Origin: Desulfocurvibacter africanus subsp. africanus DSM 2603 | Lineage (GTDB): Bacteria; Desulfobacterota; Desulfovibrionia; Desulfovibrionales; Desulfovibrionaceae | Assembly: GCF_000422545.1 (NCBI RefSeq) | Contig: NZ_AULZ01000002.1 | Coordinates: 62,001 to 126,000 of the forward strand | Direction: 5' to 3' | Length of the DNA stretch: 64,000 nucleotides | Part shown: positions 1 to 64,000 of the stretch, in pieces | Position numbering within the stretch: the stretch's first letter is position 1 | Layout: every line of letters starts with the position of its first letter | Notes under the pieces: generated by a model | The model's database searches: none | What the model was told of the DNA's origin: nothing | The model's input: only the letters and a program-made list of their open reading frames with translations | Position numbers and translations under genes: made by a program

Positions 1-291
1 GGCCTGAGATGCGGGCAGGGGCGGGCAGGGCTGCGTCCGCAAGTTGCGGCAGGCCAGCTCGCGGTAGGCCGCGCAGATTTGCTCGGCCGTGCAGTAGTCG
101 GCGGCCTCGGGGAACAGGTCGCAGATGCCAGCGGCGATGAGCGGATCGGTGCTGCCGCCCGCGTCCAGCTGGTCCCACTCGAAGCGGCTGCCGAGCATCC
201 TCTCCGCCAGCTCCTTCCAGGCCTCGATAGGGCCTTCGGAGCGGCCCACCAAGGTGCCGTCAATGTCCCACAGAAAATGAATGGCTTGCAT
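1..291 (-). CDS. HAD-superfamily hydrolase, N-terminal part (runs off the window)
   Basis: The reverse strand reads from ATG at 291 to the window edge without a stop, giving the first 97 residues. The N-terminus carries the HAD motif I: D9-I-D11-G-T-L, where the first Asp is the phospho-aspartate nucleophile and the second the acid/base. A helical cap-like segment follows (residues about 18-90). HAD enzymes of this type are phosphoglycolate-phosphatase-like or beta-phosphoglucomutase-like; the substrate cannot be told from this fragment. No strong ribosome binding site is seen before the ATG. The motif makes the start and the family fairly certain, the function only generic. Confidence 0.75.
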   Translation of the reverse strand, partial: MQAIHFLWDIDGTLVGRSEGPIEAWKELAERMLGSRFEWDQLDAGGSTDPLIAAGICDLFPEAADYCTAEQICAAYRELACRNLRTQPCPPLPASQA

Positions 292-468
292 GGGACTTTA
301 GCATGCAAGCTTTGTGCACGTCCGCATGGCACCATCTGCGGATAGAAGGTGATTCGCTACCAGACCTGCCTGAGCTACCAAGCCGGACTTGAGGCTATCC
401 TTAGCTGGCCCAAGACTGGGGAAGTCTGCTATGCAAGCCCATCAATCTCATCAAGGAGGACGATCGCC

Positions 469-633
469 ATGGATCATCCACTGGCTTTGGGCCTGGCCGC
501 ATTGGCCGGGGTGCTGACCTTCGCGGCACTGGTGCTTGGGCTGCGCAAACGCTGCATCCCCTGAGTCTTGCTCTACGGCTCCCTGGGCGTGGGAGCTCTC
601 GTTTATTATCTGCTCAGCAAATGGCTGTACTGA
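469..633 (+). CDS. Candidate small membrane selenoprotein with C-x-x-U motif (in-frame UGA at 562-564)
   Basis: A strong AAGGAGGA ribosome binding site (453-460) lies 8 nt before ATG 469. The frame gives 31 codons, then TGA at 562-564, then 22 more sense codons in the same frame to TGA 631-633. Read through as selenocysteine, the product is 54 residues: a hydrophobic helix (about 5-25), a basic turn R26-K-R28, the redox-like motif C29-I-P-U32, and a second hydrophobic helix (33-49) ending K-W-L-Y. The part after the UGA is membrane-like and would be odd as untranslated DNA. A 7-bp hairpin with a G-rich loop (577-597) stands 21-23 nt after the UGA, inside the known bacterial SECIS window. The same window contains a much clearer Sec gene (2864-4156), so the host decodes Sec. 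Not a family I recognise. The alternative is a 31-residue protein or a nonsense-mutated gene. Confidence 0.6.
577..597 (+). promoter_or_regulatory. Candidate bacterial SECIS hairpin (small membrane protein)
   Basis: GGCTCCC (577-583) pairs with GGGAGCT (591-597), 7 bp with one G-U, closing the loop TGGGCGT. The loop guanines lie 21-23 nt after the UGA at 562-564, in the 16-37 nt window known for bacterial SECIS elements. The loop is not the canonical GGUC, so SelB recognition is only inferred. Confidence 0.5.
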
Positions 634-637
634 AGGC

Positions 638-1384
638 TTACGGAATGCTGTCCAGCGCGGCGAAGCGCGGCTCATGCAGCGGGATGATGATGTCGGCCAT
701 CTCGCGCACCTTGAGCATGGTGTCGTAAGCCTGAGCCGGATTGGTGCATGTGCCCGGAGGGATGACCTCCATCTCCATGGCCCTGACCTCCTGCGGCGGC
801 TCGAAGTTTTCCTGGATGACGCAGAAGCCGGTGATGGCCGCCGTGCCTTGGGTCGTGTCCACGAGCACGGTCAGGCCGCCCTCGGTGTGCGCCGGAGTGT
901 GCACCACGCGCACGCCAGGGACGATCTGCATGTCCTGGCGCACGATCCTGAGCTGGCCGTTTTCCTCCACATCGAGGATGTGGTCCTCCAGATAGCGGAA
1001 GTCGAGCGGGTGCGAATCGTGGATGCGCTCCAGTTCCTTCTCGTGCACATGGATTTCCGCGTTCACGCATTTGTAGTCGTTCTCGCAGTGATCGGCGTGC
1101 AGGTGCGTGTGGATGACGATGTCGATGTCCTCGGGCGCGAGCCCGAAGCGGGCCAGGCCCTCCTCGAAGGTGTAGATCTTTCCGCCGATGGCCTGCTCGC
1201 GGTCAGGCGACTGCAGGGGTCTCAGTTCGCCCGTGTCCACCAGGATGCGCTTATCCCCGCCTTCAAGAAACCAGCTGTAGATAGGAATGACGTACGGCTG
1301 CCCATAGCCCTGCTGGTAGGTCATCATACCCTTGTCGAAGCGCTTGGTGCCCATGACGATGGGATGAATGGTGAATGTCGGCAT
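638..1384 (-). CDS. MBL-fold metallo-hydrolase, N-acyl-homoserine-lactonase-like
   Basis: A 248-residue metallo-beta-lactamase-fold hydrolase starting at ATG 1384, preceded by GGAGGAG; the longer open frame upstream has no ribosome site. The metal motif HTHLHADH is at residues 92-99, a further His lies in the HTPAHTEGG segment, and a C-terminal His in the LHEPRF segment. This pattern fits the quorum-quenching lactonase (AiiA-like) branch, which opens lactone rings. The position where these enzymes usually carry the metal-bridging Asp reads I-T-G-F-C, so the second metal site may differ. No signal peptide, so probably cytoplasmic. It is divergent from the PocR/Fe-S genes with a palindrome in between. 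The lactonase substrate is inference only. Confidence 0.8.
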   Translation of the reverse strand: MPTFTIHPIVMGTKRFDKGMMTYQQGYGQPYVIPIYSWFLEGGDKRILVDTGELRPLQSPDREQAIGGKIYTFEEGLARFGLAPEDIDIVIHTHLHADHCENDYKCVNAEIHVHEKELERIHDSHPLDFRYLEDHILDVEENGQLRIVRQDMQIVPGVRVVHTPAHTEGGLTVLVDTTQGTAAITGFCVIQENFEPPQEVRAMEMEVIPPGTCTNPAQAYDTMLKVREMADIIIPLHEPRFAALDSIP

Positions 1385-1843
1385 AGCTCCTCCCCATAGG
1401 GTGCGAAGATTTCCTGAGCGGCATCTGTCCTGATCTAACTCTGGCGGTGCGAGAGGGCAAGGCGCTCCCTGGCGCCATACACGGCAGGGGATGTTGCAAG
1501 CCATCCCGTATTCTTTTGACATATGCGGACCGTTTTCCCTTGGCTGCCAAACGTAGCTCTGCGCTTATACCTGCACTATTCAGCTGATTAGCTTAGCGAT
1601 CCAGAAAAATCAATTCTAGTCCAACCATTAGGATGTTGCATCTATGTTGCGCATACGCAACATGACAAGATGCATGCACGCAACCTCCAATCAATTACCA
1701 TGTAGCCTTTGCTGGAGCACACTTTATAAGTTACTAACTAGCTTGATGTTTTTATGTGTAGTCGTGCTTGGCACGAGTCTTTCTATAGATGCCGCAATCC
1801 CGTAGCCGGAATTTGCGGCAAAGCATAACGGGAGGAGCATGCG
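1385..1843. other. Divergent intergenic region
   Basis: 459 bp between the MBL hydrolase and the PocR-domain gene. It is noticeably AT-richer than its surroundings and holds no supportable gene. Its main feature is the palindrome at 1644-1663 with an extra half site (ATGTTGCA, 1633-1640). A sequence resembling a -24 box (TGGCAC, 1769-1774) is followed at correct spacing by TTTC rather than TTGC. Confidence 0.7.
1644..1663. promoter_or_regulatory. Operator-like perfect palindrome
   Basis: ATGTTGCG (1644-1651) and CGCAACAT (1656-1663) are exact inverted repeats around the spacer CATA. A further ATGTTGCA half site lies at 1633-1640. The position between divergent genes suggests a dimeric regulator binding site; the regulator is not identifiable here. 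Confidence 0.55.
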
Positions 1844-2332
1844 ATGACATTGACGGACATCATGCCGGTAGATGGCTGGCGGAAGCTGGAAGAGGACCTG
1901 CACGCTTTCTCGCACATGAATTCGTGCGTGTTCGATTCCCAAGGCCGCCGAATCACGGATTACGCCAATTGGGGCAACAAGCTGTGCCCGCGCATCAAGT
2001 CCAATCCCCAAGGCTTGCAGGCTATCTGCGCCTGCGCCAACCAGGTCATCGCCCGGCATGCGGAGCAGCGTCAGGATGCTGTCCTGGAGGAGTGCGACGC
2101 TGGTTTCGCCAAACTGGTGGTGCCTGTCATCCGGGACGGGCAATTCCTGGGCGTGGTAGGTTGCTGCGGGCTTTTGCTGGACGGGTCGCATATCGAATCC
2201 GACTACGTGTCGCGCGTAACCGGCCTGCCCGTGACTGAGATCGAAGACTTGGCGGCTTCGATTCCCGCAATTTCACGCCAGCGTGCACACGAAATCATAA
2301 CTTTCATCCAGAAGCGCCTGACGGCCTTATAG
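1844..2332 (+). CDS. PocR sensory-domain protein
   Basis: 162 residues, start ATG 1844 with GGGAGGAG just upstream. The whole protein resembles the PocR ligand-binding domain, a PAS/GAF-related module first seen in the propanediol regulator PocR. Typical features are the early segment ending in S-C-V-F-D-S-Q-G-R-R-I-T-D, the Cys-rich middle (L-C-P-R-I-K and I-C-A-C-A-N) and the strand V-V-P-V-I-R-D-G-Q-F-L-G-V-V-G-C-C-G. No DNA-binding or kinase domain is attached, so it would act as a stand-alone sensor or ligand binder. It is the first of three same-strand genes ending in the Fe-S selenoprotein, suggesting that it senses the substrate or state of that enzyme. Six Cys could bind a metal or cluster (inference). 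Confidence 0.8.
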   Translation: MTLTDIMPVDGWRKLEEDLHAFSHMNSCVFDSQGRRITDYANWGNKLCPRIKSNPQGLQAICACANQVIARHAEQRQDAVLEECDAGFAKLVVPVIRDGQFLGVVGCCGLLLDGSHIESDYVSRVTGLPVTEIEDLAASIPAISRQRAHEIITFIQKRLTAL

Positions 2333-2360
2333 CCCGGCCACGTAAACTGAGGAGGTCTCC

Positions 2361-2840
2361 ATGGACGAGAAGAGAAAGGAATTTCTGCGCACCAAGGTCA
2401 TGCCCTTTCATGCCGCCATGTGCGCCCTGCTCAGGATAATGGCCAAGAACAAGACCAGCCCCCAACCTGGCCAGAAACCGCCGATCCTGGCTCAATGCGC
2501 ATTCGACACCGAGGCCTACTCCATCCGTTTCATCTGCCGTGGCAAAGGCATCCGGCCCTTCCTGGCCATCATGGATAGGCCCTGGCCGCACAAGGTCTAC
2601 CTTGGTCGGCTCATGCGCGACGGCAATGTCCATTTGTTCGAGGACGGGCTCAAGGTGTTCTTCAACTTCCTCCTGCAGGAGGAGGTTCTGGATGTCTTCA
2701 TCAGGGATTTGGAAAAGGCCGTCATCGAGATGGCCCTGGCCATGCGCCGGCGCTGTACCCTGAAGGAAGAGCAGGAAAAGGCGTCCGACGGGAGCTGTGC
2801 TACGTGTCAGTCCCGCCAGGCTCCGGAGATAATACACTGA
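2361..2840 (+). CDS. Conserved-looking protein of unknown function, between PocR and Fe-S genes
   Basis: 159 residues, ATG 2361 with TGAGGAGG 7 nt upstream. I do not recognise the family. It is soluble, mixed alpha/beta, with no signal peptide or membrane helix. It has a helical N-terminus, a strand-rich centre (about 40-90), a long helix (about 115-135, E-M-A-L-A-M-R-R-R) and a C-terminal C-A-T-C pair that could bind a metal. It sits 28 nt after the PocR gene and 23 nt before the Fe-S selenoprotein gene, so one transcript is likely. Confidence 0.75.
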   Translation: MDEKRKEFLRTKVMPFHAAMCALLRIMAKNKTSPQPGQKPPILAQCAFDTEAYSIRFICRGKGIRPFLAIMDRPWPHKVYLGRLMRDGNVHLFEDGLKVFFNFLLQEEVLDVFIRDLEKAVIEMALAMRRRCTLKEEQEKASDGSCATCQSRQAPEIIH

Positions 2841-2863
2841 ACCCGCAACACAAGGAGCGAGAT

Positions 2864-4156
2864 ATGGCAGACGCTGTAGTGCTCGACCGCGTGGAGCACC
2901 CGTTCCTGGACAAGGTCATGACCTTGGTCCCGGAGGGTGGCCACCTGACGCAGTGCTTCACCTGCGGAGCCTGCGCCTCGGGGTGCCCGGCCACGGGCCT
3001 TGAGGGCATGGATCCGCGCAAGTTCCTGCGCATGCTGGCCTTCGGCCTGGAGAAGCAGGCCCTGGAGAATCCGTGGATATGGATGTGCACCATGTGCCGG
3101 CGTTGCGTGCACGCCTGTCCCATGGGCGTGGACATCCCGCAGATGATCTACTACGCGCGGCAGACCTGGCCCAGGGACAAGCGGCCCAAGGGCATCATCG
3201 GCTCCTGCGATCAGGCCCTGCGTACAGAGGGCGGTAGCGCCATGGGCGCGAGCAGCGAGGACTTCCAGTTCGTCATCGAGGATGTGCTGGCCGAGGTGCG
3301 CGAGGCGGACCCGCGCTTCAAGGATCTTGAAGCGCCCATCAACAAGCCCGGCGCCAAGTTCTTCCTCAATCAGAACTCCCGCGAGCCGGTTACCGAGCCC
3401 GACGAGATGGTTCCATTGTGGAAGATACTGCATCTGGCAGGCGCGGATTGGACCTATGCAACCACGGGCTGGGCCGCGGAGAACTACTGCATGTTCGCGG
3501 CCGACGATGAGGCCTGGGAAAGCATCGTGCGCAAAAAGGTCAAGGGCGTGGAGGACCTTGGTGCAAAGATCTGGCTCAACACCGAGTGAGGCCACGAATT
3601 TTACGCAGTCCGGTCCGGACTGCAAAAGTTCAACATCAAGCCCAATTTCGAACTCGATACGATCATCCGTTGGTATGCCCTCTGGATTCGCGAAGGCAAG
3701 CTCAAGCCCAGCTCCGATTGGAACAAGGACCTGAAGATCAAGTTCACGGTGCAGGACCCCTGTCAGCTCGTGCGCAAATCCCTGGGCGACCCCATCGCCG
3801 AGGACCTGCGCTTCGTGGTCAAGGCCGTGGTGGGCGCGGATAACTTCGTGGACATGTGGCCCAACAAGTCGAACAACTACTGCTGCGGCGGCGGTGGCGG
3901 TTTCCTCCAGTCAGGCTACGCCGACGCGCGCAGGCAGTACGGCAAGGTCAAGCTCGACCAGATCCTGGCCACCAAGGCGCAGTACTGCATAACGCCCTGC
4001 CATAACTGCCATTCCCAGGTTCATGACTTGGCCGAGCACTACAAGGCTCCGTACCACACCGTGCATTTGTGGACGCTGTTGGCATTGTCGTTGGGCGTGC
4101 TCGGCGAGAATGAGCGATCCTACCTGGGACCCGAGTTGGCCGAGGTCGGCCTCTAA
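2864..4156 (+). CDS. HdrD-like Fe-S oxidoreductase, selenoprotein (Sec UGA at 3587-3589)
   Basis: Start ATG 2864 with AAGGAGCG upstream; an earlier in-frame GTG (2804) lies within the preceding gene. The frame meets TGA at 3587-3589 and continues without further stop to 4156, giving 430 residues with Sec at 242. Domains: two 4Fe-4S motifs (C31-F-T-C34-G-A-C37-x3-C41 and C75-x2-C78-x2-C81-x3-C85), a first CCG-type domain in which the expected E-C-G-H Cys is the UGA codon (T-E-U-G-H-E-F-Y), and a complete second CCG domain (C300, C340-C341-G, C379-H-N-C382). This is the fused HdrC/HdrB layout of HdrD and GlpC-type proteins, which pass electrons to disulfides, quinones or menaquinone partners. 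No membrane helix is seen; the protein is cytoplasmic or peripheral. Automated calling would split it at the UGA. Partner enzymes are not in the window apart from the PocR and unknown genes upstream. Confidence 0.9.
3605..3623 (+). promoter_or_regulatory. Bacterial SECIS element of the Fe-S selenoprotein
   Basis: GCAGTCC (3605-3611) pairs perfectly with GGACTGC (3617-3623) around the loop GGTCC. The apical GGUC matches the SelB-binding loop of the E. coli fdhF SECIS, and its first G lies 23 nt after the UGA (3587-3589). The hairpin is coding at the same time. Confidence 0.88.
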
Positions 4157-4210
4157 TGACCATCGGGAACAGCGTATTACAATAGACATTCAGACCCCTT
4201 CCCCTTGCTG

Positions 4211-4240
4211 CCCCTGCCCGATCGTCGGGCAGGGGTTTTT
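4211..4240 (+). terminator. Rho-independent terminator of the Fe-S selenoprotein operon
   Basis: CCCCTGCCCGA (4211-4221) pairs with TCGGGCAGGGG (4225-4235), 11 bp with a 3-nt loop, followed by TTTTT (4236-4240). Confidence 0.92.
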
Positions 4241-4265
4241 CATTCATCTGAGCACTTCGCTAATG

Positions 4266-4336
4266 AACTGCGCGGGTCCAGGGCCGCGTCGGCCCTGGTG
4301 GGTGGGGTCTGGGGAGGGCAAAGCCCTTCCCAACTC
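4266..4336. repeat. Double-hairpin intergenic repeat, copy 1
   Basis: Two hairpins joined by a GGTGGGTGGGGTCTGGG linker: CCAGGGCC...GGCCCTGG and GGGAGGGC-aaa-GCCCTTCCC. It lies between the convergent ends of the selenoprotein and mazG genes. A near-identical copy in the other orientation is at 11568-11634. Confidence 0.75.
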
Positions 4337-4359
4337 TTATGCAGTTTGCTCTAAACCGG

Positions 4360-5154
4360 CTACCTCGCCTTGGCCTGCTCCCATAGCGTGTTCAACTCTT
4401 CCAGGTTCATGTCCGGCACGCTCTTGCCCTGGGCCGCGGCAAGTCCCTCCATGATGCTGAAGCGCTCCAGGAACTTGCGGTTGGCAAAATCCAGGGCCGC
4501 ATTGGCCTTGATGCCCTTGCGCCGGCCCAGTTCCACCAAGGTGAACAGGTAGTCGCCGAATTCGTCGTTCTGGCTGGCCTCGTCACCTTCCGCCAGTGCC
4601 TGCTGAAATTCACGCCACTCGGCGTCGAGCTGGCGTTCGACGTCGGCTTCGGATTCCCAAGTAAAGCCGTTGCGCGCGGCCTTGGCGTGGATGCGGTAGG
4701 CCCGCAGCAGGGGCGGCAATCCCTTGGGCAGGCTGTCGAACAACCCTTTGGGCTTGTCATCCTCGGCTGCGGCGCTCTTTTCCTCACGCTTGATGCGCTC
4801 CCAGTTAGTGAACAGCTCGCCCAGGTTCTCCACCTTGGTGTCGGAAAACACGTGCGGGTGGCGGCGGATCATCTTGGCCGCGCCGTCCTCCAGGGCTTGG
4901 GTAAGGGTGAACTTGCCGTCGCGCTCGTACAGCTCGCCGATGAACAGGAGCAGGAACATGACATCGCCCAGCTCCTCGCGCGCGCCGGCCACGTCCCCGG
5001 CTCGGATGGCCTCCACCAGTTCGAAGGCCTCTTCCACTACATAGTCGCACAGGCTCTCCGGGGTCTGCTCCAGGTCCCAGGGACAGCCGCCCGGGCCGAT
5101 GAGTGTTTGCACCACCTGGCGCAAGGCGGCCAATGCGTTCTTGTCGTCGGACAT
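4360..5154 (-). CDS. mazG: Nucleoside triphosphate pyrophosphohydrolase MazG
   Basis: 264 residues, the usual length of tandem-domain MazG. It hydrolyses (d)NTPs to NMP and pyrophosphate, clearing damaged or surplus nucleotides. The N-terminal half has G-P-G-G-C-P-W-D-L-E-Q-T near residue 20, then the acidic metal-binding set E-E-A-F-E-L-V-E-A and E-E-L-G-D-V-M-F. The second half repeats the fold with E-F-G-D-Y-L-F-T. I start it at ATG 5154 (M-S-D-D-K); the longer open frame upstream looks unlike coding sequence. A C-terminal helix ends in E-Q-A-K-A-R. It follows the CvpA-like gene on the same strand, separated by a hairpin. Confidence 0.92.
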   Translation of the reverse strand: MSDDKNALAALRQVVQTLIGPGGCPWDLEQTPESLCDYVVEEAFELVEAIRAGDVAGAREELGDVMFLLLFIGELYERDGKFTLTQALEDGAAKMIRRHPHVFSDTKVENLGELFTNWERIKREEKSAAAEDDKPKGLFDSLPKGLPPLLRAYRIHAKAARNGFTWESEADVERQLDAEWREFQQALAEGDEASQNDEFGDYLFTLVELGRRKGIKANAALDFANRKFLERFSIMEGLAAAQGKSVPDMNLEELNTLWEQAKAR

Positions 5155-5302
5155 GATGTGCTCGGTCGGTTTGAGGTGACGTCGATTACGGGTACGGCCG
5201 GTGTACCTCCGGTGATCGGCGGCGGCAACCCGAAAGGAGTGTCTCCGCAACCGTTAACGGAAGCCGGGCACCGGATTCTGAAGAAGCTTGGCGGGCAAGA
5301 TA

Positions 5303-5340
5303 GAGGAGGGCGAACCGCTCAGACCGGTCGCGCCCTCCTC
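5303..5340. terminator. Hairpin between cvpA-like and mazG genes
   Basis: GAGGAGGGCG (5303-5312) and CGCCCTCCTC (5331-5340) form a perfect 10-bp stem with an 18-nt loop. No T-run follows on either strand, so it may be a weak terminator or processing site. Confidence 0.5.
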
Positions 5341-5359
5341 TAGGTAGCATTACGGAAAG

Positions 5360-5899
5360 CTAGGCGGGGTTTTGCAGCGTAAATCCGTCGGCGGCCCGGC
5401 GCAGGCCGGCGGCGTTGTCGTGGTAAACCTTCTTGAGGCTGTTTGGCAGGTAGTCGGCCAGCCAGTCGGATACGCCACCCAGGTAGGGCTGCAGGGTGGA
5501 CTCGCGCAGGACCCCGGAGTCGGACGAATTGACGATTAGCACCATGACCAGAATGGCGCCCAGCAGGGCGCCCTTGATGAACCCGAATATGGAGCCGAAG
5601 AGATGGTCCATGCCAGAAAGCTTGCCCGCCTTGAGCGCCGTGCGCAAAAGGAAGCCGATCAGCCAGACCGCCAGCATTACGGCTAGCAGGGTCAGTATGT
5701 ACGCGACTATATGGGCCGTGGTGGGATCGTTCATGGCTCTGCCGACAATGGGCAGAAGCAGGTCGGAATGGCTGTTGGCGACCCAGAAGCCCAGGACAAG
5801 GCCGGTGATTGCGGCCAGTTCCATGAGCAGCCCCCTGAGGAAGCCCCTGATAGTAAAGAAGGCGAGAATCAGTACGAGCACGATATCCAAAATGTTCAT
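5360..5899 (-). CDS. CvpA-family inner-membrane protein
   Basis: 179 residues from ATG 5899, preceded by GAGGAGCG. Four hydrophobic helices (about 1-20, 26-45, 65-85, 100-125) and the start M-N-I-L-D-I-V-L are typical of CvpA, named for colicin V production and widespread in bacteria with a still vague role in envelope integrity and secretion. The G-x-x-x-G pattern near F-G-S-I-F-G-F-I-K-G-A-L-L-G is characteristic. The last 50 residues are soluble and charged. The mazG gene lies downstream on the same strand. Confidence 0.88.
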   Translation of the reverse strand: MNILDIVLVLILAFFTIRGFLRGLLMELAAITGLVLGFWVANSHSDLLLPIVGRAMNDPTTAHIVAYILTLLAVMLAVWLIGFLLRTALKAGKLSGMDHLFGSIFGFIKGALLGAILVMVLIVNSSDSGVLRESTLQPYLGGVSDWLADYLPNSLKKVYHDNAAGLRRAADGFTLQNPA

Positions 5900-6390
5900 G
5901 GCGCTCCTCGGCAGGCGGGTGGTCATATTGTCTAGGGTTCGGTTCCACACCTCTGCTAGCAGATGACGTTCCAAAAATGAAGGGTTCAAGGATGCAAGCT
6001 TGATTCGCGCCAAGCCTGCATATTCCGCTGCCGGCCAGGGTGGGAGCGTTTCTGGGCTCGCCCCGAGAAAACCGGGCAAACAATTATTTGCGCAGGTTGA
6101 TGCAAAAGATGTCGTGCGTGTCCAGTATTCGTGCATCGGTGATCTGGACTTGGCGGAAGTCCGTCATTTGAGCGGCTCGCTCGCCGCTGAGTGCGTGGCC
6201 GGTGGACGGCGCTTATGCCCTGCGAATGGTCGTCTAAAAGGCGGGAGTGGAGCTTCGTCACACCTTGGTGCGCCGCTGCTCGCCATCACGGGGCCGTTCA
6301 CCCGTTTACCAAATAAAGCGCGCTACATGGACGGTGGGGATGTAGAAAGCTGGCATGGACCCTGTGAACGCATGACCCAAGGAGGGAACC
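5900..6390. other. Intergenic region before the symporter cluster
   Basis: 491 bp between the divergent cvpA-like and DUF4212 genes. Open frames here have no ribosome sites or recognisable content. It should hold the promoters of both transcription units, but I see no convincing -35/-10 or -24/-12 pair. Confidence 0.6.
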
Positions 6391-6642
6391 ATGCAGGACA
6401 ACAAGAAACAGTATTGGCTCAAGAACCTGCGCCTCATGCTCGTGCTCCTGGGCGTCTGGGCGGCCGTATCATACGGCTGCGGCATCCTCTTCGTGGAGCA
6501 GCTCAACGCCGTGCGCATAGCCGGGTTCCCATTGGGGTTCTGGTTCGCACAGCAAGGCTCCATTTTTACCTTCGTGGTGATCATCTTTGTGTACATCTGG
6601 CGCATGAGCAAGCTCGACCGCGAGCATGACGTCCACGAATAG
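6391..6642 (+). CDS. DUF4212 small subunit of a solute:sodium symporter
   Basis: 83 residues, ATG 6391 with AAGGAGGG upstream. Two transmembrane helices (about 15-34 and 53-70) with a short loop containing F-P-L-G-F-W-F-A-Q-Q-G, the signature of the DUF4212 family. This small protein is regularly encoded just before a large SSS-family transporter, as here (21 nt gap), and is thought to be its partner subunit. Function beyond that is inferred from association. Confidence 0.9.
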   Translation: MQDNKKQYWLKNLRLMLVLLGVWAAVSYGCGILFVEQLNAVRIAGFPLGFWFAQQGSIFTFVVIIFVYIWRMSKLDREHDVHE

Positions 6643-6663
6643 CCGAGAGCAGGGAGCACATCC

Positions 6664-8439
6664 ATGTCAATACTCGTCTGGACCTACATCATCGTTGGAG
6701 CGACTTTCGCTTTGTATATGAGCATCGCCTGGATGTCCCGGGTCAAGGACACCAAGGGCTTTTACGTCGCCGGCGGCGGCGTGCCTCCGCTGGCCAACGG
6801 CATGGCCACGGCCGCGGACTGGATGAGCGCAGCCTCGTTCATCTCCATGGCGGGCATCATATCCTTCGCCGGCTATGGCGGCGCGGTCTACCTCATGGGT
6901 TGGACCGGCGGTTTCGTGCTCTTGGCCCTGTGCCTGGCACCGTACCTGCGCAAGTTCGGCAAGTTCACGGTGCCCGACTTCGTGGGCGACCGTTATTACT
7001 CCAACACGGCGCGCATCGTGGCCCTGGTCTGCGCCATTTTTGCCTCGCTGACCTATGTGGCCGGCCAGATGCGCGGCGTGGGCATCGTCTTTTCGCGCTT
7101 CCTGGAAGTGGACGTGAACACGGGCGTGATCATCGGCATGGCCATCGTCTTCTTCTACGCGGGTCTGGGCGGCATGAAGGGCATTACCTGGACGCAGGTG
7201 GCCCAGTACTGCGTGCTCATCCTGGCTTTCCTCATCCCGGCCGTGGCCATTTCCATGAAGATCACGGGCAACCCCATCCCACAGCTCGGCTTCGGCTCGG
7301 CCATCACGGAAGGCCCCCACGCCGGCCGTTTCCTGCTGGAAACCCTGGATCATCTGCACCGCGACCTGGGATTCTCCGAGTACACATCCGCTTTCGGAGC
7401 GGGCAACAAGTCCATGCTCGACGTGCTGGCCATCACAATGGCGCTCATGGTCGGCACGGCCGGCCTGCCGCACGTTATAGTGCGCTTCTACACCGTGCCC
7501 ACGGTGCGTGGCGCGCGCTGGTCGGCTGGTTGGGCGCTCCTGTTCATCGCCATCCTGTACACCGCCGCTCCGGCCGTGTCCGTGTTCGCGCGCTACAACA
7601 TGATCGAGTCCATCAGCGGCGTGGCTTACGAGCAGGCGCCCTCCTGGTTCAAGAACTGGGAAAAGACCGGACTTCTGGCCTGGGTGGACAAGACCGGCGA
7701 CGGCATCATCCAGTATCGGGCAGGCGAGGCCTTCAAGGGCAAGCCCGAGTTCATCGGCGAAGTTGGCGACTGGGGCCAGCGCATGGTCAAGAACCCGCCC
7801 ACGGACACGCCCAATGAACTGTACGTGGACGCGGACATCATGGTCCTGGCCAATCCGGAGATCGCCAACCTGCCGGCCTGGGTCGTGGCGCTCATCGCTG
7901 CCGGCGCATTGGCCGCTGCCTTGTCCACGGCTTCAGGCCTGCTGCTGGTCATCGCGTCATCCATTTCCCACGACCTGTACTACCGGGTCATCAACCGCAA
8001 GGCCACGGAGCGCCAGCGCCTGCGACTCGGACGCATCATGATCGGCATCGCCGTGGTCATCGCCGGTTACTTCGGCATCAACCCGCCTGGCTTCGTGGCC
8101 CAGGTGGTCGCTCTGGCCTTCGGCCTGGCCGCGTCCAGCTTCTTCCCCATCCTGATCCTGGGCATCTTCTCCAAGCGCGTGAACAGGGAAGGGGCCATCG
8201 CCGGCATGCTTTCGGGCATCGGCTTCACCATCTTCTACATAGTGCAGACCAAGTTCCTGGGCGTTGCGCCGTGGTTCATGGGCATCAGCCCGGAAGGCAT
8301 CGGCGCCGTGGGCATGCTGATCAACTTCGCGGTGACCTTTGCCGTCTCCCATGTCACGCCGCCGCCTCCCCAGGAGATTCGTGATCTCGTGGAGAGCGTG
8401 CGAACTCCGCGCGGAGCGGGCGCTGCCGTGGATCACTAA
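6664..8439 (+). CDS. Solute:sodium symporter (acetate/monocarboxylate-permease-like)
   Basis: 591 residues with about 13 transmembrane helices, of the SSS family branch that includes ActP-like permeases and the large partner of DUF4212. The N-terminus has the conserved F-Y-V-A-G-G-G-V-P-P-L-A-N-G and A-A-D-W-M-S-A-A-S-F Na+-site segment; G-Y-G-G-A-V-Y follows. A soluble loop of about 90 residues (roughly 320-410, with D-K-T-G-D-G-I-I-Q-Y) is typical of this branch. It probably imports acetate, lactate or pyruvate with Na+. The downstream CBS/DUF294 and DnaQ-like genes are the usual companions of this pair and may tune uptake to energy state. A strong hairpin follows the gene. Confidence 0.9.
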   Translation: MSILVWTYIIVGATFALYMSIAWMSRVKDTKGFYVAGGGVPPLANGMATAADWMSAASFISMAGIISFAGYGGAVYLMGWTGGFVLLALCLAPYLRKFGKFTVPDFVGDRYYSNTARIVALVCAIFASLTYVAGQMRGVGIVFSRFLEVDVNTGVIIGMAIVFFYAGLGGMKGITWTQVAQYCVLILAFLIPAVAISMKITGNPIPQLGFGSAITEGPHAGRFLLETLDHLHRDLGFSEYTSAFGAGNKSMLDVLAITMALMVGTAGLPHVIVRFYTVPTVRGARWSAGWALLFIAILYTAAPAVSVFARYNMIESISGVAYEQAPSWFKNWEKTGLLAWVDKTGDGIIQYRAGEAFKGKPEFIGEVGDWGQRMVKNPPTDTPNELYVDADIMVLANPEIANLPAWVVALIAAGALAAALSTASGLLLVIASSISHDLYYRVINRKATERQRLRLGRIMIGIAVVIAGYFGINPPGFVAQVVALAFGLAASSFFPILILGIFSKRVNREGAIAGMLSGIGFTIFYIVQTKFLGVAPWFMGISPEGIGAVGMLINFAVTFAVSHVTPPPPQEIRDLVESVRTPRGAGAAVDH

Positions 8440-8491
8440 GATCGCAAGGACGCGCCGACGATGTATCCGAATGAAGAATTGAATAAAAGAA

Positions 8492-8528
8492 AGGAGGGGG
8501 AATCTTCTGGCCCGGGATTCCCCCTCCT
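8492..8528 (+). terminator. Strong hairpin after the symporter gene
   Basis: AGGAGGGGGAATC (8492-8504) pairs perfectly with GATTCCCCCTCCT (8516-8528) around an 11-nt loop. There is no T-run after it, so it may end transcription inefficiently or protect the 3' end. Confidence 0.6.
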
Positions 8529-8716
8529 GGAGAGGCCCTTGAGGCGGTGTAAGCCTGGGGCAAGTGAGGAAGGCATATATGCTAATCCGGAGTCGTTCGC
8601 GTCCTGGGGAGGTATCCGCGTTCGCATACCGGGTAGGCGTCCATGGGCTCCGGGGTCAAGGAGCCGTCCGGGTCACGCCGAGCGGCGGGGGCTTAGACCG
8701 GCCTTGGCGTGCTGTG

Positions 8717-8744
8717 TTGGTTGTTCAACCAACCGCGTTGGTTG
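8717..8744 (+). promoter_or_regulatory. TTGGTTG/CAACCAA operator-like repeat block
   Basis: TTGGTTG (8717-8723), its complement CAACCAA (8726-8732), and TTGGTTG again (8738-8744) lie 73-100 bp before the DUF294 start. A -10-like TATAGT sits at 8749-8754. It looks like a regulator site overlapping a promoter; the regulator is unknown. Confidence 0.4.
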
Positions 8745-8816
8745 TCTGTATAGTCCAGGTGAAAAAACAGGTCAAGACTATTCCCGTCAGATTGCTATGG
8801 AAATATCGAGGTGGCC

Positions 8817-10796
8817 ATGAGCAGGAACGTGCATTCGGTTTCACCCGCCGACGCCGTGGAGATTTTGCAACGAACCATGCCCTTCAGCGAGTTGCCGCAA
8901 GACGAGCTAATGCGCTTGGCCAAAGTCTGCAGCATAGATTTTATCCCGGCGGGCTTGCGTTTTATCGAACAGGGCAAAACCGCCGTTGACTACCTGTGGA
9001 TCATCCAGAAGGGCGGAGTGAAGAGCTACCTGATCAACGATGACGGCGGCATCACGCTGCTGGACATTCAGGGCGAGGGCGGCACTTTCGGCGCGCTGGC
9101 TATCGTTCGCGGTAGCCTGGCCAACTTCAACGTGGAGACAGTGGAGGATTCGTTCTTCTATCGCATCTCCAAGCAGGATTTCCAATCTCTCATGGGGCGC
9201 TGGCCGGCCGTGGCGCAGTTTTATTTGCGCACGCTGTCCGACGCCTATGTGCACAAGGCCTTCGCGGAGTTGCGTCGCACACGACACCCGGCGGACTCCG
9301 GAACCAGGTTGTCGCTATTCGCCACCGGAGTCGGCGAAGTCGTGCGACGTGAGTTGGCGACCATCAACGCGGACGAGACCATCCGCTCGGCCGCCGAGCG
9401 CATGGGCCGGGCCGGTGTGGGCTCGCTTGTGGTGCTCGATGGCTCGGCGGAAGCGGACAAAAGCGAGGTGGCCGGCATCGTTACGGATCAGGACTTCCGC
9501 GACAAGGTCGCGGCCAGGGGGCTGTCCGTAGAACTGCCCGTGCGCGAGATCATGTCCTCGCCACTGCTGGCCGTGGATGAGGCCACCCTGTGCTTCGACG
9601 CGCTGCTGACCATGATGAAGAACCAGGTGCACCACCTTGGCGTGCGCCGTGCCGGTCGCGTGCAGGGCATGGTCACGGCCCATGATTTCATGACCCTCAC
9701 TGGGCGCTCGCCCTATTCGTTGTTCAAGGACATCGTGGGCGAAACCCGCCTTGACGGCTTGGCCCGGCTGGCCAAGGGCATCCCCGACGTGGTGCGCGCC
9801 CTGTTCGAGGAAGGGGCCAGGGCGGGCAAGGTCGGCCGCATGGTGGCCGTGCTCAATGATCTGGTGCTGGAGCGGCTGCTGACCATGCTCCAGGAGGAGC
9901 TGGGCCCACCGCCGCTGCCGTTCTGCTGGCTATCCATGGGCAGCGAGGGCCGTAGGGAGCAAACCATCCGCACGGACCAGGACAACGCCCTCATTTACCA
10001 GGACTACGGGCAGGACTACGGACAAGATAATGGGCATGGTCCCAAGGCTGCGGATGCCGATCTGAAGGCCCGCGCCGATGAGTATTTCGCCCGACTGGGC
10101 CGGCGGGCCGGCGAGTGCCTCGTGGATTTCGGCTATCCACGCTGTCCCGGCGGCATCATGGTCGAGAATCCGAAATGGCGCATGTCCCTGTCGGCCTGGA
10201 AGCGGCAGTTCACGGAGTGGATCGCCCGGCCCGAGCCCAAGCAGGTGCTTTTCGCGGGCATCTTCTTCGACTTCAGGCCTGTGTTTGGCTATGTGGCGCT
10301 GGGTGAGGCCCTGCGGGACTACGTGACACCGCTGGCCGCGCGCGAGGAGGTCTTCCTGCGCCATATGGCCGCCGACTGCCTGCGCTCACGGCCACCGCTG
10401 ACCTTCTTTAAGAGCTTCATCGTGGAGAAGGATGGAGAGCACAAGGATGCCCTGGATATCAAGGGCCGGGGTGTTCTGCCGCTTACGGAGTTCGGCCGGG
10501 TCATGGCCCTCAAGCATGGGCTGCGCGAAACCAACAGCCTGGACCGCTTCAAGGCCCTGGCCGAGTTGGGGGCCATTTCAGCCGAGTTTCACGCCGAGCT
10601 GCGCGAGGCCTACGAGTTCCTCATGCAGGTGCGCATCGCCAGTCAGCTGCGCCAAATGGACGAAGGCCGCCAGCCCGGCAACCACGTGAATCCGGGGAGG
10701 CTCTCGGAACTGGAAAAGCGCACGCTCAAGGAGGCCTTCGGCGTTATCGGACGCATGCAGTCCTACGTGCGCGAGACATTTCGGCTCAACGTCTGA
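8817..10796 (+). CDS. cNMP-binding/CBS/DUF294 nucleotidyltransferase
   Basis: 659 residues. ATG 8817 has GAGGTGG just upstream and is preferred to the GTG two codons earlier. Domain order: cyclic-nucleotide-binding-like beta-roll (about 15-130), a CBS pair (about 165-290), a DUF294 nucleotidyltransferase core with G-S-E-G-R-R-E-Q near 375 and D-Q-D-N near 388 (the GlnD-like metal site), and a DUF294 C-terminal helical domain. Such proteins are known neighbours of acetate-type symporters and DnaQ-like exonucleases, and are believed to sense nucleotides and modify a partner; the target is unknown. Right after the catalytic motif there is a short internal repeat, Q-D-Y-G-Q-D-Y-G-Q-D-N-G, encoded around 10000-10034, which would lengthen an active-site loop. 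Confidence 0.9.
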   Translation: MSRNVHSVSPADAVEILQRTMPFSELPQDELMRLAKVCSIDFIPAGLRFIEQGKTAVDYLWIIQKGGVKSYLINDDGGITLLDIQGEGGTFGALAIVRGSLANFNVETVEDSFFYRISKQDFQSLMGRWPAVAQFYLRTLSDAYVHKAFAELRRTRHPADSGTRLSLFATGVGEVVRRELATINADETIRSAAERMGRAGVGSLVVLDGSAEADKSEVAGIVTDQDFRDKVAARGLSVELPVREIMSSPLLAVDEATLCFDALLTMMKNQVHHLGVRRAGRVQGMVTAHDFMTLTGRSPYSLFKDIVGETRLDGLARLAKGIPDVVRALFEEGARAGKVGRMVAVLNDLVLERLLTMLQEELGPPPLPFCWLSMGSEGRREQTIRTDQDNALIYQDYGQDYGQDNGHGPKAADADLKARADEYFARLGRRAGECLVDFGYPRCPGGIMVENPKWRMSLSAWKRQFTEWIARPEPKQVLFAGIFFDFRPVFGYVALGEALRDYVTPLAAREEVFLRHMAADCLRSRPPLTFFKSFIVEKDGEHKDALDIKGRGVLPLTEFGRVMALKHGLRETNSLDRFKALAELGAISAEFHAELREAYEFLMQVRIASQLRQMDEGRQPGNHVNPGRLSELEKRTLKEAFGVIGRMQSYVRETFRLNV

Positions 10797-10807
10797 GGGT
10801 AAACGTG

Positions 10808-11548
10808 ATGGAGCAAGCCATGTTCGATCGCCTGCTTGATTCCGGCCCCCTGGGCCGCATGCTGGGCCGGGCTCCATGGCATCCGGCCCTGCGCGAAAGC
10901 CGCGAGTTCTTCCAGGGCTTCGACCAGGACATCCCGTTGGATGAGTGCGAATTCACGGTGCTGGACACGGAGCTGACCGGCATGGACCATCGCCGGGACG
11001 AGATCGTGTCCATCGGCGCGGTGCGCATCCGCGGCATGGCCATTCAGCCCGGCGCCAACTGGTATGCAGTGGTCAGACCGTCGTGCCTGCCCAAGACCTG
11101 CACGCTCATTCACCGCATCACGCCCTCGGAGGTTGAGGACGCGCCCGAGCTGTCCGATGTGCTGCCCGAGTTCGCCGACTACCTGGGCCAAAGCCTGATC
11201 GTGGGTCATCATGTCGGCATGGACGCGGCCTTTCTCAACCGCGCCTGCAAGCGCATCCTGGGCGGGCCCATGGCCAATCCCTGCCTGGATACCATGCGTC
11301 TGGCCCAGGTCTATGAAGAGGAGCGCTGGGTCAGCTACTACGACCGCTACAATCTGCGCGTGTCCTACAACCTTACGGACCTCGCGGTCCAATACGGCCT
11401 ACCGAGCTTCCCGGCCCATAACGCCCTGTCCGACGCCATGCAGACCGCCTACCTGTTCCTGTTCCTCGTGCGCAAGCTGCGCAGCGGCTATGTGCATACG
11501 CTCAAGGACCTGTACGACATGGGTCGCAGTTGGCGCTGGTATTTTTAG
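10808..11548 (+). CDS. DnaQ-like DEDDh 3'-5' exonuclease
   Basis: 246 residues, starting at ATG 10808, 11 nt after the DUF294 stop, so translationally close. The exonuclease motifs are present: L-D-T-E-L-T-G (D and E of Exo I, near residue 52), G-H-H-V-G-M-D-A-A-F-L (Exo II) and A-H-N-A-L-S-D-A-M-Q-T (Exo III, with the His typical of DEDDh). It resembles DNA polymerase III epsilon, but lacks a polymerase-binding tail and carries a 50-residue N-terminal extension. In this gene context it is the usual partner of DUF294/CBS proteins beside symporters rather than the replicative proofreader. Confidence 0.88.
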   Translation: MEQAMFDRLLDSGPLGRMLGRAPWHPALRESREFFQGFDQDIPLDECEFTVLDTELTGMDHRRDEIVSIGAVRIRGMAIQPGANWYAVVRPSCLPKTCTLIHRITPSEVEDAPELSDVLPEFADYLGQSLIVGHHVGMDAAFLNRACKRILGGPMANPCLDTMRLAQVYEEERWVSYYDRYNLRVSYNLTDLAVQYGLPSFPAHNALSDAMQTAYLFLFLVRKLRSGYVHTLKDLYDMGRSWRWYF

Positions 11549-11567
11549 AGAATTTGAACAGGAACCG

Positions 11568-11634
11568 AGATAGGGCTTTGCCCTCTCTCGGGCTCTCACC
11601 CACCAGGGCCGGCGCGGCCCTGGACCCGCGAAGT
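11568..11634. repeat. Double-hairpin intergenic repeat, copy 2
   Basis: Inverted orientation relative to copy 1. On the minus strand it reads CCAGGGCC...GGCCCTGG, linker GGTGGGTGAG, then the AGAGAGGGCAAAGCCCT hairpin. It lies between the convergent DnaQ-like and unknown genes. Confidence 0.75.
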
Positions 11635-11815
11635 TCGTCCGCGCATTGCTCCAGGGCGTGCACGTAACGTCCGATAACCGCTCAGCTCCTCATGCCCAAG
11701 GGCTTGCGGGTGATTGGCTTTGTTTCGTGATTTTGGGTCCGCCGCAGGCCCGGACCTTCTCCAGGACTCGCGCAGGAGTTTGTCATTATACCAGAAAAGC
11801 GTCCGAGCCCCAAGC

Positions 11816-12718
11816 CTACTCGCCCCAGATGTCCAGCAGCCTGCGCGCGCCTTCCTCGCCGTCGAACTCGCCAAGGTCCTCCTCGGCCGGGCCGAAATCC
11901 GAGGCCGGCAGGCCGTAGGCCGCGCGGCATATGGCGTCCTGCAGCGCCAATTCATGCTCCAGGGCGGCCGGATCGAGGTTCGGCTCGCGCACGCCGCGAG
12001 CCATGAGCGTCTCCATGTTCATGGTTTCGCGCATGGCCTGAAAGCGGCGGGCTCGTTCAAGACCGCGGCGCGTTTCGGCGTGGCGATGCTTGAGGGCCGC
12101 CAGCGGCTCGGCGTCGGGAGCCAGGCTTGCAAGGAAGCGGCAGGCGTAACGCAGGGCCTCGGCTGTTGCCGCTTCCTTGTCGGACAGCCGCTCCAGAACG
12201 CCGGACAATAGAAAGCGCGATTGCGGCGTATCAGGCCAGGATTCATGCCGCAGCAGAGCCATGAGCTGCGCGGCTTGCTGCGCGTCGAAACGGCCGGATG
12301 CGGCTTGGCGCAACTCCTCGGGCGGCGTATCCTCGATGCGCAGCCTGCGCACGAGCAACCGAGCGTCCTCGGCACGCAAGAGCAAAGTGAGCGTTCCGCC
12401 GCCCGGAAGGGCGAAACAGGCCCCCGGGTTGAAGGATAGCAGCCGCTCAACAATGCGCGGTTCGTCTTCATCCGAGTAGCACTCCTGCGCAAGCAGTGGC
12501 TCCAGTTCCACCACCAGCTTCGAGCTCGGAAAAAGCATCAGCTCCACCAGGGCCTCGCGCTCCGGGCTGTCATCATCCACTGCGCGCCACAGCGCCTTCG
12601 GGTCCTCGGCGTCCACCCCCAAGGCCGTACGGGCGAACTGCACGACTTCGTCGCTGATAAGCTGTGCCAGATGAAGGTGATCGTTCAGAGCTTGGGCAAG
12701 GCGTTCCGGCGTTGACAT
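11816..12718 (-). CDS. Unknown soluble protein, 300 residues
   Basis: Start ATG 12718 with CAGGAGAAC upstream. I do not recognise the family. It is acidic, predicted all-helical with one strand-rich stretch (about 95-125, A-L-P-G-G-G-T-L-T-L-L-L-R-A-E-D-A). No signal peptide, membrane helix or catalytic motif is visible. The C-terminal third has repeated acidic helices and ends R-R-L-L-D-I-W-G-E. It stands alone between two double-hairpin repeats. Codon use is like its neighbours, so it looks like a resident gene. Confidence 0.8.
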   Translation of the reverse strand: MSTPERLAQALNDHLHLAQLISDEVVQFARTALGVDAEDPKALWRAVDDDSPEREALVELMLFPSSKLVVELEPLLAQECYSDEDEPRIVERLLSFNPGACFALPGGGTLTLLLRAEDARLLVRRLRIEDTPPEELRQAASGRFDAQQAAQLMALLRHESWPDTPQSRFLLSGVLERLSDKEAATAEALRYACRFLASLAPDAEPLAALKHRHAETRRGLERARRFQAMRETMNMETLMARGVREPNLDPAALEHELALQDAICRAAYGLPASDFGPAEEDLGEFDGEEGARRLLDIWGE

Positions 12719-12927
12719 ATGATTGTTCTCCTGCTGGCGGATAGGTGGAGTTAGTCGGTGTGGATTAAGCTAAACCACGTAGCCGTGGCAATCCACCAGC
12801 GAATTGCTCGAGTCCCAAGGATGTTTAATTAAGTGGGGAGAGCTTGAACGCGTCGGCATTGGCAGGGAAGGGCGGAAGGACCGGCTCGTTTCGATTTCCA
12901 GAGTTTCATATGAGCGCAAAGATAAGA

Positions 12928-12996
12928 GGGGTGCAGGGGAATCATTTCCCTGCCGGGTGTGGGTCTGGGAGAGGGCAGCGCCCTCTCCCAGTTCAA
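12928..12996. repeat. Double-hairpin intergenic repeat, copy 3
   Basis: GCAGGGGAA...TTTCCCTGC followed by the linker GGGTGTGGGTCT and the hairpin GGGAGAGGGCagcGCCCTCTCCC. It lies just after the end of the cation exchanger gene (minus strand), where it may serve as its terminator. Confidence 0.7.
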
Positions 12997-13006
12997 CTGC
13001 ACGTAC

Positions 13007-14236
13007 CTAGCTTTGTGTGACGCGAACGCCGCGCCACAGGGCGCGGATTTCGGCCAAGCGCATGATCATGAGCATCATGGCCAGGCCTATGTAGGCCATG
13101 GAGAAGCCCATGTGGATGGCGTCGGGGTCGATGAGCACGCCCATCGTTGACAAGCCTTCGGACCAGAACGGGGCCAGGAACTGGCCGATAAACAACAAAA
13201 ACAGCACGCTGGCCCCGCGTATGGACAGCTTCAGGCCGACCAGGAGCACCACGGCCAGCAGGGATTGCGCCGCGGTGAGCAGGATCTCGTGCATCTGGAT
13301 GGAGCCCATGGGAATGGGCGTGGCGAAGGAGCCGCTGGATACGCCGTACACGCCGGGAATCATGCCCACCAGCAATGTCCATTGGTTGAGCTTGGAGGAC
13401 AACAGGCTGCCCAGGGCGATGCCGGGATGGCCGCGCAGCACGAACAGAATGGACACGATGAACTCCGGCGACTCGGAGGCGATGGGCGCGAGCCACTGCA
13501 CGAGCAGGAACTCGTTGACGCCGTACACCTTGCCCGTGGCGACCAGGTTCTCGCTGAAGGGCTCGGCGCAGGCCAGGATGACCAGGGCCGCGTAAAGAAA
13601 GGTGACCACGGTGGCCAGGCGACGCGAGGCCTTGGGCAGGCGGGCCAGCAATTCGGCCGGGCCTTCTATGTCGCACTCGACGCAGGGACGACGGCTGGCC
13701 AGGTAGATGTACCAGACGTACATGCCGATGAAGACCAGGCCGTCATACCAGGCCAGGCTGCCCTTGAGCGGAATGGTGAAGGCGTACAGCGTGGCCAGCC
13801 CCAGGAAGAACAGCTCGGTGCGGCGTTCCTCCTCCAATTGCACGCTCTTGCGCGTGCGCATCCAGAAGATGGCCACGATAGCTGCCCAGGCCACGCCGAT
13901 GAGCAGCCGGTTGGCGCCGGTCATGTTGGCGATGGCGTAGTGCGCGTAGTCGGATTCCGGATGCTGGCCGGCCTGCCAGGTGAAGTACATGTCCACGGCG
14001 TACTCGGGCAGTACGGCGATGAGGGCCACCACGGCCAGGGCCAGGGTCTGGGGAATGTCCTCCTGGGCCACGTCGCAGGCCCAGGTCAGCAGGAAGGATG
14101 CGCCGAGGATGGAGCCGCCGGTGATGGCGGCCATGAGCGGCGGAGTCAGTTCCACATGGAAAAAGCGCAGGAGCAGGCCGGGCAGACAGGCCGCCACGGC
14201 CAGGACGAAAGGCAGAAGCTTCTTGGCGTCGAGCAT
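13007..14236 (-). CDS. CaCA-superfamily cation exchanger (Ca2+/Na+:H+ antiporter type)
   Basis: 409 residues with about 11 membrane helices. Start ATG 14236 with GGAGTTG upstream. The two inverted alpha repeats are visible: A-V-V-A-L-I-A-V-L-P-E-Y-A-V-D (near 75) and W-L-A-P-I-A-S-E-S-P-E-F-I-V-S (near 255), each with the P-E pair that binds the cation in this superfamily. A hydrophilic centre (about 180-210) separates the halves. Its leader holds a yybP-ykoY riboswitch with a terminator hairpin, so expression should rise when Mn2+ is high. That makes Mn2+ export or a Mn/Ca exchange role more likely than plain calcium transport (inference). Confidence 0.88.
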   Translation of the reverse strand: MLDAKKLLPFVLAVAACLPGLLLRFFHVELTPPLMAAITGGSILGASFLLTWACDVAQEDIPQTLALAVVALIAVLPEYAVDMYFTWQAGQHPESDYAHYAIANMTGANRLLIGVAWAAIVAIFWMRTRKSVQLEEERRTELFFLGLATLYAFTIPLKGSLAWYDGLVFIGMYVWYIYLASRRPCVECDIEGPAELLARLPKASRRLATVVTFLYAALVILACAEPFSENLVATGKVYGVNEFLLVQWLAPIASESPEFIVSILFVLRGHPGIALGSLLSSKLNQWTLLVGMIPGVYGVSSGSFATPIPMGSIQMHEILLTAAQSLLAVVLLVGLKLSIRGASVLFLLFIGQFLAPFWSEGLSTMGVLIDPDAIHMGFSMAYIGLAMMLMIMRLAEIRALWRGVRVTQS

Positions 14237-14265
14237 GGTGCAACTCCGATCGCAGATTGGCCGGA

Positions 14266-14311
14266 GACAAACAAAAAGACCTCCGGCATGACACACTCAT
14301 GCCAAAGGTCT
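14266..14311 (-). terminator. Riboswitch-controlled leader terminator
   Basis: On the minus strand AGACCT-tt-GGCATGA (14311-14297) pairs with TCATGCC-gg-AGGTCT (14291-14277), followed by TTTTGTTTG. The AGACCT arm is also needed for aptamer P1, so ligand binding should block terminator formation and switch the exchanger on. Confidence 0.88.
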
Positions 14312-14395
14312 CGCTCATCGGCCTCTCGCCAACAGCAAAGCCAAGCGCGAACGCTGTGATGGTGACTTTGCCCTATCGGAGCTACTCCCCTTTGA
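14303..14395 (-). ncRNA. yybP-ykoY (Mn2+-sensing) riboswitch aptamer
   Basis: Read on the minus strand, the leader begins CAAAGGGGAGTAGCTCC (14394-14378) and ends GAGCGAGACCTTTG (14316-14303). CAAAGG pairs with CCTTTG (P1), and GCTC with GAGC above it. These are the conserved 5' and 3' ends of the yybP-ykoY family, whose members sense Mn2+. Between them are a stem with GCGTTCGCGC and the conserved-type TCACCATCACA loop. The aptamer is followed at once by a terminator whose 5' arm includes the P1 3' strand. Confidence 0.88.
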
Positions 14396-14514
14396 ACCGG
14401 CCCGAATCTAGTCCTCGGCCCGGTCGCTGTCAATATGGCTATCGATGAAGCCTGCCGAACCTCGGAGAGTGGAAAAATGTGCCGCGTTCGACTCGGCGAA
14501 CCGATAAGCGAGGC

Positions 14515-15096
14515 TTACTGCCTATCGAAGTAGGAAGTGACCTGCGAACCGAGCATTGTCAGCACGAAAGCGGCCGAGCTGGCGTCAAGCTCGCTGGCGG
14601 CGCGGGTATAGGCTTGGTATCCGGAAACAGTGCGGGTCTTGCCCACACGAGCGGCGCGCAGGGTGCGCAAAAGGTCCGAGTGAGCGGCCAGTTCGCGAAA
14701 CAGTTCGCCCAGGCTGGGATCCTCGGCGAGCAGGTCCTCCACCTTGGAAGCCGCCGGTTCTTCGCCCGAGGCACGCACGACATCCTCTTCGTCGAGCCGC
14801 AGGGAAACCTTGGCCTCGGGATCGAGGCCTTCATAGCGCATTCTATGGCTCAGCTTTTCCATGAGCCGAATCCGCAATTCGGCCACCTTGGTGGAGACGA
14901 TGTCCAGGACATCCTCACTGGAGCCATGCTTGGCCATGGCGGCCAAGTCGCCGGAAGTATCGGACAGGCGCACCGAATCACGCGACGCATCCTGGCGCTC
15001 ATCGGACCCCTGGCGATCTCGGACTGCCTCGCCAACAAGCAAGCCGGGGTGCACCTGATTTCCTATGATGAAGCTTCTGATGGCGTTGATGGGCAT
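14515..15096 (-). CDS. Unknown protein, 193 residues
   Basis: ATG 15096 is preceded by AAGAGGACAAGG. Family not recognised. It is predicted mostly helical and soluble, rich in charged residues, with a polar linker (about 25-50, D-E-R-Q-D-A-S-R-D-S) and a helical core. The C-terminal half (A-A-S-E-L-D-A-S-S-A-A-F-V-L) might pack as a helical bundle. No signal peptide or membrane helix is seen. It lies upstream of the exchanger on the same strand, but the riboswitch leader in between suggests separate transcription. Confidence 0.7.
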   Translation of the reverse strand: MPINAIRSFIIGNQVHPGLLVGEAVRDRQGSDERQDASRDSVRLSDTSGDLAAMAKHGSSEDVLDIVSTKVAELRIRLMEKLSHRMRYEGLDPEAKVSLRLDEEDVVRASGEEPAASKVEDLLAEDPSLGELFRELAAHSDLLRTLRAARVGKTRTVSGYQAYTRAASELDASSAAFVLTMLGSQVTSYFDRQ

Positions 15097-15618
15097 GGCC
15101 TTGTCCTCTTAACTGGCTGCAATTTTTTCCGTATGCAGTCATATATGAGCAATCGCAATGCCAGCATGCCGGGCATGAGGATGTGAGAGCTGAGCGTTCT
15201 TCTTTATCTGCCGGGTTTCCGAGCATCGTCCATGCAGCCAACGGATGCTCTGGCATTCTCTTTAAGAGTGCCAATGGCGACAATTGACCATGCGTTTTTG
15301 TTTGGTCTAAAGTTGAGTGAATGCTTGGTAAAAAAGAAACGCGCACAACCCCACGGCCATAGCCAAGACCGTGACCTGAAAAAGAGAGGGTCCTCGGCGC
15401 TGCAGCCTCAGGCGCTCGCACGGGCCAGGGCTGAGGAGTGCGAACCATGCCCATCGTGACCGTGTTCAGCAGTGATTTCCGTCGCGCGAATGAGGTGGTC
15501 GGCATGGCCCGGACAAGGCCGGCGCCCACTGATGCTGCACATCCCTAATCTTCTCGAGGCCATTCCGGCCGCGCAGTTCGGTTTGCAATTGGGCCGCTAA
15601 CCATCGATCGAGGGGAAC
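15097..15618. other. Intergenic region before the two-component cluster
   Basis: 522 bp between divergent genes. No open frame has a ribosome site or recognisable product. I see no clear promoter or repeat. Confidence 0.55.
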
Positions 15619-17376
15619 ATGGGCATATTCGACAGCTTGAAGCCTTCCTTCTGGGACAAAAAGCCCGGCAAGGGCCTGGGGGAAAACCTCTTCAACTATC
15701 GGCGCATGTGGCAGCTGGCCATGCTCATCACCAGTGTGGTTACCTTGGGTCCGCTGCTGACCCTGGCCGTCATCGACTACAGGTTGTCCGAGAAAGCGTC
15801 CGAGTCCGAGACCATGCTGCGCGTGACCAGACTCGTTTCCAACACCAAGCGCGTGGTGTCCGCGTTCCTGGAAGAACGCGAGGCCGCCGTGTGGTTCGTG
15901 ACCAGGGACAACACCTACGAGGAGCTTGCCGATCCTGCCCGGCTGGACCAAATCCTTGATTCGCTCAAGGTGTCCTTCGGCGGCTTCGTGGATCTGGGCG
16001 TGCTTGATGCCAGCGGCAAGCAGGTGGCCTACGTGGGACCGCATGCCTTGGTCGGGCGCGACTACTCGCAGCAGACTTCGTTCAAGGAGGTTCTGAGCAA
16101 GGGCAGGTATGTGAGCGACGTGTTTCGCGGCTTCCGCGACGACCCGCACCTCGTTGTAACCGTGCGCCGCGACCTGCCGGACGGAGGCTTTTTCGTGCTG
16201 CGCGCTACCCTGGACACGGCCCGCTTCATGAGCCTAACCACGGGCCTGGAGTTGGCCGCACACGGCGAGGCCTTCCTCATCAATCGAGAAGGCGTGCTGC
16301 AGACTCCGTCGACGCTTTATGGCGCCGTGCTCACCAAGGCGCCATTCGAGGTGCCGCAGTACCAGGAGCACACGACCGTGATCCCGGGCGAGGCCGTCGG
16401 CGCGCCGGACATGGTGGTCGGCTACGCCTATATTCCGGATTCGCCGTTCATCCTGGTCATCAGCAAGTCCCGTTCGGAACTCATGAGCGCTTGGTACGAG
16501 ACCCGTCTGGATATGTTGGGCTTCCTGGTGGGCAGCATCTGGGTAATGCTGCTGACGATCCTGGGCGTGTCCACCTACCTCGTCAGCAAGATTCACGAAG
16601 CCGACCGCAAGCGCGTCGCGGCCCTGCATCATGTCGAGCATGCTGACAAGATGGCCTCAATCGGACGCCTGGCCGCCGGAGTGGCTCACGAAATCAACAA
16701 CCCGCTGGCCATCATCAATGAGAAGGCCGGGCTCATTAAGGATTTGTTCACCTATCGCCAGGAGTACCAGTCCGACCCGAGGCTCATGAAGCACATGGAT
16801 TCGATCATCGCCTCGGTGCAGCGTTGCGGAACCATAACCAAGCGGCTGCTCTCCTTTGCCCGGCACCTGGACGTGTGCTTGCAGCCGGTAGGCGTGCGCA
16901 AGGTCGTGGAGGAGGTCTTGGGCTTCCTGCACAAGGAGGCGGAATACCGCTCCATTGAGGTTAAGCTTCAGGGCGGAGAGAACTTGCCGGACGTCGTGAG
17001 CGATCGTGGCCAACTGCAGCAAATCTTCCTCAACCTCATAAACAACGCCTTCCAGGCCATGAGCGATGGCGGCCATCTGGCTATCGCCATTAGCCCGGAA
17101 CCGAATGGCGGGCTTTCCGTGGCCGTGTCCGACGACGGATGCGGCATCTCGGAAACGGACCAGAAACGTATTTTCGAACCGTTCTACACCACCAAGGCGA
17201 GCAAGGGCGGAACCGGCCTGGGCTTGTCCATCACCTATAGCCTCGTGCAGGAGCTTGGTGGTCGTGTGGACTTGGTGAGCGAGGTCGGCCATGGCACGAC
17301 CTTCACCGTGCGGCTCCCAGCCGAGGCGCCGCCAAAACAAAAGGGGGAATGCGATGCGGGTTCTGCTCGTGGATGA
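15619..17376 (+). CDS. Membrane sensor histidine kinase with extracytoplasmic Cache-like sensor
   Basis: 585 residues; ATG 15619 with GAGGGGAAC upstream. Layout: cytoplasmic start, membrane helix (about 32-52), periplasmic sensor (about 60-295, a double-Cache-like arrangement with F-G-G-F-V-D-L-G-V-L-D and P-D-G-G-F-F-V-L-R), second membrane helix (about 300-322), then HisKA with V-A-H-E-I-N-N-P-L (phospho-acceptor His 357), N box N-L-I-N-N-A-F-Q, G1 D-D-G-C-G-I, F box and G2 G-G-T-G-L-G-L-S (near 531). It phosphorylates a receiver in response to a small extracellular ligand. The gene overlaps the following receiver gene by 23 nt. Confidence 0.92.
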   Translation: MGIFDSLKPSFWDKKPGKGLGENLFNYRRMWQLAMLITSVVTLGPLLTLAVIDYRLSEKASESETMLRVTRLVSNTKRVVSAFLEEREAAVWFVTRDNTYEELADPARLDQILDSLKVSFGGFVDLGVLDASGKQVAYVGPHALVGRDYSQQTSFKEVLSKGRYVSDVFRGFRDDPHLVVTVRRDLPDGGFFVLRATLDTARFMSLTTGLELAAHGEAFLINREGVLQTPSTLYGAVLTKAPFEVPQYQEHTTVIPGEAVGAPDMVVGYAYIPDSPFILVISKSRSELMSAWYETRLDMLGFLVGSIWVMLLTILGVSTYLVSKIHEADRKRVAALHHVEHADKMASIGRLAAGVAHEINNPLAIINEKAGLIKDLFTYRQEYQSDPRLMKHMDSIIASVQRCGTITKRLLSFARHLDVCLQPVGVRKVVEEVLGFLHKEAEYRSIEVKLQGGENLPDVVSDRGQLQQIFLNLINNAFQAMSDGGHLAIAISPEPNGGLSVAVSDDGCGISETDQKRIFEPFYTTKASKGGTGLGLSITYSLVQELGGRVDLVSEVGHGTTFTVRLPAEAPPKQKGECDAGSARG

Positions 17377-17710
17377 TGAGGAAGAATTGGTTTCGGCCCT
17401 GGCCGAGCGGCTTTCTTTTCGCGGCATAGAGGCCACATGGGCCACCAGCGGGCAAAAGGCTCTTGAACTGGCAAGCAAGGTTTGCTTCGAACTGGCGGTG
17501 TTGGACGTTAAGATGCCCGGCATGGGCGGCATTGAGCTCAAGCGTAAACTTGTGGAAATCTGCCCGGGCATCAAAATCCTCTTCCTTACGGGCCATGGTT
17601 CCGAGGATGATTTCCGGCGCGGCTCGGCCGAGTCCGGCCGGGAGTTCTATCTGGTCAAGCCCGTGGCCATCGAGGACCTCATCAAGAAGATGCAGGAGGC
17701 TGCCAAATGA
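17354..17710 (+). CDS. Single-domain response regulator (CheY-like)
   Basis: 118 residues, receiver domain only: D7-D8-E acid pocket, phospho-acceptor D51 in V-L-D-V-K-M-P-G, switch T79 in F-L-T-G-H, and K102 in Y-L-V-K-P. Start ATG 17354, inside the end of the kinase gene, which implies coupled translation. No output domain, so it probably relays phosphate to another protein or acts by binding. The second kinase gene starts within its stop codon. Confidence 0.9.
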   Translation: MRVLLVDDEEELVSALAERLSFRGIEATWATSGQKALELASKVCFELAVLDVKMPGMGGIELKRKLVEICPGIKILFLTGHGSEDDFRRGSAESGREFYLVKPVAIEDLIKKMQEAAK

Positions 17711-18390
17711 TGACGACCGACACGCAACCCGCCGACTGGAAACGTCTCGGGCTGGACGGTCTGGCGTTCTTCGGCCGCATCAGCGCCTCCATCTCCCACG
17801 AACTCAAGAACTTCCTGGCTATCTTCAACGAGCAGGCAGGCATCCTGGAAGACATGGCTCTGTTTGCCGAGAAGGGTGGTGAGCTGCGCATCGAGCGTCT
17901 CAAGACCCTGGCCGGCAACATGCAGGCTCAGGTCAAGCGGGCCGATGTCGTGTTGGGACACATGAACGCCTTCGCTCACAGCGTGGACACTCCAGAGGCG
18001 GATGTGGACGCAGCCGGCGTCGCCGCACTCGTGCTGGCCCTGAGCAGACGCCTTGCCGCCTGCAAAGGGGTTGCTTTGACCATCTCCGAACCTGGCGTTT
18101 CGCTGCCGGTCAGAACCAGCCCGTTCTTCCTGCAGAATCTTCTGTTCCTGCTCCTGTGGCGCGCCGTGGAAGGCGCCGACGCGAGCAGGTCCGTGCGCGT
18201 GTCCGTGGCCCCGGGGCAGTCCGCAGTGCTAGTGCGCTTCGGAGGCATGACACGAGCGGCCGTATCCGCTCCCGCGGATGACAGGGAAACCGGTCTGCTG
18301 GCCATGCTTGGGGCCGAACTACGACGCGATCCCGATGGTGCGTTAATCCTGGTCCTGCCGGAACAACCGGTTGCCTCGGCCTGGTGCTGA
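17707..18390 (+). CDS. Degenerate histidine-kinase-like protein (DHp domain, no ATP-binding motifs)
   Basis: 227 residues, starting at ATG 17707 overlapping the receiver stop (ATGATGA). The first half is a dimerisation/histidine segment with I-S-H31-E-L-K-N-F-L-A-I-F-N-E, very like the upstream kinase H box. The second half keeps a rough GHKL-like length but lacks the N, G1 and G2 motifs, so it probably cannot bind ATP. Such proteins can act as phosphotransfer (Hpt/Spo0B-like) or phosphatase partners. Given its position between two receivers, phosphotransfer from the first receiver to the second is a reasonable idea, not shown. Confidence 0.78.
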   Translation: MMTTDTQPADWKRLGLDGLAFFGRISASISHELKNFLAIFNEQAGILEDMALFAEKGGELRIERLKTLAGNMQAQVKRADVVLGHMNAFAHSVDTPEADVDAAGVAALVLALSRRLAACKGVALTISEPGVSLPVRTSPFFLQNLLFLLLWRAVEGADASRSVRVSVAPGQSAVLVRFGGMTRAAVSAPADDRETGLLAMLGAELRRDPDGALILVLPEQPVASAWC

Positions 18391-18453
18391 ACCAATGCGC
18401 GGCTTGGCGCACATGAATCGCCTACCTTTGGTCAAGAGAGTATTGGAGCTGCC

Positions 18454-18847
18454 ATGGCCGAGAAAGTTTTGCTCGTGGACGATGAACAGGATTTCCTGGA
18501 AGCCTTGTCCGAGCATGCGCCTGCGAGGAATGGAGGTCAGCGTGGCGACATCCGGCGAGGAAGCCTTGGGCAAGGTTGAGAACGACACCTACGACGCCAT
18601 CGTGTTGGACCTCATGCTACCCGGCATGGATGGTTTCGAGGCGCTCAAGATCATAAAGGCGCGCCGGCCGGAGACGCAGGTCATCCTGCTTACAGGCCGG
18701 GCCACCGTGGAGATGAGCGCCGAGGCCATGAAGCTTGGGGCCATGGACTTCATGGAAAAGCCTGCGGACATCGGGCAGTTGATCGTGAAGATAAAGAAAG
18801 CCCAGGTCCGCAAGATGATCCTCGTGGAGCGCAAGTCCGAGGAGTAG
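18454..18847 (+). pseudogene. Response regulator receiver gene with a frameshift near 18514
   Basis: ATG 18454 follows GGAG and begins M-A-E-K-V-L-L-V-D-D-E-Q-D-F-L-E-A-L-S-E. After GAG 18511-18513 the receiver sequence continues one base later, at ATG 18515 (M-R-L-R-G-M-E-V-S-V-A-T-S-G-E-E). The paralogue at 17354 has A-E-R-L-S-F-R-G here, so a codon like CGC has lost two bases. The rest is an intact receiver: V-L-D-L-M-L-P-G-M-D-G-F (acceptor Asp), L-L-T-G-R, and M-E-K-P. Either a recent frameshift mutation, a sequencing error, or translation by shifting. In the last two cases the product would be about 130 residues. Confidence 0.75.
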
Positions 18848-18955
18848 GTCCTCCGCAGTATCCAATTCAAGGCCTGGCGGCTGACGTTGTATTGCCGCAT
18901 ACATGTCGCACTGCACGCACTTTGCCCGCGGCGCGCAATTTTCGCACAGATATTT

Positions 18956-18985
18956 CAAGGAGCCCGGATCGTTCCGGGCCCCTTG
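18956..18985 (+). terminator. Hairpin after the frameshifted receiver gene
   Basis: CAAGGaGCCCGGA (18956-18968) pairs with TCCGGGCcCCTTG (18973-18985), 12 bp with one mismatch and a 4-nt loop. The following bases are only weakly T-rich. Confidence 0.5.
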
Positions 18986-19098
18986 CCGTTTGCAGCGACG
19001 GTTTGAAAAGCCTCGACATTGTTGGCTTCTAAGCGTGTCCGGCCTTGAGTTGTTCGTGGAGGAACGACTTTTGTATTTCACCCGGCATGAGAGGCTTC

Positions 19099-20073
19099 AT
19101 GCTGCATGCCGCCAAGATTATCGCGCTCTGCGCAGCTCTCCTGCTGCTTCCAGCACTGGGATGCTCGCGCATGGAGCGCGCCTACTACCTGGAGACCGGC
19201 AGGTACGCCCAAGGCATCGTGGCGCTGTCCAAGGAATACGCCCAGGATCCCTGGAACCCGGAGCTGAACTATTATCTCGGACGTTTCCACTTGGCCTTGG
19301 GCAGCGGCGAGAAGGCCACGGGCTATCTCAAGCGCGCCACCATCCTGGCCACGGAAGACGCCGAGTACCACTACTGGCTGGGCGTGGCCTACCATGCCGT
19401 GGGTGAATCCTCGGCAGAGGAGCGGGCCCTGGAGCGCAGCCTGGCCATCGACCCTGAGCATGTACCGGCTCGCCTGGCCTTGGCCAATATTTTCCTGAAT
19501 CAAGGCAAGGCCGCCAAGGCTCTTACCCACTATGACCTGGCCTTGGCCGTGGAGCATGGCAATCTCGACGTGCTTTGGGGCCGCGCCCAGGCGCTGGGCA
19601 AGCTGGGGCGCCGCACCGAGCGTCTGGAGGTACTTCACGACTACCTGAGCGCCGGCGCGGATGCGCCCATGGCGGCCCAGGCCGTGGAGGAACTCAACCT
19701 GGTTGGTGACTATTCCTGGCGCATCCATACCGTGGGCCGCTACCGCCTGGCCTTGCCTGCAGTGGATTTCGCCCCGGGCACCGACAGCGCCACGGTGCGC
19801 GGCCAGGAGGCTCTGGCCAGCGTAGCCAAGGCGCTCCGCGACGATCCGCAACTGAACATCCATGTGGTGGCTTTTGTGGCGGGCGACCAGGAGCTGGCGC
19901 GCCGGCGCGCTCAAGCAGTAGCCGCGGCCCTGCGCGAGGAGACTTCGCTCATTGACCGCGCGCGCTTGTCGCTGAGTTGGCTCGGCTCGTCGCAGCAACT
20001 GCGCCTGGGCGATACGACGCGAGAACTGGATGAATCCATCCTATTCATAACCGACGCAAAGAAAGGAGCATGA
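19099..20073 (+). CDS. TPR lipoprotein with OmpA-like C-terminal region
   Basis: 324 residues. I start at ATG 19099, with GAGAGG upstream; an in-frame ATG four codons earlier (19087) has no ribosome site. Signal peptide with lipobox L-P-A-L-G-C, so a lipoprotein. The body holds about four tetratricopeptide repeats (residues about 35-200, e.g. P-E-L-N-Y-Y-L-G-R-F-H-L-A-L-G). The last 90 residues resemble a weak OmpA-type peptidoglycan-binding domain: an initial V-R-G-Q-E-A-L-A-S-V-A-K-A-L, then A-R-R-R-A-Q-A-V-A-A-A-L. Such proteins are found in Tad/Flp pilus and envelope assembly loci (TadD-like). It overlaps the start region of the glycine-rich gene. Confidence 0.82.
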   Translation: MLHAAKIIALCAALLLLPALGCSRMERAYYLETGRYAQGIVALSKEYAQDPWNPELNYYLGRFHLALGSGEKATGYLKRATILATEDAEYHYWLGVAYHAVGESSAEERALERSLAIDPEHVPARLALANIFLNQGKAAKALTHYDLALAVEHGNLDVLWGRAQALGKLGRRTERLEVLHDYLSAGADAPMAAQAVEELNLVGDYSWRIHTVGRYRLALPAVDFAPGTDSATVRGQEALASVAKALRDDPQLNIHVVAFVAGDQELARRRAQAVAAALREETSLIDRARLSLSWLGSSQQLRLGDTTRELDESILFITDAKKGA

Positions 20074-20075
20074 GC

Positions 20076-20813
20076 ATGAAAAGCATCATCAAACGCATCG
20101 CGTTGTTGGCGGGCAGTGTAACCTGTGCTGCGACTTTGTGCCTGGGCGGACAGGCTTTTGCCCAGGATTCGTCGTTGCCCGACCAGGAGCAGGTTGCAGA
20201 GGCCGAGCAGCAGGCCGATCAGGAAATGACCGCCAGCCAGCAGCAGATTCGCAGCGCGCTGCAGCAGTTCCAGGCCGCCGAGGTCCAGCTGAACCGGGTT
20301 CGCGCAAAGGGTGACGAACAGCAGCTCGAGCAAGCCCAGGCAGCCTACGATAAAGCCGTGGCGGACGCGAATACCGCCATCAACCGGGAGGGCGTAGACG
20401 TGGGCGCCATGCGCACCAGCGGCATGGGCTGGGGAGAGATCGCCCATACCGCCGGTCTGCATCCTGCGGCGTTGGCCTTCGGCAAGGCCAAGAAGCAAGC
20501 TTCGGCCCCGGAAGAGACCCAGGTCAAGGCTGATAAGGCTCATGGCAAGATGAAGCAGTCCAAGGAAAAGGCGTCTAAGACGGAGCGCGTTTCCGCGAAT
20601 AAAGCCAAGGACAAGTCGACCGTGAGTGCTGACAAGTTCGGGTCCAAGAAGCAGAGTCGTGCCGCCCTGTCCGGCGATAACGGCCTTAGCAGCGGCGGAA
20701 ATATGGGCGGCAAGAGCGGCAACGGTAACGGCGGTGGCAAGGGCAATGGCGGTGGTAAGGGCGGAGGCAATGGTGGTGGTAATGGCAACGGCGGCGGCAA
20801 GGGCCGCGGCTAA
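20076..20813 (+). CDS. Exported coiled-coil protein with glycine-rich tail
   Basis: 245 residues. ATG 20076 is 7 nt after AGGAG; the ATG at 20070 is too close to it. Signal peptide with cleavage after A-F-A (near 29). Then a Gln/Glu/Ala-rich coiled coil (about 35-105), a short motif region (G-M-G-W-G-E-I-A-H-T-A-G-L-H-P), a Lys-rich stretch (about 135-200) and a tail of G-G-N/G-G-K repeats ending G-K-G-R-G. The middle G-W-G-E-I-A type sequence is seen in small proteins of unknown role that accompany glycine-rich tails. Probably periplasmic or surface exposed, binding acidic polymers through its basic tail (inference). Co-transcribed with the TPR lipoprotein. Confidence 0.82.
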   Translation: MKSIIKRIALLAGSVTCAATLCLGGQAFAQDSSLPDQEQVAEAEQQADQEMTASQQQIRSALQQFQAAEVQLNRVRAKGDEQQLEQAQAAYDKAVADANTAINREGVDVGAMRTSGMGWGEIAHTAGLHPAALAFGKAKKQASAPEETQVKADKAHGKMKQSKEKASKTERVSANKAKDKSTVSADKFGSKKQSRAALSGDNGLSSGGNMGGKSGNGNGGGKGNGGGKGGGNGGGNGNGGGKGRG

Positions 20814-20964
20814 GCCTGCTTGCTCAAGAGGGGATGCGTTGCTTTCCCCAGGCTTAATCTCGCCAAGTGCGGACACGCCAACTGATCATGCGCCGACTAC
20901 GATAGGCGTCTCGGGCTCTGTCCAACCCGAATCCTGTTCAGGATTCGTTCACATAATCTGAACG

Positions 20965-21000
20965 TGAAATGCCCGCATACGTGCGGGCATTTCATGTTTT
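20965..21000 (+). terminator. Terminator between the glycine-rich and PfpI genes
   Basis: TGAAATGCCCGCA (20965-20977) pairs perfectly with TGCGGGCATTTCA (20982-20994) around TACG, followed by TGTTTT. It lies between convergent genes and can act for the plus strand; the A-rich side is weak for the minus. Confidence 0.82.
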
Positions 21001-21022
21001 CCCAGCTTCTTTCGAAAAAACT

Positions 21023-21610
21023 CTACGCTTCGATCTTGGTGCCCAGCACGCCCAGGAACTTGCGCATCCATTCGGGGTGTGCGGGCCAAGCCGCGGCAGT
21101 GACCAGGTTGCCGTCCACGTGGGCGTTGGTGAACGTCGCGTTCGGCTCGATGTACGCGCATCCCACACGCTCCAGGTCCGGCTTCACGGCGGGGTAGCAC
21201 ATGGACGTCTTGCCCTCCAGCGCGCCGGCCGTGACCAGCACTTGCTGGCCGTGGCAGACGGCCGCGATGGGCTTCTTCTTGTCGGCGAAGTGTTTGACGA
21301 TCTGCACGACCTTGGGATCGAGGCGGATGTACTCGGGCGCGCGGCCGCCGGGGATGACCAGGGCGTCGTACTCCTCGGCCTTGACCGCGTCGAAGTCGAA
21401 GTTGAGCATGAAGTTGTGGCCGGGCTTCTCGGAGTACGTCTGGTCGCCCTCGAAGTCGTGCACGGCCGTGCGCACGGTCTGGCCAGCCTTCTTGCCGGGG
21501 CACACGGCGTGAACGGTGTGGCCGACCATGAGCAGCATCTGGAACGGCACCATGACCTCGTAGTCTTCGACATAGTCACCGATGAGCATGAGAATCTTCT
21601 TGGCAGCCAT
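21023..21610 (-). CDS. DJ-1/PfpI family protein
   Basis: 195 residues, ATG 21610 with AAGGAGA upstream. Flavodoxin-like DJ-1/PfpI fold: G-D-Y-V-E-D-Y-E (acidic active-site residue near 15-18), I-P-G-G-R-A-P-E-Y, and the nucleophile elbow A-A-V-C119-H120-G-Q-Q-V-L. Members are stress-linked proteases, glyoxalases or deglycases; the exact activity cannot be read from sequence. No signal peptide. Single-gene unit. Confidence 0.92.
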   Translation of the reverse strand: MAAKKILMLIGDYVEDYEVMVPFQMLLMVGHTVHAVCPGKKAGQTVRTAVHDFEGDQTYSEKPGHNFMLNFDFDAVKAEEYDALVIPGGRAPEYIRLDPKVVQIVKHFADKKKPIAAVCHGQQVLVTAGALEGKTSMCYPAVKPDLERVGCAYIEPNATFTNAHVDGNLVTAAAWPAHPEWMRKFLGVLGTKIEA

Positions 21611-21714
21611 AGATGTCTCCTTGTGATCTTGGTGAATGTGGCCTGGCGCAGACCTTGCGGGCACGCCATGAATAGTACGGTGAGTATATGTCGTGGCAAG
21701 GCTTAGGGCAATCT

Positions 21715-21841
21715 AGAGCTGGTTGCTTTTTAGACGCTCGCTCCGGCGTTGACGGCGCAAGTGAATTGCGCCTGCGCCGAAGCTAGCGGCAAGCCATGCC
21801 GACGCATGGCTTGCAGAGCATTTTCAAAAGCAGAATGCTCT
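21715..21841. repeat. MITE-like dispersed repeat, copy 1
   Basis: 127 bp. The ends AGAGC... and ...ATGCTCT are inverted repeats (AGAGCtggTTGCTTTT against AGAGCATTcTGCTTTT on the other strand), flanked by TA. Inside are hairpins GGCGCAAgtgaATTGCGCC and GCAAGCCATGC...GCATGGCTTGC. Same element at 36709-36834 and 63905-64000. Confidence 0.82.
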
Positions 21842-21940
21842 AAATGCATTATTGTGCGGAGATGTCACGCTGTGGTCGTGAGACGGACTTGGACTCGCAT
21901 TGTGGGAATGTACACCGAACTGAGCGATAAGCCGGGCGAT

Positions 21941-21980
21941 CAAAATAAAGAAGCCGGACAGCGTATGCCGTCCGGCTTCT
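21941..21980 (-). terminator. Rho-independent terminator of alaS
   Basis: On the minus strand AGAAGCCGGAC (21980-21970) pairs with GTCCGGCTTCT (21959-21949), followed by TTATTTTG. It lies 26 bases after the alaS stop. Confidence 0.9.
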
Positions 21981-22005
21981 TGAGAGCGTATTGCCTGGCG
22001 CGGGT

Positions 22006-24645
22006 TTATCCGGCCACGAGTTCCTTGAGCTTCTCGAAGGCCTTGTCGATGCCCTCGGGGTTAGTGCCGCCGGCTTGGGCCATGTCGGGCCTGCCGCCGC
22101 CGGAGCCGCCAACCTCGGCGGCCACGTCCTTGATGAGCCCGCCGGCCGTGAAGCGGCCGTGAAGGTCCTTGGACACGTACAGGATGAGCGCGACCTTGCC
22201 GTCTTCCTGGGGTGCGGCGAGGCAGGCCACGCCGGAGGGCAGCTTGGAGCGGATGTCGTCCATCTGCTCGCGCAGCACCTTGACGTTGGGCACGTCGGCC
22301 TTGACGGCCAGCAGCTTGATTCCGCCGACTTCCTGCACCTCGTCCATGATGTTGCGGCTCTCACCGGACAGGAGCTTGGCCTGCAGCTGGTCCTTGTCCT
22401 TGATGAGGCTTTTGACTTCCTTCTGCATATTCTGCACGCGGCTCACGATCTCACCGGGCCGGGCCTTGAGCATCCCGCCCACCTCGTTCAGTTCGTCGCG
22501 CATGGCCTGGTAGACGGATAGGGCGTTGAGGCCAGTGGCGGCCTCGATGCGTCGCACGCCTGCGGCCACGCCGGACTCGGAGAGAATGACGAACAGACCG
22601 GCCTGGCCCGTGGATGCCAGGTGCGTGCCGCCGCACAGTTCCATGGACACGCCGGGAACCTCGATCACGCAGACCGTCTCGCCGTACTTTTCGCCGAACA
22701 GTGCCGTGGCGCCCTTGGCCAGGGCCTGCTGTTGGCTCAGGTACTCGCGGGACACGGGCAGGGACGCGACTATGGCCCGGTTGACCTCATCCTCCACTGC
22801 GCGCAGTTCCTCGGGCGTGAGGGCCGAGATATGCGTGAAGTCGAAGCGCAGGCGATCCGGCCCAACCAGTGAGCCGGACTGCTTGACGTGGTCGCCCAGG
22901 ACCTTGCGCAGGGCGGCCTGCAGCAGGTGCGTGGTGGTGTGGTTGCGGGCCGTGGCCGCGCGCAGCTCGACGTCCACCCGCAGCATGGCGTCCTGGGCCA
23001 TGAGCAGCTCACCTTCGTTGACGAAGACCTTATGCACCGTGAGATTTTGCGAGGGCTTGAGCGAATCGAGCACGTCGGCGTCGCCGGTCATGGTCGAGAC
23101 CGTGCCGCGGTCGCCGGCCTGGCCGCCGGATTCGCCGTAGAAGGGCGTTGCTGCGAACACGACCCAGCCGCCGTGGCCCTGGGTGAGCCGCGTGGCGGGC
23201 TTGCCATGCTCATCCAGGATGGTCACGACGCGGCTTTCAGCCTCCAGGTCTTGGTAGCCCACGAATTCGCTCGTCAGGCCGGCGGCCAGCAGGTCGTGAA
23301 AGCGGCTGGCGATGTCGGTCTCGCCGCTGCCCTTCCAGGCCTTCTTGGCTCGCACCTTCTGCTCGGTCATGCAGGCTTTATAGCCGGGCTCGTCCACGGA
23401 GAAGCCGCGCTTCTCGGCTATGTCGTTGACGATATCCAGGGGGAAGCCGAACGTGTCGTAGAGCTTGAAGGCGAATTCGCCCGAGATGGCCTTTGCGCCG
23501 GCCTCCTGCAAGCGGGCAAGCTCTTCCTCAAGGATGTCCAGGCCCTTGTCCAGGGTCTGGCCGAAGCGTTCTTCCTCCTCGCGCACCACGCGCACCATGA
23601 AGGAACTGTTGTCGTGCAGCTCGGGATAGGCATCGCCCATGGCCTCGACTACCTTGGCGCAGACCGAGTGCAGGAAAGGGTCGCGCAGGCCGATAAGCCG
23701 GCCGAAGCGGAAGGCGCGGCGGATGAGCCGGCGCAGGACGTAGCCCCGACCTTCGTTGGAGGGCAGGATGCCGTCGGTGATCATGAAGGCCGCGGAGCGC
23801 GAGTGGTCGGCGATGACGCGCAAGGCCGTGTCCGTCTCGTCGTTGGCCTTGTAAGTCACACCGGCCATATTGGCCGTGTGGCCGATGAGCTGCTGGAACA
23901 GGTCCGTGTCGAAGTTGGAGAACACGCCCTGGACCACGGCCGAGATGCGCTCCAGGCCCATGCCTGTGTCGATGGACGGGCGCGGCAGCGGTACGCGGGT
24001 GCCGTTCTCGGTCTGGTCGTACTGCATGAAGACCAGGTTCCAGATCTCCAGGAAACGGTCGCAGTCGCACTTGCCGATGCCGCACTGCAGGCCGCAGCTC
24101 ATGTGCTGACCCTGGTCGATGAGGATTTCGGAGCACGGGCCGCAGGGGCCGGTGTCGCCCATGGACCAGAAGTTGTCCTTTTCGCCGAGCCTGTAGATGC
24201 GCTCCTTGGGCACGCCGGCGACCTTTTGCCAAAGTTCTTCGGCCTCGTCGTCGTCGCGGAACACGGTCACGTAAAGGCGTTCCTTGGGCAGCTTGAGCTC
24301 CTCGGTCAGGAACTCCCAGGCGAAGCGGATGGCGTCGGCCTTGAAGTAGTCGCCGAAGGAGAAGTTGCCGAGCATCTCGAAGAACGTGTGGTGGCGCGCG
24401 GTGCGGCCCACGTTCTCCAGGTCGTTGTGCTTGCCGCCCACGCGCAGGCACTTCTGGGCCGTGGTCGCGCGGTTGTAGGGCCGCCGCTCCTGACCCAGGA
24501 AGACCTTCTTGAACTGGACCATGCCCGCGTTGGTGAACAATAGGCTCGGGTCGTCCTTGGGCACCAGGCCCGAGGAGGACACGATCTCGTGTCCCTGGCG
24601 CTTGTAATAGTCGAGGAACTTCTGGCGAATCTCGCTGGCCTTCAT
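22006..24645 (-). CDS. alaS: Alanyl-tRNA synthetase
   Basis: 879 residues, full length. It charges tRNA-Ala in two ATP-dependent steps. The class II catalytic core occupies the N-terminus ([14 protein letters not shown], and R-R-L-I-R-R-A near 300). The editing domain has [10 protein letters not shown] and the zinc-type [10 protein letters not shown]. The C-terminal C-Ala domain has [15 protein letters not shown]. Start ATG 24645 with AAGGAGCACAG. A long hairpin lies in its leader. Confidence 0.98.
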
Positions 24646-24973
24646 GTGCTGTGCTCCTTGGGAAGAATCGCGGGACCAAGTCCCTACGCCGTGCGGCCGC
24701 TCGCTTGGATTGGCCGCCCGATCATGCGGCGTAATCGGGCCTGTACGCGATTATCGCGTACAGGCCCGGTTCCGCCGCAAAGGGGATATTAGATTACAAA
24801 TTCAAGAAAATCTCAAGAAGGGGAAAATGAGTAGTTCTGGCTCAGTAAAGACTAGTTCTATGCGTGCCAGGGCCTCTAATTTTCAAAAAGCTAGAAATTA
24901 AAACGTGAGGCTGCCGCGAAGGACTTTTCAAGCTAGCCATCGGCGCCTGGTTAAGATGATCTAATCAAGTCGG
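24646..24973. other. Intergenic region between FkbM gene and alaS
   Basis: 328 bp with no gene. GC-rich near alaS (with the long hairpin) and AT-rich near the FkbM gene, marking a composition border. Confidence 0.6.
24725..24779. other. Long hairpin in the alaS leader
   Basis: CGGGCCTGTACGCGAT (24736-24751) and ATCGCGTACAGGCCCG (24753-24768) are exact inverse complements. Outside a 4x4 internal loop, TGCGGCG (24725-24731) pairs with CGCCGCA (24773-24779). No T-run follows on either strand. It lies 80-135 nt before alaS and after the FkbM gene. It could be a leader structure, an inefficient terminator or a protein site. Confidence 0.6.
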
Positions 24974-26644
24974 CTAGTATGGAAATTCATGGGATGGGTG
25001 AAGAGGCTCCTTGTGTTTAACACAAAATCCTTCAAGTCGCGCACGCTTGGTATCGTTGCAGCAAAGCTCTTTCAATACTGTATATGACTCTTTCAAGTTG
25101 TATTTCCAGTACTCCGAAGTAATGCTGTCTCGCCAGGGCTCGTCATTGCCAAAATGGTACGTGAGATGACAGTTCTTAAGCATGAGCAGCTTGTTTGAAT
25201 GAGCTACCATATTGTATATTAGCCCACGCATGACAGCACCCTTTCCAATGCAGGCATTATTCCTTATAAAATTATGGTACGCCTCTTTGCGAAAAACAAA
25301 ACAATCAAATCCGGCATGGGGAATGCCGTAGTCTCCGAGATGCAAGGAAGCAGAAGCATTCGTCCCAAGAAGAGATTTATTAAGCAGCCGTCTGTTGATC
25401 GTTAATGCGTCAAAGCCGAAGCCGATCAATTCGCGAATAGCCAAATAAAAATTTGGAACCAAACAGATATCCAAATTACTAAAAACTACATACTCAGCTT
25501 CATGAGCTTTCTGTATTCCGCTATCAAGAATATCGAATAAAAGCGGTAGGTATGCTTTTTGCTGAAAAGAGTTTATATCCGAGACCGTGCGCGTTAGGGA
25601 TGGCACGATAGAGAAATCTTCAGATAGATCTACATGGTCATCATGCTGCATGACGCCAATCAATTGGGTAGGCCCTTGGTCAAAGTTGCGTGCCTGAATT
25701 AATGAATCAATCGTCAGCTGCATAATTCGCTTGTGGGTAGCATCGCCATGACGTGAAAATACATTGATTATATGGGCAATCTTGATCTTAGCCGTGTCGA
25801 TTGGCTGTGTCAGCCTGGGAAACGACTTGGCAAGCATCCCCAGAGGCTGGTCCGGATGCTGACAAAGCACGTTAGATGTGATCCATTGCGGATCATTGCG
25901 AATATGTCGGCCGCGGAAAGCAATGGGCGTGGCCTGTTCCCCCAGGGGATGCAGAGTGTTCTCCACGGGACAATCAATGCCGGACCAGCGGAGTATGTCC
26001 GTATTGTATTTATGCAGCTTTGCAAAAAATAAGTTTGGGCGTAACTGGCGGATTAGCTCATAGCCGGCAGAACGCATAAGCTTAGTTAGTTCAACTTTAG
26101 CTGTATCTGTGTTTGCCTCGATAATGAAAACTTTGACATCCCACTTGTCGAACGGGAATGGCCTTAAGATGTCAATCTCGGTTCCTTCGGTATCAATAGT
26201 GATAAAATCGATAGTGCGGGGTATTGCTGGCTCGGAGCCGAGTATCATATCTAAAGTTGTAGCAGGCACGTTTACCTTTTCAAAACCAAAAAAAGGCATG
26301 CCGCGCGCCTTGTAGCGGCTCTCGATGACCATCTTGCTGTCTGGATCGATGCCAGACAGCAGACCAAGTTCCTCGCAAAGAAACTCAACTTCCAGCGTTT
26401 CACTATCGCCAACGCAGGCGTTATTTAAACAGGTAGCGTTCTGACGATTGTGTTTGCAAAGAGGATAATAGCGAGGATGAGGCTCGACACATATTCCATT
26501 CCATCCTGCCAATTCAAAGGAATAGCTGTTGCTGAGATGAATCCCGTCGAAAGCGCCTATGTCGACATAAAAACCATGAGCTTTATGTTCGAAGGTTTGC
26601 CACAAGAGATAATCTTCTCCGCTTTGGGAAAAATACTTATGCAT
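24974..26644 (-). CDS. Two-domain protein: FkbM-family methyltransferase plus glycan-enzyme-like domain
   Basis: 556 residues. Residues 1-220 form an FkbM SAM-dependent methyltransferase: S-G-E-D-Y-L-L-W, F-Y-V-D-I-G-A-F-D-G (SAM-binding loop), E-P-H-P-R-Y, and T-I-D-T-E-G-T-E-I-D-I-L. Such enzymes methylate sugars or polyketides. Residues about 260-556 form a separate region, unrecognised in detail, with I-A-H-I-I-N-V-F, Y-V-V-F-S-N-L-D-I-C-L-V-P-N-F and C-F-V-F-R-K-E-A-Y, resembling surface-glycan transferases (D-x-D-like L-D-I at 420s). The gene is clearly richer in A and T than its neighbours and has no obvious ribosome site before ATG 26644. It looks like a single transferred cargo gene between alaS and recA. 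Confidence 0.75.
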   Translation of the reverse strand: MHKYFSQSGEDYLLWQTFEHKAHGFYVDIGAFDGIHLSNSYSFELAGWNGICVEPHPRYYPLCKHNRQNATCLNNACVGDSETLEVEFLCEELGLLSGIDPDSKMVIESRYKARGMPFFGFEKVNVPATTLDMILGSEPAIPRTIDFITIDTEGTEIDILRPFPFDKWDVKVFIIEANTDTAKVELTKLMRSAGYELIRQLRPNLFFAKLHKYNTDILRWSGIDCPVENTLHPLGEQATPIAFRGRHIRNDPQWITSNVLCQHPDQPLGMLAKSFPRLTQPIDTAKIKIAHIINVFSRHGDATHKRIMQLTIDSLIQARNFDQGPTQLIGVMQHDDHVDLSEDFSIVPSLTRTVSDINSFQQKAYLPLLFDILDSGIQKAHEAEYVVFSNLDICLVPNFYLAIRELIGFGFDALTINRRLLNKSLLGTNASASLHLGDYGIPHAGFDCFVFRKEAYHNFIRNNACIGKGAVMRGLIYNMVAHSNKLLMLKNCHLTYHFGNDEPWRDSITSEYWKYNLKESYTVLKELCCNDTKRARLEGFCVKHKEPLHPSHEFPY

Positions 26645-26760
26645 GACTTATCTGACCTGGGGAGATTGCCGTGAGTTAAGATGCAACGCAGGTGGGCGGA
26701 ATTGGATTGACTAACACCAGATAATTAAAATTAACCTAAGAACATTTATGTCATATATTG

Positions 26761-26795
26761 AGGTGACCCGGGGACGTATCATCTCCGGGTCACCT
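26761..26795 (-). terminator. Terminator-like hairpin after recA
   Basis: AGGTGACCCGG (26761-26771) pairs with CCGGGTCACCT (26785-26795), 11 bp. On the minus strand it is followed by CAATATATGAC, only partly T-rich. Confidence 0.7.
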
Positions 26796-26803
26796 TGGGA
26801 TAG

Positions 26804-27895
26804 CTACTCCGCTGTATCCGCTTCCACCGTCTCCGACGCGTCTTCCTCGCCGCCCTCGTGCTTGGGCTTGTACTCGTTCATGCCCAGGTGCTCCAGGAGC
26901 TTTTGCTCTATCTGCGCGCGCACGTCGGTGTGTTCCTGCAGGAACTGGCGCACGTTCTCCTTGCCTTGGCCCAGGCGCTCGGCTCCGAAGGCGTACCAGG
27001 CTCCGGACTTGTCCACGACGCCCAGGTCCACGCCCATGTCCAGCAGCTCGCCTTCGTGGGAGATGCCCGTGCCGTAGAGCACGTCGAAGCTGGCCTCGCG
27101 GAAGGGGGGCGCGACCTTGTTCTTGACGACCTTGACGCGGGCGCGGATGCCGTAGGATTCGTCCGCGTTCTTGAGCGTCTGGATGCGCCGGATGTCCATG
27201 CGCACCGAAGCGTAGAACTTGAGCGCATTACCGCCCGTGGTGGTTTCGGGGCTGCCGTAGCCGGTCATGCCGATCTTCATGCGGATCTGGTTGATGAACA
27301 TCACGGCCGTGTTGGACTTGTGGATGGAGCCGGTGAGCTTGCGCAGGGCGTGGCTCATGAGCCGGGCCTGGCCTCCCACCTGGGTCTCGCCGACGCTGCC
27401 CTCAAGCTCGGCCTGCGGGATGAGCGCGGCCACGGAGTCGACGACGATGATGTCCACGGCTCCCGAGCGCACGAGCATATCGGCGATGTCCAGGGCCTGT
27501 TCGCCGTAGTCGGGCTGGGAGATGAGCAGCTCGTCGGTCTTGACGCCCAGGCGCCTGGCGTAGTTCACGTCCAGTGCGTGCTCGGCGTCGATGTAGGCGG
27601 CCACGCCGCCAAGCTTCTGAGCCTCGGCCACTATGTGCAGGGCCATGGTGGTCTTGCCGCTCGACTCCGGGCCGTAGATTTCGCAGACTCGGCCGCGCGG
27701 GATGCCGCCGACGCCCAAGGCCAGGTCCAGGCCGATGGAGCCCGTTGGGATAACGGGTATTCTGATATGGGCGTTGTCCGACAGCTTCATGACCGAGCCC
27801 TGGCCCCACTTGCGTTCGATAGTGGTCAGGGCGGTCTTGAGCGCTTCGCGGCGCATGTCCCCGGTATTGGCGGTAACGGTCGGTTTTTTGGCCAT
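26804..27895 (-). CDS. recA: Recombinase RecA
   Basis: 363 residues. Strand exchange in recombination and SOS co-protease. Walker A G-P-E-S-S-G-K-T, the A-E-H-A-L-D and V-D-S-V-A-A-L-I-P segments, and the [11 protein letters not shown] segment before loop L2 are all present. Start ATG 27895 with AAGGATACACC. The acidic C-terminus ([12 protein letters not shown]) is usual. No LexA-like box is obvious in the leader. Confidence 0.99.
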
Positions 27896-28027
27896 TGGTG
27901 TATCCTTCAGTATGGTGAATTGGTCCGCATCTGGATAGCAGAAGCGGAAAAAGTTGGCAACAGGCGAAAAAAGGTTTGTCGATAAAATTTAAAAGTCGCT
28001 ATTTGTAAAGCAAGAGCGAACAGAGTG

Positions 28028-28056
28028 TTGCCAAAAGCGTCCGACTGGCCTATCCT
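28028..28056 (+). promoter_or_regulatory. Sigma-70 promoter candidate, implying a leaderless message
   Basis: TTGCCA (28028-28033) and TATCCT (28051-28056) are 17 nt apart. The ATG of the PP-loop gene is at 28063, about where transcription would start, and no ribosome site precedes it. Confidence 0.5.
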
Positions 28057-28062
28057 AAAAAA

Positions 28063-29130
28063 ATGACCTGTAAAAACGAAAAACACTACGACGCCCTGGC
28101 ACTGTTCTCGGGCGGTCTAGATTCCATACTTTCCGTCAAGGTGCTTCAGGCCCAAGGCCTGTCCGTGCTGGCCCTGCACTTCGTCAGCCCCTTCTATGGA
28201 ACGCCGGACAAGGTCGGCTTCTGGAGGCGCGAGTACGGCATCGACGTCCGGCCCGTTGTCCTGGAACGGGACTACCTGCGCACCGTCCTGCTAAGTCCCA
28301 AACACGGTTACGGCAAGTGCCTCAATCCCTGTGTGGATTGCCACGCCTACATGGTGCGCATGGCCAAGGCGCTCATGCCGGCCTATGGCGCTCAGATAAT
28401 CATCACCGGTGAAGTCGTCGGCCAGCGGCCCATGTCCCAGCGCCGCGACGCCATGAACTCCGTGCGCAAGGATGCCGCGGCCGAGGACGTGCTGTTGCGG
28501 CCGCTCTCCGCCAAGGTCATGGAGCCCTCGGAGGTGGAGAAGCGGGGTCTGGTGGACCGCGAGCGGCTGTACGGCTTTTCGGGCCGAAGCCGTGTAGCCC
28601 AGATGGAGCTGGCGGCGGAGCTGGGCATCACGAAAATTCCTACCCCCGCGGGCGGCTGCATGCTCACGGAAATCGCGCCCTCGGCGCGCTACCTCAAAGT
28701 CCTGCGCGCCATCGCCGATCCCGGACCCGAGGATTTCGAACTGTGCAACCAGGGTCGCGTTTACTGGGCTGATGGACACATGCTCGTCGTCGGCCGCAAC
28801 AAGATCGGCAATGAGCGGCTGCGTGCCCTTGTCCAGGACACGGATCTGCTTTTCGACCTGCGCGACTACCCGAGCCCGGTGACCATAGGCCGCCAGTTTC
28901 CGGGCAAGCCATGGCCTGAGGAGGTCATGCGCGACGCCGCGGCCTTCGCCGCTTCCTTCTCGCCCAAGGCCCTGCGCGAGGCCCCAGGCCAGGCCGTGGT
29001 CGTGGCCGTGACCTGCGGAGGCACGACCCGCGAGTTCAGCGTACTCCCGAGCCGCGTCACACCGCTCGGCTGGGCCGAACCGCGCTGGGAGGATGTGCGC
29101 GCCGAGCGAAAGGAGCTGGTCACGGTCTGA
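28063..29130 (+). CDS. PP-loop ATPase, tRNA-thiolation-like, with NFACT-R/DUF814-type C-terminus
   Basis: 355 residues. N-terminal PP-loop S-G-G-L-D-S (near 17-22) as in MnmA and ThiI, which adenylate tRNA uridines for sulfur transfer. A C-L-N-P-C-V-D-C cysteine cluster follows (near 88-95), with G-E-V-V-G-Q-R-P-M-S-Q-R (near 120). P-A-G-G-C-M-L-T (near 197) is typical of this ThiI-like group. The last third (about 240-355) looks like an RNA-binding DUF814/NFACT-R module (V-Y-W-A-D-G-H-M-L-V-V-G-R-N). Probably a tRNA-modifying enzyme of unclear position. It is divergent from recA and probably leaderless. Confidence 0.78.
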   Translation: MTCKNEKHYDALALFSGGLDSILSVKVLQAQGLSVLALHFVSPFYGTPDKVGFWRREYGIDVRPVVLERDYLRTVLLSPKHGYGKCLNPCVDCHAYMVRMAKALMPAYGAQIIITGEVVGQRPMSQRRDAMNSVRKDAAAEDVLLRPLSAKVMEPSEVEKRGLVDRERLYGFSGRSRVAQMELAAELGITKIPTPAGGCMLTEIAPSARYLKVLRAIADPGPEDFELCNQGRVYWADGHMLVVGRNKIGNERLRALVQDTDLLFDLRDYPSPVTIGRQFPGKPWPEEVMRDAAAFAASFSPKALREAPGQAVVVAVTCGGTTREFSVLPSRVTPLGWAEPRWEDVRAERKELVTV

Positions 29131-29278
29131 TTTCAACATGGACGGGAGAATCCGTTCAGTCCATGCGCCGCGATGCTTACCAAATGTTAATTTCTCCCAA
29201 ACGCCTGGACGAACCTGCGCCGACCGCGCAGCCCCAGTCCGCCGGGCCAAGTTGGCAAGGGGACGAATCCGGTTTTCC

Positions 29279-29307
29279 TTGTCAACCCGTTTTGGACGCA
29301 TTAATAT
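29279..29307 (+). promoter_or_regulatory. Sigma-70 promoter of the Bax-inhibitor-1 gene
   Basis: TTGTCA (29279-29284), 17 nt, TAATAT (29302-29307); about 40 nt before the ATG at 29348. Near consensus in spacing and sequence. Confidence 0.72.
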
Positions 29308-29347
29308 AGTTAAACTTTCGATCGGTAAGATAATTAGGAGGAATTCC

Positions 29348-30055
29348 ATGGCTAATTACGGTTCCATGCCACGCACTCAAGCTCGCGCCGAGGTGATGAA
29401 CGCCTTCATGCGCGGCGTGTACGGCTGGATGACCGCCGGCCTGGGCGTCACCGCCGTCCTGGCCTTTCTTGTGGCGACTAGCCCAACGCTGGCTCAGCTC
29501 TTTTGGGGCAACAGCATCCTGCTCATCGGCATCATCATCGCCGAGGTCGGCCTGGTCTTCGCCATCAGCGGCGCCATTCACCGCATGTCCGCAGGCACCG
29601 CCACCAGTCTGTTCCTGCTTTACAGCGCGCTGAACGGCATCACCTTGTCGGTCATTTTCGCGGCCTATGCGCCTGCAGCGATCTTCAAGGCCTTCGTGAC
29701 CACTGCCGGCATGTTCGGAGCCATGACCATCTACGGCCTGACCACCAGGAAGGACCTGACTTCCTGGGGCAGCTTCCTGTTCATGGGCCTCATCGGCATG
29801 TTTATCGCCATGATCGTGAACATCTTCCTGCAAAGCCCGGTGATGCACTTCGTCATCAGCCTCGTCGGCGTCATCGTCTTCACCGGCCTGACCGCCTACG
29901 ACACGCAGCAGCTGCGCGTCATGGGCGAGAGCGCGCCCTATGGCGACGCCACGGCCATCCGCCGCGGCTCCATCCTCGGAGCGCTGCGCCTGTACCTCGA
30001 CTTCATCAATCTGTTCCTCATGCTCCTGCGCCTGTTCGGCGGCAGCCGCGAGTAA
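29348..30055 (+). CDS. Bax inhibitor-1/YccA family membrane protein
   Basis: 235 residues with seven membrane helices. ATG 29348 follows AGGAGGAATTCC, a strong ribosome site. Typical sequences are M-R-G-V-Y-G-W-M-T-A-G-L-G-V-T, and near the end F-T-G-L-T-A-Y-D-T-Q-Q and L-G-A-L-R-L-Y-L-D-F-I-N-L-F. Bacterial members act as pH-sensitive Ca2+ leak channels (BsYetJ) or interact with FtsH (YccA). Its own promoter and terminator make it a single-gene unit. Confidence 0.94.
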   Translation: MANYGSMPRTQARAEVMNAFMRGVYGWMTAGLGVTAVLAFLVATSPTLAQLFWGNSILLIGIIIAEVGLVFAISGAIHRMSAGTATSLFLLYSALNGITLSVIFAAYAPAAIFKAFVTTAGMFGAMTIYGLTTRKDLTSWGSFLFMGLIGMFIAMIVNIFLQSPVMHFVISLVGVIVFTGLTAYDTQQLRVMGESAPYGDATAIRRGSILGALRLYLDFINLFLMLLRLFGGSRE

Positions 30056-30070
30056 TAGTCTGAAAGCCAA

Positions 30071-30115
30071 TCGGGGGAAGGGAAACCTCTTAAAAGAGGT
30101 TCTCCCTTCCCCCGA
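30071..30115 (+). terminator. Terminator after the Bax-inhibitor-1 gene
   Basis: TCGGGGGAAGGGA (30071-30083) pairs with TCCCTTCCCCCGA (30103-30115), with an inner ACCTCTT/AGAGGT stem. It is a long two-part hairpin; a T-rich stretch comes only about 20 nt later. Confidence 0.7.
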
Positions 30116-30170
30116 ACCCCCAACCCTTCCAGAACTTTTTATTTTGCGGGGCTTGGTGTAGAGCCTGCGC

Positions 30171-31265
30171 ATGAGTTCGCTCCCCTTACTGCAGAAAGCG
30201 CTGTCACCAATTCTTTGGCCGCTCGGCAAAGCCTACGCTTTGGCCATGCGCCTGCGCGAGCGGAGTTGGCTGAAAGGCAGCGACCGTTGGCGGCCGCCCG
30301 CGCCGTGCATTAGCGTTGGCAACATTTCCATGGGAGGCAGCGGCAAGACCCCGCTGTGCGACTGGCTGCTGGGCTGGGCAACCGACAGGGGACTGACCCC
30401 GGTCGTGCTCACGCGGGGCTACAAGGCCAAACCGCTGCATCTGCCCTATGTGGTGGAGCCGTCCAACTCGCCGGATCAGGCAGGCGACGAGCCGCTATTG
30501 CTGGCGCAGGCGCATCCCGGTGCGCGGGTGGTCGTGGACCCCGTGCGAGTGCGTTCCGGCGCATACGCCTGGGAGCGTTACCATCCCGACCTGTTCGTGC
30601 TCGACGACGGCTTTCAACATTTGGCCGTGCAGCGCGACCTTGATCTCGTGCTCCTGCATCCCGACGATCTGACGACCGGCTGGAATCGCGTGTTCCCCGC
30701 AGGCATGTGGCGCGAAGGCAAGGCGGCATTGGGGCGAGCCTCGGCCTTTTGCATCAAGGTCTCAAGCCCGGCGTTCGCAATGCTGAGGCCTGCCATCGAG
30801 CAGCACTTGGCGGAACTCGGCAAGCCGGTGTTTCCTTTCGAGATAAAGCCTCAGGCCGTGGTGAGCCTGACCGGCGGCGAGCGCTTCGCCGATTTGGGAG
30901 GCAGGCCGTATCTGCTGGCCACGGGCGTGGGCGCGCCAAGTCAGGTGGCTGATACCGCCACGGCCTACCTGGGCCATGCGCCCGCCGAAGTAATGGCCTT
31001 CCCGGATCACCACGCCTTCACGGCCGCCGATGTGCAACGCATGCTGGAGCGCGCCAGGGCTCAGTCCTGCCCGCGCGTGCTGGTTACGCCCAAGGATGCC
31101 GTTAAGCTGCGCAACCTCGCCACGCCTGAATTCGTGACTTTCGAACTATCCCTGGCCTTTGGCCTCGGACTGTTCTCGACACAAACCCTGCCGCAATTCA
31201 TTGAGCATTTCTGGAATTCGCGTCAAAGTGGCGTGAATGAACTCGAAAAGCCCGCGACTAACTGA
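30171..31265 (+). CDS. lpxK: Tetraacyldisaccharide 4'-kinase
   Basis: 364 residues. Phosphorylates the lipid A precursor at the 4' position on the inner membrane. N-terminal membrane-binding helix, Walker A G-N-I-S-M-G-G-S-G-K-T-P (near 50-61), L-T-R-G-Y (near 82), D-E-P-L-L-L-A, and V-L-D-D-G-F-Q-H-L (Walker B, near 145). Shows that the host is a Gram-negative with lipid A. No clear ribosome site before ATG 30171. Confidence 0.95.
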   Translation: MSSLPLLQKALSPILWPLGKAYALAMRLRERSWLKGSDRWRPPAPCISVGNISMGGSGKTPLCDWLLGWATDRGLTPVVLTRGYKAKPLHLPYVVEPSNSPDQAGDEPLLLAQAHPGARVVVDPVRVRSGAYAWERYHPDLFVLDDGFQHLAVQRDLDLVLLHPDDLTTGWNRVFPAGMWREGKAALGRASAFCIKVSSPAFAMLRPAIEQHLAELGKPVFPFEIKPQAVVSLTGGERFADLGGRPYLLATGVGAPSQVADTATAYLGHAPAEVMAFPDHHAFTAADVQRMLERARAQSCPRVLVTPKDAVKLRNLATPEFVTFELSLAFGLGLFSTQTLPQFIEHFWNSRQSGVNELEKPATN

Positions 31266-31275
31266 CCAGCCACGG

Positions 31276-31402
31276 CAAGAAACCCTCACCCAATGGGCTT
31301 CACCGCCATTGAACGCGGGGTCTAGGGGGATGATCCCCCTGGTGGGTGAGGGTCTGGGAGAGGAGCGAGCCGCTCTGGCAGGCAACGCCCTCTCCCGGTT
31401 TC
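31276..31402. repeat. Double-hairpin intergenic repeat, copy 4 (interrupted)
   Basis: TAGGGGGATgATCCCCCTGG, linker GGTGGGTGAGGGTCT, then GGGAGAGG and GCCCTCTCCC separated by about 24 extra bases. Preceded by CCCTCACCCA, complementary to the linker. Between lpxK and rnr. Confidence 0.65.
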
Positions 31403-31472
31403 CAGCTGTAAGCAAGATATACAACATGGCCCGCGTGGAAATCGTACTTCCCTGGCCGCCGGAGGCATTCTT

Positions 31473-33881
31473 ATGAGTAGACCCAAACGCAAGTCCCACC
31501 AATCGGCTGTTGATCGCGAAACAGTGCTCGAACTCTTTCGCGAGGCGCGCAAGCCGTTGAGCGACAAAGAAATATTGCGCAACCTGGGCGCGCAGAAACA
31601 GGAGAAAGAGGCCTTGCGCCATGTGCTGCTGGACCTGGCCGAAGAGGGCCGCGTGGTGCAGATCGGCAGAGGCTGGGGCTTGGCCGACCGCATGAATATG
31701 GTCAGCGGCCGGCTGGAGGTGCAGCGCTCGGGCGTGGGCTTCGTCATCTCCGAAGACAAGCGGCGTCGGGATATTTTCGTCAACCCCAAGGATTTCAATG
31801 GAGCCTGGCATGGCGACCGGGTCATGGTCGTGGTCACGCGCGACCCAGGTGGAACCCGTCGGCCCGAAGGCCGCATAGCGCGCATTATCGAACGCTCCAC
31901 GCAGGAGCTGGCCGTGCGCGTGCAGCGCCGCCTGCACGGGACTCTCTGGCTGTGCGAGCCGGCCAATCCCAAGCTGACCATCAGCATGGTCGTGGACATC
32001 GACGGCGAGCAGCCCCGGCCGGGCGACCTGCTCGTGGCCCGCGTGGGCGAGCAGATCGACCGCAACCTGTGGGACGGTGAGCTGCTCCATCGCCTGGGCC
32101 GCGAGGACGACGTGGTCGTGCAGGAGGCTCTGGTCAAGCTGAACAACGGCGTGCCCACGGAGTTTCCGGCCCAGGTCCTGGCCCAGGCCGAGGAAATGCC
32201 CACTGTGCCTGACCCCAAGGAATGGGGCGAGCGCCGCGACATGCGCGAGGTGGGCTTCGTGACCATCGACGGTGCCAAGGCGCGCGACTTCGACGACGCC
32301 GTCTATGTCGAGCGTCGCGGCAGGGGCTACACCCTGTGGGTGGCCATCGCCGACGTGGCCCACTATGTGCGGCCCGGCACGTCGCTTGACCGCGAGGCCC
32401 AGGAGCGCGGCAACTCCTATTATTTCCCGCAGTCCGTGGAACCCATGTTTCCGGAAAAGCTTTCCAACGGCCTGTGCAGCCTGAATCCGGACGTGCCCAG
32501 GCTGACCATGGTGGCCGAGATCGACTTCGACGCCAAGGGCGAACCCGGCCGCACGGATTTCTATGCCGCGGTCATCCAGAGCCACGCCCGGCTGACCTAC
32601 GATCAGGTCAACAGCGCCGTGCTCGAAAAGGACGAGGAGGAGCGTGCGCGCATACCTCATGTGCTGCCTATGCTGGATCTGTCCGAGGAACTGGCCCGCA
32701 AGCTCAACAAGCAGCGCAAGCTGCGCGGCAGTCTTGATTTCGATCTGCCCGAACCCGAGATCCTGTTCAATCTTCAGGGCGAGACCATGGATATCCGGCC
32801 GCGCGTGCGGAACTTCGCCCACCAGATCATCGAGGAATTCATGGTCTCGGCCAACGAGGCCGTGGCGCGTTTCCTGAGCGATAGGGACCGCGATTTCCTG
32901 TACCGCATCCACCCCGAGCCGAACGTGGACAAGATCGCCGCGCTCTTCGAACTGCTCATGGGCACGGAGATCGGCCACAAGGTGCCAGAGGAGGCTTCGC
33001 CCAAGGGCCTGCAGAGCCTGCTGGCCGCGGCGCAAGGCAAGGCCCTGGAGTTCATGGTCAACCGCCTGACCCTGCGCACCATGATGCAGGCCAAGTATTC
33101 GCCGGACAACGTGGGCCACTTCGGTCTGGCCAGCGAATGCTACGCGCACTTCACCTCGCCCATCCGCCGCTATGCCGACCTTGTGCTGCATCGTGCGCTC
33201 AAGGATGAGCTGAGTTTGGCCGGCGGTGCGCGCATGAGCCACGATCACCTGACAGAGGTCGGCGACCATATCAGCGCCCGCGAGCGCGTGGCCATGGACG
33301 CCGAACGCGAGATACTCAAGCGCGTGACCATCCTGTTCCTGAAAGACAAAGTGGGCCAGGAGTTCACCGGCGTCATAAACGGCATGGCCGACTTCGGCTT
33401 CTGGGTAGAGCTGCGCGAGGTCATGGCCGAAGGCATGGTGCGGCTGTCCACCATCAGCGACGACTACTACGCATTTTTCTCCGAGCGGCACATGCTCGTG
33501 GGCGAGCGCACGGGTCGCATCTTCCGGCTGGGTCAGGCCGTGAAGATCAGGCTCATGGACGTGAGCCTGGAGCGGCTTGAGGTCAACATGGAGTTGGCCG
33601 AAGGAGAGCAGGGCGCGGAGGCCGCCGAGTCCGGAGTCGAGCTGCCCGGCACGCGCAAGCAGCGCAAGAAGGCAGTGGGGCAGGCGGTGAAGACCGTGCG
33701 CAAGGAAGGCCGCAAGACGACCATGACCACGGCGCGCAAGGGCGAAAAGCCGGCCAGACCCAAGTCCAGGCAGGGCGAGCCCGCAAAGGCGGAAGGCGGC
33801 GCGGAAGCGCCCAAGGCCAAGCGCGGAGCGCGCAAGCCGGTCAGGCGGCCGAGGTTTGGGCGGAAGAAGAAGGAGGAGTAG
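31473..33881 (+). CDS. rnr: Ribonuclease R
   Basis: 802 residues. Processive 3'-5' exoribonuclease that degrades structured RNA. N-terminal winged helix (about 10-70), two cold-shock domains (about 75-220), RNB catalytic domain with D-G-A-K-A-R-D-F-D-D-A-V near 265-276 (metal-binding Asp), C-terminal S1 domain (about 620-705), and a long Lys/Ala-rich basic tail ending R-F-G-R-K-K-K-E-E. Start ATG 31473 with GGAGG upstream. Confidence 0.97.
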   Translation: MSRPKRKSHQSAVDRETVLELFREARKPLSDKEILRNLGAQKQEKEALRHVLLDLAEEGRVVQIGRGWGLADRMNMVSGRLEVQRSGVGFVISEDKRRRDIFVNPKDFNGAWHGDRVMVVVTRDPGGTRRPEGRIARIIERSTQELAVRVQRRLHGTLWLCEPANPKLTISMVVDIDGEQPRPGDLLVARVGEQIDRNLWDGELLHRLGREDDVVVQEALVKLNNGVPTEFPAQVLAQAEEMPTVPDPKEWGERRDMREVGFVTIDGAKARDFDDAVYVERRGRGYTLWVAIADVAHYVRPGTSLDREAQERGNSYYFPQSVEPMFPEKLSNGLCSLNPDVPRLTMVAEIDFDAKGEPGRTDFYAAVIQSHARLTYDQVNSAVLEKDEEERARIPHVLPMLDLSEELARKLNKQRKLRGSLDFDLPEPEILFNLQGETMDIRPRVRNFAHQIIEEFMVSANEAVARFLSDRDRDFLYRIHPEPNVDKIAALFELLMGTEIGHKVPEEASPKGLQSLLAAAQGKALEFMVNRLTLRTMMQAKYSPDNVGHFGLASECYAHFTSPIRRYADLVLHRALKDELSLAGGARMSHDHLTEVGDHISARERVAMDAEREILKRVTILFLKDKVGQEFTGVINGMADFGFWVELREVMAEGMVRLSTISDDYYAFFSERHMLVGERTGRIFRLGQAVKIRLMDVSLERLEVNMELAEGEQGAEAAESGVELPGTRKQRKKAVGQAVKTVRKEGRKTTMTTARKGEKPARPKSRQGEPAKAEGGAEAPKAKRGARKPVRRPRFGRKKKEE

Positions 33882-33883
33882 GG

Positions 33884-34000
33884 CCAGGGCCACTCCGACG
33901 CGCCAGGCCGGAGCCTCGCTGCGGCCGCTGCCCGGTAAGGCGATGATGAGCGTTCGCGGCGTGTAGCCCGGCAGCGAGCCGGCCATGAACGGGCCGAGCG
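33884..34000 (-). pseudogene. Remnant of a TVP38/TMEM64-family gene
   Basis: On the minus strand this stretch encodes G-P-F-M-A-G-S-L-P-G-Y-T-P-R-T-L-I-I-A-L, then A-P-A-W-R-V-G-V-A-L-A-L-L. It matches the C-terminal part of the intact TVP38 gene at 34972-35688 (G-P-F-M-A-G-S-L-L-G-Y-A-P-Q-T-L-I-F-A-L and A-P-A-W-R-V-S-L-A-L). Only about 40 codons remain, without start or N-terminal domain, between rnr and the channel gene. It is a fragment left by a partial duplication or a deletion of a second gene copy. Confidence 0.75.
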
Positions 34001-34140
34001 CCCGTTCCCGTGCGTCCGTAAGATTTGACGCACGCTGGACCCCGTGGGCCCGTAGGCCGAGATCAGTGCAGCCACGCGTGTGCGGCATGAAAGGCTTGCG
34101 TGGTCTCGGGCCTTGCAGGCGTATAGATGATGAGGTGAAG

Positions 34141-34929
34141 GTGAGCCGCGAGGACAAAGGCAAGCTCCGGGAGGAGCGCTTCGAGGCGCTTCACCAACTG
34201 GAGGACTGGCTTGATTGGCCTGTCGTCTTCCTGAGCTTCGTCTGGCTCGGACTGTTCATAGCAGAGATGATCTGGGGCCTAGGCCCGATTCTGCAAGGCT
34301 TGGTATACGCCATCTGGTTTATTTTCATCGTCGATGTCAGCGTGCGTTTCGTGCTCGCGCCGGACAAGCTCGACTTCCTCAAATCCAACGTGCTTACGAT
34401 TCTGTCCCTTGTCCTGCCGGCGCTGCGGGTTTTTCGCGCTCTCAGGGCCTTGCGCGTGTTGCAGGCAGCACGAGCGGCCAGGGGGCTGCGGCTTGTGCAG
34501 GTCGTCGGTTCCATAAACCGGAGCATGGGCGCGCTCAGGACGAGCATGCGGCGCAGGGGACTTGGCTACGTTGCGCTGCTCACGGTCGCGGTCGTCCTGG
34601 CGGGCGCGGCGGGCATGCTCGCGCTGGAGGGCGGGGCCGATTCAAAAGGCTTCACCAGCTATGGGGACACCCTATGGTGGACGGCCATGATCATTACCTC
34701 GCTCGGCTCGGAGTTCTGGCCTCAGACCCCCGAGGGCCGCATCCTCGGATTCCTCATCAGCCTCTACGGCTTTGCGGTCTTCGGCTACATCACGGCATCC
34801 ATAGCCTCCATACTTGTCGGCTCGGATGCCAGGCGGGAGGAGGGAGTCGCGGGGGCCAAGGCAATGGCGGAGCTGAAGAAAGAAATCGCGACGCTCAGGG
34901 AAGAGATTGCAGCCAAGTCGCGCGAATAG
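34141..34929 (+). CDS. Voltage-gated-type ion channel with atypical pore
   Basis: 262 residues. I start at GTG 34141 with TGAGGTGAAG just before; earlier in-frame codons overlap the pseudogene. About six membrane helices. The S4-like segment (about 92-125) has L-R-V-F-R-A-L-R-A-L-R-V-L with Arg at every third position. The pore loop reads T-S-L-G-S-E-F-W-P-Q-T-P-E-G-R instead of the K+ filter T-V-G-Y-G, a variant of the bacterial ion-transporter family. A C-terminal coiled coil (A-M-A-E-L-K-K-E-I-A-T-L-R-E-E-I) probably makes a tetramer. Ion selectivity is uncertain. Confidence 0.85.
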   Translation: MSREDKGKLREERFEALHQLEDWLDWPVVFLSFVWLGLFIAEMIWGLGPILQGLVYAIWFIFIVDVSVRFVLAPDKLDFLKSNVLTILSLVLPALRVFRALRALRVLQAARAARGLRLVQVVGSINRSMGALRTSMRRRGLGYVALLTVAVVLAGAAGMLALEGGADSKGFTSYGDTLWWTAMIITSLGSEFWPQTPEGRILGFLISLYGFAVFGYITASIASILVGSDARREEGVAGAKAMAELKKEIATLREEIAAKSRE

Positions 34930-34971
34930 CGGCGGTCGCCAGAGCACGGCGCACTGCAAGCGGCCTGATCC

Positions 34972-35688
34972 TCAATCCAGTGCCAACCCGCTCCTGCGAT
35001 ACATGCGCCAGCCCAACAGGCTCGACACCGCCAGCAGGACCAGCGCCAGGCTGACGCGCCAAGCCGGAGCCACGCTCATGCCGCTGCCCAGCAGGGCGAA
35101 GATGAGCGTCTGCGGCGCGTAGCCCAGCAGAGAGCCGGCCATGAACGGGCCGAAGGGTACGCCCGAGATGCCGGCCAGCAGGTTGGTCAGGCTGTTGTTG
35201 CCCACGGGCAGGAGCCGGATCGTCAGGGCCATGCCGAAGGGGTTGTCGCGCAAGAATCCGTCCACTTGGGCCAGACTGGTCATGCGCCTGCCGATAGGCC
35301 TGGACATGAGTTCGGGTTGCCAGGCCAGGCGGGTCAGGCGCGCATACCAGAAGCCCAGTACGCAGCCGAACCCTGCGGCGGCCAAGGACAGCAGGCTGCC
35401 GCCAATGAAACCAAAAGCATAGCCTCCCAGGAAGCTTACGGCCTGGCGCGGCACGGCCAGACTTGTGGCAAGTCCCATCAGACCCACGAACAGGAGCCAG
35501 CCGGCCAAGCCCTGCCCGCGTATATGCGCGTCGATCCATTCCTGCCCGAGCTGGTCGCCAAGACCTCCCCAGTGGACCAGGGCCGCTCCTATCGCCAGAA
35601 TCAGTGCAGGCAGCAGCGCCCCGGCAAAAATCCGCATGGCCGCGGCAGGCTGCCGCCGAGCGGAGGGGATTGAGGGGGCCTGACTCAC
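34972..35688 (-). CDS. TVP38/TMEM64 (DedA-like, VTT domain) membrane protein
   Basis: 238 residues, starting at GTG 35688 overlapping the stop of the glycosyltransferase (GTGA), so coupled translation. About six membrane helices. VTT-domain features are F-L-G-G-Y-A-F-G-F-I-G-G near 88-99 and R-L-L-P-V-G-N-N-S-L-T-N-L-L-A-G near 158-173. Members are linked to lipid scrambling or transport of undecaprenyl-phosphate-type lipids. Position after a dolichol-phosphate-type glycosyltransferase fits a polyprenyl-sugar pathway. A remnant of a second copy lies at 33884-34000. Confidence 0.88.
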   Translation of the reverse strand: MSQAPSIPSARRQPAAAMRIFAGALLPALILAIGAALVHWGGLGDQLGQEWIDAHIRGQGLAGWLLFVGLMGLATSLAVPRQAVSFLGGYAFGFIGGSLLSLAAAGFGCVLGFWYARLTRLAWQPELMSRPIGRRMTSLAQVDGFLRDNPFGMALTIRLLPVGNNSLTNLLAGISGVPFGPFMAGSLLGYAPQTLIFALLGSGMSVAPAWRVSLALVLLAVSSLLGWRMYRRSGLALD

Positions 35689-36419
35689 TTGCTTTCCTTG
35701 ATGTCGTAGGTGAACCAGCGGCTTTGCATCCAGCGCACGGCCACAAGGTCCAGGAGTCCGGCCCTGAGCCGCTCCCAGTTGCCGTACTTGGACACGCCGT
35801 AGCGTCTGGGGCGGTGGTTCACGGGCACTTCCGCGACCTTGGCGCCCTGGAGCTTCATGAGCGTGGGCAGGAAGCGGTGCATGCCGGTGAACATGGGCAT
35901 GCGCCTGGCCATGGAGGCGCGCATGACCTTGAGCGAACAGCCCGTGTCGCGCACGCTCTCGCGCGTGAAGCTGTTGCGCACCCTGTTGGCCATGAGCGAG
36001 CCCCAGCGCTTGGCCAGGCTGTCACGACGGCAGGCGCGCCAGCCGATGACCATGTCGTTCCCGGCTTCGTAGAAGGCGAGCATGGCGGATATGTCGGCCG
36101 GGTCGTTTTGCAGGTCCGCGTCCATGGTCACGAGCACATCTCCTCGCGCTACGTCGAAGCCGGCCTTGAAGGCCGCGCTCTGGCCGCAGTTGCAAGCAAA
36201 GGAGAGATAGCGCACGTGAGGCTTTCCGCGTGCCAGGCCGCGGATTACGTCCAGGCTGTGGTCCGTGCTGCCGTCGTCCACGAAAATGACTTCCCAGGGC
36301 TTGTCCAGGCCGGCTGCGGCTGCTTCGATCTCGGCTAGCAGGGGGACAAGGTTCTCCTCTTCATTCCGGACTGGAACAATTATCGACACGTAGCCTGCTG
36401 GGTTGATTGGTTCTTTCAT
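35685..36419 (-). CDS. Family 2 glycosyltransferase (polyprenyl-phosphate mannosyl/aminoarabinosyl type)
   Basis: 244 residues. GT-A fold: I-I-V-P-V-R-N-E-E-E-N (near 14), F-V-D-D-G-S-T-D (near 47), T-M-D-A-D-L-Q-N-D-P (D-x-D, near 98) and the P-R-R-Y-G-V-S-K-Y-G signature near 205 of the DPM1/ArnC/GtrB group, which put sugars on polyprenyl phosphate. No C-terminal membrane helices, so a soluble DPM1-like form. Coupled to the TVP38 gene downstream. No clear ribosome site before ATG 36419. Confidence 0.92.
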   Translation of the reverse strand: MKEPINPAGYVSIIVPVRNEEENLVPLLAEIEAAAAGLDKPWEVIFVDDGSTDHSLDVIRGLARGKPHVRYLSFACNCGQSAAFKAGFDVARGDVLVTMDADLQNDPADISAMLAFYEAGNDMVIGWRACRRDSLAKRWGSLMANRVRNSFTRESVRDTGCSLKVMRASMARRMPMFTGMHRFLPTLMKLQGAKVAEVPVNHRPRRYGVSKYGNWERLRAGLLDLVAVRWMQSRWFTYDIKESK

Positions 36420-36491
36420 TTTCTTTTGCTTTTTTCTGAAACTCTCGGTTGACAGTGAGCCCGCCTTGGCCTAGAAGTTCGTCTCGCGTGT

Positions 36492-36568
<77 letters not shown>

Positions 36569-36575
36569 GAAATCA

Positions 36576-36605
36576 AAGGCCCAGGTCATCCTGGGCCTTC
36601 TTTCG
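36576..36605 (+). terminator. Terminator of the initiator tRNA
   Basis: AAGGCCCAGG (36576-36585) pairs with CCTGGGCCTT (36590-36599) around TCAT, followed by CTTTCG. Confidence 0.88.
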
Positions 36606-36708
36606 TTTCGCCCGTAGCCGGTTCCGCGGCTGGTTTATCTCCCCAAGCAGTCACACCTACTTTTCGAGTTGCCCAAGATAATCTACGACATGCCAGGGCA
36701 GCACTGCT

Positions 36709-36834
36709 AAAGCAGATTGCTTTTAAGACGCCCGCTCCGGCGTTGACGGCGTAAGTAAATTGCCCCTACGCCTACGCGGCGGCTAGCCATGCAGACACAT
36801 GGCTAGCAGAGCATTTTCAAAAGCAAAATGCTCT
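36709..36834. repeat. MITE-like dispersed repeat, copy 2
   Basis: 126 bp, starting AAAGCAGATTGCTTTTAAG and ending AAAAGCAAAATGCTCT, flanked by TA on both sides. The inner hairpin (GGCTAGCCATG...CATGGCTAGC) has compensating changes relative to copy 1 (GGCAAGCCATG...CATGGCTTGC), so the stem is kept. Confidence 0.82.
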
Positions 36835-37135
36835 AATGCTCGAAAATACCTGGATTGCGCTGCTTTGCAATGGGAAAGCACAGTCTTTCGCAGTCAGTCC
36901 GGTTTGCCTGTCACAGGGCCGTCCCTTCACCTGGACAGCATTTTTCTAAAGCGATCAAGCCCCGCGAAATTAAGATGGGGCTCTGTGGCGGCTCACCTCA
37001 AGACATTCAGCTCAAGCTATTCAAAAGCCCGAAGAATCCACGTTCGTCTTGGTTCTGGATGCGGGGGGTTGCCATCGCAAGCCCAATGGCGCATAAACTG
37101 GAGTATGGGAGAACCTAAACTCCAGGGAGGCAAGT

Positions 37136-37327
37136 ATGGTCAATATGGATTATCCGGGTCCCTGCCCTTCGTGTGGCGCCGAGGGCGAGTGCGAGCATAG
37201 AATCAAGCAAATGCAGAGCGGTGAAGAGAGCCCCGAGAATTTCCAGTCGGACGTGAGCCCTGAGCGAAAGCGTTCGGATATGGATCCGCACGAAATCGAC
37301 AAGAGCGAAAGGGACATCGACAAGTAG
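37136..37327 (+). CDS. Small acidic protein with zinc-ribbon-like N-terminus
   Basis: 63 residues; ATG 37136 with GGGAGG upstream. N-terminal P-G-P-C-P-S-C-G-A-E-G-E-C-E-H: a C-x2-C plus C and H, which could hold one metal ion. The rest is very hydrophilic and rich in Glu, Asp, Lys and Ser (D-P-H-E-I-D-K-S-E-R-D-I-D-K). Not a family I know. The good ribosome site and terminator support a real gene. Confidence 0.7.
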   Translation: MVNMDYPGPCPSCGAEGECEHRIKQMQSGEESPENFQSDVSPERKRSDMDPHEIDKSERDIDK

Positions 37328-37950
37328 CGGGCGAGTGCGCTGCCCGGGAGATGGGCAGCCCATACCATCAGGTCGACTGCCGGAAGGAAGAGGCGTGCGG
37401 TGCTCCGTGCGCCTCTTCCTCGTTTAAAGCCAATCCCAAGCTAGCAGCATGATACCCCGACTGCCTTCTTTAGGTCGGATGGATCAGGAGCGTTATTGAT
37501 ATGTCTCGTGAAGGCCGGGTGTTCGGCCTCGTGATCCTGGACGCAGAAAATTTGCGTATGTTCAGTGGGATGCCCGACGATTCTCATTGGAAGTCCGTGC
37601 TTGTGAAGCCAGCTCTTAGGCCACTGACTTATAGCAGAAGCTGGATATAATCGGTTTGAACCACGATATCGAGGTCAAGCGAGACTATTTGCCGCAGTAA
37701 AAAGGTCATGGAATCGAGTTGTCTTGACGTGGATTTCATGGCAAGGGGGCTTTTAACATAAAGAGGTCAAAGTACAGGTTTGACAAGCTTGGCTTTATGG
37801 ATGGCTGGGGCTATATAGCCCTTCACTCTGCGAGCGCAAATGGTTACAACCCGACCTGAGCGAGGCAATCAGTTGCCCACACGCATTGAAACACTATTGC
37901 TACCGCCGCCTCGCGCATATTAACCGCTCAATCCCAGGCCACGAGCGGAT
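37328..37950. other. Intergenic region
   Basis: 623 bp. Contains a GCTGCCC/GGGCAGC hairpin (37339-37359) and the terminator 37386-37425. The remainder is AT-richer, with no supportable gene or repeat. Confidence 0.6.
37386..37425 (+). terminator. Terminator after the small zinc-ribbon-like gene
   Basis: GGAAGAGGCG (37386-37395) pairs with CGCCTCTTCC (37410-37419), followed by TCGTTT. Confidence 0.75.
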
Positions 37951-38787
37951 ATGACAAACTGCATGGAGAACGCCGTGATAAGCAAGGTCCTCATCCTCGT
38001 CGCCCTGACAATCATCCTGCCCGGTTCGGCTTTGGCTCAGCAAGAGCATTCCAGCATGTTGCTCAAGGAAAGCAGCATGGTCATACGCGACTCCATCGCT
38101 TCGTTCGATTTTAAAGCGGGCGGCGAAAAGGTCGAAGGCCTTCTGCACGGTCCAGCCGTGACCTATACCTACCATGATGCTTTCTATCCGCTCATGGCTC
38201 GCGGCGAATTCGAGATCCTGTTCGGCTCCACGGATTTCAAGCGTAATGGCGGTTCGTCTGATTCGGACGATATCATCATCAATGCCCGCGGCCTCCTCGG
38301 CTACGACATCCTCTATCACGACAATCTCGTGCTGACTCCCTACACTGGCCTGGCGATGCGCTACTGGAACAACAACGTGAGCGGCGCGCGTGACCAGAGC
38401 CAGTCTTACTACTACATCCCGCTGGGAGTTGAGACCCAAAGCTCGCTCATGCCTACTGTCGACTTCGGCACGCGCCTCGAAGCCGACTACGTGTTCAACG
38501 GCACGGCAACCACGGATTTCGAGGGCGATGGGGGCCGTAGCGGCGAGGCCGACAACGACCTGGACTTCGGTTACGGCCTGCGCGCCTCGGTGTACATCAG
38601 CAAGCAGTTCGAGGCCGTGGGGGTTGGCCTGGAACCGTTTGTCCGCTACTGGAACGTGGAAGGCTCCGACGGAGACTGGGTGCGCCGTCCCGGCTACGGT
38701 TCCGGAGATACCGAGAACTTCGAGAACTTCAGCACGCAGCGCGGAGAGACCCTTATCTGGGGCGCTAGCCTGACCGTGCATTTCTAA
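37951..38787 (+). CDS. Outer-membrane beta-barrel protein
   Basis: 278 residues from ATG 37951; ATG 37963 is an alternative start, and neither has a strong ribosome site. Signal peptide (S-K-V-L-I-L-V-A-L-T-I-I-L-P-G-S-A-L-A, cut before Q-Q-E-H). The mature part has alternating hydrophobic/aromatic strands (V-T-Y-T-Y-H, F-E-I-L-F, Y-Y-Y-I-P-L-G-V-E-T) and ends G-A-S-L-T-V-H-F, the C-terminal Phe pattern recognised by the BAM machinery. It probably forms an 8-12-strand barrel. Ligand unknown. Single-gene unit with its own terminator. Confidence 0.82.
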   Translation: MTNCMENAVISKVLILVALTIILPGSALAQQEHSSMLLKESSMVIRDSIASFDFKAGGEKVEGLLHGPAVTYTYHDAFYPLMARGEFEILFGSTDFKRNGGSSDSDDIIINARGLLGYDILYHDNLVLTPYTGLAMRYWNNNVSGARDQSQSYYYIPLGVETQSSLMPTVDFGTRLEADYVFNGTATTDFEGDGGRSGEADNDLDFGYGLRASVYISKQFEAVGVGLEPFVRYWNVEGSDGDWVRRPGYGSGDTENFENFSTQRGETLIWGASLTVHF

Positions 38788-38814
38788 CCGCGAGTTGCTA
38801 CGACGATTCATCCG

Positions 38815-38840
38815 GAGCCCGGCCTTGGCCGGGCTCTTTT
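38815..38840 (+). terminator. Terminator of the beta-barrel gene
   Basis: GAGCCCGGCC (38815-38824) pairs with GGCCGGGCTC (38827-38836), followed by TTTT. Confidence 0.92.
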
Positions 38841-38877
38841 GCGTTCTGCGGTCGGCTACAGCAACTTGCAAATGAAA

Positions 38878-38950
38878 ATGGGGGGTGCAGGCAGCGCCGC
38901 TCCCTGCCGGGAGAGAGGCTGAGAGAGGGCAGCGTCCTCTCTCAGTTCAA
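38878..38950. repeat. Double-hairpin intergenic repeat, copy 5
   Basis: GGGGGTGCAGGCAGCG...CCCTGCC, then GAGAGAGG and GAGAGAGGGCagcgTCCTCTCTC. A diverged copy, between the convergent beta-barrel and SIMPL genes. Confidence 0.6.
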
Positions 38951-38960
38951 ACTCAATACG

Positions 38961-39689
38961 CTAATTTTCCAGGAAATATTCTACGGTGGTCACCACGCGG
39001 ATCTGCTTGATCTCGGGGGTGTAGGGATCGCGGTCATCGATGGAAAAGTAGCCCTGGGTGGCGCGGCGGATGGCGCCAACGCTGCTGCCCGAGTCGCGGG
39101 CGAACTGGTCGGCGGCTGCGCGGGCGTCCTTGGTAGCGGCGGCGATCATGTCAGGTTTGATGTCGTTCAGCTTGGTGAACTCGAAGCGGGGCTGATACTC
39201 GTAATTGTGCACGAGCACCACGCCCTGGGACACGAGCTTGCCCGCCTCGGCCATGGCCTTTTTAACCTTATCCGGCGAGCCGGAGCGCACCGTGAGCACG
39301 CCCTGGGCCGAATAGCGGTTGGCGGGCAAATCCTGGGGGCGCATGCCCATGGACCAGTGGTCGGTAATACGAGGCGCGGCAAGGGTGGCTTCGGCATCGC
39401 CCAGGCCTTGCTGGCGCAGGAATTCGCGGACTATCTTCTCCTGGCGAGTCAGGTCGTCCTGCACCTGGACCAGGGAATCGCCAGCCGCGTTGAAGCTGAT
39501 GGGCCACATGGCCAGGTCGGCGGGCACCTCCCGTTCGGCCAGGCCCTTTACGGTCACATAGCGGTCATAAGCCTTGAATTCGGTCAGGGCATGACCAAGC
39601 AGCCAGGCCGCGGCGACCATGCCAACGGCCAGAAAAAAGCCGAGAAAGAAAATCGATGGATTGCGGTCAGTGCGGTCAGTGGCAGGCAT
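38961..39689 (-). CDS. SIMPL-domain (DUF541) protein
   Basis: 242 residues, ATG 39689 with ACGGAGCG upstream. N-terminal membrane anchor (about 12-35), then a periplasmic SIMPL domain: Y-V-T-V-K-G-L-A-E-R-E-V-P-A-D-L-A near 43, V-R-E-F-L in the middle, and a last strand V-V-T-T-V-E-Y-F. Related proteins include E. coli YggE, linked to oxidative stress protection, and BP26; biochemical role unknown. Ends just before copy 5 of the double-hairpin repeat. Confidence 0.9.
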   Translation of the reverse strand: MPATDRTDRNPSIFFLGFFLAVGMVAAAWLLGHALTEFKAYDRYVTVKGLAEREVPADLAMWPISFNAAGDSLVQVQDDLTRQEKIVREFLRQQGLGDAEATLAAPRITDHWSMGMRPQDLPANRYSAQGVLTVRSGSPDKVKKAMAEAGKLVSQGVVLVHNYEYQPRFEFTKLNDIKPDMIAAATKDARAAADQFARDSGSSVGAIRRATQGYFSIDDRDPYTPEIKQIRVVTTVEYFLEN

Positions 39690-39791
39690 GAAGCGCTCCG
39701 TGAATCTTTCAGGCTCGCAATCACCCTGGGCGTGCGTTACCAGTTCTCAAGCCCGGAGCGCGAACCTAAGTCACCATACTTGCTAAATACT

Positions 39792-39815
39792 CGCGGGTCC
39801 AGGGCCGCGTAGGCC
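39792..39815. repeat. Double-hairpin intergenic repeat, truncated copy
   Basis: GCGGGTCCAGGGCCGCGTAGGCCCC matches the first hairpin of copy 1. The second hairpin is missing. Just after the end of the GNAT-HDAC gene. Confidence 0.55.
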
Positions 39816-39817
39816 CC

Positions 39818-41575
39818 CTAAAAACCCCGCCCCATGAAAGCCCCTTCGTGCAACCCCTGAAAGAAGTGCCGTGCGTTCACGCCCAGGGAGCGGATGCGGT
39901 AGCCGCCTTCCTGGATCACGAGGGTGGGTAGGCGCACGGCCCCGATCATGCGGCCGTTATTCGTGAAATCCTTGGACGACAAGCTCCAGGTACCAGTTGG
40001 GTCGCCCTTTGCCGTGTCCAGCCCCAGGGCCAGCACGAGCACGGTGGGCTTGAAGTCCCGGATGATGCCCAGGGCCTTCTTGAGCACGTGGCCGTGCATG
40101 GCCCCGTCCACGCGCTCCAGCAGCGGGAAATTGCGATTGTAATCTTTGCCCTCGCCCTCGCCGTGTTCGTCGGAGAAACCGGAGAAATAGGGGTAGGCGA
40201 ACTGCGGGTGGCCGTGGATTGAAACGGTGAGCACATCGTTGCGTTGATAGAAAATGTCCTGGGTGCCGTTGCCGTGATGGTAGTCGATGTCCAGTACGGC
40301 CACCCGGCCAAGCTCGGCCAAACGGTTGGCGGCTATGGCCGAGGTGTTGAAATAGCAGAATCCGCCGAAGACGCGACGCTCGGCATGGTGGCCGGGCGGG
40401 CGCACAAGGGCATAGGCCAGCCTGCGGCCTTCGATGATGGCTTCGGCTGCGGTGAGGCCGCAATCCACTGCGCGGCGGGCGGCGGCGAAGGCATTGGCAT
40501 TGAGGGGCGTGAAGGTGTCGATGCAGTAGTAGCCGGCTCGTACGGGCAGATCGCGCGGCGGCCTGGATGCGTTGCGGATGGGGAAGACGTAGGGATAGAC
40601 CGACTTGCCGGGCTCCAGGCGCGCGCAGACGCGTTTGAAGTACTCCACATACTCCTTGGCGTGCACGTCCGTGATGTGTCTCTCGAGGTGGCGCTTGACC
40701 GGCAGTTCCTGGAACAGCCCGCTACGGTCCAACTCGCGGCGAATGGAAGAGATGCGCACGGGCGCTTCCACATAGCCGCGCTCAGTCACATGATGGATGG
40801 AGTGGCGGCCATTGACGGCCACGGCGATGAGCCGATCCGCGGCCAACCTGCGCCGCGGCTGACCTGTGGCGCGCTCCGTGGGCGGCAGGTAGCGCGGCTC
40901 GCGCAGTCTGACCACCGGGTCCTTGAAGGACTCCACGACCTTGCGCACATAGCTCGGCGGGCAGGTGTCGGCGTACTTTCGCTCCAGGATGGTGCGCACG
41001 ATCTCGCGCACCCGGGGGCGTTGCAATGGCTTTTCCGCGTCCAGTGGGTCCAGGACCAGATAGGGCGGGCAGGTATCGCCCTCCATGCAGGGTGTCTCGT
41101 AGAGCGTCCCGGCGATGGGCCGCGCGCCGTAGCGCTCGTAGAAGCGCAACCGCGAGACGTTGTCCTTGAGCAGTTCCTGGTGCGGGCATAGCTCGGGATC
41201 ATCGGGCAGGCATTCAAAGAAAAGCCCACGGCTGCCGAGGGCCTTGGCCTCTTCACGGATGCGCTCGTACAGCGCGGAGCCGACGCCGCCGCCGGAGCGG
41301 CCGAGCGGTACGGAGAGCCAATCCAGATAGCAGAAGCGACGGTCGGGGAAGTGCAGGAGCAGGGCGAATCCGAGCACGTTATTGCGCCCGTCGTCGGCTA
41401 CCAGCAGGATGGTCCGGTAACGTTTGGCCAGGGGATCGCACAACCGTTCAGGAAGGGCCTGGACCTCGTCCTCGCTTACCGCCGTAAAGCGTTGCCGCAG
41501 AATATCCTGGACCGAGGCGATGATGTCTCGATCCAGGGGGATCACGTCGTCATGGATGCGGCGGATGCGGAACAT
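39818..41575 (-). CDS. GNAT-histone deacetylase-family fusion protein
   Basis: 585 residues. The N-terminal 195 form a GNAT acetyltransferase (F-C-Y-L-D-W-L-S-V and G-R-S-G-G-G-V-G-S-A-L-Y, the acetyl-CoA loop). Residues about 230-580 form an arginase-fold deacetylase of the HDAC/acetylpolyamine amidohydrolase family: R-P-P-G-H-H-A-E (catalytic His pair, near 410), G-G-F-C-Y-F-N-T, V-L-D-I-D-Y-H-H-G-N-G-T (Zn ligands), A-L-G-L-D (third Zn ligand). An acyl-adding and an acyl-removing enzyme in one chain is unusual. It is the last gene of the KamA/ATP-grasp set and overlaps the upstream GNAT by 26 nt. Likely target: the amine of the pathway product or an intermediate (inference). Confidence 0.9.
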   Translation of the reverse strand: MFRIRRIHDDVIPLDRDIIASVQDILRQRFTAVSEDEVQALPERLCDPLAKRYRTILLVADDGRNNVLGFALLLHFPDRRFCYLDWLSVPLGRSGGGVGSALYERIREEAKALGSRGLFFECLPDDPELCPHQELLKDNVSRLRFYERYGARPIAGTLYETPCMEGDTCPPYLVLDPLDAEKPLQRPRVREIVRTILERKYADTCPPSYVRKVVESFKDPVVRLREPRYLPPTERATGQPRRRLAADRLIAVAVNGRHSIHHVTERGYVEAPVRISSIRRELDRSGLFQELPVKRHLERHITDVHAKEYVEYFKRVCARLEPGKSVYPYVFPIRNASRPPRDLPVRAGYYCIDTFTPLNANAFAAARRAVDCGLTAAEAIIEGRRLAYALVRPPGHHAERRVFGGFCYFNTSAIAANRLAELGRVAVLDIDYHHGNGTQDIFYQRNDVLTVSIHGHPQFAYPYFSGFSDEHGEGEGKDYNRNFPLLERVDGAMHGHVLKKALGIIRDFKPTVLVLALGLDTAKGDPTGTWSLSSKDFTNNGRMIGAVRLPTLVIQEGGYRIRSLGVNARHFFQGLHEGAFMGRGF

Positions 41576-42125
41576 TCCCTACGCTCGGCTCCTTGTACTC
41601 AAGTCTCTTGTGATAGACGACCTTGTCGTCGCCTGGCCGGTAGAAGTCCTTGACCCGCTCGGCCTCGAAAAAGCCGTGGCGCTCGTAGAAGCGGCGCGTG
41701 GGTGCGTACAGCTCGCGGCCCGAAGTTTCGGCCACCAGCAGCCTGCCGCCCATGTCCCGCGCCCGTTGCTCTGTCCGACGCAAGATCTCCGCGCCCAGTC
41801 CGCTGCCACGGCTGCTTTGGCGCACGGCGATCCAGTAAAGATCGAACAGGGTCGGGTCGGCGACGCTCGGGCCATAGCAGGCGTAACCCAGCAGCCTGTC
41901 CGTGCCTGACGCGCCCTTCTCGGCCCCTGCGTCCACTTCCGCGTCGGCAAAAATGAAATAGTACCCGCTGGCGGGGCCTTTCTCAAGCCGCTCGCGCACT
42001 AATTCTTCGGCAATGTCGAGTTCCTCGGGATAGAAGAAGCCGGTGGAGGCCACGACGGCGCGCACGTCAGCACAGTCCTCGGGGCGGACCTGCTCGCGGA
42101 ACGTGAGTTGGAGCGTGTCGCTCAT
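41550..42125 (-). CDS. GNAT-family N-acetyltransferase
   Basis: 191 residues. ATG 42125 overlaps the stop of the ATP-grasp gene (ATGA). GNAT fold: F-D-L-Y-W-I-A-V near 95, acetyl-CoA loop R-G-S-G-L-G-A-E-I-L near 107, and R-F-Y-E-R-H-G-F-F-E near 147. Shorter than typical beta-lysine acetyltransferase AblB, but the context with KamA makes a beta-lysine or peptide amine a likely acceptor. The extension after G-F-F-E (D-F-Y-R-P-G-D-D-K-V-V-Y-H-K-R-L) is typical of this GNAT type. Confidence 0.88.
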   Translation of the reverse strand: MSDTLQLTFREQVRPEDCADVRAVVASTGFFYPEELDIAEELVRERLEKGPASGYYFIFADAEVDAGAEKGASGTDRLLGYACYGPSVADPTLFDLYWIAVRQSSRGSGLGAEILRRTEQRARDMGGRLLVAETSGRELYAPTRRFYERHGFFEAERVKDFYRPGDDKVVYHKRLEYKEPSVGNVPHPPHP

Positions 42126-43147
42126 GCCGAGGCGCATCCCGTGGACGTCTGGGCCGGACGGCCGTTGCGTGTGTTGGCTGCGCCGATTTCAAGGACGCGA
42201 CTGACCAGGGCGGTGAAGTCCATGCCCGCCCGACCTGCCGCGGCCGCGAATCCGGCGTCGGGAGACAGGCAGGGGTTGGCGTTCACGTCGATGATCCAGG
42301 GCGTGCCGTCTTCGGCCACGCGGAAATCCACGCGCGCGTAGCCCGTCAGGCCGAAGGCGCGCCAGCAGCCCAGGGCGCTCTGGCTGAGCTGGGCCAGGAT
42401 CTGGGCGTCCTTGTCCGGGAAGTCGAAGCGGCGCTGCGTGTTCTCGTATTCGAAGGAGTCCTCGTCCCATTTGGCTCGGTAGCCCACGATGCGCAGGCGC
42501 TCCTTGGAGAAGCCGCGGAAGACGATCTCCGCATGGGGCAGTACTTCGGGACCGTTGGGACCGTCGATGACCGCGATGTTGAACTCGCGGCCGTCCACGA
42601 AGCCCTCGGCGAACCAGCGGCCGCCGAAGCGCTCGCGGCGGCGGGCCAGGGGCTTGGCCAGATCGGCGGGCGAAGAAGCTTGAACAACCGAGGTTTCGTC
42701 CAGGCCCAGGGATGCGTGCTCATAGACCGACTTGAGGATGTAGCGGCCGGGCACGAAGGAGGTTTCCTCGGGCAGTCCTTCGGACCAGGGCGGCGTTGGG
42801 ATGCCGGCTGCGGTGAGCACGCGCTTGCAAGCCAGTTTGCTCGTGGAAAGCAGCATGGACTCGCTGCCGCAGCCCGTGAAGGGCATACCCATGTGCTCCA
42901 GCAGGGCCGGAGCCAGATGGGCTAGGCGCGAGCTGCCGCCCACGTCCTCTACGAGGTTGAACACGCAGTTCGGCCGCATGGCCGCCAGCGTGCCGCGAGC
43001 GTCGTCCAGGTCCAGAGAGAAGGCCACTCCGATGGGCATATGGTCCATGGCGAACAGGGCTTGGCGCACGGCGCGCACTTGGACCAGGGTGTCGGCCTCG
43101 TCCGGGCGGTCGCCGGCGGGCAGGTTGTACAGGATGGCCACGCGCAT
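42122..43147 (-). CDS. ATP-grasp ligase 2 (D-Ala-D-Ala-ligase-like)
   Basis: 341 residues. ATP-grasp fold: N-terminal R-V-A-I-L-Y-N-L-P-A-G, central N-L-V-E-D-V-G-G-S-S and M-P-F-T-G-C-G-S-E-S, Lys-containing Y-I-L-K-S-V, and the C-terminal metal motif V-D-F-R...I-I-D-V-N-A-N-P-C-L (near 290-312). Such enzymes join a carboxylate (as acyl phosphate) to an amine. Ten nt after the other ATP-grasp gene and overlapping the next. Two different ligases in tandem suggest two successive peptide or amide bonds (inference). Confidence 0.9.
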   Translation of the reverse strand: MRVAILYNLPAGDRPDEADTLVQVRAVRQALFAMDHMPIGVAFSLDLDDARGTLAAMRPNCVFNLVEDVGGSSRLAHLAPALLEHMGMPFTGCGSESMLLSTSKLACKRVLTAAGIPTPPWSEGLPEETSFVPGRYILKSVYEHASLGLDETSVVQASSPADLAKPLARRRERFGGRWFAEGFVDGREFNIAVIDGPNGPEVLPHAEIVFRGFSKERLRIVGYRAKWDEDSFEYENTQRRFDFPDKDAQILAQLSQSALGCWRAFGLTGYARVDFRVAEDGTPWIIDVNANPCLSPDAGFAAAAGRAGMDFTALVSRVLEIGAANTRNGRPAQTSTGCASA

Positions 43148-43157
43148 GGCTGCTGAC

Positions 43158-44177
43158 CTAGGCGGCCCGCCCGGCGCTGGTCCGGGGCAGGGGCTGGCTG
43201 ACGGAGTTCAGGCGCTCCATGGCCGAATGGACGATGGCGGCGATGAGCTCCTGGTAGGGCATGTTGTTCAGCCGGCAGAGGATGGGCAGGTCCGAATAGG
43301 TCGGGTTGAGCCCGGCCAGGGGATTGACCTCGATGAAGTTGGGCACTCCGGCCCCATCCAAACGCAGGTCCACGCGGCCGCCGTCACGGCAGCCCAGGGC
43401 GCGCCAGGCGTCCAGGGCGACCTGCTCGGCGGTCCTGGCCTCGGCGTCGTCCGCGATGCGGTAGTGCATGCGGCGCTCCCAGTCCTGCTTGTTGATGTAG
43501 CCGTAAGCCGAAGGGTCGGCCTGATCGCCGAAGATGACCTCCAGGGCGCCCACGGAGCGGGCCTTGGCGCCCGTGCCCACGACGCCCACGGTCAGCTCGC
43601 GGCCAGGCAGGAAGGTCTCCACCAGCACGGGCTGGCGGAATCGCTCGATGAGCCTGGCGCAGGCGTCCATGAGGCCCGCCTTGTCGGTCACGCGTGAGGC
43701 CGAGCCGATGCCCAGGCCCGTACCTTCGGCCACGGGCTTGACGAACAGCGGAAAGGGCAGATCCACCTTGGCCGCCTCGGCCGGTTCCGCCACCACGGCG
43801 AAATCCGGGGTGGGAATGCCGGCCGCGCGGACCACGTGCTTGGTCATGCCCTTGTGCAGGCCGAGCGCCAGGGTCATGGGCTCGGAGAAGGTGTACGGAA
43901 TGCCGTGCCAGTCGAGCACGCAGGGGATCTGGCTCTCGCGGCCGAAGCCGTTGAGGCCCTCGGCGATGTTGAACACCAGATCCCAGCGCCGCCCCTGGCC
44001 CAGGGCGGACATGAGCGCGGGCAGGGAGCCGATGCGCTCGGTATCGAAACCGAGGGCGCGCAGTGCGCCCTCGATGCCGGCGATGGTCTCCTCGCAGTCG
44101 AACTCGGCCACGTCTTCCTCGGAGAAGCCCATGGATCGGTAATCTTCACGCAAATCATAGGTAAGGCCGACGAGCAT
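43158..44177 (-). CDS. ATP-grasp ligase 1 (D-Ala-D-Ala-ligase-like)
   Basis: 339 residues. ATG 44177 shares a base with the KamA stop. Motifs: L-V-G-L-T-Y-D-L-R at the start, F-N-I-A-E-G-L-N-G, P-Y-T-F-S-E-P-M-T-L-A-L-G-L-H-K (near 95-110), F-V-K-P-V-A-E-G-T-G-L-G-I, and the metal site V-D-L-R-L-D...F-I-E-V-N-P-L-A-G-L-N-P (near 285-308). It is closer than ligase 2 to D-Ala-D-Ala ligase, but the host does not need a ddl here beside kamA; a beta-amino-acid ligase is more likely. Confidence 0.9.
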   Translation of the reverse strand: MLVGLTYDLREDYRSMGFSEEDVAEFDCEETIAGIEGALRALGFDTERIGSLPALMSALGQGRRWDLVFNIAEGLNGFGRESQIPCVLDWHGIPYTFSEPMTLALGLHKGMTKHVVRAAGIPTPDFAVVAEPAEAAKVDLPFPLFVKPVAEGTGLGIGSASRVTDKAGLMDACARLIERFRQPVLVETFLPGRELTVGVVGTGAKARSVGALEVIFGDQADPSAYGYINKQDWERRMHYRIADDAEARTAEQVALDAWRALGCRDGGRVDLRLDGAGVPNFIEVNPLAGLNPTYSDLPILCRLNNMPYQELIAAIVHSAMERLNSVSQPLPRTSAGRAA

Positions 44178-45475
44178 TACTTGTCCCCCATGCCGCAGGC
44201 CGGAGCCGTGAGCGGATCGTGGGTGCGAAATTGTTTTTTCTCGAAGTTGCGCAGCACCAGGTCGTCGCCGTCCTGGCCGACGATGTAGTCCGGGTTGACC
44301 GGGATCTTGCCGCCGCCGCCGGGAGCATCCACCACGAAGGTGGGTATGGCGTAGCCCGAGGTATGCCCGCGCAGGCCCTCGATCATCTCCACGCCCTTGG
44401 CCACCGAAGTGCGAAAGTGTCCCGTGCCCTGCACCGGGTCGCAGTGGTAGAGATAGTAAGGCCGCACGCGATTTTTCAGCAGGCCGTGCATGAGCGACTT
44501 GAGGGTCGGCACGTCGTCGTTGATGCCCTTGAGCAGCACGGTCTGGCTGCCCAGGGGAATGCCGGCGTCGGCCAAACGCTTGAAGGCTTCGGCCGATTCC
44601 GGGCTCAACTCGCCGGGGTGGGTGCAGTGCACGCTGATCATGAGCGGATGATAGCGGCGCAGCACGCGCGTGAGTTGCGGAGTGATGCGCTGGGGCAGGA
44701 CCATGGGCGCCTTGGTGCCGATGCGCATGACCTCCACGTGCGGGATGGCCCGGATGCGGCCCAGCAGGTAATCCAGAGCCGCGTCGGACATGGTCAACGG
44801 GTCGCCGCCGGACAGCAGCACGTCACGCACGCTCGGGGTGCGCGCAATGTAATCTATGGCCGCATCCCAATGCTTGCGGTTGCCCGAGGAGCAGGCCTTC
44901 TTGCCTACCCGGCGCGAGCGCGTGCAGTAGCGGCAATAGGCCGCGCAGTAGTCCGTGGTCAGGAAAAGCACCCGGTCGGGATAGCGGTGCACGAGCCCCG
45001 GCACGGGGCTGTGGTGATCCTCGCCCAGCGGGTCCTCGGCCTCTCCGGGGTTGACCAGCCGTTCGAAGCCCGTGGGCACGATGGAGCGGCGCACGCCATT
45101 ATCCGGGCCTTGGTCGTGGAACAGGGAAAGATAGTATGGGGTAATGGCCAGGGGCAGGGGAGCGCCGCAATTGGCGGCGGCCTGCTCAGCCTCGCTCAAG
45201 GCGAGCATGGAGCCGAGGTCCTGGTAGGAGGTAATCCTGCTCTTGAGCTGCCAGCGCCAGTCGTTCCACTGTGCATCGGCAACCCGAGGGTAAAAGCTGT
45301 TCCGGAAGGCTTGTGTCTTGGGGCCTACCGGAAAGACGGGCCCACGATCCCGAGTTCTGGTCGGGGGGAAGGGGGCAAAGGGCAGCGTGAGGAGCGTCTG
45401 GCGCTTCCTCGGCTTTGCGGTGACAACGGAGGGCAATGGTTCAAGGGGAACGTCGCCGCTGTCCAGCATTTCCAT
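44177..45475 (-). CDS. kamA: Lysine 2,3-aminomutase (radical SAM, PLP)
   Basis: 432 residues; ATG 45475 with GGAAGAAGACGG upstream. Converts L-lysine to L-beta-lysine. Radical SAM cluster C-A-A-Y-C-R-Y-C (near 190), S-G-G-D-P-L-T-M, and the PLP-lysine motif A-P-G-G-G-G-K-I-P-V (near 390). The two Asp known to hold the substrate side-chain amine in KamA appear kept (H-C-D-P-V-Q-G and V-V-D-A-P-G-G), which favours lysine over glutamate. The Cys-rich zinc tail of clostridial KamA is absent (ends A-C-G-M-G-D-K). First enzyme of the operon. Confidence 0.93.
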   Translation of the reverse strand: MEMLDSGDVPLEPLPSVVTAKPRKRQTLLTLPFAPFPPTRTRDRGPVFPVGPKTQAFRNSFYPRVADAQWNDWRWQLKSRITSYQDLGSMLALSEAEQAAANCGAPLPLAITPYYLSLFHDQGPDNGVRRSIVPTGFERLVNPGEAEDPLGEDHHSPVPGLVHRYPDRVLFLTTDYCAAYCRYCTRSRRVGKKACSSGNRKHWDAAIDYIARTPSVRDVLLSGGDPLTMSDAALDYLLGRIRAIPHVEVMRIGTKAPMVLPQRITPQLTRVLRRYHPLMISVHCTHPGELSPESAEAFKRLADAGIPLGSQTVLLKGINDDVPTLKSLMHGLLKNRVRPYYLYHCDPVQGTGHFRTSVAKGVEMIEGLRGHTSGYAIPTFVVDAPGGGGKIPVNPDYIVGQDGDDLVLRNFEKKQFRTHDPLTAPACGMGDK

Positions 45476-45494
45476 ATCCGTCTTCTTCCTTGGG

Positions 45495-45860
45495 TTAAAG
45501 GGTCTCCGGGCCGCCGGGCTCTTCGGGCTCGGCTTCGGCTTCCGGCTGGTGCACGCCTTCTTCGTAAGGCTGGATGGAGGACACATTGAGCAAGGGCATA
45601 TCGCCGTCGCGCTGTAGGGCTGTTCCGGTGACCAGCACCAGATCTTCCTGGTAGAGTGTCAACTCATCGCCGATCAGCGTGAAAACGTCTCCGTCCTCCG
45701 TCTCCAGGTAGTAGTCCTTGCCCGAGACGTACAGGACTCCGACCACGGTCAGCTCCTGCCGGGCTTCGACCTGGCCGGCCCACAGCAGCGACAGGGCCAG
45801 GACAAGGCGCATGAGCATGGCGCTGTGGTGGGTGAGAGGTGAAGGATGCCAACTACGCAT
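45495..45860 (-). CDS. Small exported protein ahead of kamA
   Basis: 121 residues from ATG 45860 (AGGAACGG upstream); ATG 45818 is a second possible start that gives a shorter signal peptide. Hydrophobic signal segment L-V-L-A-L-S-L-L-W-A-G-Q-V-E-A, then a small beta-rich domain (V-V-G-V-L-Y-V-S-G-K-D-Y-Y-L-E-T-E-D-G-D-V-F-T-L-I-G) resembling OB/BOF-type periplasmic folds, and an acidic C-terminal tail (E-A-E-A-E-P-E-E-P). It lies 19 nt before kamA on the same strand, the first gene after the -24/-12 promoter. Role unknown. Confidence 0.72.
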   Translation of the reverse strand: MRSWHPSPLTHHSAMLMRLVLALSLLWAGQVEARQELTVVGVLYVSGKDYYLETEDGDVFTLIGDELTLYQEDLVLVTGTALQRDGDMPLLNVSSIQPYEEGVHQPEAEAEPEEPGGPETL

Positions 45861-45966
45861 GATGCCGTTCCTGTCAATGACGGCGTGGAGCATCTCATGG
45901 TCCGCGCGTCGGATGTCTGTCATCGGGGCTCGCGCACACATGTGCGAGCCGATTCCGCGACTCAAG

Positions 45967-45981
45967 GCAAAGCTTGGGCCA
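45967..45981 (-). promoter_or_regulatory. -24/-12 (sigma-54) promoter of the kamA operon
   Basis: On the minus strand TGGCCC (45981-45976), 5 nt, TTGC (45970-45967). One difference from TGGCAC-N5-TTGC. It is about 107 nt before the first gene and directly follows the gene for a sigma-54-type activator. Confidence 0.75.
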
Positions 45982-46034
45982 AAGCGTATTAACCTGATTT
46001 TTAAGAGTTATTTAAATACGTCTCGACAATAATC

Positions 46035-46202
46035 GGAATAGATTGTTCCGGTCGTCCATATGACGTTCGGCTGCAGGCCGCCATAGGAGCGCAGTGATCA
46101 CGTTACGGAAGAATAAAAGGCCATGAAACGGGTAATTTCGGGCGGGCGGAAGCAAATCAGAACTAGTTGTTCCGGCTATGAGGAATAGGAACTTGCTGTT
46201 CC
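46035..46202. promoter_or_regulatory. Three upstream activator sites, GGAAC-N5-GTTCC
   Basis: GGAAC-TTGCT-GTTCC (46188-46202, perfect), AGAAC-TAGTT-GTTCC (46159-46173) and GGAAT-AGATT-GTTCC (46035-46049). They lie 54-220 bp upstream of the -24 element, the usual place for NtrC-type enhancers. The first two are 29 bp apart, close to three helical turns. The first overlaps the last codons region of the regulator gene boundary. Confidence 0.75.
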
Positions 46203-46207
46203 GGCTG

Positions 46208-47614
46208 CTAGCGGAACTCGACCTTGTTGATGTTGTAGCGGGTGAGCAGTTTGTGCAGCTGGCGAGGCGTTATGCCGGCACGCTGGGCGGTGCGGCCGAT
46301 GCGCCCCTTGCACTCGCCCAGCAGCTCCTTGAGGTAGCGTCGCTCGGCGTGTTCCTTGGCCTGGTTGCGCACCTCGGCCAGGGGCAGGCTCAAGTCCAGC
46401 GGCACACTGGCTACGGGCGCGTCCTGGGCGAAGAGGTCGGCTGGGAAGCTCTCGGGCGTGAGCATGTGGCTCGTCTCCAGGATGAAGGCGCGCTCGATGA
46501 GGTTTTCCAGTTCGCGCACGTTGCCCGGCCAGGAGTAGTTGCACAACGCATCGATGACCGTGGGGTGGATGCCGCCGATTCCCTTGGGTGTCTGGCGGCG
46601 GAGCTGCTCCAGAAAGCCCTCGGCCAGGAGCGGAATGTCCTCGCGTCGTTCGCGCAGGGGCGGAATTTCTATGGGAAAGACGTTGAGCCGAAAGTACAGG
46701 TCCTGGCGGAAGGCTCCCTGCTTGATGAGTTGCTCCAGGTCCACGTTGGCCGCGGCGATAATGCGCGCGTGCATGGGGATGTCCGTCTCCCCTCCGACTC
46801 GCTGAAAAACCTTGTCCTGCAGCACCTGCAGCAGGCGCACCTGGGCGGCCTGGGAGATGGTGCCGATTTCATCCAGGAAGATGGTGCCCCCGGCGGCGAT
46901 CTCGAAGCGCCCGGCCTTGCGCTTGACCGCGCCGGTGAAGGAGCCCTTCTCGTGGCCGAACAGCTCGCTCTCGATGAGGTTCTCGGGGATGGCCCCGCAG
47001 TGCACGGCCACAAAAGGGCCTTTGCGGCTCGCGGAGCTGCTGTGGATGAGCCGGGCGATGACGCCCTTGCCGGTGCCCGTCTCGCCAGTGATGAGCACCG
47101 TGGATTTGGTGGGGGCCACCATGGCCACCTTTTCGAAGACCTTTTTCATATGGGGGCTTTCAGTGCCCAGTATCGGCGCTTGGCCTACATCGCAGGCAGC
47201 CTTGCGCAGGTAGTCCAGCTCATGCTGGATTTTGTGCGACTCCTGCAGGCTTTCAAGCACATAGGTGGCTTCGGCGGGGTTTACGGGGTAGGTCAGGTAA
47301 TTGCCCGCGCCTGCCTTCACGGCGGAAACGGCCTCGCGGATATTGTCCTGGGGCGTCAGGACAATGATTTCCAGGTTGGGCGCCTTGGCCCATAGCTCGC
47401 TCAGGGCGGGTTTCATGGTGGTTGAGGAGCGGTCCTCCTTCTTGCGGTCAAGCCAATCCAGATCGATGAACAGGACGTCGATATTCTCCTTCTCCAACAT
47501 GGGGAGCAACGCGTCGCGGCGTTGCGCCCGACGAACGGCGAAAGTCTCGGAAAAGCTCTTCTCCACGGCTCCGGCCGCCGCGGCATCGTCCGTGGCCACA
47601 AGGATGTTGCGCAT
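46208..47614 (-). CDS. Sigma-54-dependent response regulator (NtrC family)
   Basis: 468 residues, ATG 47614. A receiver-like domain (1-125) with D9-D10 and F-I-D-L-D (acceptor region) is followed by the AAA+ domain (about 145-385): Walker A G-E-T-G-T-G-K-G, the sigma-54 contact loop G-S-F-T-G-A (Ala to Ser relative to G-A-F-T-G-A), Walker B G-G-T-I-F-L-D-E, and R-finger segment F-R-Q-D-L-Y-F-R-L-N-V-F-P. A Fis-type helix-turn-helix is at the C-terminus (G-R-I-G-R-T-A-Q-R-A-G-I-T-P-R-Q-L-H-K-L). No histidine kinase is nearby. Placed directly upstream of a sigma-54 promoter and palindromes, it is the likely activator of the kamA operon. Confidence 0.93.
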   Translation of the reverse strand: MRNILVATDDAAAAGAVEKSFSETFAVRRAQRRDALLPMLEKENIDVLFIDLDWLDRKKEDRSSTTMKPALSELWAKAPNLEIIVLTPQDNIREAVSAVKAGAGNYLTYPVNPAEATYVLESLQESHKIQHELDYLRKAACDVGQAPILGTESPHMKKVFEKVAMVAPTKSTVLITGETGTGKGVIARLIHSSSASRKGPFVAVHCGAIPENLIESELFGHEKGSFTGAVKRKAGRFEIAAGGTIFLDEIGTISQAAQVRLLQVLQDKVFQRVGGETDIPMHARIIAAANVDLEQLIKQGAFRQDLYFRLNVFPIEIPPLRERREDIPLLAEGFLEQLRRQTPKGIGGIHPTVIDALCNYSWPGNVRELENLIERAFILETSHMLTPESFPADLFAQDAPVASVPLDLSLPLAEVRNQAKEHAERRYLKELLGECKGRIGRTAQRAGITPRQLHKLLTRYNINKVEFR

Positions 47615-47683
47615 ATGGTTCTTCCGCCCCCTGGTGCGGCCCTTGTAAGACCAGTGTACCGCCTTGGCAACAGTTCCGGACGA

Positions 47684-48253
47684 TTACGGGCGCAACAGGG
47701 TGCGAATCGTTTCCCAATCGGCCTCGGCCAGCCGCCGTACGGCCGGAAAACGCATGGCCGCCGTGGGATGATAGGTCGGCAGCATGGAAAGGCCGGAATG
47801 CTGCCGCAGCTTGCCGTGCAGCTCGTTCATGGGCGTCCGGACGCCGAGCAGGGAACGGATGGGCGCATTGCCCATGAGCACGACAAGGCGCGGCTTCAGA
47901 GCCTGTATTTGCGGCAAAAGCCAAGCCTCGCGGCAAATGTCCATCTCCAAAGGCTTTGGGGCGCGGTTGCCCGGCGGACGGCATTTGACCGAAGAGGTTA
48001 TGAAGAAGTCGTCGCGGGACAAGCCGAAGGGAACCAGGAAGCGATCCAGGAACGTGCCTGTTCTGCCGATGAAGGGCCGTCCCACTTCGTCCTCGCGCTG
48101 TCCGGGAGCCTCGCCCACCAGCAGGCAATGCAAACGAAAGCCGCCCTCGCCAGGCACCGCGTGCCGCCGGCCAAGGTGCAGCGGGCAACGTTCGCAGATA
48201 CGAATGCCCTCGGCCAACTCGTCCAGCCGCGCGGAATCCAGGTCGGCGCTCAC
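47684..48253 (-). CDS. Uracil-DNA glycosylase, type 4 (Fe-S)
   Basis: 189 residues. I start at GTG 48253, with AGGAGG five nt upstream, rather than the longer frame. Removes uracil from DNA. Family 4 motifs: C-E-R-C-P-L-H (Fe-S Cys), V-G-E-A-P-G-Q-R-E-D (catalytic, near 48), G-R-P-F-I-G-R-T-G, and P-T-Y-H-P-T-A-A-M-R near the end. A further Fe-S Cys in S-S-V-K-C-R-P-P-G-N-R and C-R-E-A-W-L. Head-to-tail with the upstream DUF1461 gene. Confidence 0.92.
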   Translation of the reverse strand: MSADLDSARLDELAEGIRICERCPLHLGRRHAVPGEGGFRLHCLLVGEAPGQREDEVGRPFIGRTGTFLDRFLVPFGLSRDDFFITSSVKCRPPGNRAPKPLEMDICREAWLLPQIQALKPRLVVLMGNAPIRSLLGVRTPMNELHGKLRQHSGLSMLPTYHPTAAMRFPAVRRLAEADWETIRTLLRP

Positions 48254-48348
48254 GATGCCCTCCTGCCACGAAGCACGCGCATTAACAATTGAGCCTTTGC
48301 CAACCATTGTGGGGTTGGAAAAGCCCTGCCGGCCTTTCCTGCAGCTTG

Positions 48349-49482
48349 TCAGAGATCCAGCCACTTCCAACGGCCCCGGTGCGAGGCGTACTGGAAATGA
48401 TAGCCGAGCGGCCCCACAAAGCCCAGGAAGAACCTGTCGCCCTGTACGGAATATTTCCACTGACTGCCCTGTATCAGCACGGGCGGCAGGAAGGGGAGTT
48501 GAGCCGGCACGAGTTGTTCGAGCAGTGCCGGCAGGCGGCCCGTATGCCGCGCGTGCGCCTGAATGGCCTGTACGAGGCTGTCGCCGCGGCGCATGGTCTG
48601 CAGGGCCTTGGCGTGGGTTTCACGCAAGCCCAGGTCCAGGCCTGCGTACGCGAGCAAGGCGGCCAGGATTACGCAAAGCCCCACGGCCTTGATGCGCGTG
48701 GTCCACAGGATCGTGCTGCCGGCCAGCAGAGTCACGGAAATCAGATAATAAGCCAGGAAGCAAGGGCTAAGCGGTGTAAGCGAGCGCTGGCCCGCGTAGA
48801 AAGCCGGAACGACCAGCAGCACTCCCGCTCCAGCGGCCCACAGGCTGACCCGGTTCGGCCGCCAGTACCCGGCCTCGCCCGCTCCGGCTCGCAGCCGCGC
48901 GGCCGCATATACGGCAAGGGCCAACAGGCCCGTGACAGCCAGCAGCGTTGCGGCCATCCAGGCGAAATAGGTCTTGGGATACAGGCGCACGATGAGGTGC
49001 ACATGCGGGTTGAAACTGTACCCGCCGCCGGGGAAGAGCAGGGGATGGAAAGCCGTGAAGAAAAGCGGCCACTCCAAGGCGGTCAAGCCCAGGCCCATGA
49101 GCAGGGCCGGTAGCAGCAGCGCACCCAGGCGCAGGTCGCGCGCCAGGGCCTTGCGGCTCAGACCGAGGCTCACAGCCAGCGCCAGTGCGGCCAGCCCGGC
49201 CAAGCGCAGGCTGCCCAGCAGCGCGGCGACATCGGCGAAGTGCCGGGCCTCCTTGGGGCTGAATCCTGCGGGCAGGGGCGTGCCTGCCAGCAGAAAGCCC
49301 ATTACGCCGTGATGCAGCTCCATGGCGTCCGGTATGCGGCTGGGCACGCCCAGCGCGTTCAGGAACAGGGATGTGAAAAGGTCCAGGCGCACAAGCAGTT
49401 CCAGGCCGATAACGGCTAGAATGAAACACCAGCCCAGGGCGGCGAGGATATGGGTGAGATGAGGGATGAGAGCCGTACGCAT
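48349..49482 (-). CDS. DUF1461-family integral membrane protein
   Basis: 377 residues, start ATG 49482. About seven or eight membrane helices. The N-terminal half has the DUF1461 pattern: M-E-L-H-H-G-V-M-G-F-L (near 55) and F-S-P-K-E-A-R-H-F-A-D-V near 78, then long hydrophobic helices. The best-known member, Lit, moves an acyl chain within bacterial lipoproteins, so lipoprotein or lipid chemistry is possible. The C-terminal 90 residues (about 285-377: A-R-H-T-G-R-L-P-A-L, Y-S-V-Q-G-D-R-F-F-L) are an added soluble domain not usual for the family, resembling pilin-like strands. Confidence 0.75.
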   Translation of the reverse strand: MRTALIPHLTHILAALGWCFILAVIGLELLVRLDLFTSLFLNALGVPSRIPDAMELHHGVMGFLLAGTPLPAGFSPKEARHFADVAALLGSLRLAGLAALALAVSLGLSRKALARDLRLGALLLPALLMGLGLTALEWPLFFTAFHPLLFPGGGYSFNPHVHLIVRLYPKTYFAWMAATLLAVTGLLALAVYAAARLRAGAGEAGYWRPNRVSLWAAGAGVLLVVPAFYAGQRSLTPLSPCFLAYYLISVTLLAGSTILWTTRIKAVGLCVILAALLAYAGLDLGLRETHAKALQTMRRGDSLVQAIQAHARHTGRLPALLEQLVPAQLPFLPPVLIQGSQWKYSVQGDRFFLGFVGPLGYHFQYASHRGRWKWLDL

Positions 49483-49696
49483 GTATGATCCCACTGGCCT
49501 TGCATGGCTTCGTTGCCGTGGAACGGGCACGTGCAGCCGAAGGCGGACAACGGCTGGGAGCGGTCATGGGCATATATCAACCGTCGGGTCCAGGGACGCT
49601 TCCCTGTTCACACGGTGAAGGCCGCAGTGTGTTGTCAGCCGCTTGCTGGCCCAGAAAAATCTATTCTAGCAAAAAGTCGGACAGGCACAAAGCGGT

Positions 49697-50203
49697 TCAG
49701 GGCTCGGCGCGGGTGTATACCACCTTTCCATCAACACGCAGGATGAGCAGTGTGGTCAAAGGGCCGGACTGGCGGACGATGGCGTAGTAAGGGCGGGCTC
49801 CCTCTGGATTGTTGAGCAGGGATATCTCGCCCGTGATCTCGCAGGCGTTACCCTGCAGAGTCACGTAGGGCGCATGGCGCGCGTCGAGTTCATAACGTCC
49901 GGCGTCCATGCCGATCCGGGACAGCATCTCGAAGATGACCGCGCGGGCATCGACCAGATCAATGGGAGCCGAGGATGCAGGCTGTTGGGTAGTTGCTTGG
50001 GATGAAGGCTCTTTTTCGAATTTTATGCCGGAGCCTGGAAGAAAAAATGCGGCGGCTGCGGCCAGGATGATCCCCGCGAGGCACGCGGCCAGGATGAGGA
50101 AGGTCCGCAAGGACGCAAATCCGCGTTTGATCGGTTTGGCCTGTTGGCCCAGGCGTATGTCGAGGCCAGTGGCTGACGAATCCCTGGAAACAGTGCGCTT
50201 CAC
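49697..50203 (-). CDS. Membrane-anchored protein of unknown function
   Basis: 168 residues. I choose GTG 50203 with GGAG six nt upstream; the longer open frame is Arg/Cys-rich and unlikely. Basic cytoplasmic start (about 1-35), one membrane helix (F-L-I-L-A-A-C-L-A-G-I-I-L-A-A-A-A-A-F), a Ser/Gln/Pro linker and a periplasmic domain (about 80-168) with D-A-R-Y-V-T-L-Q-G-N-A-C-E-I-type strands and V-D-G-K-V-V-Y-T. Not recognised. Separate from its neighbours. Confidence 0.7.
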   Translation of the reverse strand: MKRTVSRDSSATGLDIRLGQQAKPIKRGFASLRTFLILAACLAGIILAAAAAFFLPGSGIKFEKEPSSQATTQQPASSAPIDLVDARAVIFEMLSRIGMDAGRYELDARHAPYVTLQGNACEITGEISLLNNPEGARPYYAIVRQSGPLTTLLILRVDGKVVYTRAEP

Positions 50204-50428
50204 AATCGACTCCGAGTAGTGTGTTCGAGCGCAGAATAGGCTAGTACTGATGCGTCGGCAAGACGCGATATGGCCATGCTTGTCGCACGTTCCGCGCGCA
50301 TCTCTTGACAGATGCGCGAGAAGCGGATTCACAGAATGCAGTGTGGCCGACGAGGGATGGTCGTCTATGCGAATGTCCCTTGCCTGACACGGAAACCGAT
50401 CAAGATGCCGAGCACGCTGGAGGCTGCC

Positions 50429-51082
50429 ATGTACGTTGGCCTAAAGATGTTGAAGGGCTTTCAGACCGTGACCACCAAGACCTCGGTAGCCGAGGCGCAG
50501 GCGCTGCTGGAGAAGCAGCATCTGTGGATGCTGCTCGTGGTCGACGGCGAAAAGCTGGTGGGCTATGTGCGCGACGAGGACATCAGCGCCGCGCTGCCGT
50601 CGATGATGACGACCCTGGACAAGTTCGAGGCTCTCTATCTTCTCCGCAAGCTGACTATCGGCATGATCATGCGCAAGGATATCGTGACCGTGCCGCCGGA
50701 GATGGAGATCGAAGCCGCGGCGAACATCATGCATGAGAAGAATCTGGCCGGGCTGGCGGTCGTGGACCGGAGCGGTAAGCTCGTGGGCTATATCAATCGT
50801 ACGGTCATGCTCGATGTGCTGGTGGAGGAGATGGGCCTGCGTCAGGGGGGGGCCCGCATCGTGCTCGAAGTCGAGGACCGTCCGGGAGTGCTCAAGGACA
50901 TCACGGGGATCATCGCGGACCAGGGCATATCCATTATCTCCACAAGCACCTTCCACCAGGATCGACACTTGGTCGTCATTCGTATGGCCACTGGGGACGC
51001 TTCCGCCATCGAGGCTGTCCTCCGAAATCGCGGATTCAAGCTCAAGACGGTGGAGGATTTCGCAGGCGAATGGCGGAGCTGA
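50429..51082 (+). CDS. CBS-pair/ACT-domain protein
   Basis: 217 residues. ATG 50429 has GGAGG five nt upstream; earlier ATGs lack this. A CBS pair (about 5-60 and 75-130, with M-I-M-R-K-D-I-V-T-V and A-V-V-D-R-S-G-K-L-V-G-Y-I) is followed by an ACT domain (about 145-210: L-E-V-E-D-R-P-G-V-L-K-D-I-T-G-I-I-A). AcuB-like. CBS binds adenine nucleotides, ACT binds amino acids, so it is a metabolic sensor with unknown partner. Ends before a hairpin shared with glpX. Confidence 0.92.
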   Translation: MYVGLKMLKGFQTVTTKTSVAEAQALLEKQHLWMLLVVDGEKLVGYVRDEDISAALPSMMTTLDKFEALYLLRKLTIGMIMRKDIVTVPPEMEIEAAANIMHEKNLAGLAVVDRSGKLVGYINRTVMLDVLVEEMGLRQGGARIVLEVEDRPGVLKDITGIIADQGISIISTSTFHQDRHLVVIRMATGDASAIEAVLRNRGFKLKTVEDFAGEWRS

Positions 51083-51149
51083 GGCTTGTCTGCCGGTTAA
51101 CGGCATGGGGACTATGGAGCAGGCGGCAAGCCGGGAGTTAGGCGGGAAT

Positions 51150-51174
51150 GCGAGGAGGGCGAAGCCCTCCTCGC
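51150..51174. terminator. Bidirectional terminator between CBS-ACT gene and glpX
   Basis: GCGAGGAGGGC (51150-51160) pairs with GCCCTCCTCGC (51164-51174), 11 bp and a GAA loop. T- and A-rich stretches at 51182-51192 follow. Lies between convergent genes. Confidence 0.75.
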
Positions 51175-51197
51175 TGCATCGAATTTAAAAAACGATT

Positions 51198-52181
51198 CTA
51201 ATCGTACTTGACCGAGCTGAACTGCATGAGCGTGTCCCACTTGTGCGAGGCCTCGATCCAGCGCACGGTGCCGGTCTTGCCGCGCATGGATAGGGAGTAG
51301 GTCGTGGCGCCCAAGCCCGTGTAGCGAACGCCACCAAGGAAAGTGCCGCCCGAGATGCCGGACGCCGCGAAGTAGAGATCCTCGCTCTTGACCAGATCCT
51401 CCACCGTGAAGGTGTGGCGCAGGTCATAGCCGAAGTCGGACAGGGCGTTGCGTTCGTCGTAGCTCTGCGGGTCGAGGCGGGCGTACATCTGGCCGCCCAT
51501 GATGCGGATGGCGATGGCCGAGAGCACGCCCTCGGGCGTGCCGCCGGTGCCCATCATGACATCCACGTTGTTCTTGGGGTCGATGGCCATGAGCGAACCG
51601 GCCACGTCGCCGTCGGTGTGCAGCTGTATGCGTGCGCCGGCCGCGCGTATTTCGGCGATGAGCCGCTCGTGGCGGGGCTTGTCCAGCACAAAGACCGTCA
51701 GGTCGTCGACATCCTTGCCCACGGCCTTGCCGATCTTGCGCAGGTTCTCGGCCACGGGGGCTTCCAGGTCCACCACGCCCATGGCAGCCGTGGGTACGAC
51801 GAGCTTCTTCATGTAGAAGCTCGGTCCGGGCCGGAACATGCTGCCGGCCGGAGCCACGCCCAGCACGGAGATGGCGTTGGGCCGGCCGAAGGCCAGCAGC
51901 CGCGTGCCTTCCACGGGATCGACGGCCACATCGACTTTCAGTCCACGTCCGGAGCCCACGCGCTCGCCATTGTACAGCATGGGCGCGTCGTCCTTCTCTC
52001 CCTCGCCGATGACCACGGTGCCATCGATATCCAGGGATGAGAATGTCTTGCGCATGGCGTCCACGGCCGCCTGATCGCCGGATTCCTTGTCTCCGCGTCC
52101 CAGCCAGCGCGCAGAGGCCAGGGCCGCGGCTTCGGTTACGCGCACCAGATCAAGAGCTAAATTTCGTGAGGGAGCTTCCAT
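51198..52181 (-). CDS. glpX: Fructose-1,6-bisphosphatase class II
   Basis: 327 residues, ATG 52181 with CAGGAGACTG. Gluconeogenic phosphatase. Motifs: D-G-T-V-V-I-G-E-G-E-K-D-D-A-P-M (near 53-68), V-D-P-V-E-G-T-R-L near 88 (metal/phosphate site), G-T-G-G-T-P-E-G-V-L-S-A near 188. Fits a host that grows on C2-C3 carbon sources, in line with the symporter cluster. Confidence 0.96.
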   Translation of the reverse strand: MEAPSRNLALDLVRVTEAAALASARWLGRGDKESGDQAAVDAMRKTFSSLDIDGTVVIGEGEKDDAPMLYNGERVGSGRGLKVDVAVDPVEGTRLLAFGRPNAISVLGVAPAGSMFRPGPSFYMKKLVVPTAAMGVVDLEAPVAENLRKIGKAVGKDVDDLTVFVLDKPRHERLIAEIRAAGARIQLHTDGDVAGSLMAIDPKNNVDVMMGTGGTPEGVLSAIAIRIMGGQMYARLDPQSYDERNALSDFGYDLRHTFTVEDLVKSEDLYFAASGISGGTFLGGVRYTGLGATTYSLSMRGKTGTVRWIEASHKWDTLMQFSSVKYD

Positions 52182-52377
52182 AACAGTCTCCTGTCCTGCG
52201 CCAATGGGCAGGTCGCACTGCGGCGGCGCGGCCGTCAGGCGGCAATCCAGCTCGCGCGGCCTAGATGTGCTTGGCCGCAGGGCTGGTTGTTGAATCGTGA
52301 GTCTACTATAGATACTTTTGAAACATCAACCTGGGAAGGTGGTGATTTTCGGTATCCGTTCCCCAAAACGCAAGTGT

Positions 52378-52836
52378 TTAGCTAGAGACATCCGCACCTG
52401 GGGTTTCAATGAGGTCTATGCGCCGTTGATGACGACCGCCCTGAAAGGCCGTGCACAGGAACACGTCCACCATGGCCGCGGCCAGACCGGGGCCGACCAC
52501 GCGTTCACCGAGGCACAACACGTTGGCGTCGTTATGCTCGCGCGCCATGCGAGCCGAGAACTCGTCACTGCACACGGCGGCGCGGATGCCCGGCAGGCGG
52601 TTGGCGGCCATGGACATGCCGAGCCCGGTCCCGCACACGAGAATGCCAAGGCTTGCTTCATTTTCAAGAACACGCTGGCAGACCGCACGCGCATAGGGCG
52701 GATAGTCGCAGCTCTCGATGCAGTCCGGGCCCAGGTCCGTGACTTTGACGCCGCGTTTGGCCAGGTGTTCGCGCAGTTCCTGCTTGAGGCGGAATCCGCC
52801 ATGGTCAGAGGCAAGATAGATGGACATGAAGGGCAT
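52378..52836 (-). CDS. rpiB: Ribose-5-phosphate isomerase B
   Basis: 152 residues, ATG 52836 after AGGACC. Interconverts ribose and ribulose 5-phosphates. A-S-D-H-G-G-F at residue 9-15, the active-site Cys in I-L-V-C-G-T-G-L-G-M-S-M-A near 67, R-A-A-V-C-S-D-E, and R-E-H-N-D-A-N-V-L-C-L-G-E-R. Single copy of the pentose-phosphate step here. Followed upstream by a coiled-coil gene 12 nt away on the same strand. Confidence 0.95.
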   Translation of the reverse strand: MPFMSIYLASDHGGFRLKQELREHLAKRGVKVTDLGPDCIESCDYPPYARAVCQRVLENEASLGILVCGTGLGMSMAANRLPGIRAAVCSDEFSARMAREHNDANVLCLGERVVGPGLAAAMVDVFLCTAFQGGRHQRRIDLIETPGADVSS

Positions 52837-52848
52837 GGCTGGTCCTGA

Positions 52849-53214
52849 CTAGGTTGTTCCGTCCAAATTCCATTTGCTGACCCGCCGCCGGACGTGCTCG
52901 CAGCGGGCGCGATCTCGTTCGCCACGCAGGAGCGCCATCTCCTGCTTGAGAAAGGCGATCTGCCCCAGAGACAACTCCTGCTCTCCTCTGGCAGCCTCGG
53001 AGTCGCCAACCTGGGACTCTTCCTGGGTCAAGCGTTCGACTATTCGGCCCAGCGCCAGGTATTCCTGATCCAGACGCTTGCGCAACTGATGAATCTCCAG
53101 TTCGCGCAGGCTGTTCTTGAGCATCCAGCCCAGTTCGCTGGCCAGAACGCGCAGGCCCAAGCGCAGGATGTCCAAGGGGCCAGCGGCTTCGTACAAGTCT
53201 TGCTTCACAGACAT
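52849..53214 (-). CDS. Coiled-coil protein of unknown function
   Basis: 121 residues, ATG 53214. A hydrophobic N-terminus (G-P-L-D-I-L-R-L-G-L-R-V-L-A-S-E-L-G-W-M) then heptad-like helices to the end (L-D-Q-E-Y-L-A-L-G-R-I-V-E-R-L). No family recognised. 12 nt upstream of rpiB, so likely co-transcribed. Confidence 0.7.
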   Translation of the reverse strand: MSVKQDLYEAAGPLDILRLGLRVLASELGWMLKNSLRELEIHQLRKRLDQEYLALGRIVERLTQEESQVGDSEAARGEQELSLGQIAFLKQEMALLRGERDRARCEHVRRRVSKWNLDGTT

Positions 53215-53400
53215 GAAGATCTCTTGCTTTGCTCGGCGTGCAAACCGTTTATGCGATCAAGGCCTGCGTTTACAAGCCGTCCCGCCAAAACGTTCGGCAT
53301 GGCCGTTATTGGCGCATGCTCACGGTAATTTCACCGGCGGCACGCGTTGCTTGTTTCAGTGCGCCAGCTTCAAGGATAGAGCAGCGTCGAAAGCCGGTAA

Positions 53401-54210
53401 CTACTGGACAACGGCGGCTTCAATCTGCGGAGGCAACTTAAGCTCCAGGGCGCTGGTCGCCCACGGCTCGTCACGGAATGACAGGGTGCGCAGGCGCAAT
53501 GTGGCGCGCTGCTTGGGCGGCACGCTCATGGCCAACCGTCCGGGGATGATCCCTGCTTCGGAAATCTGCTTGTATTCCGTGATATCAATGCGCCAGGGCT
53601 GTTTTCCACGACCAGCGAGACTGGACAGACTGCCGTCGGGGAGCAGCCGCACCTCGGCGATGGCGGAGCCGGAGGGCAAGGTATAGACGTACGCTTGTCC
53701 GTCCAGGCGCGCCGAGGTGTACTCGGCGGGCATGAGCCGACTGGCTGAACCGAGCAACAGCATGGACAGGTCGCGCAGATTGAAAGGCAAATCCAGCCCC
53801 AGGGCGGGCATGGCCGCTCGGCTGTCAGGGTGAATGAACGCCTTGTTCTCGGAGGGGTAGAAGACCATAAGGCCGTCTCCGTCCTCGCGCATATGGGCCA
53901 AAGTCGTGCCGATTCCAGCGCGGATGTTCAGGCGCAAGGGATAAGCACGGTTGCCCCAGATATCAAGTATGGTGCGGTTGGTCCGGCCCTCGGCGCTGTA
54001 GTAGAGCGAGGCGCTGAGGCTGAAGGCGTTGGGCATGGCGGCCGAAGCCTGCTGTGTTTCCTGGAAGCGAGCCCATGCCTCAGCTGGGGCGGCGTCGGGG
54101 TGGAGCATCGGCTGCCGCGCCGCGCAACCCGCGATAAAAGCCAGCAGCAAGCCTAGAATCAGGGCCGGGGCGTAGCAATGGTTCTTGCGATACGTGACGG
54201 CCGGAATCAT
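53401..54210 (-). CDS. Outer-membrane lipoprotein, LolB/DUF4292-like
   Basis: 269 residues, ATG 54210 overlapping the stop of the TPR lipoprotein gene (ATGA). Signal peptide with lipobox F-I-A-G-C. The mature part has an eight-strand-like LolB/LolA-type half-barrel pattern (F-S-L-S-A-S-L-Y-Y, L-R-L-N-I-R-A, G-L-M-V-F-Y-P-S-E-N-K-A-F, T-L-R-L-R-T-L). It may receive or insert lipoproteins in the outer membrane. Family assignment is by overall shape, not by a firm motif. Confidence 0.75.
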   Translation of the reverse strand: MIPAVTYRKNHCYAPALILGLLLAFIAGCAARQPMLHPDAAPAEAWARFQETQQASAAMPNAFSLSASLYYSAEGRTNRTILDIWGNRAYPLRLNIRAGIGTTLAHMREDGDGLMVFYPSENKAFIHPDSRAAMPALGLDLPFNLRDLSMLLLGSASRLMPAEYTSARLDGQAYVYTLPSGSAIAEVRLLPDGSLSSLAGRGKQPWRIDITEYKQISEAGIIPGRLAMSVPPKQRATLRLRTLSFRDEPWATSALELKLPPQIEAAVVQ

Positions 54211-55904
54211 AGGCCCTCAAGTTTTTTTTGGACGCGTTCGGTATGCTTTGAGCCGAGCTTGAGAGCATTGGAGTAACCCTTGCGGGCCTCCTTGCGCTTA
54301 TTGAGGGCACGGGCGATATCGCCGAAGTGCTCCCATATGGCCGAATCGTTCTTTTCCATGCTCACGGCTTTTCGGATCTCCAGCATGGATTTGTCATATT
54401 CACCAAGCTTGAACAAGACCCAAGCCAGGGAATCAAGAATATACCCGTTGTCCGGGTCCAGTTCCATGGCCTTGCGGATGAGCGTCAGGGCGCGCTGCAG
54501 GTCCCGTCCCTGCTCGGCCAGCACGTAGCCGATGAAGTTGAGGGCGTCAGCCTTGTCGGGGGCGATCGTGATGACTCGCTCCATGGACAATAGGGCTTCA
54601 CTGCTGCGGCCTTGCTCTTCTTGGATCAGGCCCAAGCGGTACAGGATGTCCGCATTGTCGGGCCAGCGGGTCAAGGCTTGCACAAGGACCTGCTCCGCCT
54701 CGGCGTTGCGGTTCGAAGTCGCGAGGGCCCAAGCCTGGACTTCGGCGAACTCTGCCTCGGCGGGGTACAACTCGCGAGCTTCTTGCAAAACCACCAAGGC
54801 CTGCTCGGAGCGCTTCTGGGAAATGAGAATCTGGGCCCGAAAGGACAGTGAACGCTGGTGATGCGGCGAATCCTGCGGGATTTGCGTCAGTTGGTACAGG
54901 GCCGCCTCGCTGTTCTTGCGGCCTTCATACTCGAGCAGAGCAAGGTAGAAGCGCACGTCGGCGTCCATTGGCTCCTGTTGCGCAAGAGGCGTCAGGACCT
55001 CGGTGGCTTCGTCATAGAATTTCTGGCCCAGGAACAGGTGCGCAGTTTCGAGCAGAAAGGCTTTGCTCTGGGGGCCGCTCTGAGCAAGGCTCAACGCCTT
55101 TTCCGGATTGTTCAGCTTGAGGTTCAGGTCGATGAGCTTAATCCAGACCTCGGTGCTGGCCTCGCCCAGTTCCAGGAGTCGCACGTAGACGCGCTCGGCC
55201 TCGGCGAAGTCGTTCTCCAGTTCCAGGATGTACGCCAGTTCCACCACGGCCGGCAGGTAAGTCGGGTCCTTTTCGAGCGCCTTGCGCAGGGTGGCTATGG
55301 CCTTGCGGTTCTGCGCAAGGCCGACTTCGGCCTTGGCCCGCAGGTACAAGACCTCGGGAGAGTGCCGTTCAGCCGGCAGCTTGGCCAGAATGTCGCGGGC
55401 CTGGGCGAAACGTTCGCGCTCCAGGGCCAGGCGTGCTTGGCGCGACAAGGCCTCGGCATCAGAAGGGTGTGCCGCAAGGTAGGTTTCCAGGGTTGTGGCG
55501 GCTCCGTCATAGCGTTGCTGGAGCCGGTAAATATCGGCCAGACGCAGGGTCAGCCATTTGTCGCCAGGGTAGCGTACAAGTCCGTCCTGAAGCAGGACAG
55601 CGGCCTCCTCGGTCTTGCCCAAGCGCCATTTGAGATCGGCGAGCTCCAGGTAGACTTCCTGGCGCTTGTCCAACTCCAGCACCTTGGACAACGCTCCGTC
55701 AGCCTGCTGCGCCTTCCCCGCACGCGCGGCATCGAGGTAGACCAGATAGTTGTAGCTCGCCTCGGCGGATGGAGAGAGCCGCCACTCCGTCTGCCCCGCA
55801 TTCGTGGGCAACATGGAGGCGCAAGAAATGATTGCGGGCGCGGCCAGCATGAGCATGGCGAGCCGCAAGCCCTTATGGCCGGCTAGGCGCTTGATTCTTC
55901 TCAT
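54207..55904 (-). CDS. Large TPR lipoprotein
   Basis: 565 residues, ATG 55904. Signal peptide with lipobox A-I-I-S-C. More than ten tetratricopeptide repeats fill residues about 55-560 (examples: G-Y-V-L-A-E-Q-G-R-D-L-Q-R-A-L and D-N-G-Y-I-L-D-S-L-A-W-V-L-F-K-L-G-E-Y). The pattern L-G-L-I-Q-E-E-Q-G-R-S-S-E-A is typical of the large outer-membrane TPR proteins of deltaproteobacteria. Likely scaffold for lipoprotein or exopolysaccharide export. Operon with the LolB-like gene and, upstream, the HD gene and rpoH. Confidence 0.9.
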   Translation of the reverse strand: MRRIKRLAGHKGLRLAMLMLAAPAIISCASMLPTNAGQTEWRLSPSAEASYNYLVYLDAARAGKAQQADGALSKVLELDKRQEVYLELADLKWRLGKTEEAAVLLQDGLVRYPGDKWLTLRLADIYRLQQRYDGAATTLETYLAAHPSDAEALSRQARLALERERFAQARDILAKLPAERHSPEVLYLRAKAEVGLAQNRKAIATLRKALEKDPTYLPAVVELAYILELENDFAEAERVYVRLLELGEASTEVWIKLIDLNLKLNNPEKALSLAQSGPQSKAFLLETAHLFLGQKFYDEATEVLTPLAQQEPMDADVRFYLALLEYEGRKNSEAALYQLTQIPQDSPHHQRSLSFRAQILISQKRSEQALVVLQEARELYPAEAEFAEVQAWALATSNRNAEAEQVLVQALTRWPDNADILYRLGLIQEEQGRSSEALLSMERVITIAPDKADALNFIGYVLAEQGRDLQRALTLIRKAMELDPDNGYILDSLAWVLFKLGEYDKSMLEIRKAVSMEKNDSAIWEHFGDIARALNKRKEARKGYSNALKLGSKHTERVQKKLEGL

Positions 55905-55936
55905 AATATTGTCCGGCCAGCAGGCCTGGCGGAAAA

Positions 55937-56695
55937 TCAGTCGCAAGGATGGGTTTCGCAATATTCGCGCATGAGCGCATACATCCGGCGGCCCACGATC
56001 AAGCCGCGCTCCATGAGGTCCGGGCCGTATGTCCGGCCGGTCGCCGTGCGCAGTCCAGCGGCCCTGGCCGCCGCGCGCTCCATGGCCGTGGGGAAGCGTT
56101 CGATGGTGGCGCTGATGGGCCAGTCCTGATAATCGCAGATCTCCCACAGCGTCGTCACGAAGTGGTCCGGTCCCCAACGGAACACGTCGGCATCGTGCAG
56201 CGCGTCGGAAACGGTCTGGCGTATCTGGTCGCCCGCGGGTTCCACGGGGCCGGTATTCTCGTGGTTGGCAATGGCGTATGCCACGATATCGCGGTCTTCA
56301 TCGCTCAGCGGGTAGCTGGCCAGAATGCGGCGCGAGGTCTCGGCGCTGTGGCGCGCATGGTCCAGGTCCAGACGGCAGACATCGTGCAGCAGGCCGGCCA
56401 CCTGGGCCAGCAGAACCATGCGGCGCACACCCTCCCTGTCCTGCTCTTTGGACTCGGCCAGCACAATGGCTCCCGCGTCAATGGCCACGTTCTTCGAGTG
56501 CTCGATGCCATGGCCGTAATCGTCGTACAGGAAAGGGATGACATCCTCGCGCAGGCGAAAGATGATAGGATTGTCGAAGAAATGCTCGTGGGAGATGTCG
56601 TAGTCGGCTGCGCAGGCGATGTAGAACTTGGGTGCGCCAAGTGATGACGCGATCTTCCTCGCCTCCCGCTTGAACCCGGAGAGGACATTACTCAT
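55937..56695 (-). CDS. HD-domain phosphohydrolase
   Basis: 252 residues. ATG 56695 lies 8 nt inside the end of rpoH, so translation is coupled. HD motif: H-G-I-E-H-S-K-N-V-A near 75-84, L-L-H-D-V-C near 117 (the H-D pair), and D-A-L-H-D-A-D-V-F near 183. It resembles predicted metal-dependent phosphohydrolases of unknown substrate. Conserved linkage to a sigma factor is worth noting. Confidence 0.85.
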   Translation of the reverse strand: MSNVLSGFKREARKIASSLGAPKFYIACAADYDISHEHFFDNPIIFRLREDVIPFLYDDYGHGIEHSKNVAIDAGAIVLAESKEQDREGVRRMVLLAQVAGLLHDVCRLDLDHARHSAETSRRILASYPLSDEDRDIVAYAIANHENTGPVEPAGDQIRQTVSDALHDADVFRWGPDHFVTTLWEICDYQDWPISATIERFPTAMERAAARAAGLRTATGRTYGPDLMERGLIVGRRMYALMREYCETHPCD

Positions 56696-57884
56696 TTTCT
56701 CGAATCCAATCCTTGGAAAAGTCTTCAATCTTGTCGGTGAGATGCTCCCGAATCTTCTGCAGAAGCCGAGCCTCAATCTGTCGCACACGCTCGCGGGTAA
56801 TCCCATACTGGTCACCGATTTCGCGTAAGGTCACGGGGGAGTCCGATAGCAGGCGTTTCTGAAGTATATCCTGTTCCTTGTCGCTCAACATGGGAACGAT
56901 GCTGGCCAGATGCTCCCGGAGCAGGGCCGAGATTTCCGAGTTGGCCAAGGTTTCCTCTATGCCTGGCCCGAGCGCCGGCAGAAAGTCCATGCGAGTGGCG
57001 GTGGTGTCGTCGCCGATGGTTATGTCCAGGGACATGTCGCTTCTGGACAGTCGCTGGTCCATCTCCTCGATATCTTCCACGGACACGCCGAGACTCTTGG
57101 ACAGGGTGGACGAGGTCGGGTCAAAACCCTGGGACTGCAGGCGCTGGCGCTCCTTATTCAGGTTGTAGAAGAGCTTGCGCTGGGTCTGGGTCGTCCCGAT
57201 CTTGACCATCCTCCAGTTGTCCATGATGAACTTGAGGATGTAGGCCTTTATCCAGAACGCCGCATAATAGGAGAATTTGATGCCCTTCTCCGGGTCGAAC
57301 TTCTGGACCGCCCGCATGAGGCCTACATTGCCTTCCTGAACGAGGTCCAGGACGTTTTGCATCCATCGGCGCTGAAAGTCCATCGCTATCTTGACCACAA
57401 GTCGCAGGTGAGAAGTCACCAAACGGAAGGCCGCATCCTGATCGCCGGTGTCGCGCACGCGCCTGGCAAGTTCGACCTCTTCCTCGGGCTTGAGGATTGG
57501 GAAACGGCTTATCTCCTGCATGTACATGTGCAGGATATCGGCGGTTCCGCCACGACCGGCCTTGAGCACGGGCAGTCGGAAGGCTCCCGGTCCCAGTGAG
57601 GTCTCGCCGGGTTCCTTGACCTCGTCCTGGTCCATACCTTCGGGTGCGAGTTCCTCGACCAAATCATCGAGATCAGGTTCGGCCTCGAGCTCCATCTCGG
57701 GCGTATCCGTTTCGTCTTCCCCGGTCAGCTCGGTATCGGGCGAGTCCTCGTCGGTGTCTTCCGGCTTGAGGCGTTCGGCGCCGCTGCGATCACCGAGCTC
57801 ACCGGCCGTCTTGGCTCGCCGGTTTTTGCGGCGTTCCTGGCTAGGGGCGTCGAGTGCGGGGCTTTTCTGGCGAGAAATCTTCAT
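56688..57884 (-). CDS. rpoH: RpoH-like sigma factor with acidic N-terminal extension
   Basis: 398 residues from ATG 57884. Sigma-70 family: region 2 (M-Q-E-I-S-R-F-P-I-L-K near 165, V-L-D-L-V-Q-E-G-N-V-G-L-M-R-A), region 2.4-type W-I-K-A-Y-I-L-K-F-I-M, the RpoH box Q-R-K-L-F-Y-N-L-N near 280, region 3, and region 4 helix-turn-helix (T-L-R-E-I-G-D-Q-Y-G-I-T-R-E-R-V-R-Q-I-E). RpoH is normally about 285 residues; here about 110 extra acidic, Glu/Asp/Pro-rich residues come first. It is longer than RpoH but lacks full sigma-70 region 1.1. Probably the heat-shock sigma; the extension may regulate it. Confidence 0.88.
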   Translation of the reverse strand: MKISRQKSPALDAPSQERRKNRRAKTAGELGDRSGAERLKPEDTDEDSPDTELTGEDETDTPEMELEAEPDLDDLVEELAPEGMDQDEVKEPGETSLGPGAFRLPVLKAGRGGTADILHMYMQEISRFPILKPEEEVELARRVRDTGDQDAAFRLVTSHLRLVVKIAMDFQRRWMQNVLDLVQEGNVGLMRAVQKFDPEKGIKFSYYAAFWIKAYILKFIMDNWRMVKIGTTQTQRKLFYNLNKERQRLQSQGFDPTSSTLSKSLGVSVEDIEEMDQRLSRSDMSLDITIGDDTTATRMDFLPALGPGIEETLANSEISALLREHLASIVPMLSDKEQDILQKRLLSDSPVTLREIGDQYGITRERVRQIEARLLQKIREHLTDKIEDFSKDWIRENE

Positions 57885-58064
57885 AGTATATATATTCGCC
57901 TTCGGGCTGGTTGGGTTTGCCGGCAAACGCGTGGATGAGGCAGCATAGAGGAGCAGGGTATATTTTCTGTTTGTCCTTTTCAACGCTTTTCAGTATCACG
58001 ATTTGCTCTCCGGTAAGGCCAGCCGCGCTTCCCGTCCCCCCGAAATGACTGCAGGAGTTGGATC

Positions 58065-60473
58065 GTGCCCGATTTCAGAACAGCTTTGAATGATCAGGCT
58101 CTCCATCTGTTTGATGGGGCTTACGGCACTCTGCTCCAGAAGCGCGGGTTGCCGGCGGGCATGTCCCCTGAGCTTTTCGGTCTAGAGCGGCCGGACGTCC
58201 TGCGCGGCCTGCACGAGGAATATCTGGCCGCGGGCGCGCGCATCCTGACCACCAACACCTTCGGGGGCACGGCTCCCAAGCTGGGCAAGGGCGTGGACGT
58301 GCGCGCCTTTAACCGGGCGACTGTCGAGATAGCACGGCAGGCAGCCGGCGACAGAGCCTTCGTGGCCGGCAGCGTGGGCCCCACGGGCCTGTTCGTGGAG
58401 CCTTTGGGGCCGATTTCCTTCCACGACATGGTGGCGCTTTTCATCGAGCAGATTCGCGGTCTCGTGGAAGGCGGCGCGGACCTCATCAAGGCCGAGACGC
58501 ATTTCGACTTGGCCGAGGCCAAGGCCGTGGTGGTGGCCGCGCGGGAGATCTGCGATCTGCCCGTGCTCGTGTCCATGACTTATGAAGGCAAGACCAGCCT
58601 CACGGGCACTCCGCCGAACACCTTCGTGGACACCATGCAGAATCTTGGTGTGGATGTTGTCGGCGTGAACTGCGGCACCGGGCCCGAGGAAATGGCCGCT
58701 CTCGTGGAGCTGATGAGGCGCAGGCTGGAGACGCGCTACCACGTGCAGCCCAATGCCGGACTGCCCAGGCTGGAGAACGGCCGCACCGTGTTTCCCCTGG
58801 GTCCCGAGGAGTTCGCGACCAAGACCGCCCGTTTCGCGGAGTTGGGGGCCAAATTCCTGGGCGGCTGCTGCGGCACGAGCCCGGAACACATAGCGGCCCT
58901 GGCCGCCGCCCTGCAGGGCAAAACCTGGACCAGACTCGCGCCGCCCGAGAATCCCTGTCTCGTGCTGACCACCCGCGGCGGCTCCGTGGCCGTGGACCAT
59001 GCGCTGCCCCTCGTGCTTATCGGCGAGCGCATCAATCCCACGGGCAAGAAGAAGCTGGCCGAGGAGTTGCAGTCCGGCGTGTTCGGCGAGGCCCTGTCCA
59101 TGGCAGCCGAGCAGCTCGCTACCGGAGCCGGGATCTTGGACGTGAACGTGGGAGCGCCCATGGTCAAGGAGGCCGAGGTGCTGCCCGCTCTGGTCAAGGC
59201 GCTGTCCGAGCGCTTCGACGCGCCACTGGCCATCGACACCACGGATATTCAGGCCATGGCCGCGAGCTTGTGGGCCTGCGCCGGTTCGCCCCTGGTCAAC
59301 TCCATCAGTGGCGAGCCCGGCCGGCTGGAAGAGCTCGGGCCGCTGTGCAAGAAACTCGGCACACCGTTCATACTTCTGCCCCTGGCGGGCAAGAAGCTGC
59401 CCGTCACTGCGTCCGAACGACTTGCGGCCATCGAGTCCCTGCTGCGCAAGGCCGACGACCTGGGCATTCCGCGCCGGCTGATCATGGTCGATGCCCTGGC
59501 CCTGACTGTTTCCTCCAAGCCCGAAGCGGCCAAGTCCTGCTTCTCGGTCATCCGCCATTGCCGTGACGTCTGGCGGCTGCCCACGGTGCTGGGCCTGTCC
59601 AATATCTCCTTCGGCCTGCCCGCGCGCGAGCTGGTCAACTCCACGTTCCTGGCCATGTGCATGGCCGAGGGACTCACTGCCTGCATCGCCAATCCGGGCT
59701 CCACGCGCCTGCGGGAGGCCTTGGCCGCCGCCGAAGTGCTCCTGGGCCGTGATCCGCAGGCCGGGCGCTTCATCGCCGGTTTCTCGGCCTGGAAACCGGG
59801 CGAGGCCGGCCCGTCCGCCGGATTGCGCATGTCCGGTCCGGATGCCGCGGCTGCCACGCCGCGCGAGGCCGTGATCCGGGGCGACAAGGAGCGCCTTGTC
59901 CCTCTGCTGGAGGCTGCCCTGGAGCGGGGTGACAACCCCTTCGACCTGGTGGACAAGGAGCTCATCCCCGGCATTATGGAAGTGGGCGAGAAGTACGAGC
60001 GCCGAGAATACTTCCTGCCCCAGCTCATGCTCTCCGCCGAGACCGTGCAGCTCGGCTTCGAACGCCTGCGCCCCCTGCTGGAGCAGTCGGGCCGGGACGA
60101 GGCGCGGCCGCGCATCGTCATGGCCACGGTGGAGGGAGACATCCACGACATCGGCAAGAACATCGTCTGTCTGCTGTTGCGCAACCACGGCTTCGACGTG
60201 CTGGACCTGGGCAAGGACGTGCCGGCGGCGGCCATAGTGGATGCCGCGCGCTGCCATGACGCGAGGCTCATCGGCCTGTCCGCGCTTATGACCACGACCA
60301 TGGTGCGCATGGAGGAAGTCGTGAAGCTGGTGCGCGAAAGCGGCCTGCAGGCCAAGATCATAATCGGCGGCGCGGTGGTTTCCCAGCGCTACGCCGAAGC
60401 CATCGGAGCCGACGGCTACGCCAAGGACGCCGTGGCTGCCGTAAGGCTTGCCAAGCAACTGGTCAGCGCTTAA
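58065..60473 (+). CDS. metH: Cobalamin-dependent methionine synthase, without reactivation domain
   Basis: 802 residues, GTG 58065 with CAGGAGTTGG upstream. Homocysteine methylation from methyl-tetrahydrofolate through cobalamin. Homocysteine domain with zinc Cys in G-V-N-C-G and G-G-C-C-G-T-S-P-E-H-I, pterin-binding domain (about 310-570, I-G-E-R-I-N-P-T-G-K-K), and B12 domain with E-G-D-I-H-D-I-G-K-N (His base-on ligand). Classical MetH is about 1200 residues and ends in an AdoMet reactivation domain, missing here; a separate reactivator is expected elsewhere. This short form is common in anaerobes. Confidence 0.95.
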   Translation: MPDFRTALNDQALHLFDGAYGTLLQKRGLPAGMSPELFGLERPDVLRGLHEEYLAAGARILTTNTFGGTAPKLGKGVDVRAFNRATVEIARQAAGDRAFVAGSVGPTGLFVEPLGPISFHDMVALFIEQIRGLVEGGADLIKAETHFDLAEAKAVVVAAREICDLPVLVSMTYEGKTSLTGTPPNTFVDTMQNLGVDVVGVNCGTGPEEMAALVELMRRRLETRYHVQPNAGLPRLENGRTVFPLGPEEFATKTARFAELGAKFLGGCCGTSPEHIAALAAALQGKTWTRLAPPENPCLVLTTRGGSVAVDHALPLVLIGERINPTGKKKLAEELQSGVFGEALSMAAEQLATGAGILDVNVGAPMVKEAEVLPALVKALSERFDAPLAIDTTDIQAMAASLWACAGSPLVNSISGEPGRLEELGPLCKKLGTPFILLPLAGKKLPVTASERLAAIESLLRKADDLGIPRRLIMVDALALTVSSKPEAAKSCFSVIRHCRDVWRLPTVLGLSNISFGLPARELVNSTFLAMCMAEGLTACIANPGSTRLREALAAAEVLLGRDPQAGRFIAGFSAWKPGEAGPSAGLRMSGPDAAAATPREAVIRGDKERLVPLLEAALERGDNPFDLVDKELIPGIMEVGEKYERREYFLPQLMLSAETVQLGFERLRPLLEQSGRDEARPRIVMATVEGDIHDIGKNIVCLLLRNHGFDVLDLGKDVPAAAIVDAARCHDARLIGLSALMTTTMVRMEEVVKLVRESGLQAKIIIGGAVVSQRYAEAIGADGYAKDAVAAVRLAKQLVSA

Positions 60474-60535
60474 TAGGCGAGTGGGCTCGGGGCTCGATGC
60501 TCAGCCGGCTCCCTTCACCGCGAGGTTTCTCATTG

Positions 60536-61135
60536 ATGACAGGTTCGAACCGCTTGATCCGTTTGATGGTCATGGGCTGCGTGCTGGCCCTGCTTTGCCT
60601 CGCGGCTTGCTCGCGCGATGAGGGCTCGGATCGGGCCGACGAGCAGGAGGGTCGCAAGGCTTCCGCCCCGACGGACAGCCCCGCCGCCGTTGAGCAACAG
60701 CGGCCTGCCGCGAGCTGGGGGGAACTCCATGACGGCTCGAACCTTCAGACGTTGAGTTATAGCGAGCTGCTGGAGTTCATCGACGGCAGCAAGGGCAAGG
60801 TCGTGCTCGTCAACTTCTGGGCCACCTGGTGTCCGCCTTGCAGGCAGGAGCTTCCCGAGCTCAAGGCCCTGCGGGAGAAGTATTCGCCCGAGCAGCTCGT
60901 CGTGCTCGGCGTCTCCGTGGACGAAACCAAAGAGCCCGTGAGGCGCTTCATGCAGGATGAGCCCCTCAACTACCCAGTGTATATGAGTTCACGTGAGCTG
61001 CTGGCCGCCTATCAGGTCAGCGGCGTGCCATATACCGTAGTGTATGACCGTAACGGCCACCAGGCCGACGACATGGCCGGCTATGTGGCCGGCGAGGTCG
61101 AGGCCATGGTGCGCAACCTCATGCAGGAGAACTGA
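60536..61135 (+). CDS. TlpA-like thioredoxin-fold lipoprotein
   Basis: 199 residues, ATG 60536 after GAGG. Signal peptide and lipobox C-L-A-A-C. Thioredoxin fold with W-A-T-W-C-P-P-C-R active site near 100, V-S-V-D-E, and V-P-Y-T-V-V-Y cis-Pro segment. Periplasmic disulfide reductase of the TlpA/ResA type. A linker of about 40 charged residues follows the lipobox. Near the following gene by 7 nt. Confidence 0.92.
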   Translation: MTGSNRLIRLMVMGCVLALLCLAACSRDEGSDRADEQEGRKASAPTDSPAAVEQQRPAASWGELHDGSNLQTLSYSELLEFIDGSKGKVVLVNFWATWCPPCRQELPELKALREKYSPEQLVVLGVSVDETKEPVRRFMQDEPLNYPVYMSSRELLAAYQVSGVPYTVVYDRNGHQADDMAGYVAGEVEAMVRNLMQEN

Positions 61136-61142
61136 TTCGCCC

Positions 61143-61619
61143 ATGGAGGCGTATACAATTCGCAAGGCCAGCATGTCCGACATCAAGGTCATGCACAGGC
61201 TGCTCATGTCCTGCGCCCAGAAGAGCCAACTTCTGCCGCGCTCCCTGAATTCATTGTACGGGCACGTGCGCGACTTCTACGTGGCCGAGGAGATCGCCAC
61301 AGGCACGCCCGTTGGCTGCTGCGCTCTGACCATCTGCTGGGAAGACCTGGCCGAAGTGCGTTCGCTGGCCCTGGATGAAGCGCACAAGGGCAGGGGCGTG
61401 GGGCGGGCCATGGTTCAGACTTGTCTGGATGAGGCCTCCCAACTGGGGCTGTCGCGCGTTTTTGCCCTGACTTACGTGGTGGACTTTTTTCGCAGGTGCG
61501 GCTTTTCCGAGGTGGAAAAAGACACCCTGCCGCAGAAGGTCTGGTCCGACTGCATCAACTGTCCCAAATTCCCGGAGTGCGACGAGACCGCAATGCTCAT
61601 CACGCTCCCCTCCCGTTGA
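61143..61619 (+). CDS. argA: N-acetylglutamate synthase, short type
   Basis: 158 residues, ATG 61143. GNAT fold only, without the kinase-like domain of classical ArgA. I-R-K-A-S-M-S-D-I at the start, L-A-E-V-R-S-L-A-L-D near 65, acetyl-CoA loop H-K-G-R-G-V-G-R-A near 79, and the C-terminal N-C-P-K-F-P-E-C-D-E Cys pair characteristic of the short NAGS fused to or beside ArgH. First step of arginine synthesis. Cluster with hpt. Confidence 0.82.
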   Translation: MEAYTIRKASMSDIKVMHRLLMSCAQKSQLLPRSLNSLYGHVRDFYVAEEIATGTPVGCCALTICWEDLAEVRSLALDEAHKGRGVGRAMVQTCLDEASQLGLSRVFALTYVVDFFRRCGFSEVEKDTLPQKVWSDCINCPKFPECDETAMLITLPSR

Positions 61620-61636
61620 ACCGGAGCCCTGCCAAT

Positions 61637-62182
61637 ATGCCGACTTTCATCAAGCTCATTGACGAACAGGATATAGCACGCCGCGTGCAGGAACTCGGCC
61701 TGGAGATATGCCGCCACTATGGCGACGAACCAATCATTGCCGTGTGCGTGCTCAAGGGAGCCTTTCTCTTTTTCTCGGATCTGGTGCGCGCCTTGCCGCA
61801 GCAGATGGACGTGCGCTTGGACTTCGTGCGCCTGGCCAGCTACGGCGACCGCACACACGGCGCCGAGAAAGTCGAATTCAAGAAGGATATGGAGACGAAC
61901 ATCGAAGGCAAGCATGTGCTCGTTGTGGAAGACATCGTGGACACGGGCCGGTCCATGGATTACTTCCTCAAGGTTCTTGCCTTGCGCAGGCCTAAATCGG
62001 TCAAGATATGTGCCCTTATAGACAAGTCCGAACGGCGCGAGGTGGAATTGCAGGTTGATTTCACCGGCTTTGCCCTGGACAAAGGTTTTGTGGTGGGCTA
62101 CGGACTTGACTATGCTGAAAAATATCGCGGCATGCGTAGCATCTACGACCTAATCCCCGATGGCGACGGCCGAAGCGGATAG
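61637..62182 (+). CDS. hpt: Hypoxanthine phosphoribosyltransferase
   Basis: 181 residues, ATG 61637. Purine salvage. Type I PRTase: V-L-K-G-A-F-L-F at residue 40s, flexible loop L-A-S-Y-G near 67, PRPP motif V-V-E-D-I-V-D-T-G-R-S near 96, and base-specificity loop K-G-F-V-V-G-Y-G-L-D-Y near 150. Follows argA by 17 nt. Confidence 0.95.
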   Translation: MPTFIKLIDEQDIARRVQELGLEICRHYGDEPIIAVCVLKGAFLFFSDLVRALPQQMDVRLDFVRLASYGDRTHGAEKVEFKKDMETNIEGKHVLVVEDIVDTGRSMDYFLKVLALRRPKSVKICALIDKSERREVELQVDFTGFALDKGFVVGYGLDYAEKYRGMRSIYDLIPDGDGRSG

Positions 62183-62227
62183 GTCTGTGCTGACGCGGCC
62201 GTAGTCCGGCCATCGGAGATTACATCC

Positions 62228-63823
62228 ATGATTGTTCAATGCCCAGAGTGTCAGACTAAATACAACCTCCCCGACAACAAGATTTTGGACAGCGGCACCA
62301 AGGTCCGCTGCTCCCGTTGCACACATACCTTCACCGCTTATCCTGAAAGCGTCGAACCCGCATTTGAGCCGGCGCCCAAGCTTCAAACGGAAGTCAAGGC
62401 AGCGCCTGTACCCGAACCCTCAGCGTCCAAACCCGAGCCTGTCGCTCCCAATGCCCAGCCTCAAAAGGAAGTCGCTCACACGGCTGATGCCGTTGGCGGC
62501 ACGTCCGGCAAGGCCGCTTCCGAGACCGATTTCGACGAGGAGGATTTCCTCGCCAGCCTGGGCGATCTGAGCGACCTGGGCAAGGACCCCTTTGAAGACA
62601 AGCAGAAGGAAAGCGACGAGATTTCCTTCTCTGACGATTTCCTCAAGGAGGATGTTCCGGCCAAGGCGGATAGAAAGAAAAAGCCCGCGGTCGAGGACGA
62701 GGATATCTTCGGCGGCCTAAGTTCCGAAACGGACCTGGGCGCGCTGCTGGGCGACAAGCCTGCGGCTCGCAAGAAGCCTGCCGATGACTTGGGTCTGGAC
62801 GACCTTGATTTGGGCTCTGATTTCGCACCGAGTCCAAGTCGTGAAAGCAAAAAGGCCTCTGAGATGGGGTCCGGTGAGCCGGACGATCTTGGTCTCGGTG
62901 AGGATTTGGGCTGGGGCGAATCGACCGAAAATGTAGAGGAGGAAGCTGGCGGCAGGCAAGACAAGCCCGGCGCCGCGGCTCAGGAAGAACTTGGAGACGA
63001 CGAGTTCGAGGCTGCCTTGCGCGGCTTGTCCATGGACCTGGACGAAGGCGATCCCGCCCCTGCCGGACGGTCGGCAGGGCGGCAGCGTTCTCTGGACCAG
63101 TCCGACGATATGGATGACTTGTGGCCGACGGCTAATGACGAGACAGGTTTTGAGGACGAGACCGGATCTGGTTCTAGTGCCTCAGGCCTAGGCTTGAACC
63201 TGGATGGGGACGACGATTTCGACCGTCAGCCCAAGAAGCAGAAAAGGAAGTCCGGCGGCGCAGGCAAGCTTTTGCTCTTTCTGCTCTTGTTCGTGTTCCT
63301 GCTCGCAGGAGGCGGCGTGGCCGCCATCCACTATCTCGGCCTGTGGTCCAGTCTGCCTCCGTGGGTCCAGGATATGGCCCGCACGGCTGGTTTGCCCCAG
63401 AGCGGCAGCATGGCCAAGCCCGCCGAGGAGCAGGTTCGTCTGCTCTCACTGGAGAACATCCGCCAGTACACCGTGCAGAACGAAAAAGCGGGCCAAGTCT
63501 TCGTCATCGAGGGCAAGGTGGTCAATAACTTCCCCAGCTCTAAAGAATTCATCCGCGTGCAGGCGAGCCTATATGATCAGACGGGCAACGTCGTGGTCAG
63601 CAAGGACATGTCCGCCGGCAACACGGTCTCCTTGTTTCAACTTCAGATCATGAGCCCTCAGGAGATCGATGCCGCGCTCAACTCCGACGTGGGCATCCTG
63701 AGCAACAATTCCGACGTGCAGACCGGCGAGTCCGTGCCGTTCATGGCCGTGTTCTTCAATGCGCCCGAGACCGTGGCCGAATTCGGGGTCAAGGTAATAG
63801 AGGCCAAGGACCCAGCGAAGTAG
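62228..63823 (+). CDS. MJ0042 zinc-finger/DUF3426 membrane protein
   Basis: 531 residues, ATG 62228. N-terminal MJ0042 zinc ribbon (C5-P-E-C8...C28-S-R-C31). A long acidic, disordered linker (about 50-335) rich in Asp, Glu, Ser and Gly with L-G-D-L-S-D-L-G type repeats. One membrane helix near 345 (L-L-L-F-L-L-L-F-V-F-L-L-A-G-G-G), and a C-terminal DUF3426 domain (about 405-531: F-V-I-E-G-K-V-V-N-N-F, F-M-A-V-F-F). Such proteins are thought to link cytoplasmic zinc sensing to the periplasm; function unknown. Own terminator. Confidence 0.88.
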   Translation: MIVQCPECQTKYNLPDNKILDSGTKVRCSRCTHTFTAYPESVEPAFEPAPKLQTEVKAAPVPEPSASKPEPVAPNAQPQKEVAHTADAVGGTSGKAASETDFDEEDFLASLGDLSDLGKDPFEDKQKESDEISFSDDFLKEDVPAKADRKKKPAVEDEDIFGGLSSETDLGALLGDKPAARKKPADDLGLDDLDLGSDFAPSPSRESKKASEMGSGEPDDLGLGEDLGWGESTENVEEEAGGRQDKPGAAAQEELGDDEFEAALRGLSMDLDEGDPAPAGRSAGRQRSLDQSDDMDDLWPTANDETGFEDETGSGSSASGLGLNLDGDDDFDRQPKKQKRKSGGAGKLLLFLLLFVFLLAGGGVAAIHYLGLWSSLPPWVQDMARTAGLPQSGSMAKPAEEQVRLLSLENIRQYTVQNEKAGQVFVIEGKVVNNFPSSKEFIRVQASLYDQTGNVVVSKDMSAGNTVSLFQLQIMSPQEIDAALNSDVGILSNNSDVQTGESVPFMAVFFNAPETVAEFGVKVIEAKDPAK

Positions 63824-63866
63824 ACGAGCGGACTGCTGGCTATAGCTGGAAGAGTGAGTATTTATG

Positions 63867-63904
63867 CAGGGCCGGGAGCTTCGTTCTCCCGGCCCTGTCT
63901 TTTT
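63867..63904 (+). terminator. Terminator of the DUF3426 gene
   Basis: CAGGGCCGGGAG (63867-63878) pairs with CTCCCGGCCCTG (63886-63897), followed by TCTTTTT. Confidence 0.93.
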
Positions 63905-64000
63905 AGAGCAGATTGCTTTTAAGACGCCCGCTCCGGCGTTGACGGCGCAAGTGAATTGCGCCTACGCCTACGCCTACGCGACGGCAAGCCATGCCGACGC
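63905..64000. repeat. MITE-like dispersed repeat, copy 3 (cut by window end)
   Basis: AGAGCAGATTGCTTTTAAG followed by the same inner hairpins as copies 1 and 2. Flanked by TA at the left end. It directly follows the terminator T-run. Confidence 0.8.

Follow-up and report, generated by a model that had tools for sequence, protein, structure and literature searches.

A probable unnamed selenoprotein family of small C-x-P-U membrane proteins in Desulfocurvibacter africanus and other bacteria

Introduction

All known selenoproteins seem to have cysteine (Cys) homologues (PMC12013277). One of them, glycine reductase selenoprotein A (GrdA), was earlier thought to be without such homologues, but they have since been reported (PMC12013277). 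The finder deep-Sep may miss selenoproteins that lack Cys homologues; in the genome of Salidesulfovibrio onnuriiensis IOR2 it reported ten known selenoproteins and no new ones (PMC12013277).

Several described families resemble the protein reported here in their motif. The C-x-x-U families SELENOW-like, AhpD-like, GrdA and DUF1858 (Table 1 of PMC13188914) have selenocysteine (Sec, U) as the second residue of the pair, and their UGA is accompanied by a bacterial SECIS. A Sec form of the putative mercuric transport protein MerT (PF02411), with a C/S-x-x-U motif, is also listed (PMC13188914). Here we analysed a stretch of 64,000 nucleotides of the Desulfocurvibacter africanus subsp. africanus DSM 2603 genome (the window; all coordinates are those of the window unless a contig is named), and found a locus which shares the C-x-x-U arrangement, the UGA and the SECIS with these families. 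Unlike them, its predicted product is a 54-residue membrane hairpin for which no Cys counterpart was found and whose sequence could not be related to any curated model.

Results

The gene and its product

The features of the locus are as follows, with the basis of each in brackets.

453..459, + strand: Shine-Dalgarno sequence AAGGAGG, 9 nt upstream of the ATG (sequence)
469..633, + strand: probable selenoprotein gene, 54 residues (translation with TGA as U; homologues at about 140 loci)
475..540, + strand: predicted transmembrane helix 1, residues 3-24 (AlphaFold2)
553..564, + strand: C-x-P-U motif, Cys29, Pro31 and Sec32 (alignments A1 and A2)
556..627, + strand: predicted transmembrane helix 2, residues 30-53 (AlphaFold2)
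562..564, + strand: UGA, probably read as Sec (TGA in every confident homologue; coding constraint beyond it)
577..597, + strand: bacterial SECIS-type hairpin (fold; family-wide compensatory pairs; synonymous control)
631..633, + strand: true stop codon, TGA (stop identity varies among homologues)

An earlier reading of the sequence alone had proposed a new small membrane selenoprotein here, with a strong ribosome site followed by 31 codons, a UGA and 22 codons up to a second stop. The ribosome site is present, and sequence and translation gave exactly this frame, from the ATG at 469 through the TGA at 562-564 to the stop at 631-633. With TGA translated as U, the product is MDHPLALGLAALAGVLTFAALVLGLRKRCIP-U-VLLYGSLGVGALVYYLLSKWLY. 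That gene callers would miss the full gene was also foreseen, and a standard caller indeed closes the ORF at UGA 562-564.

The gene, which is unannotated, stands alone in the window, 4 nt from the end of a convergent gene (638-1384, − strand), which encodes a metallo-beta-lactamase-fold protein with distant likeness to AHL lactonases. In four Desulfobacterota MAGs (L188, L202, L213 and L231), a metallo-beta-lactamase-fold gene lies on the same strand as the selenoprotein gene, 6-14 nt downstream of it.

Comparison with known families

No model in Pfam or NCBIfam (June 2026) scored over its curated cut-off. The best E-values, 0.0041 in Pfam and 0.0086 in NCBIfam, were scattered over unrelated membrane models. 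A sequence search of the PDB gave no match, and the single match of a Foldseek search against the PDB was meaningless (E 8.2). A 2026 review tabulates 119 prokaryotic selenoprotein families and subfamilies, and its descriptions include no two-helix protein with C-x-P-U (PMC13188914). The claim that no named family is like this one agrees with the model searches and, by description, with the tabulated families.

Homologues and their distribution

Homologues were found at about 140 distinct loci (the total after duplicates were removed) in Desulfovibrionales, Desulfobulbales, other Desulfobacterota, one Myxococcota MAG and a few Clostridia-type MAGs. A six-frame readthrough search that counted stops placed TGA-bearing homologues in roughly 45-50 of the 288 genomes of the same family; in one Pseudodesulfovibrio-type genus (g37), 32 of 36 genomes had a homologue. 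Wider samples showed them in several further families of the order and the phylum. We also scanned one genome per species (84,980 species) with a degenerate pattern in which TGA, TGC and TGT were all allowed. It matched at 98 places, 94 of which score as Sec members. These belong to Desulfovibrionales, to Desulfobulbales (Desulfobulbus, Desulfogranum, Desulforhopalus, Desulfurivibrio and Candidatus Electrothrix), to the Myxococcota MAG (L191) and to Clostridiales or Syntrophomonadaceae MAGs (L150, L211 and L215). A scan of viral contigs gave no match.

In alignment A2, which was built from profile searches independent of the search pattern and excludes the Cys-less copies L097 and L132, C29, Sec32 and G42 are invariant. 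The perfect conservation of C, P, Y, G40 and G42 in alignment A4 was partly imposed by the search pattern. Three members, L097 (NMSU), L132 (DISU) and L242 (VSPU), have lost the Cys while keeping Sec and the hairpin sequence, so the Cys-Sec pair is not needed in every member.

The members from the three Clostridia-type MAGs have only 36-38 residues, with CPPU and one predicted membrane helix; their ribosome sites are good, the same hairpin is present, and they are among the shortest selenoprotein candidates. One genome (G336) holds three copies, L094, L097 and L132, of which the latter two no longer have the Cys and the Pro of C-x-P-U and have acquired a C-terminal tail, with the UGA and hairpin retained. 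Degenerate tandem copies or fragments were seen in L107 (around 7580) and in L098 (after the main gene), one with Q replacing Sec and one with CPPU in a short frame.

Evidence that the UGA is read through

All of the roughly 140 loci have TGA as the internal codon and none has TAA or TAG, while the terminal stops of the homologues are mixed. Confident homologues carry a single in-frame TGA at this same codon, whether they come from the family, the order, the phylum or the species-wide scan. The frame downstream of the UGA proved to be conserved, and 185 pairs were compared for coding constraint. Differences at the three codon positions were distributed as 28/19/52% before the UGA and 29/17/54% after it, whereas beyond the final stop they were flat (33/33/33%). 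The post-UGA frame measures 19-25 codons in nearly all members.

A G-loop hairpin had been predicted 21-23 nt after the UGA, and the loop Gs lie at exactly these distances. The hairpin of the window has a 7-bp stem (577-583/591-597) and a 7-nt loop (UGGGCGU, 584-590), with 19 nt from the UGA to the loop. Published bSECIS limits are a loop of 3-9 nt with a G within its first two positions, a stem of 4-16 bp, a spacing of 16-37 nt and an MFE of at most −7.5 (PMC13188914), and this hairpin falls within them. Judged on the window sequence by itself, this fold (−15.1 kcal/mol) does not reach significance (z −1.08; 31 of 200 shuffles were as good). Across the family, in most members a stem at about +16 to +22 pairs with +27 to +33 (U of the UGA being 0), and the apical loops contain G (AGGU, GGGC, UGGGA or similar). 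Compensatory pairs occur at +21/+28 (A-T in 34 of 60, G-C in 25 of 60) and at +17/+32 (C-G, T-A and A-T). When codons were resampled for the same protein, the real sequences had lower folding energy (mean z −1.76, Wilcoxon p 2e-23, n=139). Members of the Pseudodesulfovibrio type tend to fold another hairpin slightly further on, with a GGG-containing loop. Comparative computation across homologues therefore identifies this element as a SECIS.

The host has the machinery for Sec decoding, as the earlier reading expected. Its genome contains selA (C11:10927), selB (C11:14026), selD (C2:245108), which itself has a TGA, and a tRNA-Sec gene (C15:91515, 86 bits). SelB also scored over the cut-off in all four non-Desulfobacterota hosts tested, and it was not found over the cut-off in the fragmented gene-bearing genomes G175, G242 and G248. 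A second Sec gene claimed for the window is real: an in-frame TGA at 3587-3589 lies in NTE-U-GHEF. The gene (2804-4156, + strand) encodes an Fe-S oxidoreductase-type protein, a hairpin of −14.0 kcal/mol follows the TGA, and the sequence matches a known selenoprotein motif, 'Fe-S oxidoreductase-like, UGH' (Table 1 of PMC13188914).

By these comparisons, UGA 562-564 is read through, in a real gene. We weighed two other readings of this codon. The UGA could be a real stop, as a standard gene caller takes it, leaving a 31-residue peptide, with the second half either a remnant or an independent frame. We rejected this, and give it hardly any credence, because the invariant TGA, the equal coding constraint on both sides of it, the steady length of the frame beyond it and the covariation of the SECIS all contradict it. 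It is also very improbable that suppression inserts a different residue, for instance Trp or Cys, at the UGA. What speaks for such suppression is that the comparisons demonstrate readthrough, with the identity of the inserted residue addressed indirectly; set against it are the Sec machinery of the host, a bacterial SECIS at the standard spacing and the finding of no confident homologue with a sense codon at the UGA position. Taken together, the comparative evidence makes 469-633 almost certainly a selenoprotein gene of a so far unnamed family, as the sequence-only reading had proposed.

Absence of Cys homologues

Alternation of Cys and Sec at codon 32, which had been expected of a true selenoprotein, was looked for in the homologues and was not seen. 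Such Cys homologues usually corroborate a bacterial selenoprotein gene but do not define it. No Cys homologue was found among the 84,980 species of the pattern scan. Its four TGC or TGT matches (L154, L160, L179 and L224) scored 12-21 bits and are unrelated chance matches. Profile searches of the family, order and phylum samples of Desulfobacterota gave no Cys homologue either, and the first broad-search profile carried Cys at the Sec column and so favoured Cys homologues. None was found in 237 genomes of the phylum of L191 (Myxococcota), in 63 genomes of the class of L215 or in 391 genomes of the class of L150. Weak matches from G029, G215 and others fell in long open frames and were discarded as belonging to unrelated longer proteins.

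This lack does not refute the selenoprotein, because the codon is invariantly TGA where the terminal stop varies, constraint crosses the UGA and the SECIS covaries. Rather, the missing Cys homologues are an unusual property of the family. A very distant Cys relative, undetectable by a 54-residue profile, is possible.

Predicted structure and gene neighbours

The AlphaFold2 model (75-sequence alignment) has a mean pLDDT of 70.6 and a pTM of only 0.36. In this model, helix 2 has Cys29 as its cap and Sec32 in its first turn. The short loop between the helices holds a mean of 2.3 K+R, versus 0.6 and 0.8 at the two ends of the protein. According to the positive-inside rule, a positively charged loop faces the cytoplasm. 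The inferred topology would thus probably place C-x-P-U on the cytoplasmic side.

The gene typA is the immediate upstream neighbour at 57 loci (median 33 nt), and the neighbours at other loci are mtnA, NUDIX, mazG, dnaX or comF-like genes. No common partner gene was found across clades; the neighbours differ by clade and point to no substrate. At about 19 loci of the Pseudodesulfovibrio type (including L115, L119, L122, L129, L137 and L223), a two-helix protein of 60-75 residues ending in GRTGWP is encoded directly upstream. NCBIfam has no Pfam-like model for it. The GRTGWP protein of L119/L035 bears a weak resemblance to the selenoprotein and has S-I-P-K where the latter has C-x-P-U.

Discussion

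Our proposal is that SelB and tRNA-Sec would decode UGA 562-564 as Sec with the aid of the hairpin at 577-597, giving a 54-residue two-helix membrane hairpin. Its C-x-P-U would lie at the N-terminal end of helix 2, beside the positively charged loop expected to face the cytoplasm. Cys29 and Sec32 would most likely cycle between selenolate/thiol and selenenyl-sulfide, and may transfer electrons between thiol carriers of the cytoplasm and a substrate that is lipophilic or bound to the membrane; candidates are a protein disulfide, a peroxide or sulfane sulfur. The placement of the motif resembles that in thioredoxin-type C-x-P-C and C-x-P-U sites, which likewise have a helix N-cap Cys, the second chalcogen in the first turn and Pro between them. 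In the window protein, unlike those sites, the motif helix is a membrane helix, and the thioredoxin fold is absent: the two-helix model is without strands and had no significant fold match.

From the motif and its placement, a membrane thiol/selenol oxidoreductase is the most likely role, and we favour it to a moderate degree. Metal handling and a subunit role are its main rivals. The selenolate might instead be a metal or metalloid ligand in a small Hg, Se or As membrane carrier like MerT or MerF. Mer membrane proteins are small, the listed Sec form of MerT is likewise a membrane protein with a Cys-x-x-Sec pair (PMC13188914), and retention of Sec where Cys is lost fits a ligand or one-centre role. 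Yet in 23 members no Pfam match at E <= 1 was to PF02411, mer genes are absent from the recurrent neighbours of the family loci, and each chain offers a single soft ligand pair, so we consider a carrier unlikely. Somewhat less doubtful is a small subunit, structural or regulatory, of some larger complex in the membrane, in which Sec would serve for attachment or redox sensing and not in a stand-alone enzyme. A protein of 54 residues with two helices only would suit such a part, as would the conserved small residues G40 and G42 of helix 2, which suit helix packing, and the GRTGWP protein encoded next to it in Pseudodesulfovibrio-type genomes; the absence of any one partner gene common to the clades argues against it.

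We lean slightly towards an obligate selenoprotein family, one that includes the single-helix members of 36-38 residues, in which Sec is never replaced by Cys and the chemistry at the membrane surface would need a selenolate. GrdA, which has Cys homologues and shows no sequence relation to the window family, differs in this respect. One clear family member (L007/L125) is in genome G228, which appears to be that of Salidesulfovibrio onnuriiensis IOR2, the genome scanned by deep-Sep. That no Cys homologue was found accounts for the family being missed by existing finders, as published methods depend on such homologues.

Current finders either require Cys homologues or take known families as their starting point, and they therefore cannot see a family in which Cys is never used. 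Should the generalisation about Cys homologues break down here, selenoproteomes would be undercounted, chiefly in their small membrane proteins, and this family would offer a direct test of the chemistry that makes selenium irreplaceable.
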